A program made the translations under genes and the position numbers. The notes under the pieces are model-generated. The model made no database searches. It was not told where the DNA came from and saw only the letters and a list, made by a program, of their open reading frames with translations. From Rhizobium rhizoryzae (GTDB taxonomy: Bacteria > Pseudomonadota > Alphaproteobacteria > Rhizobiales > Rhizobiaceae), in contig NZ_CP049249.1 in the NCBI RefSeq assembly GCF_011046895.1, positions 1,133,501-1,197,500 on the forward strand: a stretch of DNA of 64,000 nt, read 5' to 3'. Shown piece after piece: positions 1 through 64,000 of the stretch (the first letter of the stretch is position 1; every line of letters starts with the position of its first letter).

Positions 1-2
1 TC

Positions 3-1271
3 CTGGTGACGCTGATACCGACGACGATTGGCGGGCTTTTGTCGGCCATCGGCATTGCGGGCATGGATCGTCTGGTCCGTTTCAACGTCATTGCAACGTC
101 CGGACGTGCGGTAGAGGCGGCGGGCGATGTCGATACGCTACTCCTGGACAAGACCGGAACCATCACCTTCGGCAATCGCATGGCCAGTGATTTTCTTGCG
201 GCCCCCGGTGTGACACAGCAACAGCTTGCAGAAGCCGCACTGCTGGCCAGCCTTGCCGATGAAACACCTGAAGGCCGTTCCATCGTCGCGCTTGCGACGG
301 GTGAGTTCGGGATTGCTATGCCAGAGCAGCGGTTCGACGAGATCATTGCATTTACCGCCGAAACACGGCTTTCGGGCGTTGATCGGGATGGTCGAAGACT
401 TCGAAAGGGTGCCGTCGATTCCATCCTCAGATTCGCCGGTGTGACGGATGCCGAGGCTCCGGCAGAGTTCCGCCGCGCGGTCGACATGATTGCACGAAGC
501 GGTGGCACGCCGCTGGCTGTTGCAGACGGCAACAGGTTGCTGGGCGCCATCCATCTGAAGGATGTCATCAAGCCTGGCATCAAGGAGCGTTTCGCAGCTC
601 TGCGCGCCATGGGTATTCGTACGGTCATGGTCACCGGCGACAACCCTGTGACGGCTGCGGCGATCGCGTCAGAAGCAGGGGTTGATGATTACATCGCTCA
701 GGCAACGCCGGAAGATAAGCTGAACTACATCCGACGCGAGCAGCAGGGCGGTCGTCTGATTGCCATGTGTGGCGATGGCACGAACGATGCCCCAGCGCTT
801 GCGCAGGCCGATGTGGGTGTTGCCATGCAGACCGGGACGCAGGCTGCGCGCGAAGCCGCCAACATGGTGGATCTTGATTCAAGTCCGACCAAGCTCATCG
901 AAATCGTGGAGATCGGCAAGCAATTGCTGATGACCCGCGGGGCGCTGACGACGTTTTCCATTGCCAATGACGTGGCGAAATACTTCGCCATCATCCCGGC
1001 GCTTTTCGTCGCAACCTATCCGGCCCTCGGCGCGCTGAATGTCATGGGGCTGGCCTCTCCGCAATCGGCCATTCTCTCCGCCGTCATCTTCAATGCGCTC
1101 ATCATCATTGCGCTGATCCCGCTCGCCCTGCGCGGTGTTACCTATCGGCCGTCCGGTGCCGCAAGTGTGCTGCGACGCAACCTGCTGGTCTACGGGCTGG
1201 GTGGGTTGATCCTGCCCTTCATCGGCATCAAGGCAATCGATGTTGCCGTCAGCGCGCTTCATCTGGTGTAA
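3..1271 (+). CDS. kdpB: Potassium-transporting P-type ATPase subunit B, C-terminal part
   Basis: This is the catalytic subunit of the KdpFABC high-affinity K+ pump, which couples ATP hydrolysis to K+ uptake at low external K+. The reading frame is open from the window edge, so about 260 N-terminal residues lie outside. Visible are the helix with [19 protein letters not shown], the phosphorylation motif DKTGT (aspartate about residue 49 of the visible part), the nucleotide-binding KGA segment, TGDN and the hinge [10 protein letters not shown], followed by C-terminal membrane helices. All P-type ATPase signatures in this half are intact. kdpC begins 2 bases after the stop, so the genes are co-transcribed. 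The identification is certain from sequence; function is family knowledge. Confidence 0.98.
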
Positions 1272-1273
1272 AC

Positions 1274-1843
1274 ATGATCAACCATCTCAGACCTGCAATC
1301 ACTCTTCTGTTCCTCCTGACACTGGTGACGGGACTTGCCTATCCGCTGGCTGTCACCGGCATAGGTCGGGCTCTGCTTCCACAACAGGCGCAGGGGAGCC
1401 TGATCGAGCGCAACGGTCAGATCGTCGGCTCGCGGCTGATCGGTCAGAATTTCACGAGCGACCGCTATTTCTGGCCGCGTCCATCTGCCACGAGCCCGGA
1501 TCCCTATTCGGCCTCGGCGTCCGGTGGTTCGAACCTCGGTACGACCTCCGCCAAGCTGAAGGATCGTGTCGACGCGGATGTGAAGCGGCTCAGTGCGGCG
1601 GGCATTGCCTCACCGGTTCCCGCCGATGCGGTGACCACGTCCGGCTCCGGGCTCGATCCGCATATTTCCCCGGACTATGCTGCAGCGCAGGTGGCACGCG
1701 TTGCCAAGGCGCGTGGCGTCAATGAAGCCGACCTGAAGGGTCTGCTTTCGCGACTGTCCGAAGGTCGCGACCTGGGATTTGTCGGTGAACCGCGTGTCAA
1801 TGTGCTAGAGCTTAATCTGGCTCTTGATGAAATGAAGTCCTGA
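1274..1843 (+). CDS. kdpC: Potassium-transporting ATPase subunit C
   Basis: KdpC (189 residues, the usual length) is the single-span subunit that stabilises the Kdp pump. It has one N-terminal membrane helix (about residues 8-30, ending in the conserved [10 protein letters not shown]) and then a periplasmic domain with the family segments [14 protein letters not shown] and GSNLG. The typical C-terminal block [11 protein letters not shown] is present. It lies between kdpB (2-base gap) and kdpD (22-base gap), so translation is probably coupled. Nothing is missing compared with the family. Confidence 0.97.
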
Positions 1844-1865
1844 GAATCGACAGAGACGAAGACGA

Positions 1866-4556
1866 ATGACGGACGACGATCGCGGCGATCCGCGCCGCCC
1901 TGACCCCGATGCACTGCTTGCCCTGGCGGATAAGGACCGCCGGGGCAAGCTCATCGTTTTTCTGGGGGCGGCACCCGGCGTGGGCAAGACCTATGCCATG
2001 CTTTCCAGAGCAAGAAGGCTGCGTGCCGATGGTGTCGATGTTGTCGTCGGTCTGGTGGAAACCCATGGCCGAAGCGAGACCGCAGCGCTTGTGGACGATC
2101 TGGAAGTTTTGCCCCGCCGTCGCATCAGCCATCGGGGCCGAGTATTGGAAGAGTTCGATCTCGATGCTGCGCTCGCCCGAAAGCCGGCGATCATTATCGT
2201 GGATGAGCTTGCGCATTCGAACCCGGAGGGTAGCCGCCACCCCAAGCGCTATCAGGACATAGAAGAGCTCAGGGCTGCCGGTATTGAGGTCTGGACTGCG
2301 CTGAATATCCAGCATCTGGAAAGCCTTGCGGATCTGGTGGGCCAGATTACAGGCATCGTCGTGCGCGAGCGCGTGCCTGATATCGTGCTGAAGCGGGCCG
2401 ACGATGTTCTGCTGGTAGATCTGCCGCCGACGGAGCTCATACAACGGCTGAAGGAGGGAAAGGTCTACCTGCCGGAAAGCGCAAGCCGTGCGGTTGACCG
2501 ATTTTTCCGCCTCGGCAATCTGACGGCTCTGCGCGAGCTGGCCCTGCGTCGGACCGCTGACCGTGTGGATGATCAGATGGTTGATTATCTGCGGCAGAAC
2601 GCAATCGATGGACCATGGGCCACGGGTGAGCGGCTGATTGTCTGTGTCGGAGCAGATGAGCTGTCAGCCAGGGTGGTTCGGGTCGCCAGCCGCCTTGCGT
2701 CCGGTCTGAACGCGCCGTGGATCGTCGTATCCATCGAGAGGGCCGACCGTGAACTGGAGACAGCGGATACGCTGCGCCAGTTGGAAGCGTTGTTTCGCCT
2801 GGCGGAACAACTGGGTGCGGAAACGCGCCGGGTGATCGGTCAGGATTATGTCGAAGAAATCCTGAAACTTGCCAAGCGGGAGCATGCAACGCAGATTGTT
2901 GTCGGCGTGCGCAAGCGAGGCGGCCTTTCGCGTCTTCTCAAACGCTCCTTGCCGGATGAACTTGCGAGGCGTGCAGCCGGGATCGGCGTTCATTTTGTAA
3001 CGGCCGATCGACAGGAAAAAGCGGCCAGGAAAATTCCGCTTCCTGCGCTCTCCGTGGTAGGATTGCCGCGCTCTACTATGATAGCGGCCTCGTTCGTGGC
3101 GGTCGCAACGTCAATCGGCAAGCTGATCGACACGATCATCTATCTGCCCAATATCTCGCTCGTCTTCCTGTTGGGCGTTCTTGGCTCGGCGGCAATCGGA
3201 GGCTATGTGTCAGCCCTGATCGCGGCCTCCCTTTCGACGCTCGCCTATAATTTCTTCTTCATCGACCCTCTGTATACCTTCACGATTGCAGCGCCGCATG
3301 AGGTGTTCGCTCTCTTTGTCTTCCTAGCCGTTGCCATCATCTCCGGCGGATTTGCCTCCCGGATCCGCGAACAGGCCAATGTCGCGGGAACCCGTGCGAC
3401 CGCCCTGCAATCGCTCTATGATTTTTCACGCAAGCTTGCGGGTACAGACAAGCGCGATGATGCGATCTGGCTCGCCGTGTCGCAACTTCAGGCCAGCCTC
3501 AAGCGGCCAGTTGTCTTCCTGACCTTGTCTGCGGGAGAGCTGAGCGTCACGGCGGCTTGGCCGCCCGATACAGAACTGGACGTGACCGACATGGCTGCGG
3601 CGCGTTGGGCGGAAGCGAAACGAGAGGCCGCGGGTCATGCGACCGGCACATTGCCAAACAGCCGTTTTCAGTTTCGCCCGCTTCTTGGCCCTCATGGCAT
3701 CGTGGGCGTGTGCGGCATCGCCTATGACAAGGATGATGTCGATCCGGCATCGGAGCGATCGCTGTCGGCGGTGCTGGATCAGACAGCCATCGCGCTCGAT
3801 CGCGCCCGTCTCTCCGAAGAAACAATCCAGCAGGCAGCGCAGCTTGAAGGCGAGCGCTACAGGGAAGCTCTTTTATCGTCCATTTCTCACGACCTGCGCA
3901 CGCCGCTCGCCACGATCACCGGATCAGCCAGCAGTCTGATCGAGCTGGGCGACAAAATGAATCCAGAATCGCGACGGGATCTTCTGCAATCCATAGAGGA
4001 AGAATCGCAGCGGATGAGCCGCTTTGTGGCAAACCTGCTCGACATGACCCGGATCGAGGCGGGAAGCCTGAAACCGAAGCAGGACTGGGTGGATGTGGCG
4101 GACGTCGTACATTCTACCGTGGAACGCACGCGCAGATATGCCCCCAGCCGCCAGATCGAGACACGGGTGGCGCCCACCCTTTCGCTCATCCGGGGCGACA
4201 GCGTGCTTCTGGGCCAGGTTCTTTTCAACCTGCTCGACAATGCGATCAAATATGGTGGCAACGAACCTGTTGCCGTCTATGTCCGTCAGGATGACGACGA
4301 GATCGTCATCTCTGTGACCGATCTCGGGCGCGGAATTCCCGCCGAGGAACTGGAGCGCGTCTTTGAAAAATTCTATCGCCGTGGCAAGGCCGATGGCAGG
4401 GCGCCCGGCACAGGTCTCGGTCTCTCGATTGCGCGGGGTTTCGTACACGCGATGAATGGCACGATCCATGCCGAGAGCCCGGCTATACGCAAAAGGGGAA
4501 CGCGGATCGTGATGCGGTTCCCTGTGGCGGGTAATGCAGATATGGTCGAGGCATGA
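1866..4556 (+). CDS. kdpD: Osmosensitive K+ channel sensor histidine kinase
   Basis: KdpD senses K+ limitation and phosphorylates KdpE. The 896-residue protein has the full family layout. The N-terminal KdpD domain carries a Walker A motif GAAPGVGKT at residues 34-42 and the segment DELAHSN near 113. A universal-stress-like domain covers about 255-375. Four closely packed membrane helices (DUF4118) cover about 403-500, and a GAF-like region about 520-640. The HisKA domain has the phospho-acceptor histidine H675 in SISHDLRTP, and the ATPase domain has DNAIKYGG, GRGIP and GTGLGLSIA. The end overlaps kdpE by 4 bases (ATGA), so the pair is translationally coupled. Confidence 0.97.
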   Translation: MTDDDRGDPRRPDPDALLALADKDRRGKLIVFLGAAPGVGKTYAMLSRARRLRADGVDVVVGLVETHGRSETAALVDDLEVLPRRRISHRGRVLEEFDLDAALARKPAIIIVDELAHSNPEGSRHPKRYQDIEELRAAGIEVWTALNIQHLESLADLVGQITGIVVRERVPDIVLKRADDVLLVDLPPTELIQRLKEGKVYLPESASRAVDRFFRLGNLTALRELALRRTADRVDDQMVDYLRQNAIDGPWATGERLIVCVGADELSARVVRVASRLASGLNAPWIVVSIERADRELETADTLRQLEALFRLAEQLGAETRRVIGQDYVEEILKLAKREHATQIVVGVRKRGGLSRLLKRSLPDELARRAAGIGVHFVTADRQEKAARKIPLPALSVVGLPRSTMIAASFVAVATSIGKLIDTIIYLPNISLVFLLGVLGSAAIGGYVSALIAASLSTLAYNFFFIDPLYTFTIAAPHEVFALFVFLAVAIISGGFASRIREQANVAGTRATALQSLYDFSRKLAGTDKRDDAIWLAVSQLQASLKRPVVFLTLSAGELSVTAAWPPDTELDVTDMAAARWAEAKREAAGHATGTLPNSRFQFRPLLGPHGIVGVCGIAYDKDDVDPASERSLSAVLDQTAIALDRARLSEETIQQAAQLEGERYREALLSSISHDLRTPLATITGSASSLIELGDKMNPESRRDLLQSIEEESQRMSRFVANLLDMTRIEAGSLKPKQDWVDVADVVHSTVERTRRYAPSRQIETRVAPTLSLIRGDSVLLGQVLFNLLDNAIKYGGNEPVAVYVRQDDDEIVISVTDLGRGIPAEELERVFEKFYRRGKADGRAPGTGLGLSIARGFVHAMNGTIHAESPAIRKRGTRIVMRFPVAGNADMVEA

Positions 4557-5242
4557 ACCTTTCGCGCATTCTTGTCGTCGACGACGAACCCCAAATCCAG
4601 CGCTTTCTGAGGCCTGCGTTGACAGCAGCCGGCTATGACGTTCTGGAGGCTGTCAATGGCACCGAGGCGCTGAAGGCCGCAGCCACGCAGGCTCCGGATC
4701 TCATAATTCTCGATCTTGGTCTTCCCGATATGGACGGCAAGGATGTTGTGACGAGCCTTCGCGGCTGGAGCGACGTTCCGATCATCATCCTGTCGGCGCG
4801 CGACAGGGAGAGCGAAAAGATTCTGGCGCTTGATCTCGGTGCCGACGATTATGTCGAGAAGCCCTTCCGCATCGGTGAACTGACGGCGCGTATTCGCACA
4901 GCGCTTCGCCACAGGAACAGGCCGGACGCAATTCCGGCCATTTTGGAGGCGGACGGACTGCGTATAGACCCTGTGCGGCGTCAGATCACGCGCGGAGAGG
5001 ACATAATCCACCTGACTCCGAAGGAATATGATCTGTTGATCCTTCTGGTGCGCCACGCAGGTAAAGTTGTGACCCATCGAACGCTTCTGACGGCGGTATG
5101 GGGGCCGGCCCATGGTGACGATCTGCATTATCTGCGCGTCTTCATCGGTCAGTTGCGGCAAAAGATCGAACGCGATCCAGCCGAACCTCGCATCGTTCAG
5201 ACGGAACCAGGCGTCGGTTACCGGTTGATCGCGGAAGGATAG
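4553..5242 (+). CDS. kdpE: KDP operon response regulator, OmpR/PhoB type
   Basis: KdpE activates kdpFABC after phosphorylation by KdpD. The receiver domain has acidic residues D10/D11 and the phospho-acceptor D54 (ILDLGLPDMDG), with the conserved threonine/serine and lysine regions at LSAR and EKPF. A winged-helix DNA-binding domain follows from about residue 130, with HLTPKEYDLL and YLRVFIGQLRQKIE. The length of 229 residues is normal. It is the last gene of the kdp operon; the next gene starts about 150 bases downstream behind its own operator. Confidence 0.96.
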   Translation: MNLSRILVVDDEPQIQRFLRPALTAAGYDVLEAVNGTEALKAAATQAPDLIILDLGLPDMDGKDVVTSLRGWSDVPIIILSARDRESEKILALDLGADDYVEKPFRIGELTARIRTALRHRNRPDAIPAILEADGLRIDPVRRQITRGEDIIHLTPKEYDLLILLVRHAGKVVTHRTLLTAVWGPAHGDDLHYLRVFIGQLRQKIERDPAEPRIVQTEPGVGYRLIAEG

Positions 5243-5244
5243 GG

Positions 5245-5274
5245 CGCACGCATTATGGAAGACCAAAGCGTGCG
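5245..5274 (+). terminator. Weak hairpin after kdpE
   Basis: Perfect 7-base inverted repeat CGCACGC / GCGTGCG separated by 16 bases just after the kdpE stop. The tract that follows (ACTTTGAAAAA) has only three consecutive T, so it is a poor intrinsic terminator. It may be the end of the kdp transcript, but this is uncertain. Confidence 0.3.
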
Positions 5275-5349
5275 ACTTTGAAAAATAACAACGCGATATC
5301 AGAGACATAAAACTTATAAAGAACGAATATGGGTGCATCGCTTGACGTA

Positions 5350-5365
5350 ATGTTATCGATAACAT
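5350..5365. promoter_or_regulatory. LacI-family operator, perfect palindrome
   Basis: ATGTTATCGATAACAT is a perfect 16-base palindrome with the central CG typical of LacI/GalR-family operators. It sits 31 bases before the chosen start of the ABC ATPase gene and directly downstream of TTGACG (5342-5347). A bound repressor would cover the spacer and -10 region of that promoter. The identical palindrome occurs at 12821-12836 and a 14/16 version lies in front of the LacI gene (10213-10228), so all three are probably bound by the regulator encoded at 9190-10203. Confidence 0.85.
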
Positions 5366-5396
5366 AGTGTTTGAACATGAGCTTTGGGAGGAGCTG

Positions 5397-6893
5397 ATGA
5401 ACGACGAAACGCTGCTGGAATTCCGGAATGTTTCAAAGGTCTTCGGCGGGACCAAAGCGCTGACGGATGTCTCGCTGGACCTGCGCAAAGGCGAAATTCT
5501 GGCGCTTCTTGGCGAAAACGGCGCCGGCAAATCCACGCTGATCAAGACTCTGGCCGGGATTTTCAAGCCAGATGGCGGCGAGATCCTGTTTCGCGGCCAG
5601 CCCTATAGCCATCGCCCGCCCAAGCCCAATGAGCGCCAGCCGGTTGCCTTCATCCATCAGGATCTGGGTTTGATCGAATGGATGACTGTCGGCGAGAATG
5701 TGGGATTGGCCCAGGGTTTTTCGATGCGCCGAAAGCTCATCGATTGGCGCGCCACGGAGCGGCGTACCGCGGAAGCGCTTAAGCTGGTCGGCTGTGATTT
5801 CGATCCATCGACACGCGTCCAGAACCTGACCAGAACGGAAAAATCGCTCGTTGCCATTGCCCGTGCATTGGCTGTCGAGGCTGATATTCTCGTGCTCGAT
5901 GAGCCGACGGCCAGTCTGCCTGCCGACGAAGTGGAGCGGCTTTTCAACGCCATCCGTCCGCTCAAGGAACGTGGCGTTGCCATGATCTATGTTTCTCATC
6001 GTCTGGATGAAATCTTCCGTATCGCGGATCGCGTTGCCGTGTTGAGAGATGGTCGCCTTGTCGGCCAGACGCCCGTTCAGCAAACCAATCCGGACGAGTT
6101 GATCCGCATGATCGTCGGTCGCAAGGCCGACCAGCTTTTCACGAAAGCGGAGCACAAGGCGGGCAAGACGCTTGTGTATGTCCGCAACCTGATGTGCAGC
6201 GGTGCGGGACCAGTAAGCTTCGACCTTCGAGAGGGCGAATTGCTGGGTCTTGTCGGGCTTCGCGGAGCGGGGCAGGAATTGATCGGACGCGCGCTTTTCG
6301 GATGTGAGGCCTATCGCGGCGATGTCCGTATTCATGGCGAGACCCCCGATCTCTCCAGCACGGTCACGGCAATCAAGTCCGGCATCGGGCTTATTGCCAG
6401 AGACCGAACGGAAGAGTCGGTCGCATTGTCGCTGTCGCTGCGGGAAAACACCTACATCAATCCATCCGCCTCCGGACGGGGTCTCTTCACCTTCAAGACA
6501 CCTGGCGACGAGGCCCGCGAGGCGGCGACGCTGGGAGATAAGGTCGGCCTGCGGCCCAACGATCAGAGCCTTGCGATCGAAGCGCTTTCCGGGGGCAACC
6601 AGCAGAAGGTTGTCGTCGGGCGCTGGCTGGCGACAAACCGCAAGCTATTGATTGCCGAAGATCCGACAGCCGGCGTCGATGTGGGCGCCAAGGCCGATAT
6701 CTATCGCCTGATCGCCTCCGCCGTCGAGTCCGGCCTGGCGGTTCTCGTCATCTCGACGGACTTCGAAGAAATCGCCCACATTTGCCACCGTGCCCTCATC
6801 TTTTCGCGTGGACAGATCGTCCGCGAGCTGTCTGGTACCGATCTCACAACATCCGCCGTCATTGCAGCGGCATCCGCATCCGAAGCGGCCTGA
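5397..6893 (+). CDS. CUT2-type sugar ABC transporter, tandem ATPase
   Basis: This is an RbsA/MglA-like ATPase with two nucleotide-binding domains that energises import of a monosaccharide or sugar acid. NBD1 has a classic Walker A GENGAGKST near residue 40, but its signature region reads LTRTEKS instead of LSGGQ, followed by a normal Walker B (ILVLDEPTA). NBD2 has the degenerate Walker A usual in this class and an intact LSGGNQQK signature. The ATG at 5397 is preferred over an upstream GTG at 5367 because GGGAGGAG lies 5 bases before it and the GTG would abut the operator. Permease and binding-protein genes follow in the same direction. Substrate is unknown; neighbours suggest gluconate, idonate or a keto-sugar acid. 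Confidence 0.93.
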   Translation: MNDETLLEFRNVSKVFGGTKALTDVSLDLRKGEILALLGENGAGKSTLIKTLAGIFKPDGGEILFRGQPYSHRPPKPNERQPVAFIHQDLGLIEWMTVGENVGLAQGFSMRRKLIDWRATERRTAEALKLVGCDFDPSTRVQNLTRTEKSLVAIARALAVEADILVLDEPTASLPADEVERLFNAIRPLKERGVAMIYVSHRLDEIFRIADRVAVLRDGRLVGQTPVQQTNPDELIRMIVGRKADQLFTKAEHKAGKTLVYVRNLMCSGAGPVSFDLREGELLGLVGLRGAGQELIGRALFGCEAYRGDVRIHGETPDLSSTVTAIKSGIGLIARDRTEESVALSLSLRENTYINPSASGRGLFTFKTPGDEAREAATLGDKVGLRPNDQSLAIEALSGGNQQKVVVGRWLATNRKLLIAEDPTAGVDVGAKADIYRLIASAVESGLAVLVISTDFEEIAHICHRALIFSRGQIVRELSGTDLTTSAVIAAASASEAA

Positions 6894-6909
6894 AAGGGGA
6901 GGAACCGCC

Positions 6910-7971
6910 TTGAACTCCATCCAGTCGACGGCGCTTGAGCCGACCAAAACAGAACTCGCCGGGTTGAACCGTCTCGAGAAAGCACAGCGCCTTCTACCGG
7001 TTTATGGTCTGGTGATCCTGACCGCACTGCTGATCGTGCTCTTCTCGCTGCTGCTGCCGGATACGTTTCCGACAATCCTGAACCTGCGCTCGATCATTGC
7101 AGCGAAGACCATCATTGCCATTCTTTCGTTGGCCGCGATGATCCCGATGGCCTGCGGGCGCATTGATCTCACCATCGGCTACGGCATCGTGCTCTGGCAC
7201 ATTCTGGCGATCAGCCTGCAGACAATGTATGGTTTTCCATGGCCGGTCGCGGTGCTTGTCGTTCTGGCGCTTGGGGCATTCACCGGCCTTCTCAACGGTA
7301 TTCTCGTTGAAGTAGCGAAGATCGACAGCTTCATTGCGACACTCGGGACAGGCACGGTGATCTACGCGCTGGCGCTGTGGCATACGGGTGGACGTCAGAT
7401 GATCGGTGTGCTGCCAGAAGGCTTCTATGCTCTGAACAGCACGATGTTTCTCGGGCTGCCGATCACCGGTTTCTATGTGCTGGTGCTGGCCGTCGCCATG
7501 TGGATCATCCTCGAATATACGCCGGTTGGCCGCTATCTCTATGCGATTGGTGCCAACCCGAAAGCGGCGGCGCTGAACGGCATTCCGGTTCGCCGCTTCG
7601 TCATGGCCGCTTTCATCGCGTCGGGAACACTGTCGGCAATCGCAGGTGTTCTCCTGGCATCCAAGCTGCGGATCGGTCAGGCGAGCGTGGGTCTGGAATA
7701 TCTGCTGCCAGCACTGGTTGGTGCCTTCCTCGGGTCGACGACCATCAAGCCGGGCCGCGTCAATGTCTGGGGAACGATGATTGGCGTTATCATTCTGGCC
7801 GTCGGCATTGCCGGTATCCAGCAATTTGGCGGATCGTTCTTCGTGGAGCCCCTGTTCAATGGCGTCACGCTTCTCGTCGCCATCGGCATCGCAGGATATG
7901 CGCAGCGCAGGAAGGGCTTCGCCGCAAAGGCACCGCCAGCCGAGCCCGCAAAGACAACAGCATCCAATTGA
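6910..7971 (+). CDS. CUT2-type sugar ABC transporter permease
   Basis: RbsC-like inner-membrane permease (353 residues from the chosen start) with about ten hydrophobic segments from residue 30 on. The family landmark NGIPVRRFVMAAFIASGTLSAIAG near the cytoplasmic coupling region is present, and the region around CGRIDLTIG also fits the family. The start is taken as TTG at 6910 because GGGGAGG lies 7 bases upstream and the next in-frame candidates upstream fall inside the ATPase gene. It works with the tandem ATPase before it and the binding protein after it. Confidence 0.92.
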   Translation: MNSIQSTALEPTKTELAGLNRLEKAQRLLPVYGLVILTALLIVLFSLLLPDTFPTILNLRSIIAAKTIIAILSLAAMIPMACGRIDLTIGYGIVLWHILAISLQTMYGFPWPVAVLVVLALGAFTGLLNGILVEVAKIDSFIATLGTGTVIYALALWHTGGRQMIGVLPEGFYALNSTMFLGLPITGFYVLVLAVAMWIILEYTPVGRYLYAIGANPKAAALNGIPVRRFVMAAFIASGTLSAIAGVLLASKLRIGQASVGLEYLLPALVGAFLGSTTIKPGRVNVWGTMIGVIILAVGIAGIQQFGGSFFVEPLFNGVTLLVAIGIAGYAQRRKGFAAKAPPAEPAKTTASN

Positions 7972-8008
7972 ATTCAACGCGTAGAGTTTCTCGTGGGAGG
8001 AGAATAAC

Positions 8009-9106
8009 ATGAAGCGCAGACATTTTCTTCAGCTGACGACTGCCCTTGGCATGGTTGTCATGGCCGGTCCCGCATTGGCCGATGCCATGGCAGATGCGAA
8101 AGCCATGGTCGCGAAATATGCGAGCAAGGTCGAGAAATGGGATGGCCCGACAACGGGGCCGAAGGCACAAGCGTCCAAGACCATCGTTATCCTCGCCGCC
8201 GATATGAAGAACGGCGGTATTCTGGGTGTTACTAACGGCATCCAGGAGGCAGCAAAGGCAATCGGCTGGAAGGTGACTGTTCTTGACGGTGCAGGCTCGA
8301 TCGACGGCCGCACCGCCGCTTTCGGTCAGGCCATGACGCTGAAGCCGGATGGCATCATTATCAACGGCTTCGATGCTGTGGAGCAGAAGCCAGCCATGGA
8401 AGCCGCCAAGAAGGCCAAACTGCCCATGGTCTCCTGGCACGCTGCATCTGCTGTCGGGCCGGTTGACGAAGTCGGTGTATTTGCCAACGTTACCACGGAC
8501 GCCATGGAAGTGTCGAAAGCGGCTGCCAACTGGGCCTTTGTTGATGCAGCCGGCAAGCCGGGCGTCGTCATCTTCACAGACTCCACCTATGCCATCGCGA
8601 TTGCCAAGGCGGACCGCATGAAGCAGGAGATCGAAAAGCTCGGCGGAACCGTTCTCGAATATGTCGATACACCCATTGCCGAAACATCCCAGCGCATGCC
8701 GCAGCTGACGACGACGCTTCTGCAGAAATACGGGGCGAAGTGGACGCATTCGCTGGCGATCAACGATATCTATTTCGACTTCATGGGCCCATCACTGGCA
8801 GCGGTCGGCATCAAGGGTGATGGCGCGCCGAAGGCGGTTGCAGCTGGCGATGGTTCGGAAGGCGCTTACCAGCGTATCCGTGCAAAGCAGTATCAGGCAG
8901 TGACCGTGGCCGAGCCGCTGAACCTCCAGGGCTGGCAGTTGGTGGACGAGTTGAACCGTGCGCTCGCAGGCGAAAAATGGTCTGGTTACGTTTCGCCGCT
9001 GCATGTGGTGACGACGCAGAATGTTGAATTCGACGGTGGCCCGAAGAATACGTTCGACCCGGATAACGGCTATCGCGACGCCTACAAGAAGATCTGGGGC
9101 AAATAA
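8009..9106 (+). CDS. Periplasmic sugar-binding protein, type I fold
   Basis: This is the solute receptor of the CUT2 transporter (365 residues). An N-terminal signal peptide with LQLTTALGMVVMAGPALADA is cleaved near residue 25. The body has the alternating alpha/beta pattern of the RbsB/LacI periplasmic fold, for example ADMKNGGILGVTNGI, PDGIIINGFD and KPGVVIFTDST. RBS GGGAGGA lies 7 bases before the ATG. The gene is followed by a good terminator, so it ends the operon that starts behind the operator at 5350. Confidence 0.93.
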   Translation: MKRRHFLQLTTALGMVVMAGPALADAMADAKAMVAKYASKVEKWDGPTTGPKAQASKTIVILAADMKNGGILGVTNGIQEAAKAIGWKVTVLDGAGSIDGRTAAFGQAMTLKPDGIIINGFDAVEQKPAMEAAKKAKLPMVSWHAASAVGPVDEVGVFANVTTDAMEVSKAAANWAFVDAAGKPGVVIFTDSTYAIAIAKADRMKQEIEKLGGTVLEYVDTPIAETSQRMPQLTTTLLQKYGAKWTHSLAINDIYFDFMGPSLAAVGIKGDGAPKAVAAGDGSEGAYQRIRAKQYQAVTVAEPLNLQGWQLVDELNRALAGEKWSGYVSPLHVVTTQNVEFDGGPKNTFDPDNGYRDAYKKIWGK

Positions 9107-9134
9107 GCAAAGCCTGCAGCCTTACCTCCTGCCT

Positions 9135-9167
9135 GGCGCGGTCCTTCAAGTGGATCGCGCCTTTTTT
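9135..9167 (+). terminator. Intrinsic terminator after the transporter operon
   Basis: A stem of 10 pairs (GGCGCGGTCC / GGATCGCGCC, one G-T pair) with a 7-base loop is followed directly by TTTTTT. It ends transcription of the ABC transporter operon; the LacI gene on the other strand ends 23 bases beyond. Confidence 0.88.
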
Positions 9168-9189
9168 GATTTCCATAGGATTTTGTAAA

Positions 9190-10203
9190 TCAGCGGGTGC
9201 TCTCGCGAACGATCAGTTGAGGCTCGATGAGCACATCGCCCACATCCTGCCTGCCGTCGAGAATATCCAGAAGCAGGGAGCCGGTCTTGCGCCCGATATC
9301 GCGCGCGTGCGCATCGATCGTGGTGAGTGTCGGCACGCAAATGCTGCCGATTTCATAGGCGCCGAAGCCGCCGATCGAGATGTCCTCCGGCACGCGCAGG
9401 CCGCGCCGCTGACATTCGGTCAAGGCACCGAAGGCGGAGAGATCCGACACGCAGATCACGGCTTCAGTGTCGGGAAACTGTTCCAGAAGCCGCGCCATGG
9501 CATTGGCGCCTTCCCGCATGGAAATGGGCGGTGGGCCGGCTGCAATCAGCCGGGACGTATCGAGCCCGTGTTGGCGCATGGCTTCCAGAAAGCCCTGGCG
9601 TCTGTCGCTGCCGCGCGTATCGCGCCCCACATCGCCGCCGATGAAAGCGATACGGCTATAGCCTGAGCGAACGAGATGATCCACCATGCCGCGCACCACA
9701 CCGGCGTTTGAAAAGCCCACGAAGTGACCGATAGGCTCAGCGGGAACATCCCATGTTTCGATTACGGGAATGGGCGCGTTTTCCAGCAGTTTGCGGGCGC
9801 GCGCGGTGTGTTTTCCGCCCGTCACCACAATGGCTTCCGGTTTACGACGCAGCAGTTGCTCGATCAGCCGCTCTTCTTCCTGCATGTCGTAATTGGTATA
9901 ACCGAGCAGGATCTGCATGTTGCGGGCAGCAAGCGTTTCGGAAAGTCCGCCCACCGTATCGGCAAAGTTGGCATTGTTGATCGAAGGGATCGTGACGGCC
10001 ACAAAGTCGGTTTTCTGTGAGCGCAGGTTCGACGCCGTGGCATCGAACACATAGCCCAGATCTTCTGCGGCTTTCAGGATGGCGTCCCGCGTTTCCTTGC
10101 TGATGAGGCTGTCCGTCTTGAACGCACGCGAAACCGTCATCGGCGAAACGCCGGTGACGCGCGCGATGTCCGCCATGGTGGGCGGTTTACGGATCTGGCT
10201 CAT
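9190..10203 (-). CDS. LacI-family repressor of the gluconate/idonate locus
   Basis: DNA-binding regulator of 337 residues from the chosen ATG. The N-terminal helix-turn-helix reads TMADIARVTGVSPMTVSRAFK, the hinge lies near residue 50-60, and a periplasmic-binding-like effector domain follows. It resembles the GntR/IdnR gluconate repressors of the LacI family. A TTG one codon upstream (10206) is possible but the ATG is simpler. A 14/16 copy of the operator lies 10-25 bases upstream of the start, which predicts autorepression. Perfect operator copies face the transporter operon and the divergent idnO/idnD promoters, so it probably controls the whole 5.3-15.8 kb region. The effector is unknown; gluconate, idonate or a 6-phosphate are candidates. 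Confidence 0.93.
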   Translation of the reverse strand: MSQIRKPPTMADIARVTGVSPMTVSRAFKTDSLISKETRDAILKAAEDLGYVFDATASNLRSQKTDFVAVTIPSINNANFADTVGGLSETLAARNMQILLGYTNYDMQEEERLIEQLLRRKPEAIVVTGGKHTARARKLLENAPIPVIETWDVPAEPIGHFVGFSNAGVVRGMVDHLVRSGYSRIAFIGGDVGRDTRGSDRRQGFLEAMRQHGLDTSRLIAAGPPPISMREGANAMARLLEQFPDTEAVICVSDLSAFGALTECQRRGLRVPEDISIGGFGAYEIGSICVPTLTTIDAHARDIGRKTGSLLLDILDGRQDVGDVLIEPQLIVRESTR

Positions 10204-10212
10204 CAAACGCCT

Positions 10213-10228
10213 TTGTTATCGATACCAT
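10213..10228. promoter_or_regulatory. Imperfect LacI operator upstream of the repressor gene
   Basis: TTGTTATCGATACCAT matches the perfect operator ATGTTATCGATAACAT at 14 of 16 positions, including the central TTATCGATA. It lies immediately upstream of the repressor start, the usual place for an autoregulatory site. A weaker site here would let the repressor be made while its targets are off. Confidence 0.75.
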
Positions 10229-10294
10229 CCAACTAGAGCCTGTTTATTGAACCGGCGCAAGTGGAGGTGGCGGGTAACACCGATGATCCGTCAA

Positions 10295-10627
10295 TCAAAG
10301 CGGAAATTCGTTGGCCAGCGTCACATGATGATGAATGCGGCCATCGAAGAAACGTGACAGCACGCTTTCAGTCGCGGCCCGCGCTTCGGTTCGCACAGGA
10401 CTTGCCAGCGCCTGTTCGACGGCTTCGATGCTGGGATAATTGACGGCAAGGATCATCGGGAATTCCGGCGCGCCATCATCTCTGGCTTCCGCGAAGGACA
10501 CCCGCACATCAAGCGCGCCTGGAAACTGCTTCCACTTCGGCAAGATTTCATCCATCACAGCGGCGCGAAAGGCTTCCGTTTGGCCCGGTTTTACAGTTCC
10601 TTCAAACAAGGCATAGCGCGTAATCAT
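10295..10627 (-). CDS. Small dimeric alpha/beta-barrel protein
   Basis: A 110-residue protein that looks like the EthD/antibiotic-monooxygenase-like dimeric alpha/beta barrel group (ITRYALFEGTVKPGQ, then KWKQFPGALDVRVSFAEAR, then FPMILAVNYPSIEAVEQAL). Function is not known. It may be a mutarotase-like or scavenging partner of the sugar-acid enzymes. The ATG at 10627 overlaps the stop of the preceding dehydrogenase (ATGA), so it is the last gene of the idnO-gntK operon. Confidence 0.8.
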   Translation of the reverse strand: MITRYALFEGTVKPGQTEAFRAAVMDEILPKWKQFPGALDVRVSFAEARDDGAPEFPMILAVNYPSIEAVEQALASPVRTEARAATESVLSRFFDGRIHHHVTLANEFPL

Positions 10628-11511
10628 GGCGAAATCTCCCTCTTCGCTCCCGTGAAAAATTCCATCAGCGCTGCCTGATCCTCGCCGCCAAGTCCGGCAG
10701 CCGTCAGCATGCGGTGCACCTCCGCACACACGGCGGTCAGCGGCATGGCGGTGTTGGTGCGGCGAGCGAGATCCTGCGCGCCGTTCAGATCTTTCACCAT
10801 ATTGTCGATGCGACCGGTGCGCCGATAATCCTTGGTCACGAAGCGCGGCATATATTCCTGCAGGATGGCGCTGTCAGCACGTCCGCCCTTGAGCGCCTGC
10901 GGAATCTTGGCAGCATTGACCCCGGCATCCAGCGCCAGCTGCGTGGCCTCGGCCACAGCCAGAAAGTTCAAGCCGCACAGCACCTGATTGATGAGCTTTG
11001 TTGTCTGCCCTGCCCCAACCGGCCCCATATGGGTGTAGTTGGAGGAAACATGGCAGAGAACCTTGTGGGCATCGCTCACATCCTGCTCGCTGCCGCCCGC
11101 CATCAGCGTCAACTGACCAATGAGGGCTTTCGGTGCGCCGCCGGAAAGCGGGCTATCCACCCAGCGCAAGCCCTTTTCAGCCGCCTCTGCCGCGAGTTCC
11201 TTTGTCGCGTCCGGGTCGATGGACGACATGTCGATGATAAGGGTGCCGGGAGCCGCGCCTGCCGCGACACCCTTGTCGCCAAATACCGCCAGCCGAACAA
11301 TCTTTGGCGCATTGAGGCTGAGGATGACGAAATCCGAAACGGACGCGGCTTGCGCCGCACTGGCAGCACGCTTGGCGCCAAAGGCCTCAAGTGCTGCGAT
11401 CTTGGCCGGGTCCGGGTCGAACACCGTCAAATGCTGACCCGTCTCGGCAAGGCGCTGACCGATCGCCCCACCCATTGCGCCTGCGCCGATCAGGGCGACC
11501 CGGTTGCTCAT
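10624..11511 (-). CDS. 3-hydroxyisobutyrate-dehydrogenase-family reductase
   Basis: An NAD(P)-dependent beta-hydroxyacid dehydrogenase of 295 residues. The Rossmann motif GAGAMGG is at residues 9-15, the substrate loop SPLSGGAPKA near 137, and the catalytic lysine lies in GQTTKLINQV. Relatives act on 3-hydroxyisobutyrate, tartronate semialdehyde, L-threonate or similar short sugar acids. Within this operon (between gntK, 2-base gap, and the barrel protein) a role in sugar-acid oxidation is likely, but the exact substrate cannot be read from sequence. Confidence 0.9.
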   Translation of the reverse strand: MSNRVALIGAGAMGGAIGQRLAETGQHLTVFDPDPAKIAALEAFGAKRAASAAQAASVSDFVILSLNAPKIVRLAVFGDKGVAAGAAPGTLIIDMSSIDPDATKELAAEAAEKGLRWVDSPLSGGAPKALIGQLTLMAGGSEQDVSDAHKVLCHVSSNYTHMGPVGAGQTTKLINQVLCGLNFLAVAEATQLALDAGVNAAKIPQALKGGRADSAILQEYMPRFVTKDYRRTGRIDNMVKDLNGAQDLARRTNTAMPLTAVCAEVHRMLTAAGLGGEDQAALMEFFTGAKREISP

Positions 11512-11513
11512 CG

Positions 11514-12017
11514 TCAGTTCCTTCCGATCTTGTTCAGAATGTCCCGGACCACCTCATCCAGAGGTTGCCCGATATCGGCACCGACAGACAGTTCGCCTTC
11601 TCCCGGCGGTTCCAGCGTCGCGAACTGATTATCCAGCAGGGAAGTCGGCATGAAATGTCCGGGACGATGCTTCATCCGCTCGGCAATCACCTCTTTCGCG
11701 CCAGTCAAATGAATGAAGAGCACAGGCTCTCCCGCCTTCTCGCGGATCAGATCGCGATAGGAGTGCTTGAGGGCAGAGCAGCCGATGAAGATCTTCCCCT
11801 CATGACTGCCCAGCCGTTCGCCCACAGCGGCAAGCCAGGGCCAACGATCTTCATCGGTCAGCGGAATCCCCGCACTCATCTTCTCGATATTGCTTTTGGG
11901 GTGAAGGTCATCGCCATCCACATAAGGCGCGCCGGTCTTTTCCGAAAGAGCTGCACCGACCGATGACTTGCCGGAGCCGGACACACCCATGATGACGAAC
12001 TTCTGGATATCCGCCAT
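11514..12017 (-). CDS. gntK: Gluconokinase
   Basis: This 167-residue kinase phosphorylates D-gluconate to 6-phosphogluconate for the Entner-Doudoroff or pentose-phosphate routes. The P-loop GVSGSGKSS is at residues 11-19. The family motifs DGDDLHPKSNIEKMSAGIPL, DEDRWPWL and the segment GCSALKHSYRDLIR are all present. The ATG at 12017 shares a base with the idnO stop (TGATG), indicating coupled translation. It supplies the last step for gluconate made by the IdnD/IdnO pair or imported directly. Confidence 0.96.
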   Translation of the reverse strand: MADIQKFVIMGVSGSGKSSVGAALSEKTGAPYVDGDDLHPKSNIEKMSAGIPLTDEDRWPWLAAVGERLGSHEGKIFIGCSALKHSYRDLIREKAGEPVLFIHLTGAKEVIAERMKHRPGHFMPTSLLDNQFATLEPPGEGELSVGADIGQPLDEVVRDILNKIGRN

Positions 12018-12775
12018 CAGAGCGACACCGTGATGCCGCCATCCACATAGAGGATGTGGCCGTTGACGAAGGTGGAGGCGTCGGATGCCAGGAAGATGCA
12101 GGCGCCGACCAGTTCTTCTACCTTGCCCCAGCGTCCGGCAGGCGTGCGTTTTTCCAGCCAGGACGTGAAGGCCGGATCGCTGACCAGCGCTGCGTTCAGC
12201 GGGGTATCGAAATAGCCGGGTGCAATGGCATTGCACTGGAGACCATACTTCGCCCAGTCCGTCGCCATGCCCTTGGTCAAGTTGCCCACGGCACCCTTGG
12301 TGGCAGTGTAAGGCGCGATGGAGGGGCGGGCCAGCGCCGTCTGCACACTGGCAATGTTGATGATCTTGCCACGGCCGCGCTTGATCATGTGGCGGGCAAC
12401 GGCCTGGCCAACATGGAAAACGCTGGAAATATTTGTTTTCAGCAGCCGCTCGAACGCGTCTTCCGGGAAGTCTTCCAGGGGACCGCGATGTTGCATGCCC
12501 GCATTGTTGACGAGCACATCGATGGCACCATGTTCAGCCTCGAAACGATCGATTGCCTCGCGCGCTGCGCCGTGGTCCGTAACGTCAAAGTTCAGAACCT
12601 GGACCGGCTTTGAAAACTGTTTTGCGGCTTCGGCAAGCTTTGCGGGATCGCGGCCATTCAACACGAGATCGGCTCCCGCATCCGCCATTCCCTTTGCCAG
12701 GGCAAAGCCGATTCCCTGCGAAGAACCCGTGACAAGCGCCCGACGGCCCTTCAGATCAAAAAGTGCAAGCGACAT
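12017..12775 (-). CDS. idnO: Gluconate 5-dehydrogenase (short-chain dehydrogenase)
   Basis: A 252-residue SDR that most likely interconverts 5-keto-D-gluconate and D-gluconate. The cofactor motif TGSSQGIG is near residue 16, NGRD near 40 (NADP preference is possible), NNAG near 90, and the catalytic tyrosine and lysine lie in YTATK. The ending GYFDTPLN suits the IdnO/KduD branch. The start at 12775 has GGGAGGA 5 bases upstream and lies behind the operator at 12821. KduD (2-keto-3-deoxygluconate 5-dehydrogenase) is a close relative and cannot be excluded; the kduI operon in this window lacks its own kduD. Confidence 0.88.
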   Translation of the reverse strand: MSLALFDLKGRRALVTGSSQGIGFALAKGMADAGADLVLNGRDPAKLAEAAKQFSKPVQVLNFDVTDHGAAREAIDRFEAEHGAIDVLVNNAGMQHRGPLEDFPEDAFERLLKTNISSVFHVGQAVARHMIKRGRGKIINIASVQTALARPSIAPYTATKGAVGNLTKGMATDWAKYGLQCNAIAPGYFDTPLNAALVSDPAFTSWLEKRTPAGRWGKVEELVGACIFLASDASTFVNGHILYVDGGITVSL

Positions 12776-12820
12776 GTTTTCCTCCCTCTTGCATCTCGAC
12801 AACCGTCATCTTGTGCGTTT

Positions 12821-12836
12821 ATGTTATCGATAACAT
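12821..12836. promoter_or_regulatory. LacI-family operator in the idnO / idnD divergent promoter
   Basis: A second perfect copy of ATGTTATCGATAACAT, lying between the divergent idnO operon (start 12775, minus) and the dehydrogenase-idnD-lactonase operon (start 12874, plus). One bound repressor could close both promoters. It is identical to the copy at 5350-5365. Confidence 0.85.
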
Positions 12837-12873
12837 CAAGTGTCAAGACGATTTTCGTGGAGGAATTTTAGCA

Positions 12874-13821
12874 ATGGCGAAACCGCACATCCTGCAGGTT
12901 GGACCCTATCCGCAATGGGACGAGGAGCCTTTGAATGAGGCTTTTCAGGTTCACCGCTATTTTGAGGCCGAGGATAAGCAGGCATTTCTGTCACAGGTCG
13001 GTCCGCAGGTTCGCGGCATTGCGACTCGTGGAGAACTGGGCGCCAACAGGACCATGATCGAGGCCTGCCCCAACCTCGAAGTCATCTCCGTCTATGGCGT
13101 GGGCTATGATGCTGTGGATCTGGGGGCCTGCCGTGAGCGCGGTATCCGCGTTACCAACACGCCGGATGTGCTGACCAATGACGTGGCTGATCTGGGCATT
13201 GCCATGATGCTGGTACAATCGCGCGGCATCATCGGCGCGGAAACCTGGGTGAAGGATGGAAGTTGGGCCGCCAAGGGCCTCTATCCGCTCAAGCGCCGTG
13301 TCTGGGGCCGCAAGGCGGGTGTTCTGGGCCTTGGCCGTATCGGTTTTGAGGTGGCCAAGCGTCTCAGGGGCTTCGATATGGGTATTGCCTATAGCGATGT
13401 ATCTGCCAAGCCATACGCAGAAGGCATGGAGTTTGTGAGCGATCCGGTTGAACTGGCGCGGCGATCCGATTTCCTGTTCGTCACTTTGGCGGCATCTGCC
13501 GAGACACGGCACATTGTGGGCCGCGCTGTTATTGAGGCTCTTGGACCGGAAGGCATGCTGATCAATATTTCGCGCGCCTCGAATATTGATGAAGAGGCGC
13601 TTCTGGAGGCATTGGAAAGCAGGCAACTCGGCTCGGCGGCGCTGGATGTTTTCGAGGGCGAGCCGAAGCTGAACCCGCGGTTCCTGGCACTCGATAATGT
13701 TCTGTTGCAGCCGCACCACGCATCTGGAACGGTGGAAACCCGCAAGGCCATGGGCCAGCTGGTTCGCGATAACCTGATGGCGCATTTTGATGGACGCGCC
13801 CTACTGACGCCGGTGATTTGA
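12874..13821 (+). CDS. D-2-hydroxyacid dehydrogenase, ketogluconate/hydroxypyruvate reductase type
   Basis: A 315-residue NAD(P)-dependent D-isomer-specific 2-hydroxyacid dehydrogenase. It has VYGVGYDAVD, the nucleotide-binding GLGRIG near residue 152, the catalytic arginine in NISRASNIDE, the glutamate in FEGEP and the catalytic histidine in QPHHASGT. In this locus reduction of 2-keto-D-gluconate or 2-keto-L-gulonate/idonate is plausible, as for GhrB, but this is inference from context. ATG 12874 is chosen because GGAGGA lies 9 bases upstream; a longer reading would cross the operator. idnD follows after 12 bases. Confidence 0.9.
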   Translation: MAKPHILQVGPYPQWDEEPLNEAFQVHRYFEAEDKQAFLSQVGPQVRGIATRGELGANRTMIEACPNLEVISVYGVGYDAVDLGACRERGIRVTNTPDVLTNDVADLGIAMMLVQSRGIIGAETWVKDGSWAAKGLYPLKRRVWGRKAGVLGLGRIGFEVAKRLRGFDMGIAYSDVSAKPYAEGMEFVSDPVELARRSDFLFVTLAASAETRHIVGRAVIEALGPEGMLINISRASNIDEEALLEALESRQLGSAALDVFEGEPKLNPRFLALDNVLLQPHHASGTVETRKAMGQLVRDNLMAHFDGRALLTPVI

Positions 13822-13833
13822 GGAGACAGAACC

Positions 13834-14865
13834 ATGAGAGCAATTGTTGCACACGCGGCGAAGGATCTGCGCATTGAAGAACACCCGGCTGCATCGCCCG
13901 GTCGAGGTGAGGTCAAACTGCGGCTGGCGACCGGCGGCGTCTGCGGCAGCGACCTTCACTATTATAATCACGGTGGGTTCGGCACGGTTCGCCTGAAGGA
14001 GCCGATGATCCTCGGCCATGAAGTTTCCGCCTATGTCGAGGAACTGGGGGAAGGCGTGAGCGGTCTGGAGATCGGCCAATTGGTGGCGGTTTCGCCGTCC
14101 AGGCCATGCCGCACCTGCCGCTATTGCCAGCAGGGCCTGCATAACCAATGCCTGAATATGCGGTTCTACGGCAGCGCCATGCCTTTCCCGCATATTCAGG
14201 GGGCTTTCCGTGAAAGTCTGGTGGCGGATGCCATTCAGTGCGTGCCAGCAGACGGGCTTTCTGCGGGCGAGGCGGCGATGGCCGAGCCTCTGGCGGTCAC
14301 GCTGCATGCAACGCGGCGGGCGGGCGAAATGCTGGGCAAGCGGGTGCTTGTCACGGGCTGTGGCCCGATTGGCCTGCTCTCCATTCTTGCGGCCAGACGT
14401 GCAGGTGCCGCGGAAATCGTGGCGACGGATCTTTCCGATTTCACGCTTCAAATGGCAAAGGCCGCCGGTGCCGACCGGACCATCAACACAAAGGATGAGC
14501 CGGAGGCGCTCACCGCCTATTCCGCCGACAAGGGCACGTTCGATGTGCTCTACGAATGCTCGGGAGCGGCCGTTGCGCTTGCAGGCGGCATTGCAGCCCT
14601 TCGCCCGCGTGGCGTCATTGTTCAGCTGGGTCTTGGCGGCGACATGAGCCTGCCGATGATGGCGATTACCGCAAAGGAACTGGAGCTGCGCGGCTCCTTC
14701 CGCTTCCATAAGGAGTTTGCTGTGGGTGTCGGGCTGATGCAGAAGGGCCTTATCGACGTGAAGCCGCTGATCACCCATACGGTCGCGCTTGACGATGCGA
14801 TCTCGGCATTTGAGATAGCCTCGGATAGAAGCAAAGCCATGAAGGCACAGATCCGATTCTCTTGA
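13834..14865 (+). CDS. idnD: L-idonate 5-dehydrogenase (zinc alcohol dehydrogenase family)
   Basis: A 343-residue medium-chain dehydrogenase. The stretch GGVCGSDLHYYNHGG is a hallmark of L-idonate 5-dehydrogenases, with the catalytic-zinc cysteine and the GHE box (ILGHE) in place. The structural-zinc cysteines are at RPCRTCRYCQQGLHNQC, and the Rossmann motif is GCGPIG. It oxidises L-idonate to 5-ketogluconate, which IdnO reduces to gluconate and GntK phosphorylates. The three genes flank a shared operator, which supports the assignment. A sorbitol/xylitol-type substrate is the main alternative. Confidence 0.9.
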   Translation: MRAIVAHAAKDLRIEEHPAASPGRGEVKLRLATGGVCGSDLHYYNHGGFGTVRLKEPMILGHEVSAYVEELGEGVSGLEIGQLVAVSPSRPCRTCRYCQQGLHNQCLNMRFYGSAMPFPHIQGAFRESLVADAIQCVPADGLSAGEAAMAEPLAVTLHATRRAGEMLGKRVLVTGCGPIGLLSILAARRAGAAEIVATDLSDFTLQMAKAAGADRTINTKDEPEALTAYSADKGTFDVLYECSGAAVALAGGIAALRPRGVIVQLGLGGDMSLPMMAITAKELELRGSFRFHKEFAVGVGLMQKGLIDVKPLITHTVALDDAISAFEIASDRSKAMKAQIRFS

Positions 14866-14900
14866 TCGAGGTCAGATACAACGGTTGGGAGGATGAGTTC

Positions 14901-15791
14901 ATGTCGTTTTTCGAGGTCGTCGAACCGGTTTTTTCGCGCTTCGTGCTGGGGAATGCCCCGGTAAAGGAGATCGCGACCGGCTTTGACTGGGTGGAGGGAC
15001 CGGTGTGGTTCGGAGACCTGAACTGCCTGCTGTTTTCCGATATTCCGAACAACCGGATGATGCGCTGGATACCGGGCGTCGGCACCTCGGTATTCCGCGC
15101 TCCTTCCAGCTATTCGAACGGCAATACACGCGACCGGGAGGGGCGCCTGATCACCTGCGAGCACCTGACGCGACGGGTGACCCGAACCGAGCGTGACGGA
15201 TCGATCACCGTATTGGCGGACAGCTATCAGGGCAAGCGGCTGAACTCTCCCAATGATGTTATCGTCGCGTCCGATGGTGCTGTCTGGTTCACCGATCCGC
15301 ATTACGGTATTGCCATGGACTATGAGGGCGAAAAGTCGGAGCAGGAACTGGCCTGCCATGTCTATCGCATCGATCCGAACGGTGAAATCAAGGCGGTTCT
15401 GACCGACTTCAACTGCCCGAACGGGCTCGCCTTCAGTCCGGATGAGAAGCGGCTCTATGTGGCAGATACCGGCCGCATGCATTCCGGGGACGCGCAACAC
15501 ATTCGCGCCTTCGATGTGGGAGAGAACTGGTCACTTTCTGGCGGTGAGGTGCTGCACAGCATCAAGCCCGGTTGTGCCGACGGTTTTCGGCTGGATACGG
15601 ACGGCAATATCTGGTCTTCGGCGGCAGATGGGGTCCACTGCCTTTCGCCAGAAGGTCGCTTGCTCGGAAAGATCAAAATTCCGCAGGTCGTATCGAATGT
15701 CTGCTTTGGTGGCAGGCACAGGCACGTGCTGTTCATCACAGCCTCCACCAGCGTCTATTCTGTTGCGCTGAACAGGCGCGGGGTGCTGTGA
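14901..15791 (+). CDS. SMP-30/gluconolactonase-family lactonase
   Basis: A six-bladed propeller enzyme (296 residues) that hydrolyses sugar-acid lactones. Metal and catalytic positions of the family are visible: the glutamate in DWVEGPVW, the asparagine in LNSPNDV, the asparagine in CPNGLAFSPDE and the aspartate in YVADTG. ATG 14901 is favoured because GGGAGGA lies 7 bases upstream; an earlier in-frame ATG at 14862 overlaps the end of idnD. As third gene of the idnD operon it would open lactones to the acids used by the dehydrogenases. Confidence 0.92.
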   Translation: MSFFEVVEPVFSRFVLGNAPVKEIATGFDWVEGPVWFGDLNCLLFSDIPNNRMMRWIPGVGTSVFRAPSSYSNGNTRDREGRLITCEHLTRRVTRTERDGSITVLADSYQGKRLNSPNDVIVASDGAVWFTDPHYGIAMDYEGEKSEQELACHVYRIDPNGEIKAVLTDFNCPNGLAFSPDEKRLYVADTGRMHSGDAQHIRAFDVGENWSLSGGEVLHSIKPGCADGFRLDTDGNIWSSAADGVHCLSPEGRLLGKIKIPQVVSNVCFGGRHRHVLFITASTSVYSVALNRRGVL

Positions 15792-15919
15792 GGTCGCAAC
15801 CCTATAAATGATTTGTTGACCATACATCGCTCCAATAGCGTCTCCGATCCGGCTATCATTGCGACCATTCAGGGATTGGGCCAGTTTGCTGACACGCAAT
15901 GGGACAAGGATCAGAGCAC

Positions 15920-16960
15920 ATGCAGGTTCGGGAGGCGATCGCTGGCTTACTGGCCTTAACTGTGGCGGCACCCGAGACCTTGGCGGCTGGTACTTGCCTG
16001 CGCGGCATCAATCTGGCCGGTGCCGAGTTTGGCGCGGTCGGTGGTCTGCATGGTCAGGCCTATGCCTATCCGAGCCAGCAGACGATCAGCTATTTTGCAG
16101 AGAAGGGCTTTACGTCTGTTCGCTTGCCCTTCCTTTGGGAGCGGCTTCAGCCGAAACTCGATGCTCCGTTCGATCAGGCTGAACTGGAGCGCCTGATCGA
16201 AACGGTATCCTCCATGCGGGCGCTCGGTCTGAAGGTCGTACTCGATCCGCATAACTACGCGCGCTATCGTGGGCAACTCATCGGTTCCAAGGCTGTGCCT
16301 GTCTCCAGTTTCGTGGATTTATGGGTGCGGCTGTCTGCTCTATTCAAGTCGGATCCCTCGGTGATCTTCGCGTTGATGAACGAACCGCACGGGATTTCCG
16401 CGAAGGACTGGGTGGATGCCGCCAATGCCGCCACGTCTGCCATCCGCAAGAATGCCGCGCAGAACCTCATTCTCGTCCCGGGCACGGCATGGACGGGTGC
16501 CCATAGCTGGTTTGGCGATTGGTATGGCGGCGCGAACGCCGAGGCTCTTGGCCGCTTCCAGGATCCTGGCAATCGCTACGCCATCGAAATTCACCAGTAT
16601 TCAGACAAGGATTTTTCCGGCACCAACCGGGATTGTTCCCGAGGGCCGGAGGCTGTCGCTGCTGTGGCGAAGCTTTCCCAATGGCTGAGGGACAACGGCA
16701 GAAGAGGGTTTCTGGGTGAGTACGGGGTCCCCGCCGATCCGGCCTGCATTGCTTCTGCGAAGGAAATGGTCTCGACGGTCGAGAAAAATGCGGATGTCTG
16801 GCTCGGCTGGGCCTATTGGGCCGCCGGGGACTGGTGGCCCGAAGATGAGATGCTGAACATCCAGCCACGCGGCGGCAAGGACCGGCCGCAATTTGCGGCA
16901 CTGGCAGAGGCTTTGAATGGTCCGATCGACACGAAGGCCTGCGCCAGCCTCTTCAAATAG
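15920..16960 (+). CDS. GH5-family cellulase (endoglucanase) at the bcs locus
   Basis: A secreted glycoside hydrolase family 5 enzyme of 346 residues. A signal peptide ends near residue 23 (TLAAG). The acid/base glutamate is E155 in MNEPHG and the nucleophile is E267 in GEYG; GINLAGAEFG and HQYSD are typical of family 5. ATG 15920 has AAGGA 9 bases upstream and gives the better signal peptide; an ATG at 15899 is possible. It converges on the cellulose synthase operon, where most alphaproteobacterial loci carry a GH8 enzyme (BcsZ), so it probably trims nascent cellulose in the periplasm. The role is inferred from position. Confidence 0.93.
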   Translation: MQVREAIAGLLALTVAAPETLAAGTCLRGINLAGAEFGAVGGLHGQAYAYPSQQTISYFAEKGFTSVRLPFLWERLQPKLDAPFDQAELERLIETVSSMRALGLKVVLDPHNYARYRGQLIGSKAVPVSSFVDLWVRLSALFKSDPSVIFALMNEPHGISAKDWVDAANAATSAIRKNAAQNLILVPGTAWTGAHSWFGDWYGGANAEALGRFQDPGNRYAIEIHQYSDKDFSGTNRDCSRGPEAVAAVAKLSQWLRDNGRRGFLGEYGVPADPACIASAKEMVSTVEKNADVWLGWAYWAAGDWWPEDEMLNIQPRGGKDRPQFAALAEALNGPIDTKACASLFK

Positions 16961-16968
16961 AGGCTGGC
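16943..16968. terminator. Hairpin across the GH5 stop codon
   Basis: Perfect 9-base inverted repeat GCCAGCCTC / GAGGCTGGC with an 8-base loop, between the convergent GH5 and bcsN genes. It spans the GH5 stop and could act as a two-way terminator, but neither strand has a convincing T-run. Confidence 0.4.
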
Positions 16969-16976
16969 CTTCCAAT

Positions 16977-17759
16977 TCAGGATGCGGGCAGTGGCACCAC
17001 TGCCGCCGCTGGTGATGGCGTCGCCTTGGTTGCCCGTTCGCTTGTGTGGACGCCTGAGGCAGCATGGGTCCGTCGAACCGGATTGACCGGCGACCCCGGT
17101 CGTTCATGCAGAATGGAATTCGATTGACCGGATGCGACTGGCAACCCATCCATCTGCCCCGTCGACGCGAGACCAATCGAAAATCCGCTGAGTAGATTGG
17201 CAAGTTGCGCCATATCCATGTTCCGATCGCAATAACGAAGACGGACCTTGGCGCTTGTGTCCTTCGCCAAACCTGGCCAGTGGTTGATCTGCTGCCAGGT
17301 ATAGACACAGTGCTCACCCTGCTGCGATGTGCCTGAGGCTGTGCCATACGGCCCAAAAGCATTGGTGCGAATAATCGGATCAACGGTCATGCGGATATCC
17401 GGAAGCGCTTGAGCTATCTCTGCCTGAAGCGCTGCGGCGGATGGTGCGCGTGAAAGACGCAGATTGGCGTTTGCGCTGCGTTCTATGGTCAGCATGTTTT
17501 CGCCCGCCAAATTGGTTTTGCCTAGATAGACGATCTGCTGAATCTCGCTCTCTTCCGCCGAGAGGAGGCGAATGCTGCTCGGGCTCTGTCCCAGTGTGGG
17601 CAGCTGCGCCCAAGCCATGTGAAGCGGAACCTCGCGGTTGAGGGCAGGTGCTGCGCCGACCGTGCTGGATGTTGCCTGATGATCGAGCCAGGCATCGGAC
17701 GTGGTGCTGCATGCGCTCAGCAATCCGAGCGCGACGAGGACGAAAGGAGAAGACTTCAT
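16977..17759 (-). CDS. bcsN: Cellulose biosynthesis lipoprotein BcsN
   Basis: A 260-residue predicted outer-membrane or periplasmic lipoprotein. A short signal peptide ends in the lipobox LLSAC with the lipidated cysteine at residue 17. The middle part contains conserved BcsN blocks (IVYLGKTNLAGENMLTIER, VRLRYCDRNMDMAQLANLLSG). The C-terminal 50 residues are proline/alanine-rich and probably disordered. BcsN is an accessory protein of alphaproteobacterial bcs operons with no defined biochemical role. ATG 17759 overlaps the upstream gene stop as ATGA; an ATG two codons earlier is possible. It is the last gene of the bcsA operon. Confidence 0.9.
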   Translation of the reverse strand: MKSSPFVLVALGLLSACSTTSDAWLDHQATSSTVGAAPALNREVPLHMAWAQLPTLGQSPSSIRLLSAEESEIQQIVYLGKTNLAGENMLTIERSANANLRLSRAPSAAALQAEIAQALPDIRMTVDPIIRTNAFGPYGTASGTSQQGEHCVYTWQQINHWPGLAKDTSAKVRLRYCDRNMDMAQLANLLSGFSIGLASTGQMDGLPVASGQSNSILHERPGSPVNPVRRTHAASGVHTSERATKATPSPAAAVVPLPAS

Positions 17760-19801
17760 CGCCATAGTCCCATGCGTTCTTCGATGGCCGTTATGCCGCG
17801 GGTATTACCTGCGTCGCGAACCACCTGATTGAGGGCGGTAAAGATTGCCTTCGACTGGCTGAGGTGGCCCAGATGGTAGTGAGACCATGCGCGCATCTGC
17901 GTCATGCCAACCGCTTCAGGAGCAAGCTGCAGACGCATATCGAGATTTGCGATCACCTCGGCGTAGCGCTTCTGATCGAAGGCTATGCGCGCCTTTTGCC
18001 ACAGCAGTTCGGACCGCAATTCGCGCTCGCGTGCCGGGGAGAAACCACCCCGCAGCAACAGTGTCTCGGCATCGGCAGTCAGTCTTGCCCGCAACAAGGT
18101 CAGGCCGAGACCATACAGCGCATCATCGCCTTTACCGCCACCGCCGCGCACCGCTGTTTCGAAGGCAGAGCGAGCCTCGGAAATCCGGTTGAGTGAGAGG
18201 CTGCACCAGCCACGGATCAGTTCGGCATTCGCATCGAGCCGCCCGGAAGCCGCCTTCTTCGAAAGATCGGCGAGGCAGTCTCCATATCGACGGGCCTTGA
18301 AGCTTGCGAGATATTGCGGCTGTCCCTGTTCGGATGGAGTGGCAACGGTCTGCCCTTTCTGGCCTGTGGGTGCCCGTGCGGTCTTCAGATCCGCGAAGAC
18401 CTCACGATAGTCGCCACCAAACCGCGCCTCGAGGTCACCATAGGTCGCTTTGTCCTTTCGTCGAAGGCTGGCAAGCAACTGACCCTTCAAGGCGGCTGCT
18501 GACGGTTTCCACTCGAAAGACTTGCGGAACCAGGCCTGAGCGGATTCGAACTGCAGCCCGTTATAGGCATACCAGCCGAGAAGCTCCGCATGCTCCGGCG
18601 ATTGGGCGGCCTGGATTGCATTCGCGAAGGCGTCGACAGCCTTGGAATCGGGTTTCTTTTCGCTTTTTTCCATGAAAGCCACAGCAAGCGCGGCCAGGAA
18701 GCTTTCCCAATCCTGCGATGCGAGCGCGAGATTGTCGCTGACCACCTGGAAGGCTTCCGCTCTTTTTTCGTCTTGCAAAAGTGTAAGGCTCAGGCCTTTC
18801 AAGGCTTCGGAAGAGGGGGCGGATAGAAGCGCACGTCGGAACCAGGTTTCGGCTTCCTTGCGCTGCGCGACCTTGAGATAGTACCAGCCAAGAAGGAGCT
18901 GGTCCTTGCTGCCCGTCTTCTCATCTGCGGAACGCCGCAGGGCAACCAGCATTGCAGGCAGTGGCTCAGTCGCACCTTCGATACCGGCCACATAATCGGC
19001 CAGCTCGCGGCGCATGAGATCGAGATCCAGGATCTTGCTTCGTGCTGCTACCGTGGGCGAGCCGGACAGCTGACGAATGACCTGACGCAGTTCTGCCGCC
19101 GGAAAGTCACGAGCCGCCTTTTGCAACGTGGTGATCAGCACATCATCGCTCAGACGCTGTTCTCCTTCGCGAAAAAGGATGCCCTGATAAATGAGGCTTG
19201 CCTGATCCAGCATGCCGTTTTGGCTATAGGCATCCACCAGCATCCAGAGCAGGTCGGCTTCCGGCTCGCTTTTTGGATCAAGGTCGTGACCGGCTGCGAT
19301 CACGGCAGCCCAGTCTTCGGCCTTCGTTGCCCGTACCATCTCGAAGCGTTGTTTGCGCCGGTTGAGCTTCTGCTGGAAATCGGAGGATGGCTCCCAGCCT
19401 GTATTCTCGCTGGCGAGGCGGCTAATTTCGTTATCAATGCCAACGTAATCGTCTTTTTCATAAAGCCGCCAAAGAACGGTTTCATCGACCTTTCTCTCCT
19501 CCACAGGCTGGAAGAGATCACCCGGCACCGCGAAATCCGGATATTTGATACTGATGCGACGGATCTCGCGATCCACGCGCTCTTTCTGGCCCTGCTGCGC
19601 ATAGTAATAGAGTGCCGCCAGCTCGACCGGGTCCGGCGAAGCCTTCGGCTTCGGCAATTGCGGCTTTCCGGCGATCGCGTTCGGCATGGGCTGCACCTGT
19701 TCGGCAGGCAGAAGGCTCGAGGCGCTGCTTGCGTGGAAGCTGCCGGTCAGAATGAGAACTGTGCAAGTTGCGGACCTGAGCAGAGTGAGCCTGTTGTTCA
19801 T
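17756..19801 (-). CDS. bcsK: TPR-repeat cellulose-export scaffold, BcsK/BcsC-like
   Basis: A 681-residue periplasmic protein with a signal peptide (about residues 1-27) and many degenerate tetratricopeptide repeats, for example AETWFRRALLSAPSSEALKGLSLTLL, LLGWYAYNGLQFESAQAWFRKSFEWKPSAAALKG and LDANAELIRGWCSLSLNRISEARSAF. It corresponds by position and architecture to the TPR part of BcsC, but no C-terminal outer-membrane barrel is present, as in the BcsK proteins of alphaproteobacteria. It probably scaffolds the secretion complex with BcsB. The ATG overlaps the bcsB stop by ATGA. The symbol bcsK rests on context and the missing barrel. Confidence 0.82.
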   Translation of the reverse strand: MNNRLTLLRSATCTVLILTGSFHASSASSLLPAEQVQPMPNAIAGKPQLPKPKASPDPVELAALYYYAQQGQKERVDREIRRISIKYPDFAVPGDLFQPVEERKVDETVLWRLYEKDDYVGIDNEISRLASENTGWEPSSDFQQKLNRRKQRFEMVRATKAEDWAAVIAAGHDLDPKSEPEADLLWMLVDAYSQNGMLDQASLIYQGILFREGEQRLSDDVLITTLQKAARDFPAAELRQVIRQLSGSPTVAARSKILDLDLMRRELADYVAGIEGATEPLPAMLVALRRSADEKTGSKDQLLLGWYYLKVAQRKEAETWFRRALLSAPSSEALKGLSLTLLQDEKRAEAFQVVSDNLALASQDWESFLAALAVAFMEKSEKKPDSKAVDAFANAIQAAQSPEHAELLGWYAYNGLQFESAQAWFRKSFEWKPSAAALKGQLLASLRRKDKATYGDLEARFGGDYREVFADLKTARAPTGQKGQTVATPSEQGQPQYLASFKARRYGDCLADLSKKAASGRLDANAELIRGWCSLSLNRISEARSAFETAVRGGGGKGDDALYGLGLTLLRARLTADAETLLLRGGFSPARERELRSELLWQKARIAFDQKRYAEVIANLDMRLQLAPEAVGMTQMRAWSHYHLGHLSQSKAIFTALNQVVRDAGNTRGITAIEERMGLWR

Positions 19802-22080
19802 TCGACGGTCCTCACACCCTTGCGTGGAACGATATAGCCAAGCCATAGACCGATCAGGCTGACGAGAATGACGACGGCGAAGGCATAGAGGGCAATGTGG
19901 TCTGATAGCCAGGCGGCCGCCAGTCGGCGCAGATTTGCAAAGCTCTTATCCGCGAGCGGATAGAAACTGTAGGCGGCTGCAGATGTAGAGATGACCTCGC
20001 CCGTAGACCGCAGAACCGTGGCAGACCCTCCGTTCAATTTCGACCATGCCGCAGGATCGGTCAGGTAATCGATAGCCTTGGATAACTCTGCATCGGTTGC
20101 AGCGCTGACGGTCGTTACGACAGAGTTTCCTGTTTCACTCTGGACCTGCGAAAGCGTTGCGAGCACTTCGGAGTTCCTGATGGGTGCCGGATCACTCTCC
20201 GCTTCGCGATATTGAAGCCACCGGCCGACGACATTGATTGTGCGTTGAAAGCCGATAATCAGATTTTCGGAGATACCCGGTTCATTCCGATCCTGAGATG
20301 TGCGGGCCTGAAACGCATCCAGCAGAGCGCGTGGATCGGAGGGTTCAGCGACTGTGCTTCCATGACCGAAGACCGATGCGGTTGTCAGACCATCCAGTGA
20401 AGGTGCCGCCAGCCGCGCGGATTTGACCAGGCTCTGTCCTTGAGCCGTAGCGATGATCAATCGATTGCGGTCTGGAATTGCGCTGCGGGCTTCCTGATCC
20501 GAGACGAGGTTCGCTGCCAAGGGCTGGCCGGCACTGACCGCCAATCGTGATAGCAGCGTTGCTGCGGCACCCAGCTGAACACTGGACGGTGCCGAAACCA
20601 CGAGATCGAGCGTTTCAGTGCGACTGAAGGGATAGGCGCGTCCCGCAAAAGCCGCCAGATCCGGCACGCGGCCTGCACGCGCCAAGGCTGGCACCGAAAT
20701 GCTGGTTTCTTCCAGAAGCAGGAATCTCGGCTTGCTTTCGTCACGGGCGGCAGGGTCGCAGACTTTGTCTTCTTCCTTGGGAAGTTCTGCCAGAATATCT
20801 ACCGTGTTGATGCCCGGACGAAAGGCCCTAAGCGGAATATCGAGGGTCTTGTCCTTCAGGATCGTGCCGTTCGGATCGATCAGGCCATGGCTCGTTACCG
20901 CCTTCTCGTTGACGCGGACGACAAGCTGCGCGCCGGGCGCCAATTTCGGTGCGGTTGCCGCATTGAGCTTCAGGGTCATCGCGCCATAATCGCCGGGGTA
21001 AAAGTCGGCGGGCATGACGGTCTGGAAACTGGTGCGGAAAAGGCGCCCGGCAAATGGTTCTGCGCGATAAGCGAGGTCAGACAGTCGATACGTGCCTGGC
21101 TGATCGGCATTCAGCACACCCATTTCTGCAGGCAGGCGGCGACTGTTCAGAACCAGTTTCAAGGGGCCATTTAAGGCTTGGAGCAGTGCGGCGTTGATGG
21201 CCTGCTCGCCGGCCCCGCGGATGATCATCTGCACACGACCGGCTCCGGACGGCCGGATAGACACGCCAGCCGGTGCCGTAGCCAGTAGACGCTTGCCTTC
21301 CTCGCTTTGCCAGCTCGAATTGACATCGCCGACTATGAGATCAATGCCAGGCTCATCTTTCGTCGCGGTTGTGAATTCGACCGAGAGGTCCTTGCGCCCG
21401 AGCAGGAGAGCGATTGTCTGGATGGCATCAAGCGAATGCCGGGCGCCGGCCTTGGTATCGCCAGCCGTCAGCACCCTCACTTGGGTCCGGCGGTCGGCAT
21501 TGCGGCCGACGGATATCAGCGCCGCAGCCGGATCCTGAGCGCGGCTCGCGGCAGTCTGGAAGCCGCTGTTCGAAACGTCGATCTGCGTCCATAGCTCGTA
21601 GGTCGCATCAATGGAACAATCGACCCGATGATGCTGCTGCGCGGCAAGGGTGACGGTGTTCCAACCGGGTTTCAGAGCAGTTGTCTCCGCCTTCACATCC
21701 ATGATCCCCGGGCCTTGCGGGGAGCGGATCGGAAATTGTTGACCGGCATGACCATTGAAGGAAACGCGCAGGGTCGCGTCCTCCGGCCGAACCGAGACGG
21801 CGTTGGTATAGGTCAGTCGAAGGCTGCCACCTGCCTGCGCTTGCTCCGACGTCAGGAAGAACGACAGATATCTGACATCCCGTTCACCCTGAAGCCGACT
21901 TTCAAACGAGGATTCCAGAAATGGTATCAGCCCTGTGGGATTGGACTGCACTCCTGGCGTGCCTGAATTGTTGTTGATGAGATCCGGTTTCGTAGGCGAG
22001 GGCAGCAAGGAGGGGGCCGCCTCGCTTCCGGAGGCGATGCTGAAAAACGCGATTGCAATGAAGCTGGAAAGCTTACGCAT
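19798..22080 (-). CDS. bcsB: Cellulose synthase regulatory subunit B
   Basis: BcsB (760 residues) is the periplasmic carbohydrate-binding partner of BcsA, anchored by a C-terminal helix that is required for catalysis. There is a signal peptide (residues 1-22), two repeats of carbohydrate-binding and flavodoxin-like domains (RYLSFFLTSEQAQAGGSL, then FQTVMPADFYPGDYGAMTLKLN), and a single membrane helix near residues 733-752. It overlaps bcsA by 8 bases. Length and layout are normal for the family. Confidence 0.95.
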   Translation of the reverse strand: MRKLSSFIAIAFFSIASGSEAAPSLLPSPTKPDLINNNSGTPGVQSNPTGLIPFLESSFESRLQGERDVRYLSFFLTSEQAQAGGSLRLTYTNAVSVRPEDATLRVSFNGHAGQQFPIRSPQGPGIMDVKAETTALKPGWNTVTLAAQQHHRVDCSIDATYELWTQIDVSNSGFQTAASRAQDPAAALISVGRNADRRTQVRVLTAGDTKAGARHSLDAIQTIALLLGRKDLSVEFTTATKDEPGIDLIVGDVNSSWQSEEGKRLLATAPAGVSIRPSGAGRVQMIIRGAGEQAINAALLQALNGPLKLVLNSRRLPAEMGVLNADQPGTYRLSDLAYRAEPFAGRLFRTSFQTVMPADFYPGDYGAMTLKLNAATAPKLAPGAQLVVRVNEKAVTSHGLIDPNGTILKDKTLDIPLRAFRPGINTVDILAELPKEEDKVCDPAARDESKPRFLLLEETSISVPALARAGRVPDLAAFAGRAYPFSRTETLDLVVSAPSSVQLGAAATLLSRLAVSAGQPLAANLVSDQEARSAIPDRNRLIIATAQGQSLVKSARLAAPSLDGLTTASVFGHGSTVAEPSDPRALLDAFQARTSQDRNEPGISENLIIGFQRTINVVGRWLQYREAESDPAPIRNSEVLATLSQVQSETGNSVVTTVSAATDAELSKAIDYLTDPAAWSKLNGGSATVLRSTGEVISTSAAAYSFYPLADKSFANLRRLAAAWLSDHIALYAFAVVILVSLIGLWLGYIVPRKGVRTVE

Positions 22081-24364
22081 AGCTCGCCTCCTTTACTGAA
22101 ACTGCGTCGAAGCCCGCGTGCGGTCCGCTCCGGGAGCGGTTGTTCGCTGGAGCAAGAAGCAATTCAGCATCTGGATGAGAGGTCTGCTGCGTCTCTTTCA
22201 CGAGGCCGAGAGCATAGATGAGGGCGCGCATGCACTCCCGCACAGACCAGAGAGAAAAGCGGAGTGTTCCGATAAAAAAGCCGATTGGCTTCTGACGCAG
22301 ATTGATCCGGTCCTGCAGGAACGACTGTTCGGAATACATGATTTCGGCAATCAGACTGAACGTATCCGGATCGCGCTGGACGAAGGCAAAGCCGAAGCTT
22401 CCATCCAGGCCGCTTCGTGCGACCCGGCAGACGATATCCTTGCGCAACGCCTTTCCGTTGCGGCGAAGCTCAAGGCTGCAAACCTCGCCTTCGCCAACTG
22501 CCTTCGCAGGATTATCGATGAACTCTACCGCAACGCCGCCGCTGGAAACATTGGTCAGGATGACGGTGTGCACAACGCTGCCCATGTGAAGAAGCGCATG
22601 CCGGCGGACACTAAGACGCTGATTACGCCGCCGCTCGCGCCGCTCCGCGACGACACCGAGGGCTGCGCCTGCCAGACCCATGTTGATAAGATTCCAGCCG
22701 ATGACGATCAGCAGGAGTTCCGACGGCATAGGCTCGCTCAGGTAGCGCCAGATTGCGTAGCCTGATGCGGCAGCCAGTAGCAGGAAGATGGCAAAGTAGG
22801 GCAAAGCGATCGGTGAAAGCTTGCTTGTTTCAAGCGTCTGACCTTTGGCCGTCACGTTAAAAGTCGGTTTGCGGGGATTGCGAACGACGCTGAAGATGGC
22901 GCCAAGCAGCATCACTGCCTGAACATATTCGTAAAGTTCCGACACCCAAGGCCAGCGGACTTTGCCGAACAGGTAATTCTGCATTGCAAAGGAGGAGATC
23001 AGATAGGTGAGTGTGTAGCAGACGAATTCAACGATATTCGCCTGGAAGATCTGAAGCGAGAAGAAGATGTAGAGAAGCGGTGCGACCATGAAGGTCAGCC
23101 GCGTCAGCGGGAACAGCCAGAACAAGTTGGTACCAGCGTAGCACACGCGCTGTGCAAAGGTGAGACCGCGCTGGAGGAAAGGGCGGTTCAGGATCAGGAT
23201 CTGCAGCATGCCTTGACCCCAGCGCACGCGCTGCCCGATGAAGGAAACAAGAGTTTCCGGCTGCAGGCCCGCAATCAGGGGCTTGTCGACGTAGACACTG
23301 TGCCATCCGCGGCAGTGAAGCGCGAGCGCACTTTCGCAGTCTTCCGTGATGGATTGGCCCTGAAAGCCGTTGGTTTCCTCAAGAGCTGCGCGACGAAGAA
23401 CGGCTGCGGAGCCACAAAAGAAGGAGGCATTCCATTTGTCGAGGCCGCGCTGGACGATGGAGTAGAACATCTCGTTTTCCGACGGCATCTGTCGGAACGT
23501 GTCGAGGTTCTTTTCCAGCGGGTCGGGGTTGAGGAAAAAATGCGGCGTCTGGACAAGGAACAGGCGGTCATCGGCTGCGAAATAACCCACGGTCTCGCTG
23601 AGGAATTCGCGAACCGGCGCGTGGTCGGCATCGAAGACAACCACAAGGTCGCCGCTCGAAATTTTCAGTCCGGCATTGAGATTGCCAGCTTTGGCATGCG
23701 TGTTTTCCGCGCGGGCATGGTAGCGAACTCCCAGGGCGGCACACAGCGACTGTAGTTCCTCCCGCCGACGCTGTGCCGAATGAGCGACAACCGGATCCCT
23801 GTGTCCGCATTTTGCATCGGTGCCGCCGTCATCCAGCAGATAGACCGTCAATTTATTCGCGGGATAGTTCATGTTTTTTGCTGCTGCCAGCGTCAGCGCA
23901 AGCAAGTCCGGTGCTTCGTTATAGGAGGGCACGAAGACATCGACCGTTGGCAGGTCGGCCGCAGCCTGCGTACCCGGTGCGGCTCGCTTCAGCGGATCGG
24001 CTACGATGAAGAAGTTGATGGCCAGCATGACTAGGCAGTACATTTCGGCAATGTAAAGCAAAAGGCCTGGAATGAAATTCAGCAGATCCGATGAATCGGG
24101 CAGTGTATCCGTCGTACGCCAATAGGCATAACGCAACGCGATAACACCTGCATACACGAAGGTCATCAGACGAAGGGTCTTGTTCTCCGGCCGCTGCATG
24201 GACAAAAGCATGAGACCGAGGATCGTGAGGCTCAACACGAGTTGAGCCTGAAGGCTCATAGGGAGCCAGAGTAGGAATAGACTGCTTGTGCCTGCAATGA
24301 TTGCAAGCAGAGAGACGTACTTCATGACGCCATCAACCCCATTTGTCACCGCCCGGGCGCTCAT
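22073..24364 (-). CDS. bcsA: Cellulose synthase catalytic subunit with PilZ domain
   Basis: BcsA (763 residues) polymerises UDP-glucose into beta-1,4-glucan and threads it through the membrane. The GT2 motifs are complete: DDGG at 178-181, the D245-A-D247 pair, TED at 340-342 and QRVRW at 378-382. About eight membrane helices flank the GT domain. The C-terminal PilZ domain has both c-di-GMP elements, RLSVR (583-587) and NVSSGG (605-610), so activity should depend on c-di-GMP. The ATG at 24364 is preferred to a TTG two codons upstream. It is the first gene of the bcsA-bcsB-bcsK-bcsN operon. Confidence 0.97.
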   Translation of the reverse strand: MSARAVTNGVDGVMKYVSLLAIIAGTSSLFLLWLPMSLQAQLVLSLTILGLMLLSMQRPENKTLRLMTFVYAGVIALRYAYWRTTDTLPDSSDLLNFIPGLLLYIAEMYCLVMLAINFFIVADPLKRAAPGTQAAADLPTVDVFVPSYNEAPDLLALTLAAAKNMNYPANKLTVYLLDDGGTDAKCGHRDPVVAHSAQRRREELQSLCAALGVRYHARAENTHAKAGNLNAGLKISSGDLVVVFDADHAPVREFLSETVGYFAADDRLFLVQTPHFFLNPDPLEKNLDTFRQMPSENEMFYSIVQRGLDKWNASFFCGSAAVLRRAALEETNGFQGQSITEDCESALALHCRGWHSVYVDKPLIAGLQPETLVSFIGQRVRWGQGMLQILILNRPFLQRGLTFAQRVCYAGTNLFWLFPLTRLTFMVAPLLYIFFSLQIFQANIVEFVCYTLTYLISSFAMQNYLFGKVRWPWVSELYEYVQAVMLLGAIFSVVRNPRKPTFNVTAKGQTLETSKLSPIALPYFAIFLLLAAASGYAIWRYLSEPMPSELLLIVIGWNLINMGLAGAALGVVAERRERRRNQRLSVRRHALLHMGSVVHTVILTNVSSGGVAVEFIDNPAKAVGEGEVCSLELRRNGKALRKDIVCRVARSGLDGSFGFAFVQRDPDTFSLIAEIMYSEQSFLQDRINLRQKPIGFFIGTLRFSLWSVRECMRALIYALGLVKETQQTSHPDAELLLAPANNRSRSGPHAGFDAVSVKEASYA

Positions 24365-24370
24365 TGCCAA

Positions 24371-24670
24371 GGGTCCCGTTTCGAGACATCTCGAGGTCTA
24401 GGGTTGAGATGTTAGCAAAATGCTAATGGTTGCGAGGACCGGAACAGGCATTTTGCTGACAAAAGCAGAGTTCGTGTATCTGGATAACTCATTGAAATTA
24501 TATCGTAAAAAATCAAAATCTGCACAAGGTGACTGATTTTGTTGAATCAGTGTCGTCTAATTCAAATTCGCCATCAGTGTTAAGAAATCCTTAAAGGCAG
24601 GGCATTTTGCTCGTCCGGAACAATTAAGCAGCCTCGTCCGTTGATTGACCAGCAACAATGGAGGCCAGAC
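24371..24670. other. AT-rich regulatory region upstream of bcsA
   Basis: About 300 bases with no gene between bcsA (minus) and a small plus-strand ORF. It is clearly richer in A/T than the flanks and holds three copies of a GCATTTTGC motif (listed separately). The promoter of the bcs operon must lie here, but no confident -35/-10 pair could be assigned. Confidence 0.6.
24412..24610. repeat. Three copies of GCATTTTGC in front of bcsA
   Basis: GCATTTTGC occurs at 24448-24456 and 24602-24610 and, on the other strand, at 24415-24423. The first copy is embedded in the perfect palindrome TTAGCAAAATGCTAA (24412-24426). The two plus-strand copies share GGCATTTTGCT. A 9-base word is not expected three times in 200 bases, so this may be a binding site array for an unknown regulator of bcs expression. 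Confidence 0.55.
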
Positions 24671-24832
24671 ATGGACAAGTCTTCTTCACCCGCCGCCCGC
24701 GAAGCGGCGAAAGAACGCAACGCCAAGGAAGAGGATCACGGCGTGATTTCTGCCGGAAACGATGCTCACCAGCGCGAAAATGCGAGCGAGCCGAAAGTGG
24801 AAGAAGTTCGCGGGTCCCGACAAGAAAAGTGA
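24671..24832 (+). CDS. Small hydrophilic hypothetical protein
   Basis: A possible 53-residue protein beginning MDKSSSPAAREAAKERNAK. It is very rich in charged and polar residues, has no membrane segment and is probably disordered. GGAGG lies 6 bases before the ATG, which supports translation. No family was recognised. It stands alone between the bcs promoter region and the HD-GYP gene. Confidence 0.5.
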   Translation: MDKSSSPAAREAAKERNAKEEDHGVISAGNDAHQRENASEPKVEEVRGSRQEK

Positions 24833-25119
24833 TGAACGACTCTGGATGGTGCTCCAAACATGCGCCATCCTCATCCGGGAACATCCAAGTTTCATGCTTG
24901 CCAAATTTGGCTGGGTAAATGCTCGGTAATAACAGCTTTGTAACGGCTGAAATCTCATCTTCGAAGCAGGCAATATCCGTCAGGAAGTTGCATGCTTCTA
25001 TTCATTCTTTATTAGGCAGCCGTCTGTCTACTGTCCCGCAGGAGTAATCGAACAAGCTCTCGGGATTGACGAGGCCGAACCCGGCGAATTGGGGGACCTC
25101 GAACGATAAACGGCGGAAC

Positions 25120-26187
25120 ATGCGCATCTTTTTGATTGACGATAGCCGCTCCATGATCGCGGCAATGCAGCAAGCGATTGCTTCTTTGGATAATGTCGAA
25201 GTCATCGCATTTCTAGAGCCAGTGAAAGCTCTGGGTAGTCTTGCAGAAGAAAAGCCAGATCTCATTCTGGTGGATTACTCAATGCCGGGCATGAGTGGTA
25301 TCGACGTCATTCGGCAAGTTCGAGCGACGCCGGAAACCGCGTCGGTTCCTGTCATCATGGTAACATCGAATACCGAAACAGGCCTCAAGATGGCTGCGAT
25401 GGAGGCGGGGGCGACCGAGTTCCTCAGCAAGCCGTTCGACCAATCCGAATTGAAGATCCGCGTATCCAATCTCCTGAGTATTCGGGCCGAGCAGCGCAAA
25501 CTGGCTCTTCAGGCGCAAGAACTCCAACGCAAGTTCGAAGAGGCCATGGCGCGCGTGGAGCGTCGGGAGGAAGAGATCATCTGGCGTCTTTCTCGCGCCA
25601 TTGGCTGTCGAGACGGCGAAACGGGACAGCATCTGGACCGCGTGGCGGTGATTGCGCGCATGATTGCCGAAGAGCTCGGCTTTGATGAAAGACAGGCTAG
25701 AGAAATCTTCCTTGCTTCTCCTCTGCATGATGTCGGCAAACTGGCTGTGAAGGATGCAATTCTCCTCAAGCCGGGCCGTCTTACTCCGGACGAGTTTACC
25801 GAAATGAAGAAGCACACAGAATACGGTCAGGAGATTCTGAAGAATAGTTCCAGCGATCTGATCAGGACAGCAGAGCGCATTGCCGCGAGCCACCATGAAA
25901 AATGGGACGGCACAGGCTATCCGCGCGGGCTTAAAGGTACCGAAATTCCGATCGAGGCAAGGATTGTCGCCGTTGCGGATGTCTTTGATGCGCTTTGTTC
26001 GGAACGGCCCTACAAGCAGGCCTGGCCCCTGCAGAAGGCGCTTCAGGAGATCATGAACAACAGCGGCAAGCATTTTGATCCCTCTTGCGTAGCGGCTTTT
26101 GCGCGGCGCTGGGCACAGATCCGTGAGCTGTTTCAGCAGGGGGAAGAAGGCTCATATGACGAGACGAAGACGGCCAGGATCGCCTGA
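25120..26187 (+). CDS. Response regulator with HD-GYP c-di-GMP phosphodiesterase domain
   Basis: A 355-residue two-domain protein. The receiver domain has D7/D8 and phospho-acceptor D52 (ILVDYSMPGMSG). A coiled linker (about 125-165) leads to the HD-GYP domain with LHDVGKLAV, HHEKWDGTGYPRGLKG and VADVFDAL, so all metal and GYP residues are present. Such proteins hydrolyse c-di-GMP when phosphorylated. No cognate histidine kinase is adjacent. It lies about 760 bases from the divergent bcsA gene, so lowering the c-di-GMP that activates BcsA is a reasonable guess. ATG 25120 is chosen because translation from 25066 would add an unrelated extension. The RBS is weak. Confidence 0.93.
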   Translation: MRIFLIDDSRSMIAAMQQAIASLDNVEVIAFLEPVKALGSLAEEKPDLILVDYSMPGMSGIDVIRQVRATPETASVPVIMVTSNTETGLKMAAMEAGATEFLSKPFDQSELKIRVSNLLSIRAEQRKLALQAQELQRKFEEAMARVERREEEIIWRLSRAIGCRDGETGQHLDRVAVIARMIAEELGFDERQAREIFLASPLHDVGKLAVKDAILLKPGRLTPDEFTEMKKHTEYGQEILKNSSSDLIRTAERIAASHHEKWDGTGYPRGLKGTEIPIEARIVAVADVFDALCSERPYKQAWPLQKALQEIMNNSGKHFDPSCVAAFARRWAQIRELFQQGEEGSYDETKTARIA

Positions 26188-26210
26188 CCGACTTGTCCGT
26201 AATCATGAAG

Positions 26211-27206
26211 CTATCGAGTGACGTCCACGACAACGCGGCCTTGGATGCGTCCCGACACGATCTCCTGCGCCAATTGCGACAGTGCCGACATAGGTTCGAT
26301 CCTTGTCATTTTGACCAGATGCGTGCGATCAAGGTGGTCTGCCAAGGTCTTCCAGGCTCGCGCACGCTTTGGCATGGCCGTCATCACGGAATCGATACCG
26401 ATCAAGGTAACAGCGCGCAGAATATGCGGCATCACGGTTGCCGGAAGGTCTGCACCTCCAGCCAGACCACAGGCGGCGACCGCTCCACCGTAGACAGTTT
26501 GTGCGAGGATGTTTGCCAGGGTGACAGAACCGACGGCATCGACCGCGCCACTCCAGCGTTCCTTCTGTAATGCGCCACCTTTTTCACTCAGCGTTGCGCG
26601 ATCAATGATCTGGCTCGCACCAAGATATCGCAGATAGTCATGCGTTTCCGGCCTGCCGGTCGAAGCCGTTACGTTGTATCCTTTGGCAGCGAGAAGACTG
26701 ATTGCTACCGAACCGACACCGCCCGCAGCCCCCGTCACCAGAACCTCGCCTTGGCCGGGACTGATCATACCCCAATCTTCGAGCGCATTGACGCAGAGTG
26801 CCGCAGTGTATCCAGCCGTGCCGATGGCCATCGCCTCTTCAAAGCTGAAGGCGTCTGGAAGCGGCATCAGCCATTCGGGTTTCAGGCGTTGGTATCGCGT
26901 ATAGCCACCGGATTCCGTTTCGCTCAGTCCCCAGCCGTTCACAATAACCTTGTCGCCCGCTTTCCATGCAGGGGAGCGCGACTCAACGACCGTGCCCGCC
27001 AGATCGAGACCTGCAATGAGCGGCGTGCGACGCGCGATGCGTCCTTTGCCTGTAATTGCGAGGCCGTCTTTGTAGTTGACGGTCGAACAGGCAATCTCGA
27101 CCAGAACGTCGTGATCCGGCAGGTCAGCCGTTGTGATCTCGCGAAATCCGGCTACCGGCTTTCCGTCTACCAGATCAATGACCATGGCGTTGAATCGATC
27201 AGTCAT
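26211..27206 (-). CDS. acuI: Acrylyl-CoA reductase / YhdH-family quinone oxidoreductase
   Basis: A 331-residue medium-chain reductase of the YhdH/AcuI branch, which reduces acrylyl-CoA to propionyl-CoA with NADPH and protects against acrylate. Diagnostic blocks are NYKDGLAITGKG, PLIAGLDLAGTV, GTAGYTAALCV, TGAAGGVGS and YGGAVAACGLAGG; no zinc ligands are present, as expected. AGGAGG lies just before the ATG at 27206. It lies 75 bases after the CUT1 ATPase gene and could be the last gene of that operon, though nothing in its function links it to pectin. Confidence 0.92.
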   Translation of the reverse strand: MTDRFNAMVIDLVDGKPVAGFREITTADLPDHDVLVEIACSTVNYKDGLAITGKGRIARRTPLIAGLDLAGTVVESRSPAWKAGDKVIVNGWGLSETESGGYTRYQRLKPEWLMPLPDAFSFEEAMAIGTAGYTAALCVNALEDWGMISPGQGEVLVTGAAGGVGSVAISLLAAKGYNVTASTGRPETHDYLRYLGASQIIDRATLSEKGGALQKERWSGAVDAVGSVTLANILAQTVYGGAVAACGLAGGADLPATVMPHILRAVTLIGIDSVMTAMPKRARAWKTLADHLDRTHLVKMTRIEPMSALSQLAQEIVSGRIQGRVVVDVTR

Positions 27207-27281
27207 CCTGTTTCCTCCTCGCATCGCTAAAGCAGACAATATGCAGAGAAGCAGTCGACTGACAAACGAAGCTTTCGCTCC

Positions 27282-28394
27282 TCAGACGAAGGTCGAGGAG
27301 CGGCCGTCTTCCGTCTGAACGGTTGCGATCCGCAAGCCGCTCTGGTCGAAAAGATGCAAGGGAGCATTGGCGTAGGAAAGATAAATCGTATCGCCCGTAG
27401 AAATACGTCTTTGACCCGGAACGATGGCCAACAGTTTCGTTCCGAAAGCGGAAGCGTGAATGACGGTTTCTGAGCCCAGGGCCTCGACCAGTTGTACCTG
27501 AGCCGCAAATCCCGATTGATCATCCGACAGCGAGATGTGTTGCGGGCGAAGACCGACGGTAATCGGTGCGCCGGGAGCAACACCTTCAACGCTCTGAGGA
27601 AGATGGAGCACATCACCTTGCGCTGTGCGCAGCATCTGGGTGCCGTTGGAGCTTTCCAGGGCGCCTTCAATGAAGTTCATATGCGGTGCACCGATGAAGC
27701 CCGCGACAAATCGGTTCGCCGGTTGATTATAGAGATCGAGCGGCGTTCCAACCTGCTCGATGCGTCCAGCCCGCATGACCACGATCCGGTTTGCGAGTGT
27801 CATGGCTTCAACCTGATCATGGGTAACATAGATCATCGTCGATTTGAGGCGGGCATGAAGCGCTGCGATCTCGGCACGGGTCGAAACGCGCAGTTCCGCA
27901 TCGAGGTTGGAGAGAGGCTCGTCGAGCAGGAAGGCCGTGGGACGACGCACAATGGCCCGTCCGATGGCAACGCGCTGGCGCTGCCCGCCTGAGAGCTGGC
28001 CCGGACGGCGGTCCATATATTGCTCGATTTCCAGCATTCGGGCTGCTTCACCGATACGTTGCGTGATCTCGGCCTTGGGCATGCCTGCATTTTCCAGGCC
28101 GAAAGCGAGGTTCTGGCGCACTGTCATGTGCGGATAGAGCGCATAGGACTGGAATACCATAGCAAGACCACGATCTGCGGCCGATACGTCATTGACGCGC
28201 TCGCCGTTGATTGAGAGCTCCCCACCTGTGACTTTCTCCAGACCGGCTATGACGCGCAGAAGCGTCGACTTTCCGCAGCCGGATGGACCAACGAATACGA
28301 TGAACTCACCTTCGTTGATCGCAAGGTTGATGTCGTGGAGGACATTCACCGCACCATAGGACTTCTGGATGTTCGTGAGAGTGATGCTACCCAT
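27282..28394 (-). CDS. CUT1-type sugar ABC transporter ATPase (UgpC/MalK-like)
   Basis: A 370-residue ATPase with Walker A GPSGCGKST near residue 36, Q-loop, signature LSGGQRQRVAIGRAI, Walker B FLLDEPLSNLD and a switch histidine in THDQVEAMT. A C-terminal TOBE/regulatory domain follows (APHMNFIEG, LRPQHISLS). It powers the transporter formed with the two permeases and the binding protein upstream in the operon. The likely substrate is an unsaturated uronide oligosaccharide, judged from the neighbouring GH105 and kduI genes. Confidence 0.95.
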   Translation of the reverse strand: MGSITLTNIQKSYGAVNVLHDINLAINEGEFIVFVGPSGCGKSTLLRVIAGLEKVTGGELSINGERVNDVSAADRGLAMVFQSYALYPHMTVRQNLAFGLENAGMPKAEITQRIGEAARMLEIEQYMDRRPGQLSGGQRQRVAIGRAIVRRPTAFLLDEPLSNLDAELRVSTRAEIAALHARLKSTMIYVTHDQVEAMTLANRIVVMRAGRIEQVGTPLDLYNQPANRFVAGFIGAPHMNFIEGALESSNGTQMLRTAQGDVLHLPQSVEGVAPGAPITVGLRPQHISLSDDQSGFAAQVQLVEALGSETVIHASAFGTKLLAIVPGQRRISTGDTIYLSYANAPLHLFDQSGLRIATVQTEDGRSSTFV

Positions 28395-28404
28395 GTTGAT
28401 AATC

Positions 28405-29457
28405 CTATTTCAGTCCGGAGCCGGCGATGCCGGTGGTAATGAAGCGCTGGAGGAAGATGAAGACAACGACGACGGGGATCATGGTGACGACCGTCATGGC
28501 GAGAATGTAATGCCACTGCACATTCAGCTCTCCCGCATAAATGCTGAGACCAACCTGCAGCGTGTAAAGCTCGCGTCTGGACAGCACGATGAGCGGCCAG
28601 AGGAAGTCGTTCCAGCGCCAGACGACGGAGAAGATGGCGAGGACTGCAAGCGCGGGGGCAGTCAGCGGCACGATGATGCGCCAGTAGATCTGCCACTCGG
28701 ATGCCTTATCCATGCGGGCGGCATCAATCAGTTCATCCGGTATCGTCAGCATATACTGTCGCAGGATGAAGACGCCTGTCGGCGTTGCAACGGTGGGCAA
28801 AATGACGCCCCACAGGCTGTTGAACAGACCAACCGTCGAGATGATCGAGTAGAGCGGAACGAGGATAACCGAAAGCGGTACCATCAGCGTGGCGAGGATT
28901 GTCAGCATGGCCAGATTTCGGCCCTTGAACTCGTATTTCGAGAGCGCGAAAGCAGCCATGGAATTGACGATGAGGGTGATCAGTGTCGCCGTCACGGTTA
29001 CGAAGACAGAATTCCACAGATAGCGGAAGAAATCGAACTGCATGAAGGGCTGCGTGTAGTTTTCCGTGGCGAAGGAAACTTCACGCACCGGCTGCCGATC
29101 ACCAATGTTGACCTTGATGATTTCGCCCGGTGCCTTCGGGTCGACCATCTGGCTGACAATGCCGATACGGCGAACCTCTGCCAGAACCCGGGTCGAGCCG
29201 TCGGGCATCTTCGCATTGTAAAGCATCAGCGGCTTTTCATAGCCTTCGACCTTCACCTGCTGGGTGACATAGGGGAGAATGCTAGGCGGAAATTCCGCAA
29301 GCCCTTGCGGTGTCTTGAAAGAGGAGAAGGCAAGCCAGACGGCAGGCCCGAACATGATGAACAGGCCGCCGATCAACCAGACCCAGGTCACGATATCGGT
29401 CCAGTGCCAGCCCTTGCCACCCTTGCGGCGCGTAAGAAAGCGGATCGCGGCGCTCAT
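28405..29457 (-). CDS. CUT1-type ABC permease, MalG-like
   Basis: A 350-residue inner-membrane permease with six predicted helices. The EAA coupling loop reads DAARMDKASEWQIYWRIIVPL. It carries a periplasmic insertion of about 100 residues after the first helix (from about residue 48), longer than in most MalG-type permeases of roughly 280 residues, and in this it resembles TogN-like oligogalacturonide permeases. The start shares one base with the stop of the partner permease gene. Confidence 0.93.
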   Translation of the reverse strand: MSAAIRFLTRRKGGKGWHWTDIVTWVWLIGGLFIMFGPAVWLAFSSFKTPQGLAEFPPSILPYVTQQVKVEGYEKPLMLYNAKMPDGSTRVLAEVRRIGIVSQMVDPKAPGEIIKVNIGDRQPVREVSFATENYTQPFMQFDFFRYLWNSVFVTVTATLITLIVNSMAAFALSKYEFKGRNLAMLTILATLMVPLSVILVPLYSIISTVGLFNSLWGVILPTVATPTGVFILRQYMLTIPDELIDAARMDKASEWQIYWRIIVPLTAPALAVLAIFSVVWRWNDFLWPLIVLSRRELYTLQVGLSIYAGELNVQWHYILAMTVVTMIPVVVVFIFLQRFITTGIAGSGLK

Positions 29458-30503
29458 CAGCGTTTCCCCTTGTTTTCATTCTTGCGGCCAATGCCGAGTT
29501 GCACGAGTGTCAGCACGACCAGAACAAGCCCCATGAGGATGGATGCTGCCGCGGCAAGGCCTGCATTGCGGGGTTGCGAGACGAATCCGGTTTCATAAAT
29601 ATACTGCGTCAGGAACAGCGTGCTGGTGCCGGGGCCGCCACCGGTCAGGACGAAGACCTCGTCGAAGACCTGCACGGCGCGAATGAGTGCGAGCACGACG
29701 ACGACCAGAAGGTTCGGCATCAGGAGCGGCAACGTGATGCGCCAGAAGATGCGGGCTGGCTTGGTGCCATCCATTTCCGCCGCTTCGTAGAGATCTTTCG
29801 GAATTGCCTGGAGGCCTGCGAGAAGGATGAGCGTGTAGAAGCCCATATGCGCCCAGATCGAAACACCAACTGCCGCAGCGAATGCGAAGGTACGGTCCGA
29901 TAGCCAGGTGTAGGGTTCGAAACCCATGGGATAGAGGGCGAAATTCAGAAGCCCTTGCCGTTGCAGGATCCATTTCCAGATCAGGCCGACGACGACCGGC
30001 GACAAAAGGACCGGAAAAAAGAACACCGCACGCCAGAAGGAGCGGGCCATCAGTTCCCGGTTGAGGATCAGCGCTGTGATGAGCGAGAACAGGATCAGAA
30101 GCGAAACTTGCAGAACGACGAACCAGAAGGTGTTGCCGACAGCCGTCCAGAACGCATCTTCCTGGCAGGACATCGGATCCAGATAGCTTTTGCAGTCGAA
30201 AAGCTTTGCGTATTGATCTGTTCCGACAAAGCTTCTTTCTGACAGGAACAGTGCGGAGCCGCCGGTCATCGAGTAGATCAGGTTGATGATGATTGGCAGC
30301 AGAACGAAGACGCCGAAGATGAGCATGTTCGGCGCGAGAAAGAACGCGGCCATGCCACCTATGCCGGCGCGCTTTTGCAGCAGGCGCAGCGGTCGGTCGG
30401 CCAATCCCATGATGAAGTGGACGGGCGCAAGCACGACGGACGACCAGTCTGTTTTCGGCTTGAGCTGCCCGGTTCGCGGCGGCGTATGGGAAGGCGAAGA
30501 CAT
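29457..30503 (-). CDS. CUT1-type ABC permease, MalF-like
   Basis: A 348-residue permease with six predicted helices and the EAA loop EAAEMDGTKPARIFWRITLPLL. It has a cytoplasmic N-terminus of about 50 residues before the first helix, as in many TogM/UgpA-type permeases. It forms the channel with the MalG-like partner. About 100 bases containing a strong hairpin separate it from the binding-protein gene. Confidence 0.93.
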   Translation of the reverse strand: MSSPSHTPPRTGQLKPKTDWSSVVLAPVHFIMGLADRPLRLLQKRAGIGGMAAFFLAPNMLIFGVFVLLPIIINLIYSMTGGSALFLSERSFVGTDQYAKLFDCKSYLDPMSCQEDAFWTAVGNTFWFVVLQVSLLILFSLITALILNRELMARSFWRAVFFFPVLLSPVVVGLIWKWILQRQGLLNFALYPMGFEPYTWLSDRTFAFAAAVGVSIWAHMGFYTLILLAGLQAIPKDLYEAAEMDGTKPARIFWRITLPLLMPNLLVVVVLALIRAVQVFDEVFVLTGGGPGTSTLFLTQYIYETGFVSQPRNAGLAAAASILMGLVLVVLTLVQLGIGRKNENKGKR

Positions 30504-30556
30504 GGCGTCATTCCTCTTGCGCTGATTTTGCCCGGCTATCGATGCCCGACCGAGAA

Positions 30557-30589
30557 ACGGCCGCCGCCTCTCGTGGCGGCAGCGGCCGT
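30557..30589 (-). terminator. Strong intra-operon hairpin (attenuator or mRNA stabiliser)
   Basis: ACGGCCGCCGCC pairs with GGCGGC-A-GCGGCCGT around a loop of about six bases, a very GC-rich stem. It stands between the binding-protein stop and the first permease. Read on the minus strand it is followed only by TTTC, so read-through is expected. Such hairpins commonly give high binding-protein and lower permease expression. Confidence 0.6.
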
Positions 30590-30609
30590 GATTTCACCTG
30601 AATGAAGGA

Positions 30610-31872
30610 TCAGAGACCGGATGCCTTGACCTTTTCCGCGACATCGCTGTCGATGCGGGTAAAGGCATCTTCTTTCGACATCTCACCGGCAACCGCCTGG
30701 GCTGTGCGGGTGACCACGGCGCCGTACATGGTGTCGGACCAGCGCCAGCCGGGCATCTTGTTGGCAAGGTCGGACGTCGTCTTGGTCGCGTTGACGAAGG
30801 TGTTCAAGGCTTCCTTGACCAGAGCACTGTCGGTCTTGAAGTTGACACCCTCGGCAATCACGCCCTTATGCGCGGGCAGGAACAGGGTACGCTCGGAGAA
30901 TTCCTTCACGATGTCCTTGCGCGCCAGATAGTCCATGACCTTGGCGACTTCCTTGGCGTTCTTGGTATACTTCACAGCTACAAGTGCTGCGCCACCAGGA
31001 AGGCCTGTGCAGGCCGCCGGACCGCAGGGGCTTCCCGTCGCAACCCAATCGAAATTGGTGCCGATCTTCTTTGCGAAATTCGGGACCTGCCACGAGCCTG
31101 CGTAGTAGAATGCAACCTGACCGTTGATGAAGTCATCCGCAGCAGCGCGATAGGATTGTCCAGCGGCCGAGACCCAGACGTCCTTCGACATCGTGCCGTC
31201 CTTTGACCAATCCACGAACTTCCCGAGGAAGCCCTTTGCGCCAGCGTCGAGCGGAGCAGGCTTGCCGTCCTTGCCGATGTAGTTGGCGCCGTTGGAAATG
31301 GCCGGGCCGGTGATGCGGTGACCCGAACGGTCCATCGCCATCGGATAAGGGATCTGCTGGCTCTGCGCGACCTTCTTTGCCGCCGCTGCCCACTCATCCC
31401 AGGTGGCCTTCGGGCCCGGAAGCGGGACATTCGCTTGCTCGAAAAGGGTCTTGTTGGCGAAGCCGCCGGTCAGTGTCAGCTGCGTCATAAAGCCGGAAAT
31501 CTGGTTGGAGCCGTCCGGGCGCATCCAGTCTGCATTGGCGCCGAAGTTTTCGTCCCAGTATTTTGCATCCGCCACCAGCGGGCGCAGATCCAGCCAGTGC
31601 TTCGCCAGATCCTTGATCGCGGTCACGCGGGCGATATCCGGGCCGTTACCGGCTTCCAGCTGAACCGGGAGCTGCTCCTTGATGACGCTGTAGGCGACAT
31701 TATCAACGATGACGTTGATGCCGGGGTTTTCCTTCATGAACCTGTTGACGAGATCCTGGAAGACTTCTCCCTCGATACCATCCGAATACCACATGATGCG
31801 GACATCGCCCGCATGGGCCGTGGTGGCCAGCAACGCCAAAGCGGATGCTGCAAAAAGCGACTTCAATGCCAT
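30610..31872 (-). CDS. Extracellular solute-binding protein family 1 (CUT1)
   Basis: A 420-residue periplasmic receptor. The signal peptide is about residues 1-21 (LALLATTAHAG). It then has the family-1 start DVRIMWYSDGIEGEVFQDLVNRF, the hinge region and aromatic-rich binding segments (FYYAGSWQVPNF, GWRWSDTMYG). It delivers the sugar to the MalF/MalG-like permeases. By operon context the ligand is probably an unsaturated di- or oligo-uronide from pectin or rhamnogalacturonan. Confidence 0.93.
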   Translation of the reverse strand: MALKSLFAASALALLATTAHAGDVRIMWYSDGIEGEVFQDLVNRFMKENPGINVIVDNVAYSVIKEQLPVQLEAGNGPDIARVTAIKDLAKHWLDLRPLVADAKYWDENFGANADWMRPDGSNQISGFMTQLTLTGGFANKTLFEQANVPLPGPKATWDEWAAAAKKVAQSQQIPYPMAMDRSGHRITGPAISNGANYIGKDGKPAPLDAGAKGFLGKFVDWSKDGTMSKDVWVSAAGQSYRAAADDFINGQVAFYYAGSWQVPNFAKKIGTNFDWVATGSPCGPAACTGLPGGAALVAVKYTKNAKEVAKVMDYLARKDIVKEFSERTLFLPAHKGVIAEGVNFKTDSALVKEALNTFVNATKTTSDLANKMPGWRWSDTMYGAVVTRTAQAVAGEMSKEDAFTRIDSDVAEKVKASGL

Positions 31873-31919
31873 TGTCTTTCCTCCTCCGATTGGGCAGATC
31901 CTCCATCCGCCCGGCTTGT

Positions 31920-34391
31920 TTACAGGTCGATCGCTTGGCCCTTTACGGTGTAATCCTCGCGTCGAAGTGTTCTGCCTTCCGCCTCGACCGAGCCGTCGGC
32001 CAAGAACCGGACAGGCCCGTAATCAGGGTCGTTGACGGTGAATATTCCATCATTCTCAACCATCGCCAAGTCGCCATAGCGCGCCTCGGCCTCCGTCAAT
32101 CCGTCACCTTCGGTGAGACGGACGATCCAGCGCGTCTTGCGCCCTCGAATACGGAGCTCAGCGCCTGCGGACGGGCCTTCATGGACCTGCGACAGCGTAT
32201 CGCTCGCAATCAGAAGTGCTATGCCTCGACCGCTGCGGGCGATGGCTTTGTTTCCAGCAATCTTGACGTCGTCGAATTCGGCCTTCGGGAACCACGCATG
32301 GGAGAAGTCAGGTTGCTCCTCATGCACGTCGAAATCCACCACCGCCAGACCGCGGTACTGCTGCACCCTGGGTACCGAGCCGCAACCACCCCAGTAGGAT
32401 GGACGCCCGTAGCCGAGCTGGATGATTTCACCGGGATGGTTGATCCAGATCGCTGCCTCGGGCTTTTCGCCGATACGCAGGTGCAGAACGGTTTCCTGAT
32501 AGCCCCAGTCCTTCCAGCGGTAGTGGACTGCGGAACCCATCGCATAGTGCTCGCCCTTGTAGTGGTAGAGCGCGGCAAAACTATCCTGACCCTGTGCAAA
32601 GCGCCATTCCTGATGCTTGGCGCGACGGTGGCTGGCGATGGCTGCCAGTTCTTCCGGCACCACGAGGCCGTGATCCCGAAGGCAGACGGCGAGCTGAGGC
32701 AGAGCGTGAACGCGGCGTCCATACCAGCCCTTGCCCCAGAGAAGACGCGCAACCGCAGAAAGCTCCAGCGAGCGACCGGCGCAGAGCGTGTGTTCGTAGG
32801 AGCGGCCCTGTGCTGCCGTCAGCATGCCATGATGGGCGGAGCGAGCGACGATTTCGCACAGACGGATGATGCCAGCCTTGGCGCGGTCCGCGATATCCTT
32901 GTCCGGCGAAAGTGCTGCCAGCGCCGTCAGGCCCTTCAGATCGATCGGGAAATAAGGTGCGGAGTTGAACTCGGCCATTTCCCAGTGTTCGAAATGGTCG
33001 AGCCATGCGCGCACCCGCTCGGCTCCGATTTTTGCCTGTTCGGAACCCTTGCGGCCAGACCGCACGAAGGTCGCATCCGGCAACAGATGTCCTGCCAGAT
33101 AGCACGAGGTGTGGAAGAGCAGCGCGTGGTTTTCGGAGAAGTACCACTGAACGTCGTTGCCCGGCTCATCCATCCAATAGCGATAGTTGAGGATTGCGCC
33201 GTCGATACGATCGCGTGTCTTTTGGTTGATATCCTTGCCCCAGACGGTGCGCGACCAAATGAGCGGGACCAGCGAGAAATCGGCGCAATCATGGCAATCT
33301 TCGATGGAAGGCAGGATCTCCTCGATCATTGCATCGGTATCGCTTCCGGCGCGACCGCTTGCCAGCCGTGCGAAGGCGCGCACGGTATCGCGCTCGGAGT
33401 GCTCGGAGACTTCGGTTAACGTCTCGATGACACGGTCCTGAAGCGAAGCCGGAGCCTGACCCTGGCGCTCCGCATGGCAAATCTCCACGCCAAGCGGGCG
33501 CGCCGCGACAAAGCCGCCAGCATCCAGCCTGATGCGGAAATGGCGGAAATCTGCCGGTGCGCTTTCTGCGGAGCCGAGATTGAGGCTCGTTGCGCCAGCG
33601 GGCAGCTTGAAATCGTGATCGAAGCGTTCGCGCGACATGAAATCGCCTTCGACCGCGACATTGACCTCGACGGCCACGGGCAACGGCTTGGCGAATAGCA
33701 GCGTGATATCGCCACTGAAATAGGCGGGGCGATCAAGATGCATGCCTTCCAATGCGTTCTCGATACTTTCGGCAACAGAGCCTTCCACCGGAACCGGGAT
33801 CGCGATCTTCGCGGACGGTCCGGCCAGATAGTCGAACTGATAGAAGTACCGTGCGTCGCGTTCCGCAAGATCATCGAAAAACAGCGTAATCTCGTTCAGC
33901 CCGGGCTTGAGGTCGAGTTCAAACTCCTGCTTCGTTTCCAGATTGCGGCCATAGGGTGCCATCCATCCGATTTCCTGACCGTTCAGGAAAAGGACCGCGC
34001 CGCCGCAGGTGCCGAGACGAATACGAGCTGTCCCTGCTTCGCTGACCTCGAGATAGGTGCGGGCCCAGGTTGCCAGACGGGTAGGACGGAACCAGAAACC
34101 GGACAGATCGACACGCGGAGAGCCGAACGGCAGCCACCACTGCTTTGCCTCGAAGGACCCACGCACATCTGGTCGTTTGCCGCGATAGGTTTCTGCAAAG
34201 AGGGTGCGGCACGGATATTCGTGCGGAATGAAATTCTTATGTTTGGTCAGGAAGAAGAAGGGGTCCATTTCGCCCTTCATCGGCTGATCGACCACATCAA
34301 AGCGGTCTTCCATCGTCGCGCCGAGCTGCCAGTACCGCACCGGCTCACCCGCGTTCAAAGTCTTGCGCATGTAGTTCTGTTCTGTCGTCAT
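31920..34391 (-). CDS. Large unrecognised protein, possible carbohydrate lyase or hydrolase
   Basis: An 823-residue protein without signal peptide. Residues about 100-180 look like a beta-sandwich carbohydrate-binding domain (RTYLEVSEAGTARIRLGTCG). Residues about 320-580 look alpha-helical and could form an alpha/alpha toroid, with the motif YFSENHALLFHTSCYLAGHLLPD (N421, H422), HH at 520-521 and GRSYE at 529-533. Residues about 590-823 look beta-rich. This order and an Asn/His/Tyr set recall toroid polysaccharide lyases, but I could not assign a family. It is translationally coupled to kduI (ATGA overlap), so a cytoplasmic role on unsaturated uronides is likely. The catalytic suggestion is inference only. 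Confidence 0.85.
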   Translation of the reverse strand: MTTEQNYMRKTLNAGEPVRYWQLGATMEDRFDVVDQPMKGEMDPFFFLTKHKNFIPHEYPCRTLFAETYRGKRPDVRGSFEAKQWWLPFGSPRVDLSGFWFRPTRLATWARTYLEVSEAGTARIRLGTCGGAVLFLNGQEIGWMAPYGRNLETKQEFELDLKPGLNEITLFFDDLAERDARYFYQFDYLAGPSAKIAIPVPVEGSVAESIENALEGMHLDRPAYFSGDITLLFAKPLPVAVEVNVAVEGDFMSRERFDHDFKLPAGATSLNLGSAESAPADFRHFRIRLDAGGFVAARPLGVEICHAERQGQAPASLQDRVIETLTEVSEHSERDTVRAFARLASGRAGSDTDAMIEEILPSIEDCHDCADFSLVPLIWSRTVWGKDINQKTRDRIDGAILNYRYWMDEPGNDVQWYFSENHALLFHTSCYLAGHLLPDATFVRSGRKGSEQAKIGAERVRAWLDHFEHWEMAEFNSAPYFPIDLKGLTALAALSPDKDIADRAKAGIIRLCEIVARSAHHGMLTAAQGRSYEHTLCAGRSLELSAVARLLWGKGWYGRRVHALPQLAVCLRDHGLVVPEELAAIASHRRAKHQEWRFAQGQDSFAALYHYKGEHYAMGSAVHYRWKDWGYQETVLHLRIGEKPEAAIWINHPGEIIQLGYGRPSYWGGCGSVPRVQQYRGLAVVDFDVHEEQPDFSHAWFPKAEFDDVKIAGNKAIARSGRGIALLIASDTLSQVHEGPSAGAELRIRGRKTRWIVRLTEGDGLTEAEARYGDLAMVENDGIFTVNDPDYGPVRFLADGSVEAEGRTLRREDYTVKGQAIDL

Positions 34392-35224
34392 TTCAGATCC
34401 GCCACGGCCACCGGGGCCACATCGTTGTATTCCTGGTTCTCGCCGGTCATGCCCCAGACAAAGCCATAGGGGCCTGTGCCTGCGCCCATGTGGATGGACC
34501 ATGCCGGAGAAAGCACCGCGTTGCCGTTTGCTACAATGAGGTTGCGCGTTTCGTCCGGCCTTCCCATCAGGTGGATGACGCGATCTTCCGCTGCCATGTC
34601 GAAGTAGCAATAGGCTTCCATCCGCCGTTCATGCAGGTGCGGCGGCATGGTATTCCACACGCTGCCTTCAGCCAGATCCGTGATGCCCATCAAAAGCAGG
34701 CAGGACGGAGCAACCTGCGGGTGAATATACATACGCAGGTTTCGCTTGTTGGAGCGCTTCTGATCGCCCAGTTCGAGCAGCTTCGATTCGCCCCGCTTGA
34801 TCAGGCGATGCGGGAAATCAGCACCCGCCGGGACGGAGTTCATGTAGAAGCGCGCGGGCTCATCGGCACTGTTCGATTGAACGGTAATGGTCTGTGCGCC
34901 TCGGCCCACATAGAGCACATCGCGGTTGTCGAGTTTGTACGTCTCGCCGTCGACGGTTACGCTGCCTGCACCGCCGAGATTGGCAATGCCCATCTCTCGT
35001 GCGGAGAGAAGATAGGGTGTTCCAATATCTTCGCCTGACCCGAAGGTGAGGGGAGATGTTGTCGGAACTGCGCCGCCGAGGATCAGCCGGTCGACATGAG
35101 TGTAGACAAAGGTTGTCTGACCCAGCTGAAACAGATCCTCGACAAGAAACGCATCGCGCAGCTTCTGTGTGTCGTAGGTCTTGATGTCTGCCGGAGCGGC
35201 ACCGTAGAGAACGCGCATGATCAT
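34388..35224 (-). CDS. kduI: 5-dehydro-4-deoxy-D-glucuronate isomerase
   Basis: KduI converts 5-keto-4-deoxyuronate, the product of pectin lyases and unsaturated uronyl hydrolases, to 3-deoxy-D-glycero-2,5-hexodiulosonate. Starting at ATG 35224 the protein is 278 residues, the standard length. The four zinc ligands fall at H196, H198, E203 and H245, the same positions as in E. coli KduI. The ATG overlaps the stop of the GH105 gene (ATGA), and the next gene overlaps its end in the same way. No kduD is adjacent; the idnO-type SDR at 12017-12775 is a possible substitute. Confidence 0.97.
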   Translation of the reverse strand: MIMRVLYGAAPADIKTYDTQKLRDAFLVEDLFQLGQTTFVYTHVDRLILGGAVPTTSPLTFGSGEDIGTPYLLSAREMGIANLGGAGSVTVDGETYKLDNRDVLYVGRGAQTITVQSNSADEPARFYMNSVPAGADFPHRLIKRGESKLLELGDQKRSNKRNLRMYIHPQVAPSCLLLMGITDLAEGSVWNTMPPHLHERRMEAYCYFDMAAEDRVIHLMGRPDETRNLIVANGNAVLSPAWSIHMGAGTGPYGFVWGMTGENQEYNDVAPVAVADLK

Positions 35225-36321
35225 GCCGCCACCTCGGAAGCATTCACATGGTTGAGGGCTTCCGACAGGCAAAGGATTGAGAGGGCTTGCCCGTACCCGG
35301 TCGGCTGTATCGGAATGTCCTTATAGAATTGCAGGTCATGGCCCATGCGGGTGCCGTAGGACACGTTGAGTACGGTTCCGTTTGCGTCGATGTTGCGAAG
35401 GACAAACTCGACTGCCCGGAGGCCTGCTGTTTTCCAGCTCTCGTCCCCATATCCCAGGCGATAGGCTTTCAGCAGGCCGTAGCCAATCCCCGCAGTTGCC
35501 GAGGTTTCCTCGTAAGATGTCTGGTCGTCGAGCAGGGTGCGCCAGGCGCCGCTCTCGGCTTGCAGGGGAAGCAGGGCGTTCACCTGGGCCGTCAATACGC
35601 CGAGAAGGAAGTCCCGCACCGAAGTGGGAAGTTCGGCCAGATCGAAGAGATCCAGAATACCAGCCGTAATCCACGCATTGCCACGCGCCCAGCGTGCGCG
35701 GGCGAAATTGTGGCGTCCATTGAACGTCCAGCCATGGAACCACAGGCCGGTTTCCGGATCTGAAAGATAGCGCGCGTGTACGAGGAACTGGCGCGCCGCT
35801 TCATCGACCAGTTCCTTGCGGCCACTTGCCTGACCGTAGGAGGCCAGAAACAGCGCGACCATATAAAGCGTGTCGTCCCACAACTCGTCGTCGTTCACCT
35901 TGTCGGAGACGTGGTGCTCGAATGCACCTTCCTGGGTTCGACCCATCTCAGTGATGACGCGGCTTGCCCAGGTGTCCAGCGTCTCTTTCCAGCGGTCATC
36001 CTGCGTTTCGCGCCAGAGCACGGAAAGGCCAAGCATGGGTGCCGTCGTGTTGACGTTCAGCTTTGGCAGGCCGGCTGCCAGCCGCCGCTCATACCAGCCC
36101 TCGATCAGGGCCTTCAGATCATCCCGACCCGTGAACTGCCAAAGGCGAATGATGCCATAGAGCCCAACGCCCTGCGGCCATTCCCAGCTGTCGAATGAAA
36201 TGTAATCTCCTGCCGTGCCATCAAGGTTCGGCTCGTGAAAACGACCGTCGTTTTTCAGGCCAGTTATCCCGGCGACAAGCCGATCGAGATTGGCAAGAAT
36301 GGTATCGCCATTCAGGGCCAT
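35221..36321 (-). CDS. GH105 unsaturated rhamnogalacturonyl/uronyl hydrolase
   Basis: A 366-residue cytoplasmic alpha/alpha-barrel hydrolase of the YteR/YesR type, which removes the unsaturated uronic acid from lyase-generated oligosaccharides. The catalytic aspartate is in LWDDTLYM (D149/D150), the partner histidine in LWFHGW (H196), and RWARGNAW (210-217) and SATAGIGYGLL complete the family pattern. No signal peptide is present from ATG 36321, which has GGAGG 6 bases upstream. It is the first gene of the operon and feeds KduI. Confidence 0.94.
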   Translation of the reverse strand: MALNGDTILANLDRLVAGITGLKNDGRFHEPNLDGTAGDYISFDSWEWPQGVGLYGIIRLWQFTGRDDLKALIEGWYERRLAAGLPKLNVNTTAPMLGLSVLWRETQDDRWKETLDTWASRVITEMGRTQEGAFEHHVSDKVNDDELWDDTLYMVALFLASYGQASGRKELVDEAARQFLVHARYLSDPETGLWFHGWTFNGRHNFARARWARGNAWITAGILDLFDLAELPTSVRDFLLGVLTAQVNALLPLQAESGAWRTLLDDQTSYEETSATAGIGYGLLKAYRLGYGDESWKTAGLRAVEFVLRNIDANGTVLNVSYGTRMGHDLQFYKDIPIQPTGYGQALSILCLSEALNHVNASEVAA

Positions 36322-36389
36322 GGTGTCCTCCTGCGTCCGCCTCTCCCAAGGCGTCATGTATGAGCAAGAAGAAATCATCACGAAAATCA

Positions 36390-36426
36390 TTGCGCAAGCT
36401 GAAAATTTTTTGCAATTTGCTGCAAA
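36390..36426. promoter_or_regulatory. Candidate operator region between the GH105 operon and its LacI gene
   Basis: Two inverted repeats lie in the 118-base divergent spacer: TTGCGCAA (36390-36397, perfect, central CG) and TTTGCA-ATTTGC-TGCAAA (36409-36426). Either could bind the adjacent LacI-type regulator. No second copy of these sites was found in the window, so this is tentative. Confidence 0.4.
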
Positions 36427-36439
36427 CGCGAGATGACTC

Positions 36440-37495
36440 ATGACCAGTCGACCCTTGCCCGGAAAACGGGCTACGAAATCCAGGCGGATAAAACTCGAAG
36501 ACGTCGCAGCGGCGAGCGGCGTCTCGATCAGTACCGCTTCCCGCGCGCTGGCAGGCGAGAAAGGCGTGAAACCGGAGATACGCGAGAAGGTTCTAGCCGC
36601 TGCCAAACAGGTGAATTACACACTTCCCGTTGCCCTTGCAGGTCGAAAGATCGTGCTGGCGGCATCGAGCGCGGCCATGATCGATTATGTGCGAAACCAG
36701 TTCACGCTCTACGTGCTTGAGGGACTGCGTGAGCGTGCCGAGGCGCTCAATCTGGAGATCGTGACGCGTCCTATCGCAGACAAGGCGGACGAAACCCAGA
36801 TGCTGAAGGAAGCGCGGGAAGACCCCGAAACCGCGGGTCTTCTGTTTCTGACGGTGGACGACGAGGCCATGCTGGCGGCGACCCGCGATTTTCCGAAACC
36901 GGTGGTCCTGTTGAACGGACATGATCCGCTAATGCGTCTTTCCAGCGTGACACCTTGCAATCGCTCCGCCGCAAGGCTGGCCACAGAACATCTGATTCAG
37001 CTAGGACACAAGCGAATCCTCTTTCTGATGCGCCCCGGAAGACGGACGATTCTGCACCGTTGCGACGGCTGGCAGGATGCACTGAAAGCGCATCATCTGA
37101 TTGCTGACCCGGATCTGATCATTTCAGTCGATGACTGGCTTCCGGAGTTGGCGGCAAGGGCAATCGAAGAACGCATACGGGACAGGGGGCTGGATTTTTC
37201 CGCGATCGTGACGGCAGGCGATAGCCTTGCGGTCGGCGCCATCATGGGTGTTCAAAAAGCGGGCTTCACGGTGCCGGACGATGTGTCGGTTGTCGGCATG
37301 GACGATCTGCCTCAGGCTTCTTTCGTCAATCCGCCGCTGACGACAATGCATCTGCCGATGCGAGAGATCGGTTCGGCTGCTCTCGACCTGATCAGCGACA
37401 GTATGGCGGGCAGGATCAACCCTGCTCGGCGCGTCGAACTGGCCTGTCATCTAGTAGAGCGTTCATCGACCGCACCCGCCAAGGTCCACTTGTGA
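36440..37495 (+). CDS. LacI-family regulator of the uronide operon
   Basis: A 351-residue repressor divergent from the GH105-kduI-transporter operon. The helix-turn-helix is IKLEDVAAASGVSISTASRALAG at about residues 17-39, preceded by a basic 16-residue tail. The effector domain shows the periplasmic-binding fold (IVTAGDSLAVGAIMGVQKAG, VPDDVSVVGMDDLPQA). It probably senses an unsaturated uronide or KduI-pathway intermediate and controls the divergent operon; this is inferred from position. Confidence 0.92.
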   Translation: MTSRPLPGKRATKSRRIKLEDVAAASGVSISTASRALAGEKGVKPEIREKVLAAAKQVNYTLPVALAGRKIVLAASSAAMIDYVRNQFTLYVLEGLRERAEALNLEIVTRPIADKADETQMLKEAREDPETAGLLFLTVDDEAMLAATRDFPKPVVLLNGHDPLMRLSSVTPCNRSAARLATEHLIQLGHKRILFLMRPGRRTILHRCDGWQDALKAHHLIADPDLIISVDDWLPELAARAIEERIRDRGLDFSAIVTAGDSLAVGAIMGVQKAGFTVPDDVSVVGMDDLPQASFVNPPLTTMHLPMREIGSAALDLISDSMAGRINPARRVELACHLVERSSTAPAKVHL

Positions 37496-37573
37496 AAGCT
37501 GCCGATTTGCCCTGAGCGGCTGGCTGGCGTAGGACTGGGTTGAACAGCTCGATATGTTTTACTGGAATGCACC

Positions 37574-38614
37574 ATGCCCGATAGCCCACTTGTTCCGATC
37601 ATAGACGGTCATAACGACGTTCTGCTGCGCATGATGCAGCCGGGCCAAGACGATCCCGTTGCCGGGTTTCTGGAAGGCGAGGGAAGGGGGCATATTGATC
37701 TGCCGCGCGCCAAAGCTGGCGGTCTGGCAGGAGGGCTTTTTGCCATCTTCGTTCCCTCCCCGCATCATAGGCCAGATGCCGACGGAAATTTTGTTGCACC
37801 GGAACAGGCCTCCGCCCTGAACCAAACCCTGGCAATGGCCCGCAAATTCTTCGAACTGGAAGCGCGTTCACAGGGCCAGATCAAGGTCTGTCGCAATTCA
37901 ATCGAATTGCAGGCCTGTATTGAGCAGTCGATTTTTGCGCCGGTTCTTCATATCGAAGGTGCCGAGGGCATAGGTGAGGACCTCGATGCGCTTCACGTGC
38001 TTCATCAGGCCGGTTTGCGAAGCTTGGGGCCCGTCTGGAGCAGACCCAACATCTTCGCTCACGGGGTTCCCTTTCGGGTGCCCCATTCTCCCGATATCGG
38101 GCCGGGGCTGACGGATGCCGGGCGCGCTCTCGTTCGCATCTGCAATCATCTCAAGATCCTGATCGATCTTTCGCACATGAACGAGCAAGGCTTCTGGGAC
38201 ACTGCAAGACTGTCGGATGCTCCGCTTGTGGCGACACACTCCAATGCACATGCGCTCAGCCCGCACAGCCGGAACCTGACGGACCGCCAGCTTGACGCGA
38301 TCGGCGAAAGCAAGGGCCTCGTTGGCATCAATTACGGAGTGCTGTTTCTCCGGGATGATGGTGTGCGGAACCTCGATACTCCTTTGCAGATCGTCGTGGA
38401 TCACATTCGCTACATCGCAGACCGGATAGGGATCGAGCGTGTAGCACTCGGTTCCGATTTCGACGGAACAACTGTTCCCAATGAACTGAAAGATGCTGCT
38501 GGATTGCCGCGTCTGATCGAGCTTATGCGGCAAAACGGTTTCGATCAGATTTCGATCGAGCGGGTTGCTTATCGCAACTGGCTTGATGTGCTCGCTCGCA
38601 CCTGGGGCAATTAA
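37574..38614 (+). CDS. Membrane-dipeptidase-type metallopeptidase (M19)
   Basis: A 346-residue renal-dipeptidase-family zinc hydrolase. Metal residues are in DGHNDV (H13, D15), the bridging glutamate in HIEGAEG, histidines in LIDLSHMNE and ATHSNAHALSPHSRNL, and an aspartate in LGSDFDG. There is no signal peptide, so it is cytoplasmic. Substrates are probably dipeptides with a D- or dehydro-residue at the C-terminus. It stands alone, 78 bases after the LacI gene. Confidence 0.93.
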   Translation: MPDSPLVPIIDGHNDVLLRMMQPGQDDPVAGFLEGEGRGHIDLPRAKAGGLAGGLFAIFVPSPHHRPDADGNFVAPEQASALNQTLAMARKFFELEARSQGQIKVCRNSIELQACIEQSIFAPVLHIEGAEGIGEDLDALHVLHQAGLRSLGPVWSRPNIFAHGVPFRVPHSPDIGPGLTDAGRALVRICNHLKILIDLSHMNEQGFWDTARLSDAPLVATHSNAHALSPHSRNLTDRQLDAIGESKGLVGINYGVLFLRDDGVRNLDTPLQIVVDHIRYIADRIGIERVALGSDFDGTTVPNELKDAAGLPRLIELMRQNGFDQISIERVAYRNWLDVLARTWGN

Positions 38615-38790
38615 ACAGCAGTCCTGCGTTTTGTTATTAACGATTGAGTAACCAATGCGCGGAGCGCATGGGTGGCGTGAAGTCTTGTCTCTGCAAGTTC
38701 GAAGGGTGCGGGACTATATGGAGCTCATCGAAACGACGCCGGAACTGATCAAGTTGCTGACGTCACAAAGACCTCAGAAAGGCGAAGAAA

Positions 38791-38937
38791 ATGAACGTAG
38801 CACGCTCCTTCAACAATTGGCGCAAGTACCGTCAGACCGTCAACGAACTCGCTCGCATGTCGAGCCGTGAACTGGCTGACATGGGCATCTCCCGCTCGGA
38901 AATCGAAGCTGTTGCCCGCGGTTCCGTGGCCCGCTAA
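38791..38937 (+). CDS. DUF1127 small protein
   Basis: A 48-residue arginine-rich protein of the DUF1127 (YjiS-like) family: starts MNVARSFNNWRKYRQTVNEL, with the conserved core LADMGISRSEIEAVARG. In alphaproteobacteria such proteins are stress-related and some bind RNA (CcaF1 of Rhodobacter); that link is family knowledge. AAGGCGAAG lies just upstream of the ATG. A terminator follows and then the CCTCCTCCC small-RNA array, the same gene order as in the CcaF1-CcsR locus. Confidence 0.93.
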   Translation: MNVARSFNNWRKYRQTVNELARMSSRELADMGISRSEIEAVARGSVAR

Positions 38938-38961
38938 TCGTTTTAGCTCCTCGTACGTCGC

Positions 38962-38993
38962 AACGCCCGCCACACGCGGGCGTTTTGCTTTTT
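38962..38993 (+). terminator. Intrinsic terminator after DUF1127
   Basis: A perfect 9-base stem AACGCCCGC / GCGGGCGTT with the 5-base loop CACAC, followed by TTGCTTTTT. It stands 24 bases after the DUF1127 stop. It may be partly read through to the sRNA array downstream. Confidence 0.85.
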
Positions 38994-39079
38994 ATGAAGT
39001 TTATGTTGCATTGCATTTATGCATAGCTGCACTGCAACATAAGCGCTTCCGCTTCTCCTCAAATTTGCTAATCTCTGGT

Positions 39080-39239
39080 CATCGAAACGACGCATCCTCC
39101 TCCCGCGAAGTTTCGATGTCAGGCCAACTCCTCCTCCTCCCAAAGTTGGCCTGCAGGAACGACAGCAACTCCTCCTCCCATGCTGTTGTTCGGTTCTTTT
39201 CGGAAAGCCTGCCGCACCTCCTCCCGCGGCAGGCTTTTT
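39080..39239 (+). ncRNA. Tandem array of four CCUCCUCCC-loop small RNAs (cuckoo/CcsR type)
   Basis: Four consecutive hairpins each show CCTCCTCCC in the loop. Stem 1 is 39080-39088/39110-39118 (9 pairs), stem 2 is 39120-39128/39145-39153 (9 pairs), stem 3 is 39158-39167/39181-39190 (10 pairs, one G-U), and stem 4 is 39204-39215/39226-39237 (12 pairs) with a following T-run acting as terminator. The loops are at 39096-39104, 39133-39141, 39171-39179 and 39217-39225. Stem sequences differ while the loops are identical, so the structure is under selection. The loop is complementary to Shine-Dalgarno sequences. This matches the cuckoo RNA family of Rhizobiales and CcsR1-4 of Rhodobacter, which also follow a DUF1127 gene. 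Confidence 0.9.
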
Positions 39240-39456
39240 CGTTTTGGAATGGGGTTCCCGTCAGGGTTGGGCATTTTTCCCGCTGCAACATCTTAACAAT
39301 TAGTGACCGGCTGTTTGCCAGATTGGCACAGTGATCGGCGGTCGGCGCAAGTTTGGCATAAGCTTCGTCTGGCTAAAAAGGTGAGCGAATTCAATCACCG
39401 ATCTCCGTAGGCCCTATCCGTTCGCGATACGGACCGGGAGACCGGCACTTCCATCG
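39240..39456. other. Spacer between the sRNA array and the minC promoter
   Basis: About 220 bases without a credible ORF. It should hold the minC promoter. A CtrA-type box follows at 39457. No other structure was recognised. Confidence 0.5.
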
Positions 39457-39471
39457 TTAACTCTTTGTTAA
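39457..39471. promoter_or_regulatory. CtrA-type box TTAA-N7-TTAA upstream of minC
   Basis: TTAACTCTTTGTTAA is an exact match to the alphaproteobacterial CtrA consensus TTAA(N7)TTAA. It lies about 42 bases before the minC ATG. CtrA control of minCD has been reported in Brucella and Sinorhizobium, so the location fits established knowledge. A further TTAA is at 39504-39507. Confidence 0.8.
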
Positions 39472-39512
39472 CCATATAGCCGCTATCAGAAATCAACCAT
39501 TTGTTAACGAAG

Positions 39513-40277
39513 ATGACCAAAGTGCAAACAGATTCACGCTCGATCAGGATCAAGGGACGCTCGTTTCTCGCTGTCGTTCTGACACCTGACCTGCCCCTCG
39601 ATCAGTGGTTGGAGAGGCTGGATGATCTGGCAGCGCGTTCTGCAGGCTTTTTCCTGGGTCGTCCGGTCGTCCTCGATGTCACGGAACTGCAGATCGATCG
39701 GCAGCAACTCGCAGAGTTTCTCGCGCATCTGGCACAGCGCAATGTCAGCATCATGGGCATTGAAGGCGCGCGCCATTCGATGATTGCGCCCGGCATGCCG
39801 CCGGTGTTGAAGGGTGGACGTCCGGCCGGTGATGTGGATGTCGCCTCCGTTGAGCCGGTTGCGGTGGCTGTTCAGCCCGCAGTTCCGGATTCCGGCGATA
39901 CCCAACCAGAGCCGCAGGCAACTGTTTTGCAGGCGCCGCGCTCCGCCTTGCAATCTTTGGTCATCAACGAGCCCGTAAGGTCCGGACAATCTATCATCTT
40001 TACCGAAGGGGACGTCACGATCGTCGGCTCCGTTGCCTCCGGCGCCGAGGTCATCGCGGGCGGATCGGTGCATGTTTACGGCACTCTTCGTGGACGAGCC
40101 ATGGCCGGGTCCGTCGGTAATTCGCAGGCGCGCATATTCTGCCGCAAACTCGAAGCCGAACTGATCGCGATCGATGGAATTTACAAGATGGCCGAGGATC
40201 TGCCTACGGACCTGCTTGGACAACCCGTGCAGGTCTGGCTCGAAGGAGATGCAATCGTTGCCGGAAAAGTCAATTGA
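39513..40277 (+). CDS. minC: Septum-site-determining protein MinC
   Basis: MinC (254 residues) inhibits FtsZ polymerisation away from midcell. The N-terminal FtsZ-interacting domain covers about residues 1-105 (IRIKGRSFLAVVLTP, ELQIDRQQLAEFLAHL). A proline/alanine-rich linker covers about 115-155, and the C-terminal beta-helix that binds MinD has VRSGQSIIFTEGDVTIVGSV and GGSVHVYGTLRGRAMAG. ATG 39513 is preferred over TTG 39501, which would overlap a TTAA element. minD follows after 31 bases. Confidence 0.96.
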   Translation: MTKVQTDSRSIRIKGRSFLAVVLTPDLPLDQWLERLDDLAARSAGFFLGRPVVLDVTELQIDRQQLAEFLAHLAQRNVSIMGIEGARHSMIAPGMPPVLKGGRPAGDVDVASVEPVAVAVQPAVPDSGDTQPEPQATVLQAPRSALQSLVINEPVRSGQSIIFTEGDVTIVGSVASGAEVIAGGSVHVYGTLRGRAMAGSVGNSQARIFCRKLEAELIAIDGIYKMAEDLPTDLLGQPVQVWLEGDAIVAGKVN

Positions 40278-40308
40278 GCTGCACCAAGCTCACGAACAGG
40301 AGAGAAAG

Positions 40309-41124
40309 ATGGGGAAGGTAATCGTCGTTACGTCAGGCAAGGGCGGGGTCGGCAAGACAACCTCCACAGCTGCTTTGGGTGCTGCACTTGCCCAGCGCAA
40401 TGAGAAGGTCGTCGTCGTGGACTTCGATGTAGGCCTGCGCAACCTGGATCTGGTCATGGGTGCCGAGCGCCGGGTCGTCTACGATCTCGTCAACGTCATT
40501 CAGGGCGATGCGAAGCTGACACAGGCGCTCATTCGCGACAAGCGGATTGAAAACCTGTTCCTGCTGCCTGCCTCCCAGACGCGCGACAAGGACAATCTGA
40601 CGCCGGAAGGCGTCGAGTGGGTCATCAACGAACTCAAGCGCTACTTCGATTGGGTCATCTGCGACAGCCCGGCGGGGATCGAGCGCGGTGCGACACTTGC
40701 CATGCGCCATGCGGATGTGGCCGTGGTCGTCACCAATCCCGAAGTCTCGTCGGTGCGCGATTCCGACCGTATCATTGGTCTCCTGGACTCCAAGACGGTC
40801 AAGGCGGAGCGGGGCGAGCGTATGGAGAAGCATCTTCTTCTGACTCGTTTCGACCAGAACCGCGCCGCACGCGGCGACATGCTGAAAGTCGAGGACGTGC
40901 TGGAAATTCTCTCCATCCCGCTGCTCGGCATCATTCCGGAAAGCATGGATGTGTTGAAGGCTTCCAACATCGGCGCTCCGGTAACGATCGCTGATGCGAA
41001 GTCCGCTCCTGCCCAGGCCTATTTCGAAGCGGCCCGCCGTCTGGCCGGTGAAGACATTCCTGTCACCATGCCGGAAGAAAAGCGTGGTCTGTTCGGCAAG
41101 ATCTTCTCGCGGAGGGCTGCATGA
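40309..41124 (+). CDS. minD: Septum-site-determining ATPase MinD
   Basis: MinD (271 residues) is the membrane-cycling ATPase that recruits MinC. It has the deviant Walker A KGGVGKT at residues 11-17 (K11 signature lysine), [10 protein letters not shown], and a C-terminal amphipathic helix for membrane targeting ([12 protein letters not shown]). ATG 40309 has AGGAGAG 4 bases upstream and gives the standard family length. It overlaps minE by 4 bases. Confidence 0.97.
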
Positions 41125-41381
41125 ATATTTTCCGGCTTTTCAACAAGCAGAGATCCGCGCCTTTGGCGCGCGAGAGACTGCAGGTCCTGCTGGCGCATGA
41201 GCGTGTCGCAACCGGAAATGATCTCGTCGCCGTCCTGCGCGAGGAAATTCTGGCTGTCATCGCCAAGCATGTCGAACTCGACAGCGAACGCGTTCACGTC
41301 AAGATGGATCGCGACGAGCGGTTCTCCATCCTGGAGATCGATGTAGAAATCCCGCTGGAAGCCAAGCTCGAAGCGGCCTGA
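41121..41381 (+). CDS. minE: Cell division topological specificity factor MinE
   Basis: MinE (86 residues) stimulates MinD ATPase and drives its movement. The N-terminal membrane-binding and anti-MinC/D segment ([28 protein letters not shown]) and the dimerising beta domain ([20 protein letters not shown]) are both present. The start overlaps the minD stop (ATGA). It ends the min operon. Confidence 0.96.
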
Positions 41382-41405
41382 AGGCTAGTCTCGATTGAGA
41401 AAGTA

Positions 41406-41430
41406 TCGGCGCGGACTGGCTCTGCGCCGA
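41406..41430. terminator. Hairpin between convergent minE and solute-binding gene
   Basis: TCGGCGC / GCGCCGA with an 11-base loop lies in the 54-base gap between two converging operons. No clear T-run follows on either strand, so terminator function is only suggested. Confidence 0.35.
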
Positions 41431-41435
41431 CCGGA

Positions 41436-42335
41436 TCACTGTGTCGCGAAGGACGCCTTAAGTTCATCGCTTATCGGCAGGTTTAGGCCCTGAGGAGAAC
41501 CCTCGAACGGCTGCATGAACCAACGGTCATACATCTCCTGCATCTGCGGGCTACGATAAATACTGCGAAGGGCTGTCGCTGCGAGCTCCGCAAATTGCGG
41601 ATCGTTGATTCGGGTCATGAAACCGTAGGGTTGTGGTTCGGATATTGCCTCCGAGCTCACCACATAATCATCCGGATTTCCTGTCTGGGCTATAAGATTG
41701 CGGATCAACACGTCGTCCATTGCAAATGCCGAGACCCGTCCGGATTTCACAAGCTCGAAGGCTTCGCGCACTTCATTGACGGGAACCGAGACAAGTCCGA
41801 GCTTTCTCTCGCGAGACAGCTGCAGGATTTGGCTTACGTTCACGGTTCCAAGAACGACGGCAACACTTTTCCCTCTCAGATCGTCTATCCTGTTGATGTT
41901 GTTGCGCGCGAGGGAGACGACCTTCGTCTGGGCGATGAAATGGGGCGGCGTGAAAAACACTGCCTTACGGCGATCCGCTACGTTAGTACTTGCATTGCAT
42001 TCGATATCTATCCCCCCATCATTCAAAAGCTGGATGCGATTTGCAGGTGTGCGCTGAACCAGTTCAACGGACAATTCCGGCAGATCCAGCATAGCCTGCA
42101 TTTTTCTGGCCATGGCCCTGCAGAGATCTATCGAATAGCCGACGACTTCTCCTGAACTGGTCTTAAAGGAAAATGGTTGGGCCGATCCATAACCGACACG
42201 TAAGACCCTGGTCTCCTTCAGCCGCTCTATGGTTGATCCGTTAAAGCTCAAATCAGTCTCAGCCAATGCGAGAGTTGACGGAAGCAGCAACAGAATGGCG
42301 GCTAAAAGCCGTTGAAAAAGGATCTTCAACATCAA
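41436..42335 (-). CDS. Periplasmic solute-binding protein family 3 (paralogue 1)
   Basis: A 299-residue amino-acid-type binding protein with signal peptide (about residues 1-25). It has the fold landmarks VLRVGYGSAQPFSFKTSSGEVVGYSIDLCRAMA, GGIDIECNASTNVADRRKAVFFTPP and DDLRGKSVAVVLGTVN. The segment ECNASTN replaces the usual aspartate-rich loop and is shared with its neighbour. The gene follows its paralogue with a 1-base gap and a GGDEF-EAL gene upstream. No permease or ATPase is nearby, so a sensory role is likely. Confidence 0.9.
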   Translation of the reverse strand: MMLKILFQRLLAAILLLLPSTLALAETDLSFNGSTIERLKETRVLRVGYGSAQPFSFKTSSGEVVGYSIDLCRAMARKMQAMLDLPELSVELVQRTPANRIQLLNDGGIDIECNASTNVADRRKAVFFTPPHFIAQTKVVSLARNNINRIDDLRGKSVAVVLGTVNVSQILQLSRERKLGLVSVPVNEVREAFELVKSGRVSAFAMDDVLIRNLIAQTGNPDDYVVSSEAISEPQPYGFMTRINDPQFAELAATALRSIYRSPQMQEMYDRWFMQPFEGSPQGLNLPISDELKASFATQ

Positions 42336-42336
42336 A

Positions 42337-43296
42337 TCACTCCAAATATTCTTTTGGTTTTGAAAACACTGCCTTCAATTCGGGTGACATCGGCAGTTTC
42401 ATATTCTGTCCCAGCGGTGGAATTGGCCGCTCGAACCACTTTGTATAAAGCTCTTGGATATCCTTGCTGGTGAACAGTTTCTCGAGACTCGCGTTCACGA
42501 CCGCCTTGAAAGCATCGTCGCCCAAGGGCAGCAAAATTCCGTAAGGCTCCGGCGGGCTGAAAGTTTCCTCTGAGATTACATAATCGTCCGGCTTCGACGA
42601 AGCCGCGATCTGGCCGGCGAGGAGAATATCGTCCATGACGAAGGCAGACGCCTTGCCGTTGGTGACCAGATTGAAGGAGTCCGAATTTTCGCGGTTCAAC
42701 AGGACCGAAATATTCAGCATCCGCTGCCGGTTGATCGCGTTCAGTTGATCCAGGTTGACGGTTCCGGTCGTTGCGGCGACGCTTCTGCCTGCAAGATCCG
42801 AAATCGATCGGATGTTCGAGCTCTTCAAGGAGACAAAGCGCGTTGCCGTCACGAAATGCGGATAGGAAAAGGCCACCATTTTTCGCCGCTCGGCATTATT
42901 GGTGGTTGCCGCGCATTCCATGTCGATCCGGCGAGATTTGACCATGACGAAGCGGGTGGCCGATGTTACCGAAACATATTCTATACGAAGATCGGATTTA
43001 CCGAGCGTCGCAGCGATATCTTTTACGATCCGCTGACAGATTTCGACGGCATACCCGGTCGCTACGCCAGCCACGAGATAGGAGAAGGGTGGTTCCGACA
43101 CACGGTGCCCGATAGTGACCGTTCCGGTGTTTTTGATCTTCGTCAGAGTGTCCGAACTCTCTTCTGCCGATGCGCCAGCGCTTCCTACAGTCAGCGCCAG
43201 CATCGCAGGCCATAAAAGTGTTTGGACGGATCGACTCAAAATTGAGAACGCCCTGATCGTTGGCACTGTCGCTGCAATTTCGTCGTGTCCCGGCAT
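42337..43296 (-). CDS. Periplasmic solute-binding protein family 3 (paralogue 2)
   Basis: A 319-residue paralogue of the next gene, with the same order of motifs: TVTIGHRVSEPPFSYL, RIDMECAATTNNAERRKMVAFSYP, DLAGRSVAATTGTVNLDQL and FVMDDILLAGQI. It has a long signal peptide with a charged N-terminal tail of about 25 residues. ATG 43296 is chosen because AAGGGAA lies upstream and a longer reading would run into the GGDEF-EAL gene, which ends 20 bases before. Ligand unknown; amino acids or polyamines are the usual class. Confidence 0.88.
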   Translation of the reverse strand: MPGHDEIAATVPTIRAFSILSRSVQTLLWPAMLALTVGSAGASAEESSDTLTKIKNTGTVTIGHRVSEPPFSYLVAGVATGYAVEICQRIVKDIAATLGKSDLRIEYVSVTSATRFVMVKSRRIDMECAATTNNAERRKMVAFSYPHFVTATRFVSLKSSNIRSISDLAGRSVAATTGTVNLDQLNAINRQRMLNISVLLNRENSDSFNLVTNGKASAFVMDDILLAGQIAASSKPDDYVISEETFSPPEPYGILLPLGDDAFKAVVNASLEKLFTSKDIQELYTKWFERPIPPLGQNMKLPMSPELKAVFSKPKEYLE

Positions 43297-43316
43297 GAAG
43301 ATCGTTCCCTTTTGTT

Positions 43317-45518
43317 TCAGGCGGCGCTCGATCCCAGATACTGTTCCGTGAAGCTGGCTTGCGGTCTGCCCAGCAGATAACCCTGGACCGATCCGCAACC
43401 GGCTGCACGCAGCAGATCCAGCTGTTCCTTGTATTCGACACCTTCGGCGGTCACGCTGATGTCCAGTCCCCGGGCCAGGGAAACAGTCGACAGCACGATA
43501 TTGAGACACCGGGTACTTTCCGCGACACCTGAAATGAAGCGGCGATCCAGCTTGATACGCGTGACCGGCAGATCAATCAGATAGGACAAGGATGCGAACC
43601 CGGTTCCAAAATCATCAAGTGCTATGCCGACACCCATCGCCCGAATGGCCGTCAGGATGGTGATCGCCTCCTTGCCTTCGACCTTGTTGGTTTCGGTGAT
43701 TTCTATCTCCAGACGGTCAGCCGAGAGGCCGGTTTCATTGAGTGTGGCACGAATGAAATCCGGTAGATCCTGTCTCAGCAGGCCGATGGCAGAGATATTG
43801 ACAGAGACTGTTGTCCGATCATCCTTGCCTGCCATCTGGCGGCAGGCCTGCTTCAGGACCCAGCGGTCGAGCTCAACGATAAAACCGGTTTCTTCAGCGG
43901 CAGGGATAAATTTGTCGGGCGTAATGAAGCCGCGTTTGGGATGGTTCCATCTCACCAGCGCCTCATAGCCCGAAATTCTACCCTCGCCGATGGCGACGAT
44001 CGGCTGATAATGTACCTCGAATTGGTCCTCGTTCAGGGCAGTCATGAGCTCCAGCTCGATAGTGGAGCGGTGTGATGTTTCCATGGTCATCCCTGGTTCG
44101 AATATATGGAAGCAACCGCGGCCTGCACCCTTCGATGTGTAAAGCGCGACATCCGCATTGCTCAAAATTTGATTGGAGTTTCGGCCGTGTAATGGTGCCC
44201 TGGCAATTCCGATACTGGCACCGATAGACAATGAAAGTTCGTTGATCTGAAAGGGTCTGGAAATTGCCTCCAGAATTCGGGCAGCCAGCCGCTTTGCCTC
44301 CTTTTCGGCGTTCAAGGCTACCACCTGGATGAGCGCGAACTCATCGCCACCGAGGCGGGCGAAAACATCGTCTGGCCCCAGCAATGTGGAAACGCGTTTG
44401 CAGGTCGATATCAACACCTGGTCACCAACAGCGTGCCCATAGGTGTCATTCACGGGTTTGAAGCGATCAAGATCCAGCAACATCACGTTGATGATCTTGT
44501 TTCCGACTTCGACCTCTTCAAGTAAACTATTCAGTGCTTTCTGGAGAAACGCCCGGTTTGGCAGTCCCGTGAGAGCGTCATGATGGGCAAGATGCTCCAG
44601 TTCTCTGGCTGCTTCCCGCATCTGTCTCAAATGTTCACGCTCGACCACTGCCTCCCGCAAGGTCTCGATCGTTGTGGCAAGTTGCCCGATTTCATCCTGT
44701 CGTCGCTGGTACGGCGTGATGTTCCCCGTTTCATCGCGAGCAATCCGTTTGAGCGCCTCGATCAGAACTGGTACGGGTTTGAAAAGGCTGCGGAGGAGCA
44801 AGGCAATCGCGCCGCCGGTGGCAAGCATGATGACAGCGAACGATAAAAGTGAATTGCGGTAAAAGATGCCGCGGGTAGCCATGAGCGATTCCGTCGTCCC
44901 GACCGATGCGGCGACGCCACCCAGCATCTTGCCCTCGGAGGAGCGGATAGGCAGATAGCCGATGTAGTGCTCTTCAGTGCCAATCTTGCCAAAGCCGGTG
45001 AAAAACTCCGTGTATTCTTCTGACGGTCCGCCATTGTCCTGAACGGATAGCGTCAAGCCGGCAGGCCCGCCGTCACTGTCAGTAATGGAAACCAGGCTTT
45101 TCGTCGAAGCATCGTATTGGAGGAGCCACACCTTCTGCTTTGTCTGCACGGACGCGAGCGCGAGAACATCCACGGCCACATAGCCGGTATCCAGCACCGA
45201 CGCATCGTCGCCTATCATGCGGTCGGTGATGATCCGTACAATCTGGCTCGACGGTGTCATGTCCACGGCAACGAAGGTATAGACGCTTCGAATTGCACTG
45301 CTGACGATCTGGATATTGGTGCTCGCCTGCTGTCGCCATTCATCTCGCTGACTTCGCTCGATCATGATCCAACCCGTCGCGGCGCCAGAAATGTAGGCAA
45401 GCGCGACAGCAAATAGCAGGAATGAGGTAACTTTGCCGATGATGGATCGACGCCAATTCAAACGCGTCTTCAGGGCCTTTTGGCCTGCGAATATCGACAG
45501 CATCAGGGTTCCAATCAC
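43317..45518 (-). CDS. Membrane GGDEF-EAL c-di-GMP protein with periplasmic sensor
   Basis: A 733-residue sensor. Two membrane helices (about 27-52 and 222-245) flank a periplasmic Cache-like domain; a HAMP-like linker (about 245-300) follows. The GGDEF domain has RLGGDEF (390-394) and the EAL domain has EAL at 519-521, EITETN, DDFGTG and TAEGVE. Both catalytic sites look intact, so it could make or degrade c-di-GMP. It is the first gene of an operon with two periplasmic binding proteins, as in the NspS-MbaA pair of Vibrio cholerae. Which activity dominates cannot be read from sequence. Confidence 0.94.
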   Translation of the reverse strand: MIGTLMLSIFAGQKALKTRLNWRRSIIGKVTSFLLFAVALAYISGAATGWIMIERSQRDEWRQQASTNIQIVSSAIRSVYTFVAVDMTPSSQIVRIITDRMIGDDASVLDTGYVAVDVLALASVQTKQKVWLLQYDASTKSLVSITDSDGGPAGLTLSVQDNGGPSEEYTEFFTGFGKIGTEEHYIGYLPIRSSEGKMLGGVAASVGTTESLMATRGIFYRNSLLSFAVIMLATGGAIALLLRSLFKPVPVLIEALKRIARDETGNITPYQRRQDEIGQLATTIETLREAVVEREHLRQMREAARELEHLAHHDALTGLPNRAFLQKALNSLLEEVEVGNKIINVMLLDLDRFKPVNDTYGHAVGDQVLISTCKRVSTLLGPDDVFARLGGDEFALIQVVALNAEKEAKRLAARILEAISRPFQINELSLSIGASIGIARAPLHGRNSNQILSNADVALYTSKGAGRGCFHIFEPGMTMETSHRSTIELELMTALNEDQFEVHYQPIVAIGEGRISGYEALVRWNHPKRGFITPDKFIPAAEETGFIVELDRWVLKQACRQMAGKDDRTTVSVNISAIGLLRQDLPDFIRATLNETGLSADRLEIEITETNKVEGKEAITILTAIRAMGVGIALDDFGTGFASLSYLIDLPVTRIKLDRRFISGVAESTRCLNIVLSTVSLARGLDISVTAEGVEYKEQLDLLRAAGCGSVQGYLLGRPQASFTEQYLGSSAA

Positions 45519-45913
45519 AGTGCAATTATAAGTAGGTTGTCTAAATCTTGCAGCCCTGATGATGGTTGCGCGGTTCTTTCCAAATCATTGACGAAGGTGA
45601 AACTGTGAAACAAACCACCCGGATGGTTAATAAAAATATATTAATCAGAATGTGATAATTTTAGATTTAGATAAGCGGACTGACGTCATAATAAATACTT
45701 TTGTCTGAGAAGGATATAAATCAGATTCGCGCAAAGATTCGAATAATAGACAAAAAAATCGACTTTCACGGGATTTAATACAGATGATTTTCTTGTAAAT
45801 GATCACGTATCATATTGTCGATTTATGATAATGCCCCGGTGTGGCACCAGTGGAATACTTGAAGTCGATGATACCAGACCCGTTCGCCCTGTCGCTCGCT
45901 CGTGTTCCGAGCG
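45519..45913. other. AT-rich intergenic region
   Basis: About 395 bases without a gene, between the GGDEF-EAL start and the end of the sulfatase-like gene. It is strikingly A/T-rich compared with the flanks (for example around 45620-45800). The GGDEF-EAL promoter should lie at its left end. No ORF with an RBS, no repeat array and no attachment site was seen. Confidence 0.6.
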
Positions 45914-47536
45914 TCAGGAATTTGGTTCGGAAAAGAGCTCTACGATAAGGTTGCGCAGTTGATCCATTCTCAGACTCTCGGTCTGTACCGGCCTCAAGCC
46001 TGAATTGAAGCCTTGCCGAAGGAATTCGGCTACAACATCCGTGCGCTTTGCAATGATGTGAATTGGGACATCGCGCGTTGCGTCAGGCCCGGTCACGACT
46101 GATGCCGGCTGATGATCACCGATAACAATGAAAATCGCATCATCACCAAAGGTACGGATATAGCTTGCCACCGCCTCCAGCGAATAGTCTATCGTTCGGA
46201 TGTAATGGTCCCGGATGCGGTCGGGGTCTGCCCAGACGAAAGCCGGCGACTCGCCGGACGCCGCCTGGTCATTGAAGGTTTTCCCATCACCGACCGCCTG
46301 CCAGTCGATCATGTGAGCGACTGGCGTCCAGGGCGCATGACTTGAGATGAGGGCAGTCTCGATCATGACATTGCGACGTGGTTGCGGATCTCGAATGAGT
46401 TTTTGAATTGCCGAGAGCGTATATTGGTCTGGCATTGTGATCCAGTTGAAGGGCTGGCCCTGATAACTAAGATCTTTCGCCGCATAGACCCGATCATAAC
46501 CAAAATAGGCGCTTTCCGGCCAATCCAGAGTGATTGCAGGCATGGCCGCCGCCGTCTCCCAGCCTGCATTCTTAAACAAGCGGTTGAGACTGCTTCTGTC
46601 GCTCATGACCAGTCGATCGTAGCGCGCCTGACTGTCGATCCAGAGTCCAGACAACAGTGTGCCATGGGCAAGCCAACTGAGGCCCGCCACAGTCGGCGAT
46701 GTGACCCAGCGACTGGCAATCTGAAACCCGGACTGTTCGAGGCTTTTCTGCATATCCTCAAATCGTGCAGCGATACGCGGCGAGAAACGTGTGTCTTCAA
46801 CAGCACTGCGTCCGTAAGACTCGACGAATATCAGGAAAACGTCCTGTCCCTTGACCCGTCCCATGAGCTCGGTCTTTCCTTTGAAAGGGTCGGATTGTGC
46901 GAGCTCCACCTCAAAGCGGTGCATGTCGGCAATTGCATGCGAGATCAGATCGAGCCGCTGTATCAGATAGGGCGTGGCTTTGGCTTCGACCGTCAACGCA
47001 TGCCGCTCATCTTCGCTTCTTAGCATCAGACCCGAAAGCCCGATCAATGCGGTTGATACCGCCACACAGCCGTAAAGCCTGCGTTTGGATGACCAGCCTC
47101 CCGGAAAGTTGCATGACCAATAAAACAGGCCAATTATGATGAAAAGGCTGAAGGAGCCGGACAGAATGGCAAATGCGCCGACCCAGGTACCAATGCTCCT
47201 GGAAAGCACATTCCAGCCGTCTCCAATCATTTTGATATCGAGGTACGGGTTGAACGGTCGCTGAAACGCCGATTGCGTGCCGATGTCTGCGAGCTTGAGC
47301 AGAACCAGCAAGCTTGCCAGTACAGTGACCACAGCCGCAAGTTTTCCCCGCCACTTGCCGGGCACGATGATGAGACCCAGAGCTATGATCGGTATCTCAA
47401 GCGGGATGGACAGGAATGTCTGGAGATCGAATGCGTCGGGATGTTCCGGCATGTTGATGAATGCGGATAGAAGAACGCAGAACAAAAGAAATCGCGTCGT
47501 GCTTACAAACATGCCAATCATTCCCGCCGTCGTCAT
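45914..47536 (-). CDS. Membrane sulfatase-fold protein (LtaS/phosphoethanolamine-transferase-like)
   Basis: A 540-residue protein with four to five N-terminal membrane helices (to about residue 180) and a periplasmic alkaline-phosphatase/sulfatase domain. Metal and nucleophile sites are FVESYGRSA (glutamate), SPTVAGLSWLAH (candidate nucleophile threonine) and VIGDHQPA (Asp-His). Relatives transfer phosphoglycerol or phosphoethanolamine, or cleave sulfate or phosphate esters. It diverges from the flippase-like gene (less than 100 bases between starts), so it may modify a product of the pterin/lipid locus; this link is inferred. Confidence 0.88.
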   Translation of the reverse strand: MTTAGMIGMFVSTTRFLLFCVLLSAFINMPEHPDAFDLQTFLSIPLEIPIIALGLIIVPGKWRGKLAAVVTVLASLLVLLKLADIGTQSAFQRPFNPYLDIKMIGDGWNVLSRSIGTWVGAFAILSGSFSLFIIIGLFYWSCNFPGGWSSKRRLYGCVAVSTALIGLSGLMLRSEDERHALTVEAKATPYLIQRLDLISHAIADMHRFEVELAQSDPFKGKTELMGRVKGQDVFLIFVESYGRSAVEDTRFSPRIAARFEDMQKSLEQSGFQIASRWVTSPTVAGLSWLAHGTLLSGLWIDSQARYDRLVMSDRSSLNRLFKNAGWETAAAMPAITLDWPESAYFGYDRVYAAKDLSYQGQPFNWITMPDQYTLSAIQKLIRDPQPRRNVMIETALISSHAPWTPVAHMIDWQAVGDGKTFNDQAASGESPAFVWADPDRIRDHYIRTIDYSLEAVASYIRTFGDDAIFIVIGDHQPASVVTGPDATRDVPIHIIAKRTDVVAEFLRQGFNSGLRPVQTESLRMDQLRNLIVELFSEPNS

Positions 47537-47628
47537 CCGCGCCGGTCCATCACAATCAACGTTCCGTATCTTGAACTACGCCCCGATCGTGGATGGCGAT
47601 CACCCTGCTCGAGGAAAGGAGCCCGATT

Positions 47629-48513
47629 TTGAAACTGGTGCGCATCTTCGGTACCGCTCTTGCCTTGGTCCTTGCTGCGTGGGTGGTCTGGCAGACCGAC
47701 TGGAGCATCGTTTTAAAATCTCTCTCATCCGTTTCCCTGGTCCATCTCTCCGCAGGCTTGTTGTTGGTCCAGTTCCAGATCTGCATGTCCGCATTCCGCT
47801 GGCGGTATACTGCCTTGAGCATCGGACAGCCCATCGGGAAGTGGCAGGCCGTTCGCGAGTACTATCTGTCGACAGGTCTCAACCAGTTGCTGCCAGGCGG
47901 GGTCGCAGGGGATGCAATCCGCGCTTATCGGGGACGGGCGCAGGATGGGTCGGGCCTGGCGCGATCTGCTACGTCCGTCATTCTCGAGCGACTGTCTGGC
48001 CAGATCGCCCTTCTGATGTTCGTTTTGGTAGGCCTGCTGCTTTGGCCAGATCGGATCTATGGGACCAATAAATGGGCTGTGTTGGCCTTGGTCGGTGTCC
48101 TGTTGGCAGCCTTGTGCTTGGCGGTTCTTCCAGTCATCCGCACCAGGTTTACAGGGCTTGCAAATGATCTCAGCGCAGCTTTCTGCAGCGTGGGAGCGGC
48201 GGGTTACCAACTGACGACGAGTGTTCTGATCGTTGCATCCTATATTGCGCTTTTCATGCTGTGTGCTGACGCAACCGGGGGGGCTCTGACAATCGGTGCG
48301 GCACTGATGGTTGTCCCTCTCTGCCTGTTGACGATGGTGTTGCCGAGTGGCTTCGGCGGCTGGGGAACGAGAGAGGCTGCGGCTGCAGCTCTCTGGCCAA
48401 TGGTCGGCTACACTCCGGATCAGGGCATTGCAGCAAGCCTGCTTTATGGAGCCGTGGCCATGCTCGGCGCAGCACCAAGTCTAATGCTGTTGTTTACATC
48501 CAAGGACAGATGA
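47629..48513 (+). CDS. UPF0104 / flippase-like membrane protein
   Basis: A membrane protein of 294 residues with about seven to eight helices, in the family of the lysylphosphatidylglycerol synthase membrane domain. The signature LNQLLPGGVAGDAIRAYR and the late LPSGFGGWGTREAAAA are present; there is no aminoacyltransferase domain. Proteins of this type are thought to flip lipids or lipid-linked sugars. TTG 47629 is preferred because AAGGAG lies 7 bases upstream; an in-frame ATG at 47593 has no RBS. It converges on the CDP-alcohol phosphatidyltransferase gene. Confidence 0.87.
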   Translation: MKLVRIFGTALALVLAAWVVWQTDWSIVLKSLSSVSLVHLSAGLLLVQFQICMSAFRWRYTALSIGQPIGKWQAVREYYLSTGLNQLLPGGVAGDAIRAYRGRAQDGSGLARSATSVILERLSGQIALLMFVLVGLLLWPDRIYGTNKWAVLALVGVLLAALCLAVLPVIRTRFTGLANDLSAAFCSVGAAGYQLTTSVLIVASYIALFMLCADATGGALTIGAALMVVPLCLLTMVLPSGFGGWGTREAAAAALWPMVGYTPDQGIAASLLYGAVAMLGAAPSLMLLFTSKDR

Positions 48514-48527
48514 ACGCCCTTCGCGTG

Positions 48528-49340
48528 TCATCCGCGAGCCACGACGGGTTTGGACGACCCTCGGACGAGTGCGACGATATCGACGGCGAATGAATAGACC
48601 AGAGCGATCAAAGCAATGGCTGAAATCCATGCTGATATCGGCGCTTCGACCACCGGCACGAGTACGATACCGAGAGCCAGCACCTGGACCACACAGACCA
48701 GCTTGCGTCGAAACGAGGGCTTGAGAGGCTGATTGAGGGCAGGCAAGGCGAACTGCCCAAGAATGAACATGTATCGCATGGCACCGATGAGCAGCACCCA
48801 TGCCCCAGCCTTGCCCAGAACGAAGGCGGCACAGGACAGCATCAAAATCAGGAATGCATCGACTTCCATGTCGAACTTGGCGCCAAACTCCGACACGTGG
48901 TTGAAGCGTCTGGCGAGGTATCCATCGAACCCGTCAAGAGTGAGTGCGACCACGGTAATGATGAAGACCGCCCAGACCAAGGCTGATCCGTCCGAGTCCG
49001 CAAATGCGTCCGAAAGAAGTATTGTCGCCGCTACGAGGCTCGTCGCGGCAGCACGCACGGCGGTGACCAGATTTGCATAACCAAACCTTGTGTGACGATG
49101 CTGCGGCAAAAAGCAGAGTGACAGCCCGAACATGACAGCAAGCAATCCTGCCGCAGCCAAAGGAACAACTGGCTCCAGCGAATAATGGTAGGCGAGGGTG
49201 ACGCTACCCACCAACGATAAGACAAAGATCACCGCCATCGATTTCAAGGCATCCCTCAGCAGCCTTCGACTAGCGTTGAAGGACTGCAAGGTTGGGAGCA
49301 GACTACTCGAGCTGCGTCTGTCTGAATCAAGAATTGTCAT
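48528..49340 (-). CDS. CDP-alcohol phosphatidyltransferase
   Basis: A 270-residue membrane enzyme that transfers a phosphatidyl or similar group from a CDP-activated alcohol. The family motif DG-xx-AR-x8-G-xxx-D-xxx-D is exact at D139, G140, A143, R144, G153, D157 and D161. Six helices surround it. The acceptor is unknown. The gene follows the GTP cyclohydrolase gene by 16 bases in the same direction, so it belongs to that operon. It may attach a lipid head group, perhaps carrying the cluster's product (inference). Confidence 0.92.
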   Translation of the reverse strand: MTILDSDRRSSSSLLPTLQSFNASRRLLRDALKSMAVIFVLSLVGSVTLAYHYSLEPVVPLAAAGLLAVMFGLSLCFLPQHRHTRFGYANLVTAVRAAATSLVAATILLSDAFADSDGSALVWAVFIITVVALTLDGFDGYLARRFNHVSEFGAKFDMEVDAFLILMLSCAAFVLGKAGAWVLLIGAMRYMFILGQFALPALNQPLKPSFRRKLVCVVQVLALGIVLVPVVEAPISAWISAIALIALVYSFAVDIVALVRGSSKPVVARG

Positions 49341-49356
49341 GACGGCACGTCAATCC

Positions 49357-50463
49357 TTACTCAGCCGCGATCAAGGCGTCGACATCCAGCATATGGCCAG
49401 CGCGCGCGGTTTTCGTGCGGAGGTAAAACTCGTTTTCCGAGGTAACGCGGCCTGTGACGGCACTGCGTGCGTGAACGAGAATGCCCGCATCCGATAGCGC
49501 AGCGATTTTCGTTGGATTATTGGTGTAGACGATCACCTCATCGATATTGAGCAGCTTCAGCATGGCGACAGCAGCCTCATAACGACGATGATCGGCGCCG
49601 AAACCCAACTGGGCGTCCGCATCGATTGTGTCCATGCCGCGGTGCTGGAAGCCATAGGCCCGCATCTTGGCGCCAATGCCCGTGCCGCGCCCCTCCTGAT
49701 CAAGATACAGCAGAACGCCGCCACCAGCCTTGGCCAGCAGATCGAGACCGTTCCGGAGTTGATCACCGCAATCGCATTTCAGCGAGCCGCACAAATCGCC
49801 GGTGATGCAGGACGAGTGGATACGGATCGGCACCGGCTTTGACACATCAGGCTTGCCGACGACGATCGCCACCTGATCCTTCTGCGCCAAACCGCCGCGG
49901 AAAACGACGAAATCCGCGTAGCCAAATGTTTCCAGCGGGACCGGTGTGCGAGCGACGATCTGGAAAGACTGCCGGACGTTGGAAGACGCGGACAGTTGTG
50001 CATGATCCAGGGTGCAGCACGAAGAGAAGCGTTTATCGTCTCTTTCTACTTCTGCGCATACCATGGCTGGAAGCAGCAGCGCCGTGCTGGCGAGCTCCGC
50101 GCTCGCGCTCTCCAGTTCATTTGCCTTTCGCCAGGCGGACAAATGCTTGGTCCCGGGAGTGTAAGCAAGCTCCGACGCCTGATGGAAGCTTACATTGCGA
50201 AGCGGGGCGACGATATCGCTTGCGCGAGTGATACCAAGTTTTTCGGCACGATTGCGGGTGAGAAACAGTTCGTGCTTTTGGCCAACAACGCTCGCAAATT
50301 GATCGTACAGGGCCGGCGAAACGGCATCGAGAGCCAGTACGGCGAGAGCGCGAGATCTATCTTCGAGTATGATCGGCCGACCGAACCGCAACTCCGCTAC
50401 GGCACGCTCTACTTCACGGGAAGGGTCTTTGAACTCGAGAGCAAATGGGCTGTGCTCGGTCAT
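49357..50463 (-). CDS. ribA: GTP cyclohydrolase II with degenerate N-terminal domain
   Basis: A 368-residue protein whose C-terminal half is a complete GTP cyclohydrolase II: zinc cysteines C219, C230 and C232, EGRGTGIG, tyrosine in MRAYGFQ and arginine in GADHRRY. It should turn GTP into the diamino-ribosylamino-pyrimidinone phosphate. The first 190 residues resemble the DHBP-synthase part of RibBA in position but lack its acidic ENEGD-type motif, so that activity is probably lost. ATG 50463 has GGAG 6 bases upstream; ATGs at 50469 and 50475 are alternatives. It is divergent from the dehydrogenase-PTPS operon and co-transcribed with a CDP-alcohol phosphatidyltransferase, unlike a housekeeping rib gene. 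Confidence 0.93.
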   Translation of the reverse strand: MTEHSPFALEFKDPSREVERAVAELRFGRPIILEDRSRALAVLALDAVSPALYDQFASVVGQKHELFLTRNRAEKLGITRASDIVAPLRNVSFHQASELAYTPGTKHLSAWRKANELESASAELASTALLLPAMVCAEVERDDKRFSSCCTLDHAQLSASSNVRQSFQIVARTPVPLETFGYADFVVFRGGLAQKDQVAIVVGKPDVSKPVPIRIHSSCITGDLCGSLKCDCGDQLRNGLDLLAKAGGGVLLYLDQEGRGTGIGAKMRAYGFQHRGMDTIDADAQLGFGADHRRYEAAVAMLKLLNIDEVIVYTNNPTKIAALSDAGILVHARSAVTGRVTSENEFYLRTKTARAGHMLDVDALIAAE

Positions 50464-50588
50464 GATCATCTCCATTGAATTTTCAGCTAGTTACGCAACC
50501 AACCCATTCTTTGGATCGGTCGAAGGTGCATAAATAAAAGTTGATGGTTCAGGGGTGGAAATTCCGAAAGAAGCTCTAATTAGCAGCG

Positions 50589-50624
50589 GCTGACCCGAGG
50601 AAACTCCCGCCTCGCGCCGTCAGC
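50589..50624 (+). promoter_or_regulatory. Structured leader hairpin before the dehydrogenase-PTPS operon
   Basis: An outer stem GCTGAC / GTCAGC encloses an inner stem CGAGG / CCTCG. It lies 31 bases before the ATG at 50655. It may be a regulatory leader or just a chance hairpin; it did not match a riboswitch class known to me. Confidence 0.3.
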
Positions 50625-50654
50625 GACGCCTTAACTTGAACAGATGGTGTAGCA

Positions 50655-51620
50655 ATGGTCGATGCCAAGTCCCTCTGGTGTGAGGCAGCCGGACATCCGG
50701 TGTTGCGGTCAGAGGTTTTGACACCCAGATCAAGCGGCCAAGTGCTTGTCCGAACTCTCTTTTCAGGCATCAGCCGCGGAACTGAAACCACCGTCTTCAC
50801 TGGTAAGGTACCCGAAACGGAATATGACAGGATGCGTGCTCCACATATGTCAGGCACCTTCCCGTTCCCGGTCAAATACGGATACAGCTCGGTCGGACAG
50901 GTTGAGGAGGGTGAGGGGCTTGAGAAGGGGACTACCGTTTTCTGTCTCTTTCCACACCAGAGCCACTACCTTGTCAGAGCCGAGGATCTTGTCGTCGTCC
51001 CGGCCGGATTGCCGGCAGACCGTGCAGTTCTTGCCGCCAACATGGAGACAGCGCTTAATATCTGTTGGGATGCGCAGATCGGGATCGGTAACAGGGTCGC
51101 GGTTTTTGGTTGCGGCGTCGTCGGTCTGGCGGTCGGCTATCTCGCATCGCAGGTGCCAGGTGTGGAATGCACGCTGGTGGATCCGGATGCATCGCGGTCT
51201 GAACCGGCGGAGCGCATGGGCGCTGCCTTTTGCCATCCCGACCAGTTGAAAGGTGAATTCGACATACTGATCAACGCGTCCGGTTCTGGGCAGGCACTTG
51301 CCCAGTGTGTGGATCATGCAGGTCTTGAAGCCAGAATAGTGGAAGCCAGCTGGTATGGTGAGCGATCCGTGACATTGCCGCTCGGAGGCGCCTTTCATTC
51401 ACGCAGGCTTCGTCTCATCAGCTCACAGGTCGGACACGTCTCACCTTTACAGAGACCGCGCTGGACCTATGCGCGCCGGCTTCACAAGGCGCTGGAACTG
51501 TTGTGTCACGACAGACTTGATGTGCTGATCTCCGGGGAGACCGCTTTCGATGATCTACCCCAAGATTACGGCCGTATCCTGACCGATCCCTCCACGCTGT
51601 GTCACCGTATTCGCTACTGA
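50655..51620 (+). CDS. Zinc-free medium-chain dehydrogenase of the pterin-type cluster
   Basis: A 321-residue medium-chain dehydrogenase/reductase. The N-terminal part has SGISRGTETTVFTG where zinc enzymes have a cysteine, so catalytic zinc is probably absent, similar to BchC-like members. The Rossmann motif GCGVVGLAVGYLASQ starts near residue 154. It is the first of four tightly packed genes (dehydrogenase, PTPS homologue, glycosyltransferase, methyltransferase). Substrate unknown; oxidation or reduction of a side-chain hydroxyl of the cluster's product is a guess. Confidence 0.87.
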   Translation: MVDAKSLWCEAAGHPVLRSEVLTPRSSGQVLVRTLFSGISRGTETTVFTGKVPETEYDRMRAPHMSGTFPFPVKYGYSSVGQVEEGEGLEKGTTVFCLFPHQSHYLVRAEDLVVVPAGLPADRAVLAANMETALNICWDAQIGIGNRVAVFGCGVVGLAVGYLASQVPGVECTLVDPDASRSEPAERMGAAFCHPDQLKGEFDILINASGSGQALAQCVDHAGLEARIVEASWYGERSVTLPLGGAFHSRRLRLISSQVGHVSPLQRPRWTYARRLHKALELLCHDRLDVLISGETAFDDLPQDYGRILTDPSTLCHRIRY

Positions 51621-51636
51621 TCAAAAGGAAATTTGC

Positions 51637-52035
51637 ATGTTTGCCGTAGAAGTTCGCGATCACATCATGATTGCTCACAGCCTGCCGAGACCGGTATTTG
51701 GCCCCGCTCAGGGAATGCACGGTGCGACTTTCGTTGTCGATGCCGCCTTCTTCACACGCGATGTTGATGCCGATGGTCTGGCTGTTGATATCGGCCTGGC
51801 GACGCAGGTTCTTTCCAAGGTACTCAAGCCTTTAAACTACCAGAACCTTGATGAGGTTGAGGTTTTCAAGGGTCGCGTTTCGACAACGGAAGTGATCGCC
51901 AAGCATATTTTCGATGAGCTCGCCAAAGCCGTAAAGGCTGGCGAACTCGGTTCCGGAAGCGATCGTATCTGCAAATTGCGTGTTCTTCTGCACGAAAGCC
52001 ATATGGCGCGCGGATGGTATGAGGCCGAGCTTTGA
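51637..52035 (+). CDS. Divergent 6-pyruvoyl-tetrahydropterin synthase/QueD homologue
   Basis: A 132-residue protein of the PTPS/QueD (T-fold) family. H14 (IMIAHSL) and H28 (GMHGATF) match two zinc ligands, and the C-terminal glutamate region HESHMARG is kept. The third zinc histidine of HGHxY is alanine (A30), and the catalytic cysteine that usually precedes the HGH motif is missing (PAQGMHG). It is therefore unlikely to do the standard dihydroneopterin-triphosphate reaction. The stop overlaps the glycosyltransferase start. RBS AAAGGAAA precedes the ATG. Confidence 0.87.
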   Translation: MFAVEVRDHIMIAHSLPRPVFGPAQGMHGATFVVDAAFFTRDVDADGLAVDIGLATQVLSKVLKPLNYQNLDEVEVFKGRVSTTEVIAKHIFDELAKAVKAGELGSGSDRICKLRVLLHESHMARGWYEAEL

Positions 52036-53075
52036 GCCCGTCGCTCGTCTTTGCCTATCCAGGCGATCTCATGACGAAAACCGGCGGTTACGCCTACGAC
52101 CGCCATATCGTCAGCGAATTGAGATCAGCCGGTTGGACGGTCAACATGATGCCGCTTGGCCCAGGGTTCCCCTATCCGCGCGAAAGGGATCTTCGGAATG
52201 CGGAATCGTTGATTGCCGCACTTCCGGATGAAACTGTGCTGCTCGTGGATGGTCTGGCCTATGGCGTCCTGCACGAGGTGGCCGAGCGCGAACGGGAACG
52301 GTTGCGGATTCTGGCGCTCGTACATCATCCGCTGGCGCTTGAGACCGGTCTCGATCCTGCAGACCGCGTCAGGCTGGAGGTCAGCGAACGGCTCGCTCTA
52401 ACCTGCACCAGACATGTCTTCGTAACCTCGCCAGCGACTGCAAAGACGCTGGAAAGCTCCTACGGGCTGACCTCGTCTCACATTACGGTTGTTCTGCCAG
52501 GGACCGAGCCGGTTCAACCTGCGCAGCGCGGCTCAAATGTGCCGCACATTGTCTCGGTCGGTTCGCTGACGCCACGAAAAGGCCATGACGTGTTGCTGCG
52601 GGCGCTGGATACGGTGCGTGAGGTGCCCTGGCGCGCGACGATAGTCGGCAGTGAGAAGCTCGAGCCTTCTACGACGAGAACCCTTCGGGCTCTGGTGAAG
52701 GAGCTTGATCTGGAGGACCGTGTTGTTCTTGCGGGAGAAATTGATGATGTGGGCGAGGTATTCGCGTCTGCTGATCTCTTCGCGCTCGCAAGCCGCTACG
52801 AAGGATACGGCATGGTGTTCGCAGAAGCGCTGGCCCACGGTCTCCCGGTTATCGCCTGTCGGGCAGGGGCAGTTCCGGATGTGGTACCTGCCGGTGCTGG
52901 TCGGCTGGTTCCACCGGACGATCCAGCGGCCTTTGGAACTGCATTACGGGAAGTGTTGCAGGATAATGACCTCGCCGATGAAATGGCGAAAGCGGCTTAC
53001 GCCGCCGGCAAGCAGCTTCCGACCTGGGCGCAGTCGGCATCCGTCCTCTCCGACAGACTGAAGGATTTTGCATGA
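52032..53075 (+). CDS. GT4-family glycosyltransferase
   Basis: A 347-residue retaining glycosyltransferase with a GT-B fold. It has the N-terminal glycine loop TKTGGYAYDRH, the donor-site segment SVGSLTPRKGHDVLLRAL, the E-x7-E-like block SRYEGYGMVFAEALAHGLPVI and GAGRLVPPDD. Translation probably starts at TTG 52032, which overlaps the preceding stop; the first internal ATG (52071) would remove the first beta strand. Donor and acceptor are unknown. Its position suggests glycosylation of a pterin- or pyrimidine-like product. Confidence 0.9.
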   Translation: MSPSLVFAYPGDLMTKTGGYAYDRHIVSELRSAGWTVNMMPLGPGFPYPRERDLRNAESLIAALPDETVLLVDGLAYGVLHEVAERERERLRILALVHHPLALETGLDPADRVRLEVSERLALTCTRHVFVTSPATAKTLESSYGLTSSHITVVLPGTEPVQPAQRGSNVPHIVSVGSLTPRKGHDVLLRALDTVREVPWRATIVGSEKLEPSTTRTLRALVKELDLEDRVVLAGEIDDVGEVFASADLFALASRYEGYGMVFAEALAHGLPVIACRAGAVPDVVPAGAGRLVPPDDPAAFGTALREVLQDNDLADEMAKAAYAAGKQLPTWAQSASVLSDRLKDFA

Positions 53076-53869
53076 GTGGTTTTGATAAAAGCTGGCTCGC
53101 GCTGCGGGAGCCTGCAGATCTCGCGGCGCGCGACCCGGGTCTGGTCGAACACATCGTGGGTTGGCTGCGCCAGAATGCAAGACCGGTGATCGTTGATATC
53201 GGCTGTGGAACCGGTTCGAGCGTACGCGCCTTGGGGCCGATGTTTCCTTCCGCTTTGCAGGTGGACTGGAGGCTGGTTGACTACGATCCGGCGCTTCTCC
53301 GCGAGGCGAGACTCCAACTTGGCGACGATGGTCTTGAGTATCACCAGGTTGATCTCAACCACCTTGAAAATCTGCCGTTGGAAGGTGCTTCTGTACTCTC
53401 AGCCTCCGCATTCTTTGATCTCGCATCGGCGAGGTTTTGCGAGGAGATCGCAGCTCTTGTCGCAAAGCGCCGTTGTGCCTTCTACGCCGCGCTGAACTAT
53501 GATGGCAAAGTAGAGTGGAGCAACCCTCATCCACTCGATCGCGATGTCGTCCGTGATTTCAACCAGCATCAACGCATGGACAAGGGTCTGGGTTCTGCAT
53601 TGGGCCCTCAAGCCGTGGCACATCTGCAGGGAGTGTTTGAAAGCCTTGATTACCGGATTTTCGTCGCCGAAAGCCCCTGGATCCTGGGAGAAGAAGAAGC
53701 GACGCTCCAGCAGGAAATGCTGAAAGGAATGATGCGACCGGTTCTTGAGATCGGCAGGCTTTCGCCTGCCGAAGTCGAGGAATGGTTGGAGTTCAGATTA
53801 GACAGGGTCCGCGAGCGCTCGAGCTGTCGGGTTGGCCATCTGGACATCCTTGCCTTGCCGCGCGCTTGA
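53072..53869 (+). CDS. SAM-dependent methyltransferase
   Basis: A 265-residue class I methyltransferase. Motif I is VDIGCGTGSS (residues 41-50), the acidic residue after strand 2 lies in WRLVDYDPALL, and HQVDLNHL and SASAFFDL follow. The start overlaps the glycosyltransferase stop (ATGA). The last 72 bases overlap the end of the convergent RibD-type gene. The methyl acceptor is unknown; the operon suggests a modified GTP-derived heterocycle or its sugar. Confidence 0.9.
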   Translation: MSGFDKSWLALREPADLAARDPGLVEHIVGWLRQNARPVIVDIGCGTGSSVRALGPMFPSALQVDWRLVDYDPALLREARLQLGDDGLEYHQVDLNHLENLPLEGASVLSASAFFDLASARFCEEIAALVAKRRCAFYAALNYDGKVEWSNPHPLDRDVVRDFNQHQRMDKGLGSALGPQAVAHLQGVFESLDYRIFVAESPWILGEEEATLQQEMLKGMMRPVLEIGRLSPAEVEEWLEFRLDRVRERSSCRVGHLDILALPRA

Positions 53870-54634
53870 GGAAGCAGCTTCGGCCCGGAGGCGGCAGTCG
53901 AACAGGATGTCGCTTCCGAGGCTGTAGACGCTGGCCTGCGGCCGCTGCGCTTCGGACAGGAACTTGATGGGATTGAGCGAGATTCCCGATGGTCCTGACC
54001 CGATGATCAGCGGGGCTATGGAGACGTGCAGGTGATCGATGAGATCCTGCTCGAGAAAACGGGCGATCGTCCGCGCTCCACCCTCAACTAATATCTTGTT
54101 CAATCCGCGGTCTTGCAACACGTTCAGGATGTCATGCGGACAGAGGCCTCGTTCTTTCAGGGGCAATCTTATGACGTCGGCGCGCAGAGCGCGACGCGGC
54201 GCCTCGGCAGATTGGATGACGATGACCGGGGCCCCATCATCCAGCAAAATTCGTTCAGAGCCCGTCAGTTCGGCACGACAATCGATGACGACTCGGACGG
54301 GATCCGGTCCTCTGACCTCGCGAACGGATAATCTGGGATTGTCGGCCTTTACTGTGCCAACACCGACAAGAACCGCATCCATCAGCGCACGGCACCGATG
54401 CAGATGGGCAAGACCATCAGGGCCGGATATGTCGCGGGCATCGCCGAAAGGCGTTGCCACGCGTCCATCGAGAGACTGTCCCACTTGCGCCAGGACGAAC
54501 GGGCCGCGTGCTTCTGCCAAAGGCCCATAGAGCATTGCGGCAGCGCTTCGTTCAATTGAAAGACGGCTGGCTGAACTGTTACGCGCCTGAAGCAAATGGC
54601 CCCAGATCTGGTCCGTCATTTCAACGCGACGCAT
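53798..54634 (-). CDS. RibD C-terminal-type reductase (DHFR-like fold)
   Basis: A 278-residue protein with the RibD reductase domain but no deaminase domain. GVGTVKADNPRLSV (91-104) and ILVEGGARTIARFLE are diagnostic; FVLAQVGQSLDGRVA starts the domain after about 45 extra residues. RibD reductases reduce the ribosyl group of the GTP cyclohydrolase II product to ribityl, which fits the ribA gene in the same region. ATG 54634 has GGGAGG 8 bases upstream. It follows the cytochrome b561 gene by 15 bases. Confidence 0.9.
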   Translation of the reverse strand: MRRVEMTDQIWGHLLQARNSSASRLSIERSAAAMLYGPLAEARGPFVLAQVGQSLDGRVATPFGDARDISGPDGLAHLHRCRALMDAVLVGVGTVKADNPRLSVREVRGPDPVRVVIDCRAELTGSERILLDDGAPVIVIQSAEAPRRALRADVIRLPLKERGLCPHDILNVLQDRGLNKILVEGGARTIARFLEQDLIDHLHVSIAPLIIGSGPSGISLNPIKFLSEAQRPQASVYSLGSDILFDCRLRAEAASSSARQGKDVQMANPTARALADPV

Positions 54635-54649
54635 AAGCAAACCTCCCGC

Positions 54650-55180
54650 TTACAGCATTTTATGCAGCGTTCCGTCTCTCTTGATGAGATGGTGAAACAG
54701 CACGCCAGCGATATGTAACGCAAAAAGGGCAAGAAGGATCCATGCGCTCCAGGTGTGGATGGTAGAAAATGTCGGGGCCAGTGTTGGAAGTTTGCCGATC
54801 GGACTCCATACGGTGAAAAGGCCGAACCAGGAGAGGGGGAAGCCATGGGCGTTCGTTGCGAGAAAGCCACTAACCGGCATGACCACCAGCATCAGATACA
54901 GTAGCGCGTGAACCAGTCTGGCAAGAGCAGCAAGTGGACCTCCGCCGCTGGAAACAGGCGTCTCACTCGTCAATCGTATGCCGATACGAACCAGCATGAC
55001 CCACAGCACGAGGAAGCCGATTGATTCATGCAGCATGTAGAAAGTGAGCTTGAAGGGCTCCGCCGTGAATTTGATCATCATCCCCAGCGGCCAGGTTGCC
55101 AGGACGCCGAGTGCGACGATCCAGTGCAGGGCTCGCATGGGCGCGGGATAGGGTATCGTTGACAAGCGGTCAGTCTGCAT
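54650..55180 (-). CDS. Cytochrome b561-type diheme membrane protein
   Basis: A 176-residue four-helix protein of the bacterial cytochrome b561 family. Heme-ligand histidine candidates are in MRALHWIV, YMLHESIGF and the pair in ALHIAGVLFHHLI. These proteins pass electrons between quinone and partners or oxidise superoxide (CybB). It is co-directional with the RibD-type reductase and divergent from the P450 gene (207-base gap). Confidence 0.92.
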   Translation of the reverse strand: MQTDRLSTIPYPAPMRALHWIVALGVLATWPLGMMIKFTAEPFKLTFYMLHESIGFLVLWVMLVRIGIRLTSETPVSSGGGPLAALARLVHALLYLMLVVMPVSGFLATNAHGFPLSWFGLFTVWSPIGKLPTLAPTFSTIHTWSAWILLALFALHIAGVLFHHLIKRDGTLHKML

Positions 55181-55387
55181 GGCTGTTCACCTCCTGGGTC
55201 TGATACGTTTTCTGACAAGGCTGGATCAGGAGAGTGCTGGAGTTGCTGCCGTTCCACCGATGACATGGCATCACAAAATCGTTTGGCAGGCCGGCCGAAT
55301 CCCAAAACTTCTATTTTTCTGCGGATGGCTGTTTCGTGGCATCGCGAATTGATTTCGCTTTCTGCATTGATGATGTAGTCCTCAGGA

Positions 55388-56635
55388 ATGACCGACATGA
55401 ACGAATTCCTGCGCATCGATGCATCCACCCGCCGGGTTTGGCTGGATGCTCGCCATCCCGGATTCTACAGCAATCCGAACCTGACCTATGCACAGCTGCA
55501 TGCCCAGTGCCCCACCTTCTTCTGGGAGCAACAAGGGCAATGGTTTTTCACTGGATACGACCACGTCAATGCCCTGCTGAGGGATCGAAGATTTGGTCGA
55601 CAGATCCTTCACATTGCCAGCCGGGAAGAGCTTGGGTTGGCGGAGCCGCCAGAGCATACCCGCAATTTCGATCTGGCCGAAAGACATTCGCTTCTGGAGA
55701 TCGAGCCACCGGAACACACGCGACTGCGGACGCTGGTCAATCGCGCCTTTGTGTCGCGCCATGTCGAGAAGATGAGCGGCGAAATCGAGCAACTTGCGAA
55801 CGATCTGATCGACAGGTTCGAGAGCGCCGGACGAGTAGAACTCTTGTCAGCCTTCGCCGACATCATCCCCGTTACAATGATTGCGCGGATGATCGGAATC
55901 CAGGAGGAGATGGGGCCGCAGCTTCTGCGCTGGAGCCATGATTATGTCGGCATGTATATGTTCAAGCGAAGCCGCGCAGATGAAGAGGCGGCTGATCGCT
56001 CTGCCAGGGAGTTCGCAGATTATGTGCGCTCGGTCATCGCAGAGCGCCGCAGCGTCCCGAAAGACGATCTGCTGAGCCACATGATCCACACGGAGCACAA
56101 GGGTCAGTTTCTCACGGAGGAGGAACTGATCTCCACCACGATCGTGCTTCTCAATGCCGGCCATGAGGCGACGGTTCATCAAATCGGCAATTCAGTTCGG
56201 ATCATTCTGGAAAGCGGGCTTCCGGTGAGCGACCTGTTTCGGGACTCGGCTTCGACGGAACGCGTGGTCGAGGAAACGCTCAGGCTCTGCGCTCCCGTTC
56301 ATATTTTCCAGCGCTGGGCGTTGGAGGAGGTTGAAGTCGAAGGCGTATCGCTCAAGCGCGGCGACAAGGTGAGCCTCATCCTGGCTGCCGCCAATCTGGA
56401 TCCGGCAAAGTTCCCGGACCCGCTCATCTTCAAGCCTGACCGCAACGATGGAGCAAATCTTTCCTTCGGGGCGGGCATCCATTTCTGCATTGGCGCGCCC
56501 TTGGCACGCCTCGAGCTGAACATTGTCCTGCCTCTTCTGTTCCGGCGCTTGCCGAACCTAAAGCTGGCGCAGACGCCCCAGGTGAAGGACGTCTACCATT
56601 TTCATGGGCTTGAAGCGCTGCATCTGACTTGGTGA
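55388..56635 (+). CDS. Cytochrome P450
   Basis: A soluble bacterial class I P450 of 415 residues. The oxygen-binding I helix reads LNAGHEATVHQ (AGHEAT with a histidine instead of the usual E/D-T pattern preceding), the ExxR is in EETLR, and the heme cysteine is C367 in FGAGIHFCIG. No ferredoxin or reductase gene is adjacent. The substrate cannot be predicted. It converges on the molybdoenzyme gene with a 14-base gap. Confidence 0.95.
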   Translation: MTDMNEFLRIDASTRRVWLDARHPGFYSNPNLTYAQLHAQCPTFFWEQQGQWFFTGYDHVNALLRDRRFGRQILHIASREELGLAEPPEHTRNFDLAERHSLLEIEPPEHTRLRTLVNRAFVSRHVEKMSGEIEQLANDLIDRFESAGRVELLSAFADIIPVTMIARMIGIQEEMGPQLLRWSHDYVGMYMFKRSRADEEAADRSAREFADYVRSVIAERRSVPKDDLLSHMIHTEHKGQFLTEEELISTTIVLLNAGHEATVHQIGNSVRIILESGLPVSDLFRDSASTERVVEETLRLCAPVHIFQRWALEEVEVEGVSLKRGDKVSLILAAANLDPAKFPDPLIFKPDRNDGANLSFGAGIHFCIGAPLARLELNIVLPLLFRRLPNLKLAQTPQVKDVYHFHGLEALHLTW

Positions 56636-56649
56636 TAGGTTCAACCGGT

Positions 56650-58920
56650 TTACGTTACGATCTGGACCGGAACGGCTTTTGATGCCGGGGTTTTCGAATG
56701 TTGATCGTGATGCGAAAGGGGAATCAGCGGGTTGAGCTCCGGGTAATAGCCGGCGATACAGCCATTCGGCAGGTCGAATGGTGTCACCGTCAGGCCGCCC
56801 ACGTAGCGCTTGCGTCCGTCGTCGGCATCTGAGGAGAGGCCGACAACCTGGCCTTCGCGAAGTCCAGCCTTTCGGATCTCCGACGGGCTCATCAATAGAA
56901 CTGAACGCGTACCTTCGATCCCGCGCAGGCGATCGCTGTATCCATAGACGGTCGTGTTGAACTGATCGTTGCTGCGCAGCGTGATGAGGCGGTAGCGTCC
57001 AGCAGAGTCTGCGAACCCGGCCGCCGAGAGTTGCTTGGGAAGGGTGAACTCCGCCTTGCCGCTTTCCGTTTTCCAGATCCGCTCCCGAGCGCTATTGCCG
57101 CGATAGAAGCCACCCGGGGTAAACACTCGGGCGTTAAAATCGTGGAACTGGTCAGGGTAGGTGGCCTCGATCAGGTCGCGGACCTTCGAGTAGTCGCCTG
57201 TCCATTCATCCCACCGCACTTTCGGGTTGGGGGCAAGGGTCTCCTTGGCGATACCCGCTACGATAGCTAGCTCGGACTTCAGGTGTTCGCTCGCGGGCTT
57301 GCGCTTGGCAATCGATCCGTGGATGCAGCTGAAAGTATCCTCGATCGTCACGATTTGCGGGCCCGCCTCCTGCAGGTCTTCCTCGGAGCGCCCAAGACAG
57401 GGCAGGAGATAGGCGATATCGCCGTTGAAAAGATGGCTGCGATTGAGTTTGGTTGCGATCTGGACTGTTAGCCGCATGCGGGGCCAGGCCTCTTCCATGG
57501 CGCCCTGCTCGGGAATGGCCCGAACGAAATTCCCGCCAAGACCAATGAATGCTTTGACGGTGCCGTCCAGAATTCCCTGGCATGCGTCTACCGTGGTCAG
57601 TCCTTTTTCGCGCGGTGCTGTGAAGCCGAACATCTCCTCCAGCCTGTCGAGTGGTACAAGCTCCGGCTTCTCCGATATCCCGACGGTGCGCTGGCCTTGC
57701 ACGTTGGAATGGCCGCGCACAGGTGAGATGCCTGTGCCATCACGACCAATATTGCCTTTCATCAGGAGCAGATTGACGAACATGCCGATGTTATCAAACC
57801 CGTGAACCTGCTGGGTGAGCCCCATGCCATAGATGCCGATGACGCGTTCCGCTTCGACATAGACCTGCCCCGCCTGTTCCAGGGCATCACGCGTAAGACC
57901 GGATTCGTGCTCGATCTGCTCCCATGGTGTTGAGCGCACGAGCTGTTCAAACGCTTCGAAATCATGCGTATGCTGATCTATGAAATCACGATCCAGAACG
58001 CTGCGTCCGCTTGATCGTGCCTCGTCATCCTTGGCCAGAACATGTTTGCAAAGTCCCATGAGGGCCGCAATATCGCCTCCAGCCTTGACCTGAAGATAGT
58101 AGCTGGAGATTTGCGTTTCCTGGCCGGTCAGCATCTCGGTCGGGCTTTGCGGATTGATCATTGCTTCCAGCCCGCGTTCGCGAACCGGGTTGAACGTGAC
58201 GATCCGGCAGCCCCGCTTCACCGCGTCCTGAAGAGGATGCAGGAAACGCGGGCTGTTGGAGCCTGTGTTCTGGCCGAAGAAGAAGATGGCGTCACAGGTG
58301 GAGAAGTCCTCGTAGACCGATGTGCCGACTGGAGCGCCGATGACTTTCTTCAGGGCGACGGACGTCGTCTCATGACACATGTTGGAACTGTCGGGCAGAT
58401 TATTGTTTCCGTAGAGTCGCGCGAACAATGCGTAGAGATAAGATGTTTCGAGGCTGGCTCGACCAGAGGCATAGAAAACCGCGGATTTCGGATCGAGAGA
58501 CTTTAGCTCGCGACCGATGGCGGAAAAGGCTTCATCCCAGGAGCAAGCGACATAAGTGTCCAGCTCGCGATCATAGCGCAGCGGATGGGTAAGACGCCCC
58601 GTTTGTTCGAGATCGTGATCCGTCCAGTCCCGCAGTTCGGAAACCGTATGTTTTGCAAAGAAATCGGGCGTGCATCTGCGCGTCGTAAGCTCCCACAGGG
58701 TCGCCTTCGCACCATTCTCGCAGAACTCGAATGCATTGTGATTGGCAGGCTTCGTCCAGGCGCAGGACGTGCACATGAAACCGCCAGGCTTGTTCTGGTG
58801 GGCGAGCGTATCGAGAACGCCAGGGGTCGGCCATTCCTTGCCGAAAATGCGGGTGATACCTCTCAGCGAGCCCCAACCGCCAGCCGGTCCATCATATTTC
58901 ACGGTATCCTGATCAGCCAC
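56650..58920 (-). CDS. FdhF/YdeP-family molybdopterin oxidoreductase
   Basis: A 756-residue molybdoenzyme of the YdeP branch. FMCTSCAWTKP and FEFCENGAKA form the cysteine region, and SNMCHETTSVALKK, FFGQNTGSNSPR and FNPVRERGLE are cofactor-binding blocks. YdeP-type enzymes have no settled reaction; in E. coli YdeP aids acid resistance. GTG 58920 is preferred because AAGGAG lies 8 bases upstream; an in-frame ATG at 58971 has no RBS. No fdhD or membrane subunit is nearby, so it is probably a cytoplasmic single-subunit enzyme. Confidence 0.93.
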   Translation of the reverse strand: MADQDTVKYDGPAGGWGSLRGITRIFGKEWPTPGVLDTLAHQNKPGGFMCTSCAWTKPANHNAFEFCENGAKATLWELTTRRCTPDFFAKHTVSELRDWTDHDLEQTGRLTHPLRYDRELDTYVACSWDEAFSAIGRELKSLDPKSAVFYASGRASLETSYLYALFARLYGNNNLPDSSNMCHETTSVALKKVIGAPVGTSVYEDFSTCDAIFFFGQNTGSNSPRFLHPLQDAVKRGCRIVTFNPVRERGLEAMINPQSPTEMLTGQETQISSYYLQVKAGGDIAALMGLCKHVLAKDDEARSSGRSVLDRDFIDQHTHDFEAFEQLVRSTPWEQIEHESGLTRDALEQAGQVYVEAERVIGIYGMGLTQQVHGFDNIGMFVNLLLMKGNIGRDGTGISPVRGHSNVQGQRTVGISEKPELVPLDRLEEMFGFTAPREKGLTTVDACQGILDGTVKAFIGLGGNFVRAIPEQGAMEEAWPRMRLTVQIATKLNRSHLFNGDIAYLLPCLGRSEEDLQEAGPQIVTIEDTFSCIHGSIAKRKPASEHLKSELAIVAGIAKETLAPNPKVRWDEWTGDYSKVRDLIEATYPDQFHDFNARVFTPGGFYRGNSARERIWKTESGKAEFTLPKQLSAAGFADSAGRYRLITLRSNDQFNTTVYGYSDRLRGIEGTRSVLLMSPSEIRKAGLREGQVVGLSSDADDGRKRYVGGLTVTPFDLPNGCIAGYYPELNPLIPLSHHDQHSKTPASKAVPVQIVT

Positions 58921-59062
58921 CAGCGCATCTCCTTCTGCCTGCGGTCCAGGCCGAAAGCAGCTCTGTGTCATTGCAGATTGAACGACTGCATTGGCGTGAT
59001 GCTTCGACGGCCCGCTTGGGCAACTCGAAGAAAGCCGGTTGGTTCCCCGCCTGATCTAGCTT

Positions 59063-60247
59063 TCAGGAATCGATCAGGAATCGTTCCGCAAGGCGTGACC
59101 AGAGTGCCGCTCCAACCGGAATGTTGGCATCGGAGAAATTGTATTTCGGATTATGCAGGCCAGCCGACTCGATACCATTGCCAAGGCGGATGAAGGCACC
59201 CGGCAATTTCTCCAGCATATAGGCAAAATCTTCGCTGCCGGGGATGAGCGGACAGACGCCAACCTTCTCCGGCCCGACGAGCTCTGACGCAATCGTTTTG
59301 ATGAATTCGGCCTCTGCCTCACTGTTGGATACAACAGGGGTGCCGCGCACATAATCAACGATCGCTTCCGCGCCGTGCCCTTCGGCGACGGAGAAGGCGA
59401 GGGTGCGGATGCGTTCCTCCAGCAAATTGCGGATACCGGCATCGAACGACCGGATGCTGAGCCTGATCATGGCGGTTTCCGGTATGACATTTGCGGCATC
59501 ACCGCCGTGGATGGCGCCCACGGTCACGACTGCGGTTTGGGTGGGGTCGATGCTGCGCGATACCACCGTCTGCAGGCTGACGACGAGCGAGCATGCCGCG
59601 ACAATCGGATCTATCGCAAGGTGTGGCCGGGAGGCATGCCCCCCTTTGCCAAGGATAGTGATGGTGGCCGTATCGGACGCCGCCATCATCGGGCCCGGCC
59701 GGATCATGAAGTGGCCTTCAGCCAGTCCCGGGTGATTGTGAAGCCCAAAGACCGCGTCTGCAGGAAAGCGTTGAAACAGCCCGTCCGCGATCATCCGCTG
59801 GGCGCCGCTATTGCCGCTTGCTTCCTCCGCCGGTTGAAAGATGAGATTGAGCGTACCGCTGAACCTCCTGGTCCTTGCCAGATACTCCGCCGCAGCGAGC
59901 AATACTGTTGTATGGCCATCATGGCCACAGGAATGGGCCTTGCCCACCGTTTTGCTTGCATAGGGAAGCCCCGTTTCTTCCTGAATGGGAAGTGCATCCA
60001 TATCTGCGCGCAGAGCCAGGCTCTTCGTTCCGCTGCCTTCCCGTAGACGTCCGACAACGCCGTGTCCACCGATGCCGGTTGTTACCTCATAGCCCCAGGA
60101 GCGCAGCTTGTCGGCGACGAACCGCGCAGTTTCCTCTTCTTCATGGGAGAGTTCGGGATGCGCATGAAGATGTTGCCTTATCGCTGTCATCTCCTCGTGG
60201 GTCTTTTCGAGATCCGCAATATGGGCGTAGACATCATCATTCAGCAT
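59063..60247 (-). CDS. M20-family amidohydrolase (hippurate hydrolase-like)
   Basis: A 394-residue zinc/manganese amidohydrolase. Metal ligands are in SCGHDGHT, QPAEEASG and FGLHNHP, with the late IPGSEDFAYML. The lid domain (GKGGHASRPHLAIDPI) supports dimerisation. Substrates in this group are N-acyl amino acids such as hippurate or indole-acetyl amino acids. It follows the molybdoenzyme on the same strand with a 142-base gap between genes. Confidence 0.93.
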   Translation of the reverse strand: MLNDDVYAHIADLEKTHEEMTAIRQHLHAHPELSHEEEETARFVADKLRSWGYEVTTGIGGHGVVGRLREGSGTKSLALRADMDALPIQEETGLPYASKTVGKAHSCGHDGHTTVLLAAAEYLARTRRFSGTLNLIFQPAEEASGNSGAQRMIADGLFQRFPADAVFGLHNHPGLAEGHFMIRPGPMMAASDTATITILGKGGHASRPHLAIDPIVAACSLVVSLQTVVSRSIDPTQTAVVTVGAIHGGDAANVIPETAMIRLSIRSFDAGIRNLLEERIRTLAFSVAEGHGAEAIVDYVRGTPVVSNSEAEAEFIKTIASELVGPEKVGVCPLIPGSEDFAYMLEKLPGAFIRLGNGIESAGLHNPKYNFSDANIPVGAALWSRLAERFLIDS

Positions 60248-60327
60248 AGGGCACCGGTCTGTTTTGGATTACGAGGCCGATCATAGGAATTTTAGCGCGG
60301 ATGAATAGCTGAGATATCAGAAATCTG

Positions 60328-62514
60328 TCACGTACTTGCTTGTGACGTCAGCGGCATGAGCGAGGCCGCAGCGGCATCTCCCGGGCGTTCGCTGCCGCCG
60401 CGCACGACAACAGCGTTTGATGCCAGCGGCAATCCGGCTGCTTTGAACGCGGCCAGAAGGCGCTTCATGCCCTCGCGCTTGATGATGCTGGGATTGCCAG
60501 GGCGCGCGGTAAACTTGAAGCGGATCACCATGGAATTTTCCGTCACATCCTGAATGCCCTGCATCTTGAGAGGCACCAGGAAATCGCCGCCGAATTCCGG
60601 ATCATCCAGCATGGCAAGGCCGACCTTCTTCGCCGTCTTCCGGATTAACTCCAGATCCGCGTCCCGATCGAACCGCAATTGGAATTTGATGGTTCCCCAG
60701 TCGCGGCTGTAGTTGGTGATCGAGGTAATCTGGCCAAAAGGAACCGTGTGGATCGGACCATTATGGTGCCGGAGCCGAACCGACCGCAGCGAGATTTGCT
60801 CAACCGTTCCCATCAGCTTTCCGGTATCGATATACTCTCCGATCCGGAAGGCGTCCTCGGCCAGAAAGAAAATGCCGGAAACGACATCCTTCACCAGCGT
60901 CTGGGATCCGAAAGACAAGGCAAGACCCAGCACTCCAAAACCGGCAAGAAGTGGTGCCACATCTATTCCGGCAGCCGATACGACGACAAGCGCCGCGATG
61001 GCGATGACCCCACCCAGGACCAGATTTCGCACGACAGGCAGAATGGTGGATATCCGGCTTTTTTCCTTGCGGGCATCGCCATCATCCTCTCCCGGCATGA
61101 TGACCGTGGCGCTCGGCGCGATTGCTTCGAAATATTTGAGCAGGAAACTGCAGAACGACCAGCTGACGATCAATGCCAGGCTCAGTCGCTCAAGCCACAT
61201 CAGCCAGGTGGTCACCAGTGTAGAAGCACCCATCAACAATGGCTGCCACAGCTGCACGATCATATGAAGCCCTATCAGCCATATCGCCCCCGCCAAGGGT
61301 GTTCGAAGGCTCCACAAGACAACGGATGGCAGGCCCTTGCCGGTCGCAGCTTCCCGCTTCCGTGCCATATGACCAAGAAGGGAAACGACGGCCAGATCAA
61401 GAACAGGCACCACGATCATCAGGAACTGCGTTATACCGGCGGCGCGAGCCCAGACCAGGTTTTGTGCCGAACCCGCGACCAGCAGGCCTGTTGCCCATAT
61501 GACGATTGCCGAAACGATGTATGAATCGGCCAGAATACTCCCGACTGCCCGCCGAAAAGGACCGGCATCTTTTCCGGCAAACACAGAAGCGATATCGCGG
61601 CGACCGCCAATGAACCAGTAAAGCTTCATCACGGTCAGGACTGTGGTTGTCAGGAACAGCCAGCTATCGGCCGCCGCAGCATCCACCATTCTCATATCCG
61701 CCAGATGCACGCTATTCCCGATGAAGGCGGTCATAAGCCCATAGAGCACCAGCATCCGGAAATGCCAGCGCGGCCTTGCGATATCGATCAAAGGGCCGCC
61801 GCTCGCGCCATTGGATTGAAACAGAAAGCGACCGAGGCAGGCATACACCAGCCCGCCTGTCAGCATTGAGAGAAGGGCGCCGTTGACCTGACGCCCAAAG
61901 CTGCCTGCGTCCAGACCCTGGCGAGCCGCGATGTGGGACGCGGCATGAAAAACCGCCACTGCCGCGAGATCAAGTAGCAAGCGCAAACCCGCATTGGTGA
62001 ACCGGCGTTTCGGTATGAAACGCCCATAGGCATGGTTCAGAACCACGCGAGCACCATAGGCGCTGGCAAGCCCCAAGCTTGCACTAACCAGCAACATCCA
62101 GGCTGCGAATGTGGTGCCACCCGGCTCTTCGGAAATTGTCTGCCAGCTTGTCTGGAACACAGCTGGCAGCCGGCTGATGCCAGCAATGGCCCCCTCTGTG
62201 CCGTTTGCCAGTGCTTTCTGAAGGTCGCCAATCATCCACATGTTGTTCATGGCGGCCATGGATTGATCGCGGCTGTTAGACGCAGCTGGCGGCAACGTCT
62301 CTTCTGCCCATCGGATAAGTACGGGAGCGCCGCCCTCTGAGGCAGCTTTTACGGCGGCCTCTATCTGTGCGGCGGTTTGATTTGCGGTGAGGACCACAAT
62401 CGTCGGCGGCTTGTCTTCAGCAGAAGCCGAGCTCTCGGCCGTCTGAAGCCAGACAACAAGACAGACAAGGCAGGCCAGAAGCCGCGAAATTATATGAATG
62501 CGTGTACCCAGCAT
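60328..62514 (-). CDS. Large MscS-family mechanosensitive channel
   Basis: A channel of 728 residues from ATG 62514, with a signal-like N-terminus (IISRLLACLVCLVVWLQ), a periplasmic segment, about ten helices and the C-terminal MscS core: pore helix PLLAGFGVLGLALSFGSQTLVKDVVSGIFFLAED, then the beta domain (GTVEQISLRSVRLR, GPIHTVPFGQIT) and alpha/beta end. It releases osmolytes on hypo-osmotic shock. An upstream in-frame ATG at 62589 is possible but gives a less typical leader. Confidence 0.92.
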   Translation of the reverse strand: MLGTRIHIISRLLACLVCLVVWLQTAESSASAEDKPPTIVVLTANQTAAQIEAAVKAASEGGAPVLIRWAEETLPPAASNSRDQSMAAMNNMWMIGDLQKALANGTEGAIAGISRLPAVFQTSWQTISEEPGGTTFAAWMLLVSASLGLASAYGARVVLNHAYGRFIPKRRFTNAGLRLLLDLAAVAVFHAASHIAARQGLDAGSFGRQVNGALLSMLTGGLVYACLGRFLFQSNGASGGPLIDIARPRWHFRMLVLYGLMTAFIGNSVHLADMRMVDAAAADSWLFLTTTVLTVMKLYWFIGGRRDIASVFAGKDAGPFRRAVGSILADSYIVSAIVIWATGLLVAGSAQNLVWARAAGITQFLMIVVPVLDLAVVSLLGHMARKREAATGKGLPSVVLWSLRTPLAGAIWLIGLHMIVQLWQPLLMGASTLVTTWLMWLERLSLALIVSWSFCSFLLKYFEAIAPSATVIMPGEDDGDARKEKSRISTILPVVRNLVLGGVIAIAALVVVSAAGIDVAPLLAGFGVLGLALSFGSQTLVKDVVSGIFFLAEDAFRIGEYIDTGKLMGTVEQISLRSVRLRHHNGPIHTVPFGQITSITNYSRDWGTIKFQLRFDRDADLELIRKTAKKVGLAMLDDPEFGGDFLVPLKMQGIQDVTENSMVIRFKFTARPGNPSIIKREGMKRLLAAFKAAGLPLASNAVVVRGGSERPGDAAAASLMPLTSQAST

Positions 62515-62635
62515 GCCCCACCTGACGCGATCGAAAATGCCAAGAGGCATTCCGTTGATGATGATGCAATGTTGCCCGCATTTAGGCAATTAGCCGAGGG
62601 TGGGATCTGCCCGGTTCTGCCGATGGCCTGAACGA

Positions 62636-63580
62636 TCAATATCCGCGTTTTCGGTCTATGGTGACAGGCAGCTTGCCGGTACGTCTCCACGTCTCGATGT
62701 TCTGTGCCACTATTTTCGCTGCTGTCACTGCATTTGTTGGCGCTGAGATATGCGGAAGGACTGTGATATCCGGATGCCGCCATAGCGGGGAATTCTCGTC
62801 GAGGGGCTCCTGTGTGAAGACATCAAGCACCGCGTGATCGAGATGCCTGCTATTTAGAAGCTCGATAAGGTCATCCGCGTCGACAATCGCGCCACGGGCG
62901 AAATTGATGAGGGAGGCACCGTTGGGCATCAATCCAAGGCGATGTTTGTTCAGCAACCCCCGGGTTTCGGTAGTAAGAGGCAGAAGGCATACGATGATAT
63001 CGCTTGTCGAAAGAACCGTGTTGAGGCCATCCTCTCCGGTGAAATGCACGGCACCTGGAAGCGTTGCCGCGCTACCGCTCCAGCTCTGGACCTGAAACCC
63101 GGCATCCATCAGGCGTCCCGCCGCCGCCTTGCCAAGCACACCCAACCCCAATAGGCCAACAGTCATTTCGCCGGGATGTCGGTAGCTGCGTGGTTCCCAA
63201 CGGCAATCGACTTGCTGTTTTCTGTAAGCGGGCATCTCCCGTTGCAGATAATAGGTCCAGGCCAGAACCGCCTCCGCCATCACGCGAGACAATTCCGGAT
63301 CGATGAGCCGCACGATGGGCGGAGCAGCGGCGCCTAGTTCAGCAACCAGCCTCTCCACACCGGCCCACAGGCTATGGATCCAGGATATGCCGGGAAGCGC
63401 GGCGACGTCACAAGGATCGGGATTGGCAACGATTGCGATTTCGGCCAGTCGCCTTTCCTCCTGCGTCAGATCCCGAAAGGAGAGAATATGCTCTGCCGGC
63501 ATGGATTGCTGCAGGACGTTCAGCCACTGCTTCTCTTCATCGCCGGGCATGCGGGTGACAAATGCAATCGGCGGTGTCAT
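62636..63580 (-). CDS. ghrA: Glyoxylate/hydroxypyruvate reductase A type
   Basis: A 314-residue D-2-hydroxyacid dehydrogenase of the GhrA branch. HSLWAGVERL is the substrate loop, GLLGLGVLG the NAD(P) motif, the catalytic arginine is in NFARGAIVD, the glutamate in FTQEPLD and the histidine in LPHISAPTN. It reduces glyoxylate and hydroxypyruvate with NADPH. It is divergent from the aminotransferase gene, with which it may share a promoter region (139 bases). Confidence 0.92.
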   Translation of the reverse strand: MTPPIAFVTRMPGDEEKQWLNVLQQSMPAEHILSFRDLTQEERRLAEIAIVANPDPCDVAALPGISWIHSLWAGVERLVAELGAAAPPIVRLIDPELSRVMAEAVLAWTYYLQREMPAYRKQQVDCRWEPRSYRHPGEMTVGLLGLGVLGKAAAGRLMDAGFQVQSWSGSAATLPGAVHFTGEDGLNTVLSTSDIIVCLLPLTTETRGLLNKHRLGLMPNGASLINFARGAIVDADDLIELLNSRHLDHAVLDVFTQEPLDENSPLWRHPDITVLPHISAPTNAVTAAKIVAQNIETWRRTGKLPVTIDRKRGY

Positions 63581-63719
63581 GGCGATTCTCCTTCAAGCTT
63601 CGATCTTTTCAGCATCCACGCCATAGGCGTCAAGCCTTGGCCTTGCCCGAATCGTATGCTGCTGGTTCTGTGCGACCAGCGACGTCGCATGGGCGTCTGA
63701 TAGAATGACCGGAGTGAGC

Positions 63720-64000
63720 ATGTCCCGCATCGTATATGTAAATGGCGAATGGAAACCCGAGGCCGAGGCAACGATCTCAGTCTTCGACAGAGGTCTTCTG
63801 TTCGCAGATGCGATCTATGAGGTGACGGCTGTCATCAACCGTAAGCTCATAGACTATTCAGGCCACACCGCTCGCCTGAAACGGTCCTTGGAAGCGCTCG
63901 GTATCCCGTCACCGGTATCGGACGACGAGCTTCTCGATCTACATCGCCAGATTATCGAACGAAACGATCTTGAGAGCGGATTGATCTATTTGCAGATCTC
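63720..64000 (+). CDS. D-amino-acid aminotransferase (class IV), N-terminal part
   Basis: The gene runs off the window after 93 codons. The start MSRIVYVNGEWKPEAEA and SVFDRGLLFADAIYEVTAV are diagnostic of D-alanine aminotransferase-type PLP enzymes. GGAG lies 5 bases before the ATG at 63720; a GTG at 63714 is an alternative. The PLP lysine lies beyond the visible part. It converts D-amino acids to 2-keto acids. Confidence 0.93.
   Translation, partial: MSRIVYVNGEWKPEAEATISVFDRGLLFADAIYEVTAVINRKLIDYSGHTARLKRSLEALGIPSPVSDDELLDLHRQIIERNDLESGLIYLQI

Follow-up and report, generated by a model that had tools for sequence, protein, structure and literature searches.

The window, a stretch of 64,000 nucleotides of the Rhizobium rhizoryzae contig NZ_CP049249.1 (positions 1,133,501 to 1,197,500), carries a block of ten genes at 45914-55180. 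The block begins with genes for a membrane protein with a sulfatase-fold domain (SULF; 45914..47536, minus strand; Pfam Sulfatase, 7e-08), a flippase-like protein of the LPG-synthase transmembrane family (FLIP; 47593..48513, plus strand; PF03706 LPG_synthase_TM, 9.4e-37), a CDP-alcohol phosphatidyltransferase (CDPOH; 48528..49340, minus strand; PF01066 CDP-OH_P_transf, 7.8e-19) and GTP cyclohydrolase II (GCH II; 49357..50475, minus strand; GTP_cyclohydro2, 3.4e-46; NF006456 RibA, 487 bits against a cut-off of 464). Encoded on the plus strand are a medium-chain dehydrogenase lacking the customary zinc motif (DH; 50655..51620; best NCBIfam match BchC, 3.9e-15, below the cut-off), a T-fold PTPS homologue of the SCO6650 type (51637..52035; PF01242 PTPS, 1.1e-19, above the cut-off), a GT4 glycosyltransferase (52032..53075; PF13692 Glyco_trans_1_4, 7.5e-33) and a class I SAM-dependent methyltransferase (MT; 53072..53869; PF13649 Methyltransf_25, 3.1e-06, 28.2 bits against a cut-off of 27). 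The block ends on the minus strand with a RibD-C reductase that has no deaminase domain (53798..54640; PF01872 RibD_C, 4e-39) and a cytochrome b561 (54650..55180; PF01292, 4.3e-30). The nine genes named in the first-pass annotation all proved to be open frames at 45914..54634, but that list was incomplete. Plasmid pAt of A. tumefaciens Yub001 carries the identical ten genes in the identical order between other flanks, and on this ground we assign cytochrome b561 to the block as its tenth member. The overlapping stops and starts, formerly described as many, are confined to PTPS/GT4 and GT4/MT (4 bases each), and the other six gaps measure 9 to 179 bases; MT and RibD-C are convergent and overlap by 72 bases.

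We read the sequence around the PTPS homologue at 148 loci, covering 9.5 kb on each side where the contig allowed. Within 6 kb of this gene lay 495 of the 520 matches of twelve accessory families, which rules out a chance grouping and bears out the earlier proposal that the genes form a conserved unit. Sequence comparison establishes that the cluster exists and is conserved, and what each of its proteins is composed of. The order DH-PTPS-GT4-MT on one strand was found at 97 of the 148 loci, GCH II at 74 (a count that takes in the degenerate L051, the fragment L128 and the divergent L152) and RibD-C at 94. Among the 29 sampled alphaproteobacterial loci, DH was present in 28, GT4 and MT in 27 each, RibD-C in 22 and GCH II in 9; a looser earlier pass over the same loci gave 13 for CDPOH and 23 for RibD-C, against 8 and 22 in the later pass. 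The 30 actinomycete loci, fetched from 39 matches, carry DH (30), GT4 (30), FLIP (28), MT (26), GCH II (26) and CDPOH (20). A further 80 named loci are the best 80 of 587 confirmed ones and are skewed to close relatives. L219 and L220 stand outside the 148 loci, and some loci stop at contig ends, which is why L055 and L059 lack core genes; the GCH II tree leaves out L051, L127 and L128, and the pairwise gene table L072. Records under the labels Beta- and Gammaproteobacteria also contain the cluster. Its gene families from Pseudohaliea rubra and from a contig bearing the label Xanthomonas have alphaproteobacterial cluster copies as their nearest relatives, and this holds for the GCH II of the Xanthomonas contig too. 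As a marker, the PTPS homologue turned up in 30 of the 240 alphaproteobacterial genomes sampled, among them that of the window, and in 38 of 246 genomes of the actinomycete class sample (one of the 38 weakly); the product is therefore likely to be common.

Among proteins of solved structure, SCO6650 is the one closest to the window's PTPS homologue (E 1.2e-36 over residues 1-130); its structure, PDB 3d7j, is named "uncharacterized". HGA replaces the HGH metal motif at all 148 loci, which places the protein with the SCO6650 type, and E120 is invariant in the 36 aligned members. PMC5041015 gives CxxxHGH as the motif of PTPS-I (QueD) and CxxxxxHGH or ExxHGH as those of PTPS-II and PTPS-III; none of these motifs occurs in any of the 36 members. 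The cluster protein thus has the T-fold in common with the QueD and PTPS families (COG0720) but not their motifs, and its widespread database name, "6-carboxytetrahydropterin synthase", is thereby corrected. A queuosine step can be dismissed on the same evidence together with the separate QueD carried by the genome. DH is present at 142 of the 148 loci. GHE, the zinc motif of zinc-dependent alcohol dehydrogenases, is found in 5 of these 142 frames, and the window's copy scores 18.6 bits against the ADH_zinc_N cut-off of 31.8, so we rejected an assignment to that family.

The window's GCH II keeps the three zinc cysteines and the catalytic-type tyrosine, and by these residues would be a GTP cyclohydrolase II. 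Being the only PF00925 match in its genome, it may also feed riboflavin synthesis. The number of GCH II genes per genome did not separate cluster-bearing genomes from others, as many large alphaproteobacterial genomes have at least two among the matches listed. In the actinomycetes, the catalytic tyrosine is lost in 20 of 20 loci with a creatininase-family gene beside GCH II and kept in 7 of 7 loci without one, a pattern that probably arose once. The window shows no such pairing of a formyl-stop GCH II with a formamidase, since its tyrosine is present and the block holds no creatininase; three creatininase-family genes occur in its own genome. According to PMC9478397, the S. meliloti creatininase-family protein BrbF deformylates exactly the formylamino intermediate predicted here, and one distant BrbF homologue failed in complementation. 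For RibD-C, the closest solved structures (6p8c and 2azn) are reductases of the 2,5-diamino-6-ribosylaminopyrimidinone 5'-phosphate type; the protein reaches 152.8 bits with the domain model TIGR00227 (cut-off 150.15) and 117.8 bits with TIGR01508 (equivalog cut-off 186.45).

The cluster has no ribE or ribH, as claimed earlier, but both genes lie elsewhere in the genome, in the order nrdR-ribD-ribE-ribH-nusB with a complete bifunctional RibD, and ribB lies apart. With single-sequence queries (phmmer searches in which the RibE, RibH and RibB of this genome served as queries), GCH I, RibE, RibH and RibB were each matched at 1 of the 148 loci; these controls have less depth than the profiles used for the cluster families. 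All matches of the latter three came from L051 or its rib operon. The locus is therefore not an ordinary rib operon, as had been stated, and a riboflavin operon combining GCH II and RibB with bifunctional RibD, RibE and RibH was rejected. What stands of the earlier interpretation is that the genes form a conserved unit, distinct from riboflavin and queuosine operons, to which GCH II and RibD-C belong in many lineages.

MT has 16 invariant columns among 26 relatives, and its profile retrieved generic methyltransferases only from the PDB. At least one of CDPOH, FLIP and SULF was present at 77 of the 148 loci, at least two at 62 and all three at 28. The support that these neighbourhoods lend to the earlier suggestion of a possibly lipid-linked product is genomic. 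CDPOH and FLIP occur together at 47 loci and one without the other at 10 and 17. FLIP was found at 28 of the 30 actinomycete loci, 25 of the 80 named loci (the best 80 of 587) and none of the 29 sampled alphaproteobacterial loci. The pattern DG-AR-G-D-D, corresponding to what we take to be the CDP-alcohol phosphotransferase motif (DGxxARx8Gx3Dx3D), is kept in 62 of 64 cluster copies of CDPOH. PgsA-type phospholipid synthases share this family motif, but CDPOH lies far below the pgsA equivalog cut-off (TIGR00560, 2.5e-10, 41.1 bits against 109.1), and we rejected it as PgsA. SULF shares the sulfatase domain of EptA/LtaS-type transferases and may play a similar role; E239, H400, D474 and H475 are invariant in an alignment of 7 relatives, and the SULF profile matched nothing in the PDB. 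Cytochrome b561 accompanies 33 of the 80 named loci (the best 80 of 587) and 6 of the 29 alphaproteobacterial ones, with the same position in L070 and L219.

We propose that the ten genes represent one version of a biosynthetic cluster, the core of which is common to Proteobacteria and Actinomycetes. From the predicted enzymes, the pathway would lead from GTP to a ribitylaminopyrimidine or pterin that then receives methyl and sugar groups and is likely attached to a membrane lipid, a prediction to which we give an even chance of being right. GCH II would open GTP to yield 2,5-diamino-6-ribosylamino-4(3H)-pyrimidinone 5'-phosphate, a task that in many actinomycetes a formamidase of the creatininase family would share with a GCH II halting at the formylamino intermediate. 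RibD-C would then reduce the ribosyl to a ribityl chain. The 2-amino-4-oxo ring would be held by the invariant glutamate of the T-fold protein, which would act with the zinc-free DH and possibly close a pterin ring, and MT and the GT4 enzyme would decorate the product. At about half of the loci, CDPOH would join a polyol phosphate to a phosphatidyl group, much as PgsA does with glycerol phosphate, FLIP would turn the lipid over and SULF would act on the outer-face head group; b561 possibly handles electrons. The lipid step is the weakest part of this route. In favour of the proposal stand the recurrence of the core, the selectivity for GCH II and RibD-C over GCH I, RibE, RibH and RibB, the diamino-substrate reductases found nearest to RibD-C, the T-fold protein as an orthologue of SCO6650 with an altered metal site, the nearness of the Pseudohaliea and Xanthomonas-labelled copies to alphaproteobacterial ones, the joint occurrence of CDPOH and FLIP, the link between loss of the tyrosine and presence of a creatininase, and BrbF deformylation as described in PMC9478397.

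Several observations count against this proposal. The T-fold protein also occurs in solitary copies, two alphaproteobacterial loci pair a creatininase with a tyrosine-type GCH II, and 18 of the 20 creatininase-bearing actinomycete loci have no RibD-C nearby. The cluster creatininases score best with MftE, below its cut-off, and weakly with archaeal ArfB. At the alphaproteobacterial loci, GCH II and RibD-C reach only the 9 and 22 of 29 given above, and GCH II is partly shared with riboflavin synthesis. The 71 of 148 loci without any lipid gene likewise speak against the lipid-linked route and would suit a soluble methylated, glycosylated ribitylaminopyrimidine or pterin made by the core, with CDPOH, FLIP and SULF making a separate envelope lipid. 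An OpgH-like glucosyltransferase occurs at 38 loci, 36 of which have no lipid-module gene, and this too would suit a soluble product. We consider such a product unlikely, though the strongest of the alternatives. Lipid genes adjoin the core in orders and on sides that vary between clades, and they do so in the two phyla alike; their similarity matrices track the core (GT4-FLIP 0.82, GT4-CDPOH 0.79, values that include shared descent).

Members of the T-fold family usually act on GCH I products, and the cluster could instead make a GCH I-derived pterin glycoside comparable to those of cyanobacteria and Chlorobium, the T-fold protein acting on dihydroneopterin triphosphate and GCH II being a nearby riboflavin enzyme. 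A GCH I gene is present elsewhere in the window's genome, and at L060, which has neither GCH II nor RibD-C, one lies divergently beside DH. Such a route seems rather improbable, given GCH I at 1 and GCH II at 74 of the 148 loci, the GCH II/creatininase pattern, and the missing PTPS-I, -II and -III metal and catalytic motifs in all 36 aligned members. We give still less weight to a second riboflavin module, in which precursors of flavins, such as secreted ones, come from GCH II and RibD-C, while the other genes make an unrelated glycolipid. Two riboflavin modules are proposed for S. meliloti in PMC9478397, and the window's GCH II, as the sole copy, is probably used for riboflavin as well; against this stand the confinement of RibE, RibH and RibB to L051, the bifunctional RibD already present with ribE-ribH, and a cluster reductase without deaminase domain.

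Clusters branching off the GTP-to-flavin route are a known kind. In toxoflavin and pterin-glycoside clusters, a GTP-derived ring is methylated or bears a sugar, a likeness to the product predicted for the present cluster. For our preferred route we predict the same first intermediates as in the entry to riboflavin synthesis (GCH II, or archaeal GCH III with ArfB, plus a reductase; BrbF in S. meliloti), whereas the cluster has MT, GT4 and T-fold genes in place of RibE, RibH and RibB. Searching the open-licence PubMed Central literature, we found no paper describing the cluster, though a subscription paper could do so. Nor did these searches bring up a described cluster in which MT, GT4 and lipid head-group genes accompany RibD-C, a T-fold protein whose metal site is altered, and either GCH II or the pair of formyl-stop GCH II and creatininase. 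In S. fungicidicus the order is PTPS, GT4, MT, FLIP, creatininase and GCH II, which fits the numbering of SCO6650 and SCO6655, and both S. coelicolor genes are thus probably in the cluster. The Streptomyces version has a creatininase and a methionine-type GCH II, the window a tyrosine-type GCH II, RibD-C, SULF and b561. The crystal paper on SCO6650 is said to date from 2008, and work on SCO6655 reportedly describes a formyl-stop enzyme. PMC2853524 gives a correlation of -0.61 between expression of SCO6655 (GCH II) and predicted riboflavin flux, and another GCH II, SCO2687, also runs against it (-0.52). The first-pass annotation had mentioned neither the link to SCO6650 and SCO6655 nor the variant with creatininase, and it had also missed cytochrome b561 and the uniqueness of GCH II in its genome.

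The cluster may point to an undescribed pathway. It is conceivable, if rather doubtful, that two phyla share a membrane cofactor or pigment, in which a methylated, glycosylated pterin (or ribitylaminopyrimidine) would form the head group of a phospholipid. Its synthesis would divert an early riboflavin intermediate and make the T-fold protein of the SCO6650 type a new enzyme; the lipid would be turned to the outer face, and cytochrome b561 would wire it to the membrane. If the proposed pathway is true, two orphan S. coelicolor proteins, SCO6650 and SCO6655, would fall into one pathway, and their function would be directly testable, as S. coelicolor is tractable.

The block under study spans positions 45914-55180. 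All nine genes that the first-pass annotation had recognised lie where it placed them, and their families were confirmed by Pfam, weakly for the medium-chain dehydrogenase (DH). A cytochrome b561 gene (b561) before the RibD-C reductase gene, on the minus strand, extends the block to 55180. The PTPS homologue and the glycosyltransferase (GT4) overlap by 4 bases, as do GT4 and the SAM-dependent methyltransferase (MT); 16 bases separate DH from the PTPS homologue, and likewise the CDP-alcohol phosphatidyltransferase (CDPOH) from GTP cyclohydrolase II (GCH II), 9 bases separate RibD-C from b561, and the convergent MT and RibD-C overlap by 72 bases. The identical ten genes occur in identical order on plasmid pAt of A. 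tumefaciens Yub001, bordered there by other genes (for type I secretion at one end and for a porin at the opposite end), and Rhizobium sp. SL42 carries all ten plus one extra FkbM-type methyltransferase; the borders are fixed by this retention of the set. Genes for a cytochrome P450 (55388-56635), a molybdopterin oxidoreductase (56650-58971) and a GGDEF-EAL protein (43317-45518) neighbour the block in the window, and are absent from the displayed flanks of two related loci (L219 and L070).

The window's PTPS homologue had a match in 30 of 240 alphaproteobacterial genomes, its own included (weakest E 4.6e-26). Neighbours within 9.5 kb of this gene were counted at 148 loci, namely the window, the other 29 alphaproteobacterial matches, 80 named contigs (the best 80 of at least 587 confirmed), 8 plasmid loci and 30 actinomycete loci. 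The last were taken from 39 matches spread over 38 of 246 genomes that share their class with one labelled Aquiluna; they were assigned to Actinomycetes from that label and because they are at least 90% identical to Streptomyces copies. The 29 alphaproteobacterial loci held DH in 28, GT4 in 27, MT in 27, RibD-C in 22, GCH II in 9, CDPOH in 8, FkbM and YceI in 7 each, b561 and an OpgH-like transferase in 6 each, the sulfatase-fold membrane protein (SULF) and a creatininase-family gene in 5 each, and the flippase-like protein (FLIP) in none. Corresponding figures for the 30 actinomycete loci were DH 30, GT4 30, FLIP 28, MT 26, GCH II 26, CDPOH 20, creatininase 19, RibD-C 11 and SULF 11, and for the best 80 named contigs DH 76, MT 76, GT4 71, RibD-C 55, GCH II 35, b561 33, CDPOH, FkbM and OpgH-like 31 each, SULF 27, FLIP 25 and the inositol-monophosphatase family 16. 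DH, the PTPS homologue, GT4 and MT follow in this order on the same strand at 97 of the 148 loci, and 495 of 520 matches to twelve accessory families fall within 6 kb of the PTPS homologue. The neighbourhood comparison proposed by the first-pass annotation came out in its favour, the gene set being conserved across Alphaproteobacteria and Actinomycetes. The control families GCH I, RibE, RibH and RibB were each matched at only one of the 148 loci, GCH I at L060 and the other three at L051. The GCH I gene (L060:10850-11578) is divergent next to DH, with neither GCH II nor RibD-C near. In the genome carrying L051 (G096, 93% complete), the sole PF00925 match is a RibBA-like protein (L051:198-1361), in which all three zinc cysteines are lost (NTR).

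The window's GCH II keeps all three of its zinc cysteines as well as the tyrosine, and passes the RibA model. Because it is the sole PF00925 match in its own genome (G000; C3:1182965, C4:3008761 and C3:1081347), where RibB is a separate protein without a GCH II domain and ribD-ribE-ribH are located elsewhere, this enzyme may serve both riboflavin synthesis and the cluster pathway. Otherwise, riboflavin would have to be supplied through a GTP cyclohydrolase of unknown kind, like the one postulated in PMC9478397. The cluster RibD-C has no deaminase domain and is closest to reductases of the diamino substrate.

The Met-type GCH II of S. coelicolor (SCO6655) halts at a formylamino intermediate. 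In a comparison of one plasmid and 26 sampled loci, the tyrosine was replaced in all 20 actinomycete cluster GCH II adjoining a creatininase-family gene (Met 15, Leu 3, His 2), and kept in 7 of 7 without such a neighbour. Since the 20 replaced sequences form one clade of the GCH II tree, loss of the tyrosine paired with creatininase was probably a single event. Two alphaproteobacterial loci hold creatininase together with a Tyr-type GCH II. According to PMC9478397, the creatininase-family protein BrbF deformylates the formylamino intermediate, and a distant homologue failed to complement. The cluster creatininases match MftE best, below its cut-off, and ArfB weakly. The altered GCH II and the creatininase-family protein would jointly stand in for a normal GCH II, and the pattern supports, without proving, the predicted formylamino intermediate. 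RibD-C was not near in 18 of the 20 creatininase loci, so reduction there would need the genome's RibD.

The best solved relative of the window's PTPS homologue is S. coelicolor SCO6650 (PDB 3d7j, E 1.2e-36). RefSeq names the cluster protein 6-carboxytetrahydropterin synthase; this identity is doubtful, because HGA replaces HGH at all 148 loci and none of 36 aligned members carries the PTPS-I, -II or -III motifs as given in PMC5041015. The own genome encodes a canonical QueD apart from the cluster. Glu E120 is invariant in the aligned members and, from its role in the family, is expected to hold the 2-amino-4-oxo ring. Solitary genes of this type, with cupin and MBL-fold genes nearby, also occur on Streptomyces plasmids away from the cluster (L072:9001-9426 and L220:9001-9399).

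In DH, which weakly resembles BchC, the usual zinc motif is missing (GHE in 5 of 142 frames). One possibility is that RibD-C reduces C1' and DH oxidises C2'; the compound would then be at the same oxidation state as an Amadori product and could cyclise onto its 5-amino group to form a pterin ring. MT and GT4 lead us to expect methyl and sugar decorations, their sites not being indicated. CDPOH, FLIP and SULF, here called lipid genes, are represented by at least one at 77 of the 148 loci, at least two at 62 and all three at 28. An OpgH-like transferase occurs at 38 loci, only 2 of which also hold a lipid gene (the Fisher tests on co-occurrence treated loci without kinship correction); this near exclusivity may reflect two ways of finishing the molecule. 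The OpgH/MdoH-like gene is often divergent before DH (e.g., L069:6079-7881). A lipid step is suggested by the protein families: CDPOH has a weak likeness to PgsA, and a PgsA-like transferase would accept a polyol phosphate, of which ribityl phosphate is one. Some clusters also hold an inositol-monophosphatase-family gene (16 of the best 80 named contigs of at least 587; e.g., L071:5171-5974), whose product could strip the ribityl phosphate, or a ribokinase-like PfkB gene (3 of the same 80; e.g., L071:10997-11887).

In Pseudohaliea rubra (Gammaproteobacteria), DH, the PTPS homologue, GT4, MT, RibD-C and FLIP are all closest to alphaproteobacterial cluster copies. A contig labelled Xanthomonas sp. 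AmX2, possibly a contaminant, has an alphaproteobacterial best match in 6 of 7 families, GCH II among them; for its DH, the Aquiluna-labelled contig and a Rhizobium copy score equally well, the former being listed as best match. When the similarity matrices are compared between families, they correlate at 0.53 to 0.86, values that include shared descent. These similarities argue that the cluster genes moved as a set.

On the chemical nature of the product we place no trust without chemistry, and we rate a lipid link in the window's version at about an even chance. Methylation and glycosylation of the product deserve more confidence, second to the part we trust most and hold with good confidence, that the cluster is a real unit linked to GCH II and RibD-C. 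As far as the open-licence literature shows, it is an undescribed biosynthetic cluster that crosses phyla.
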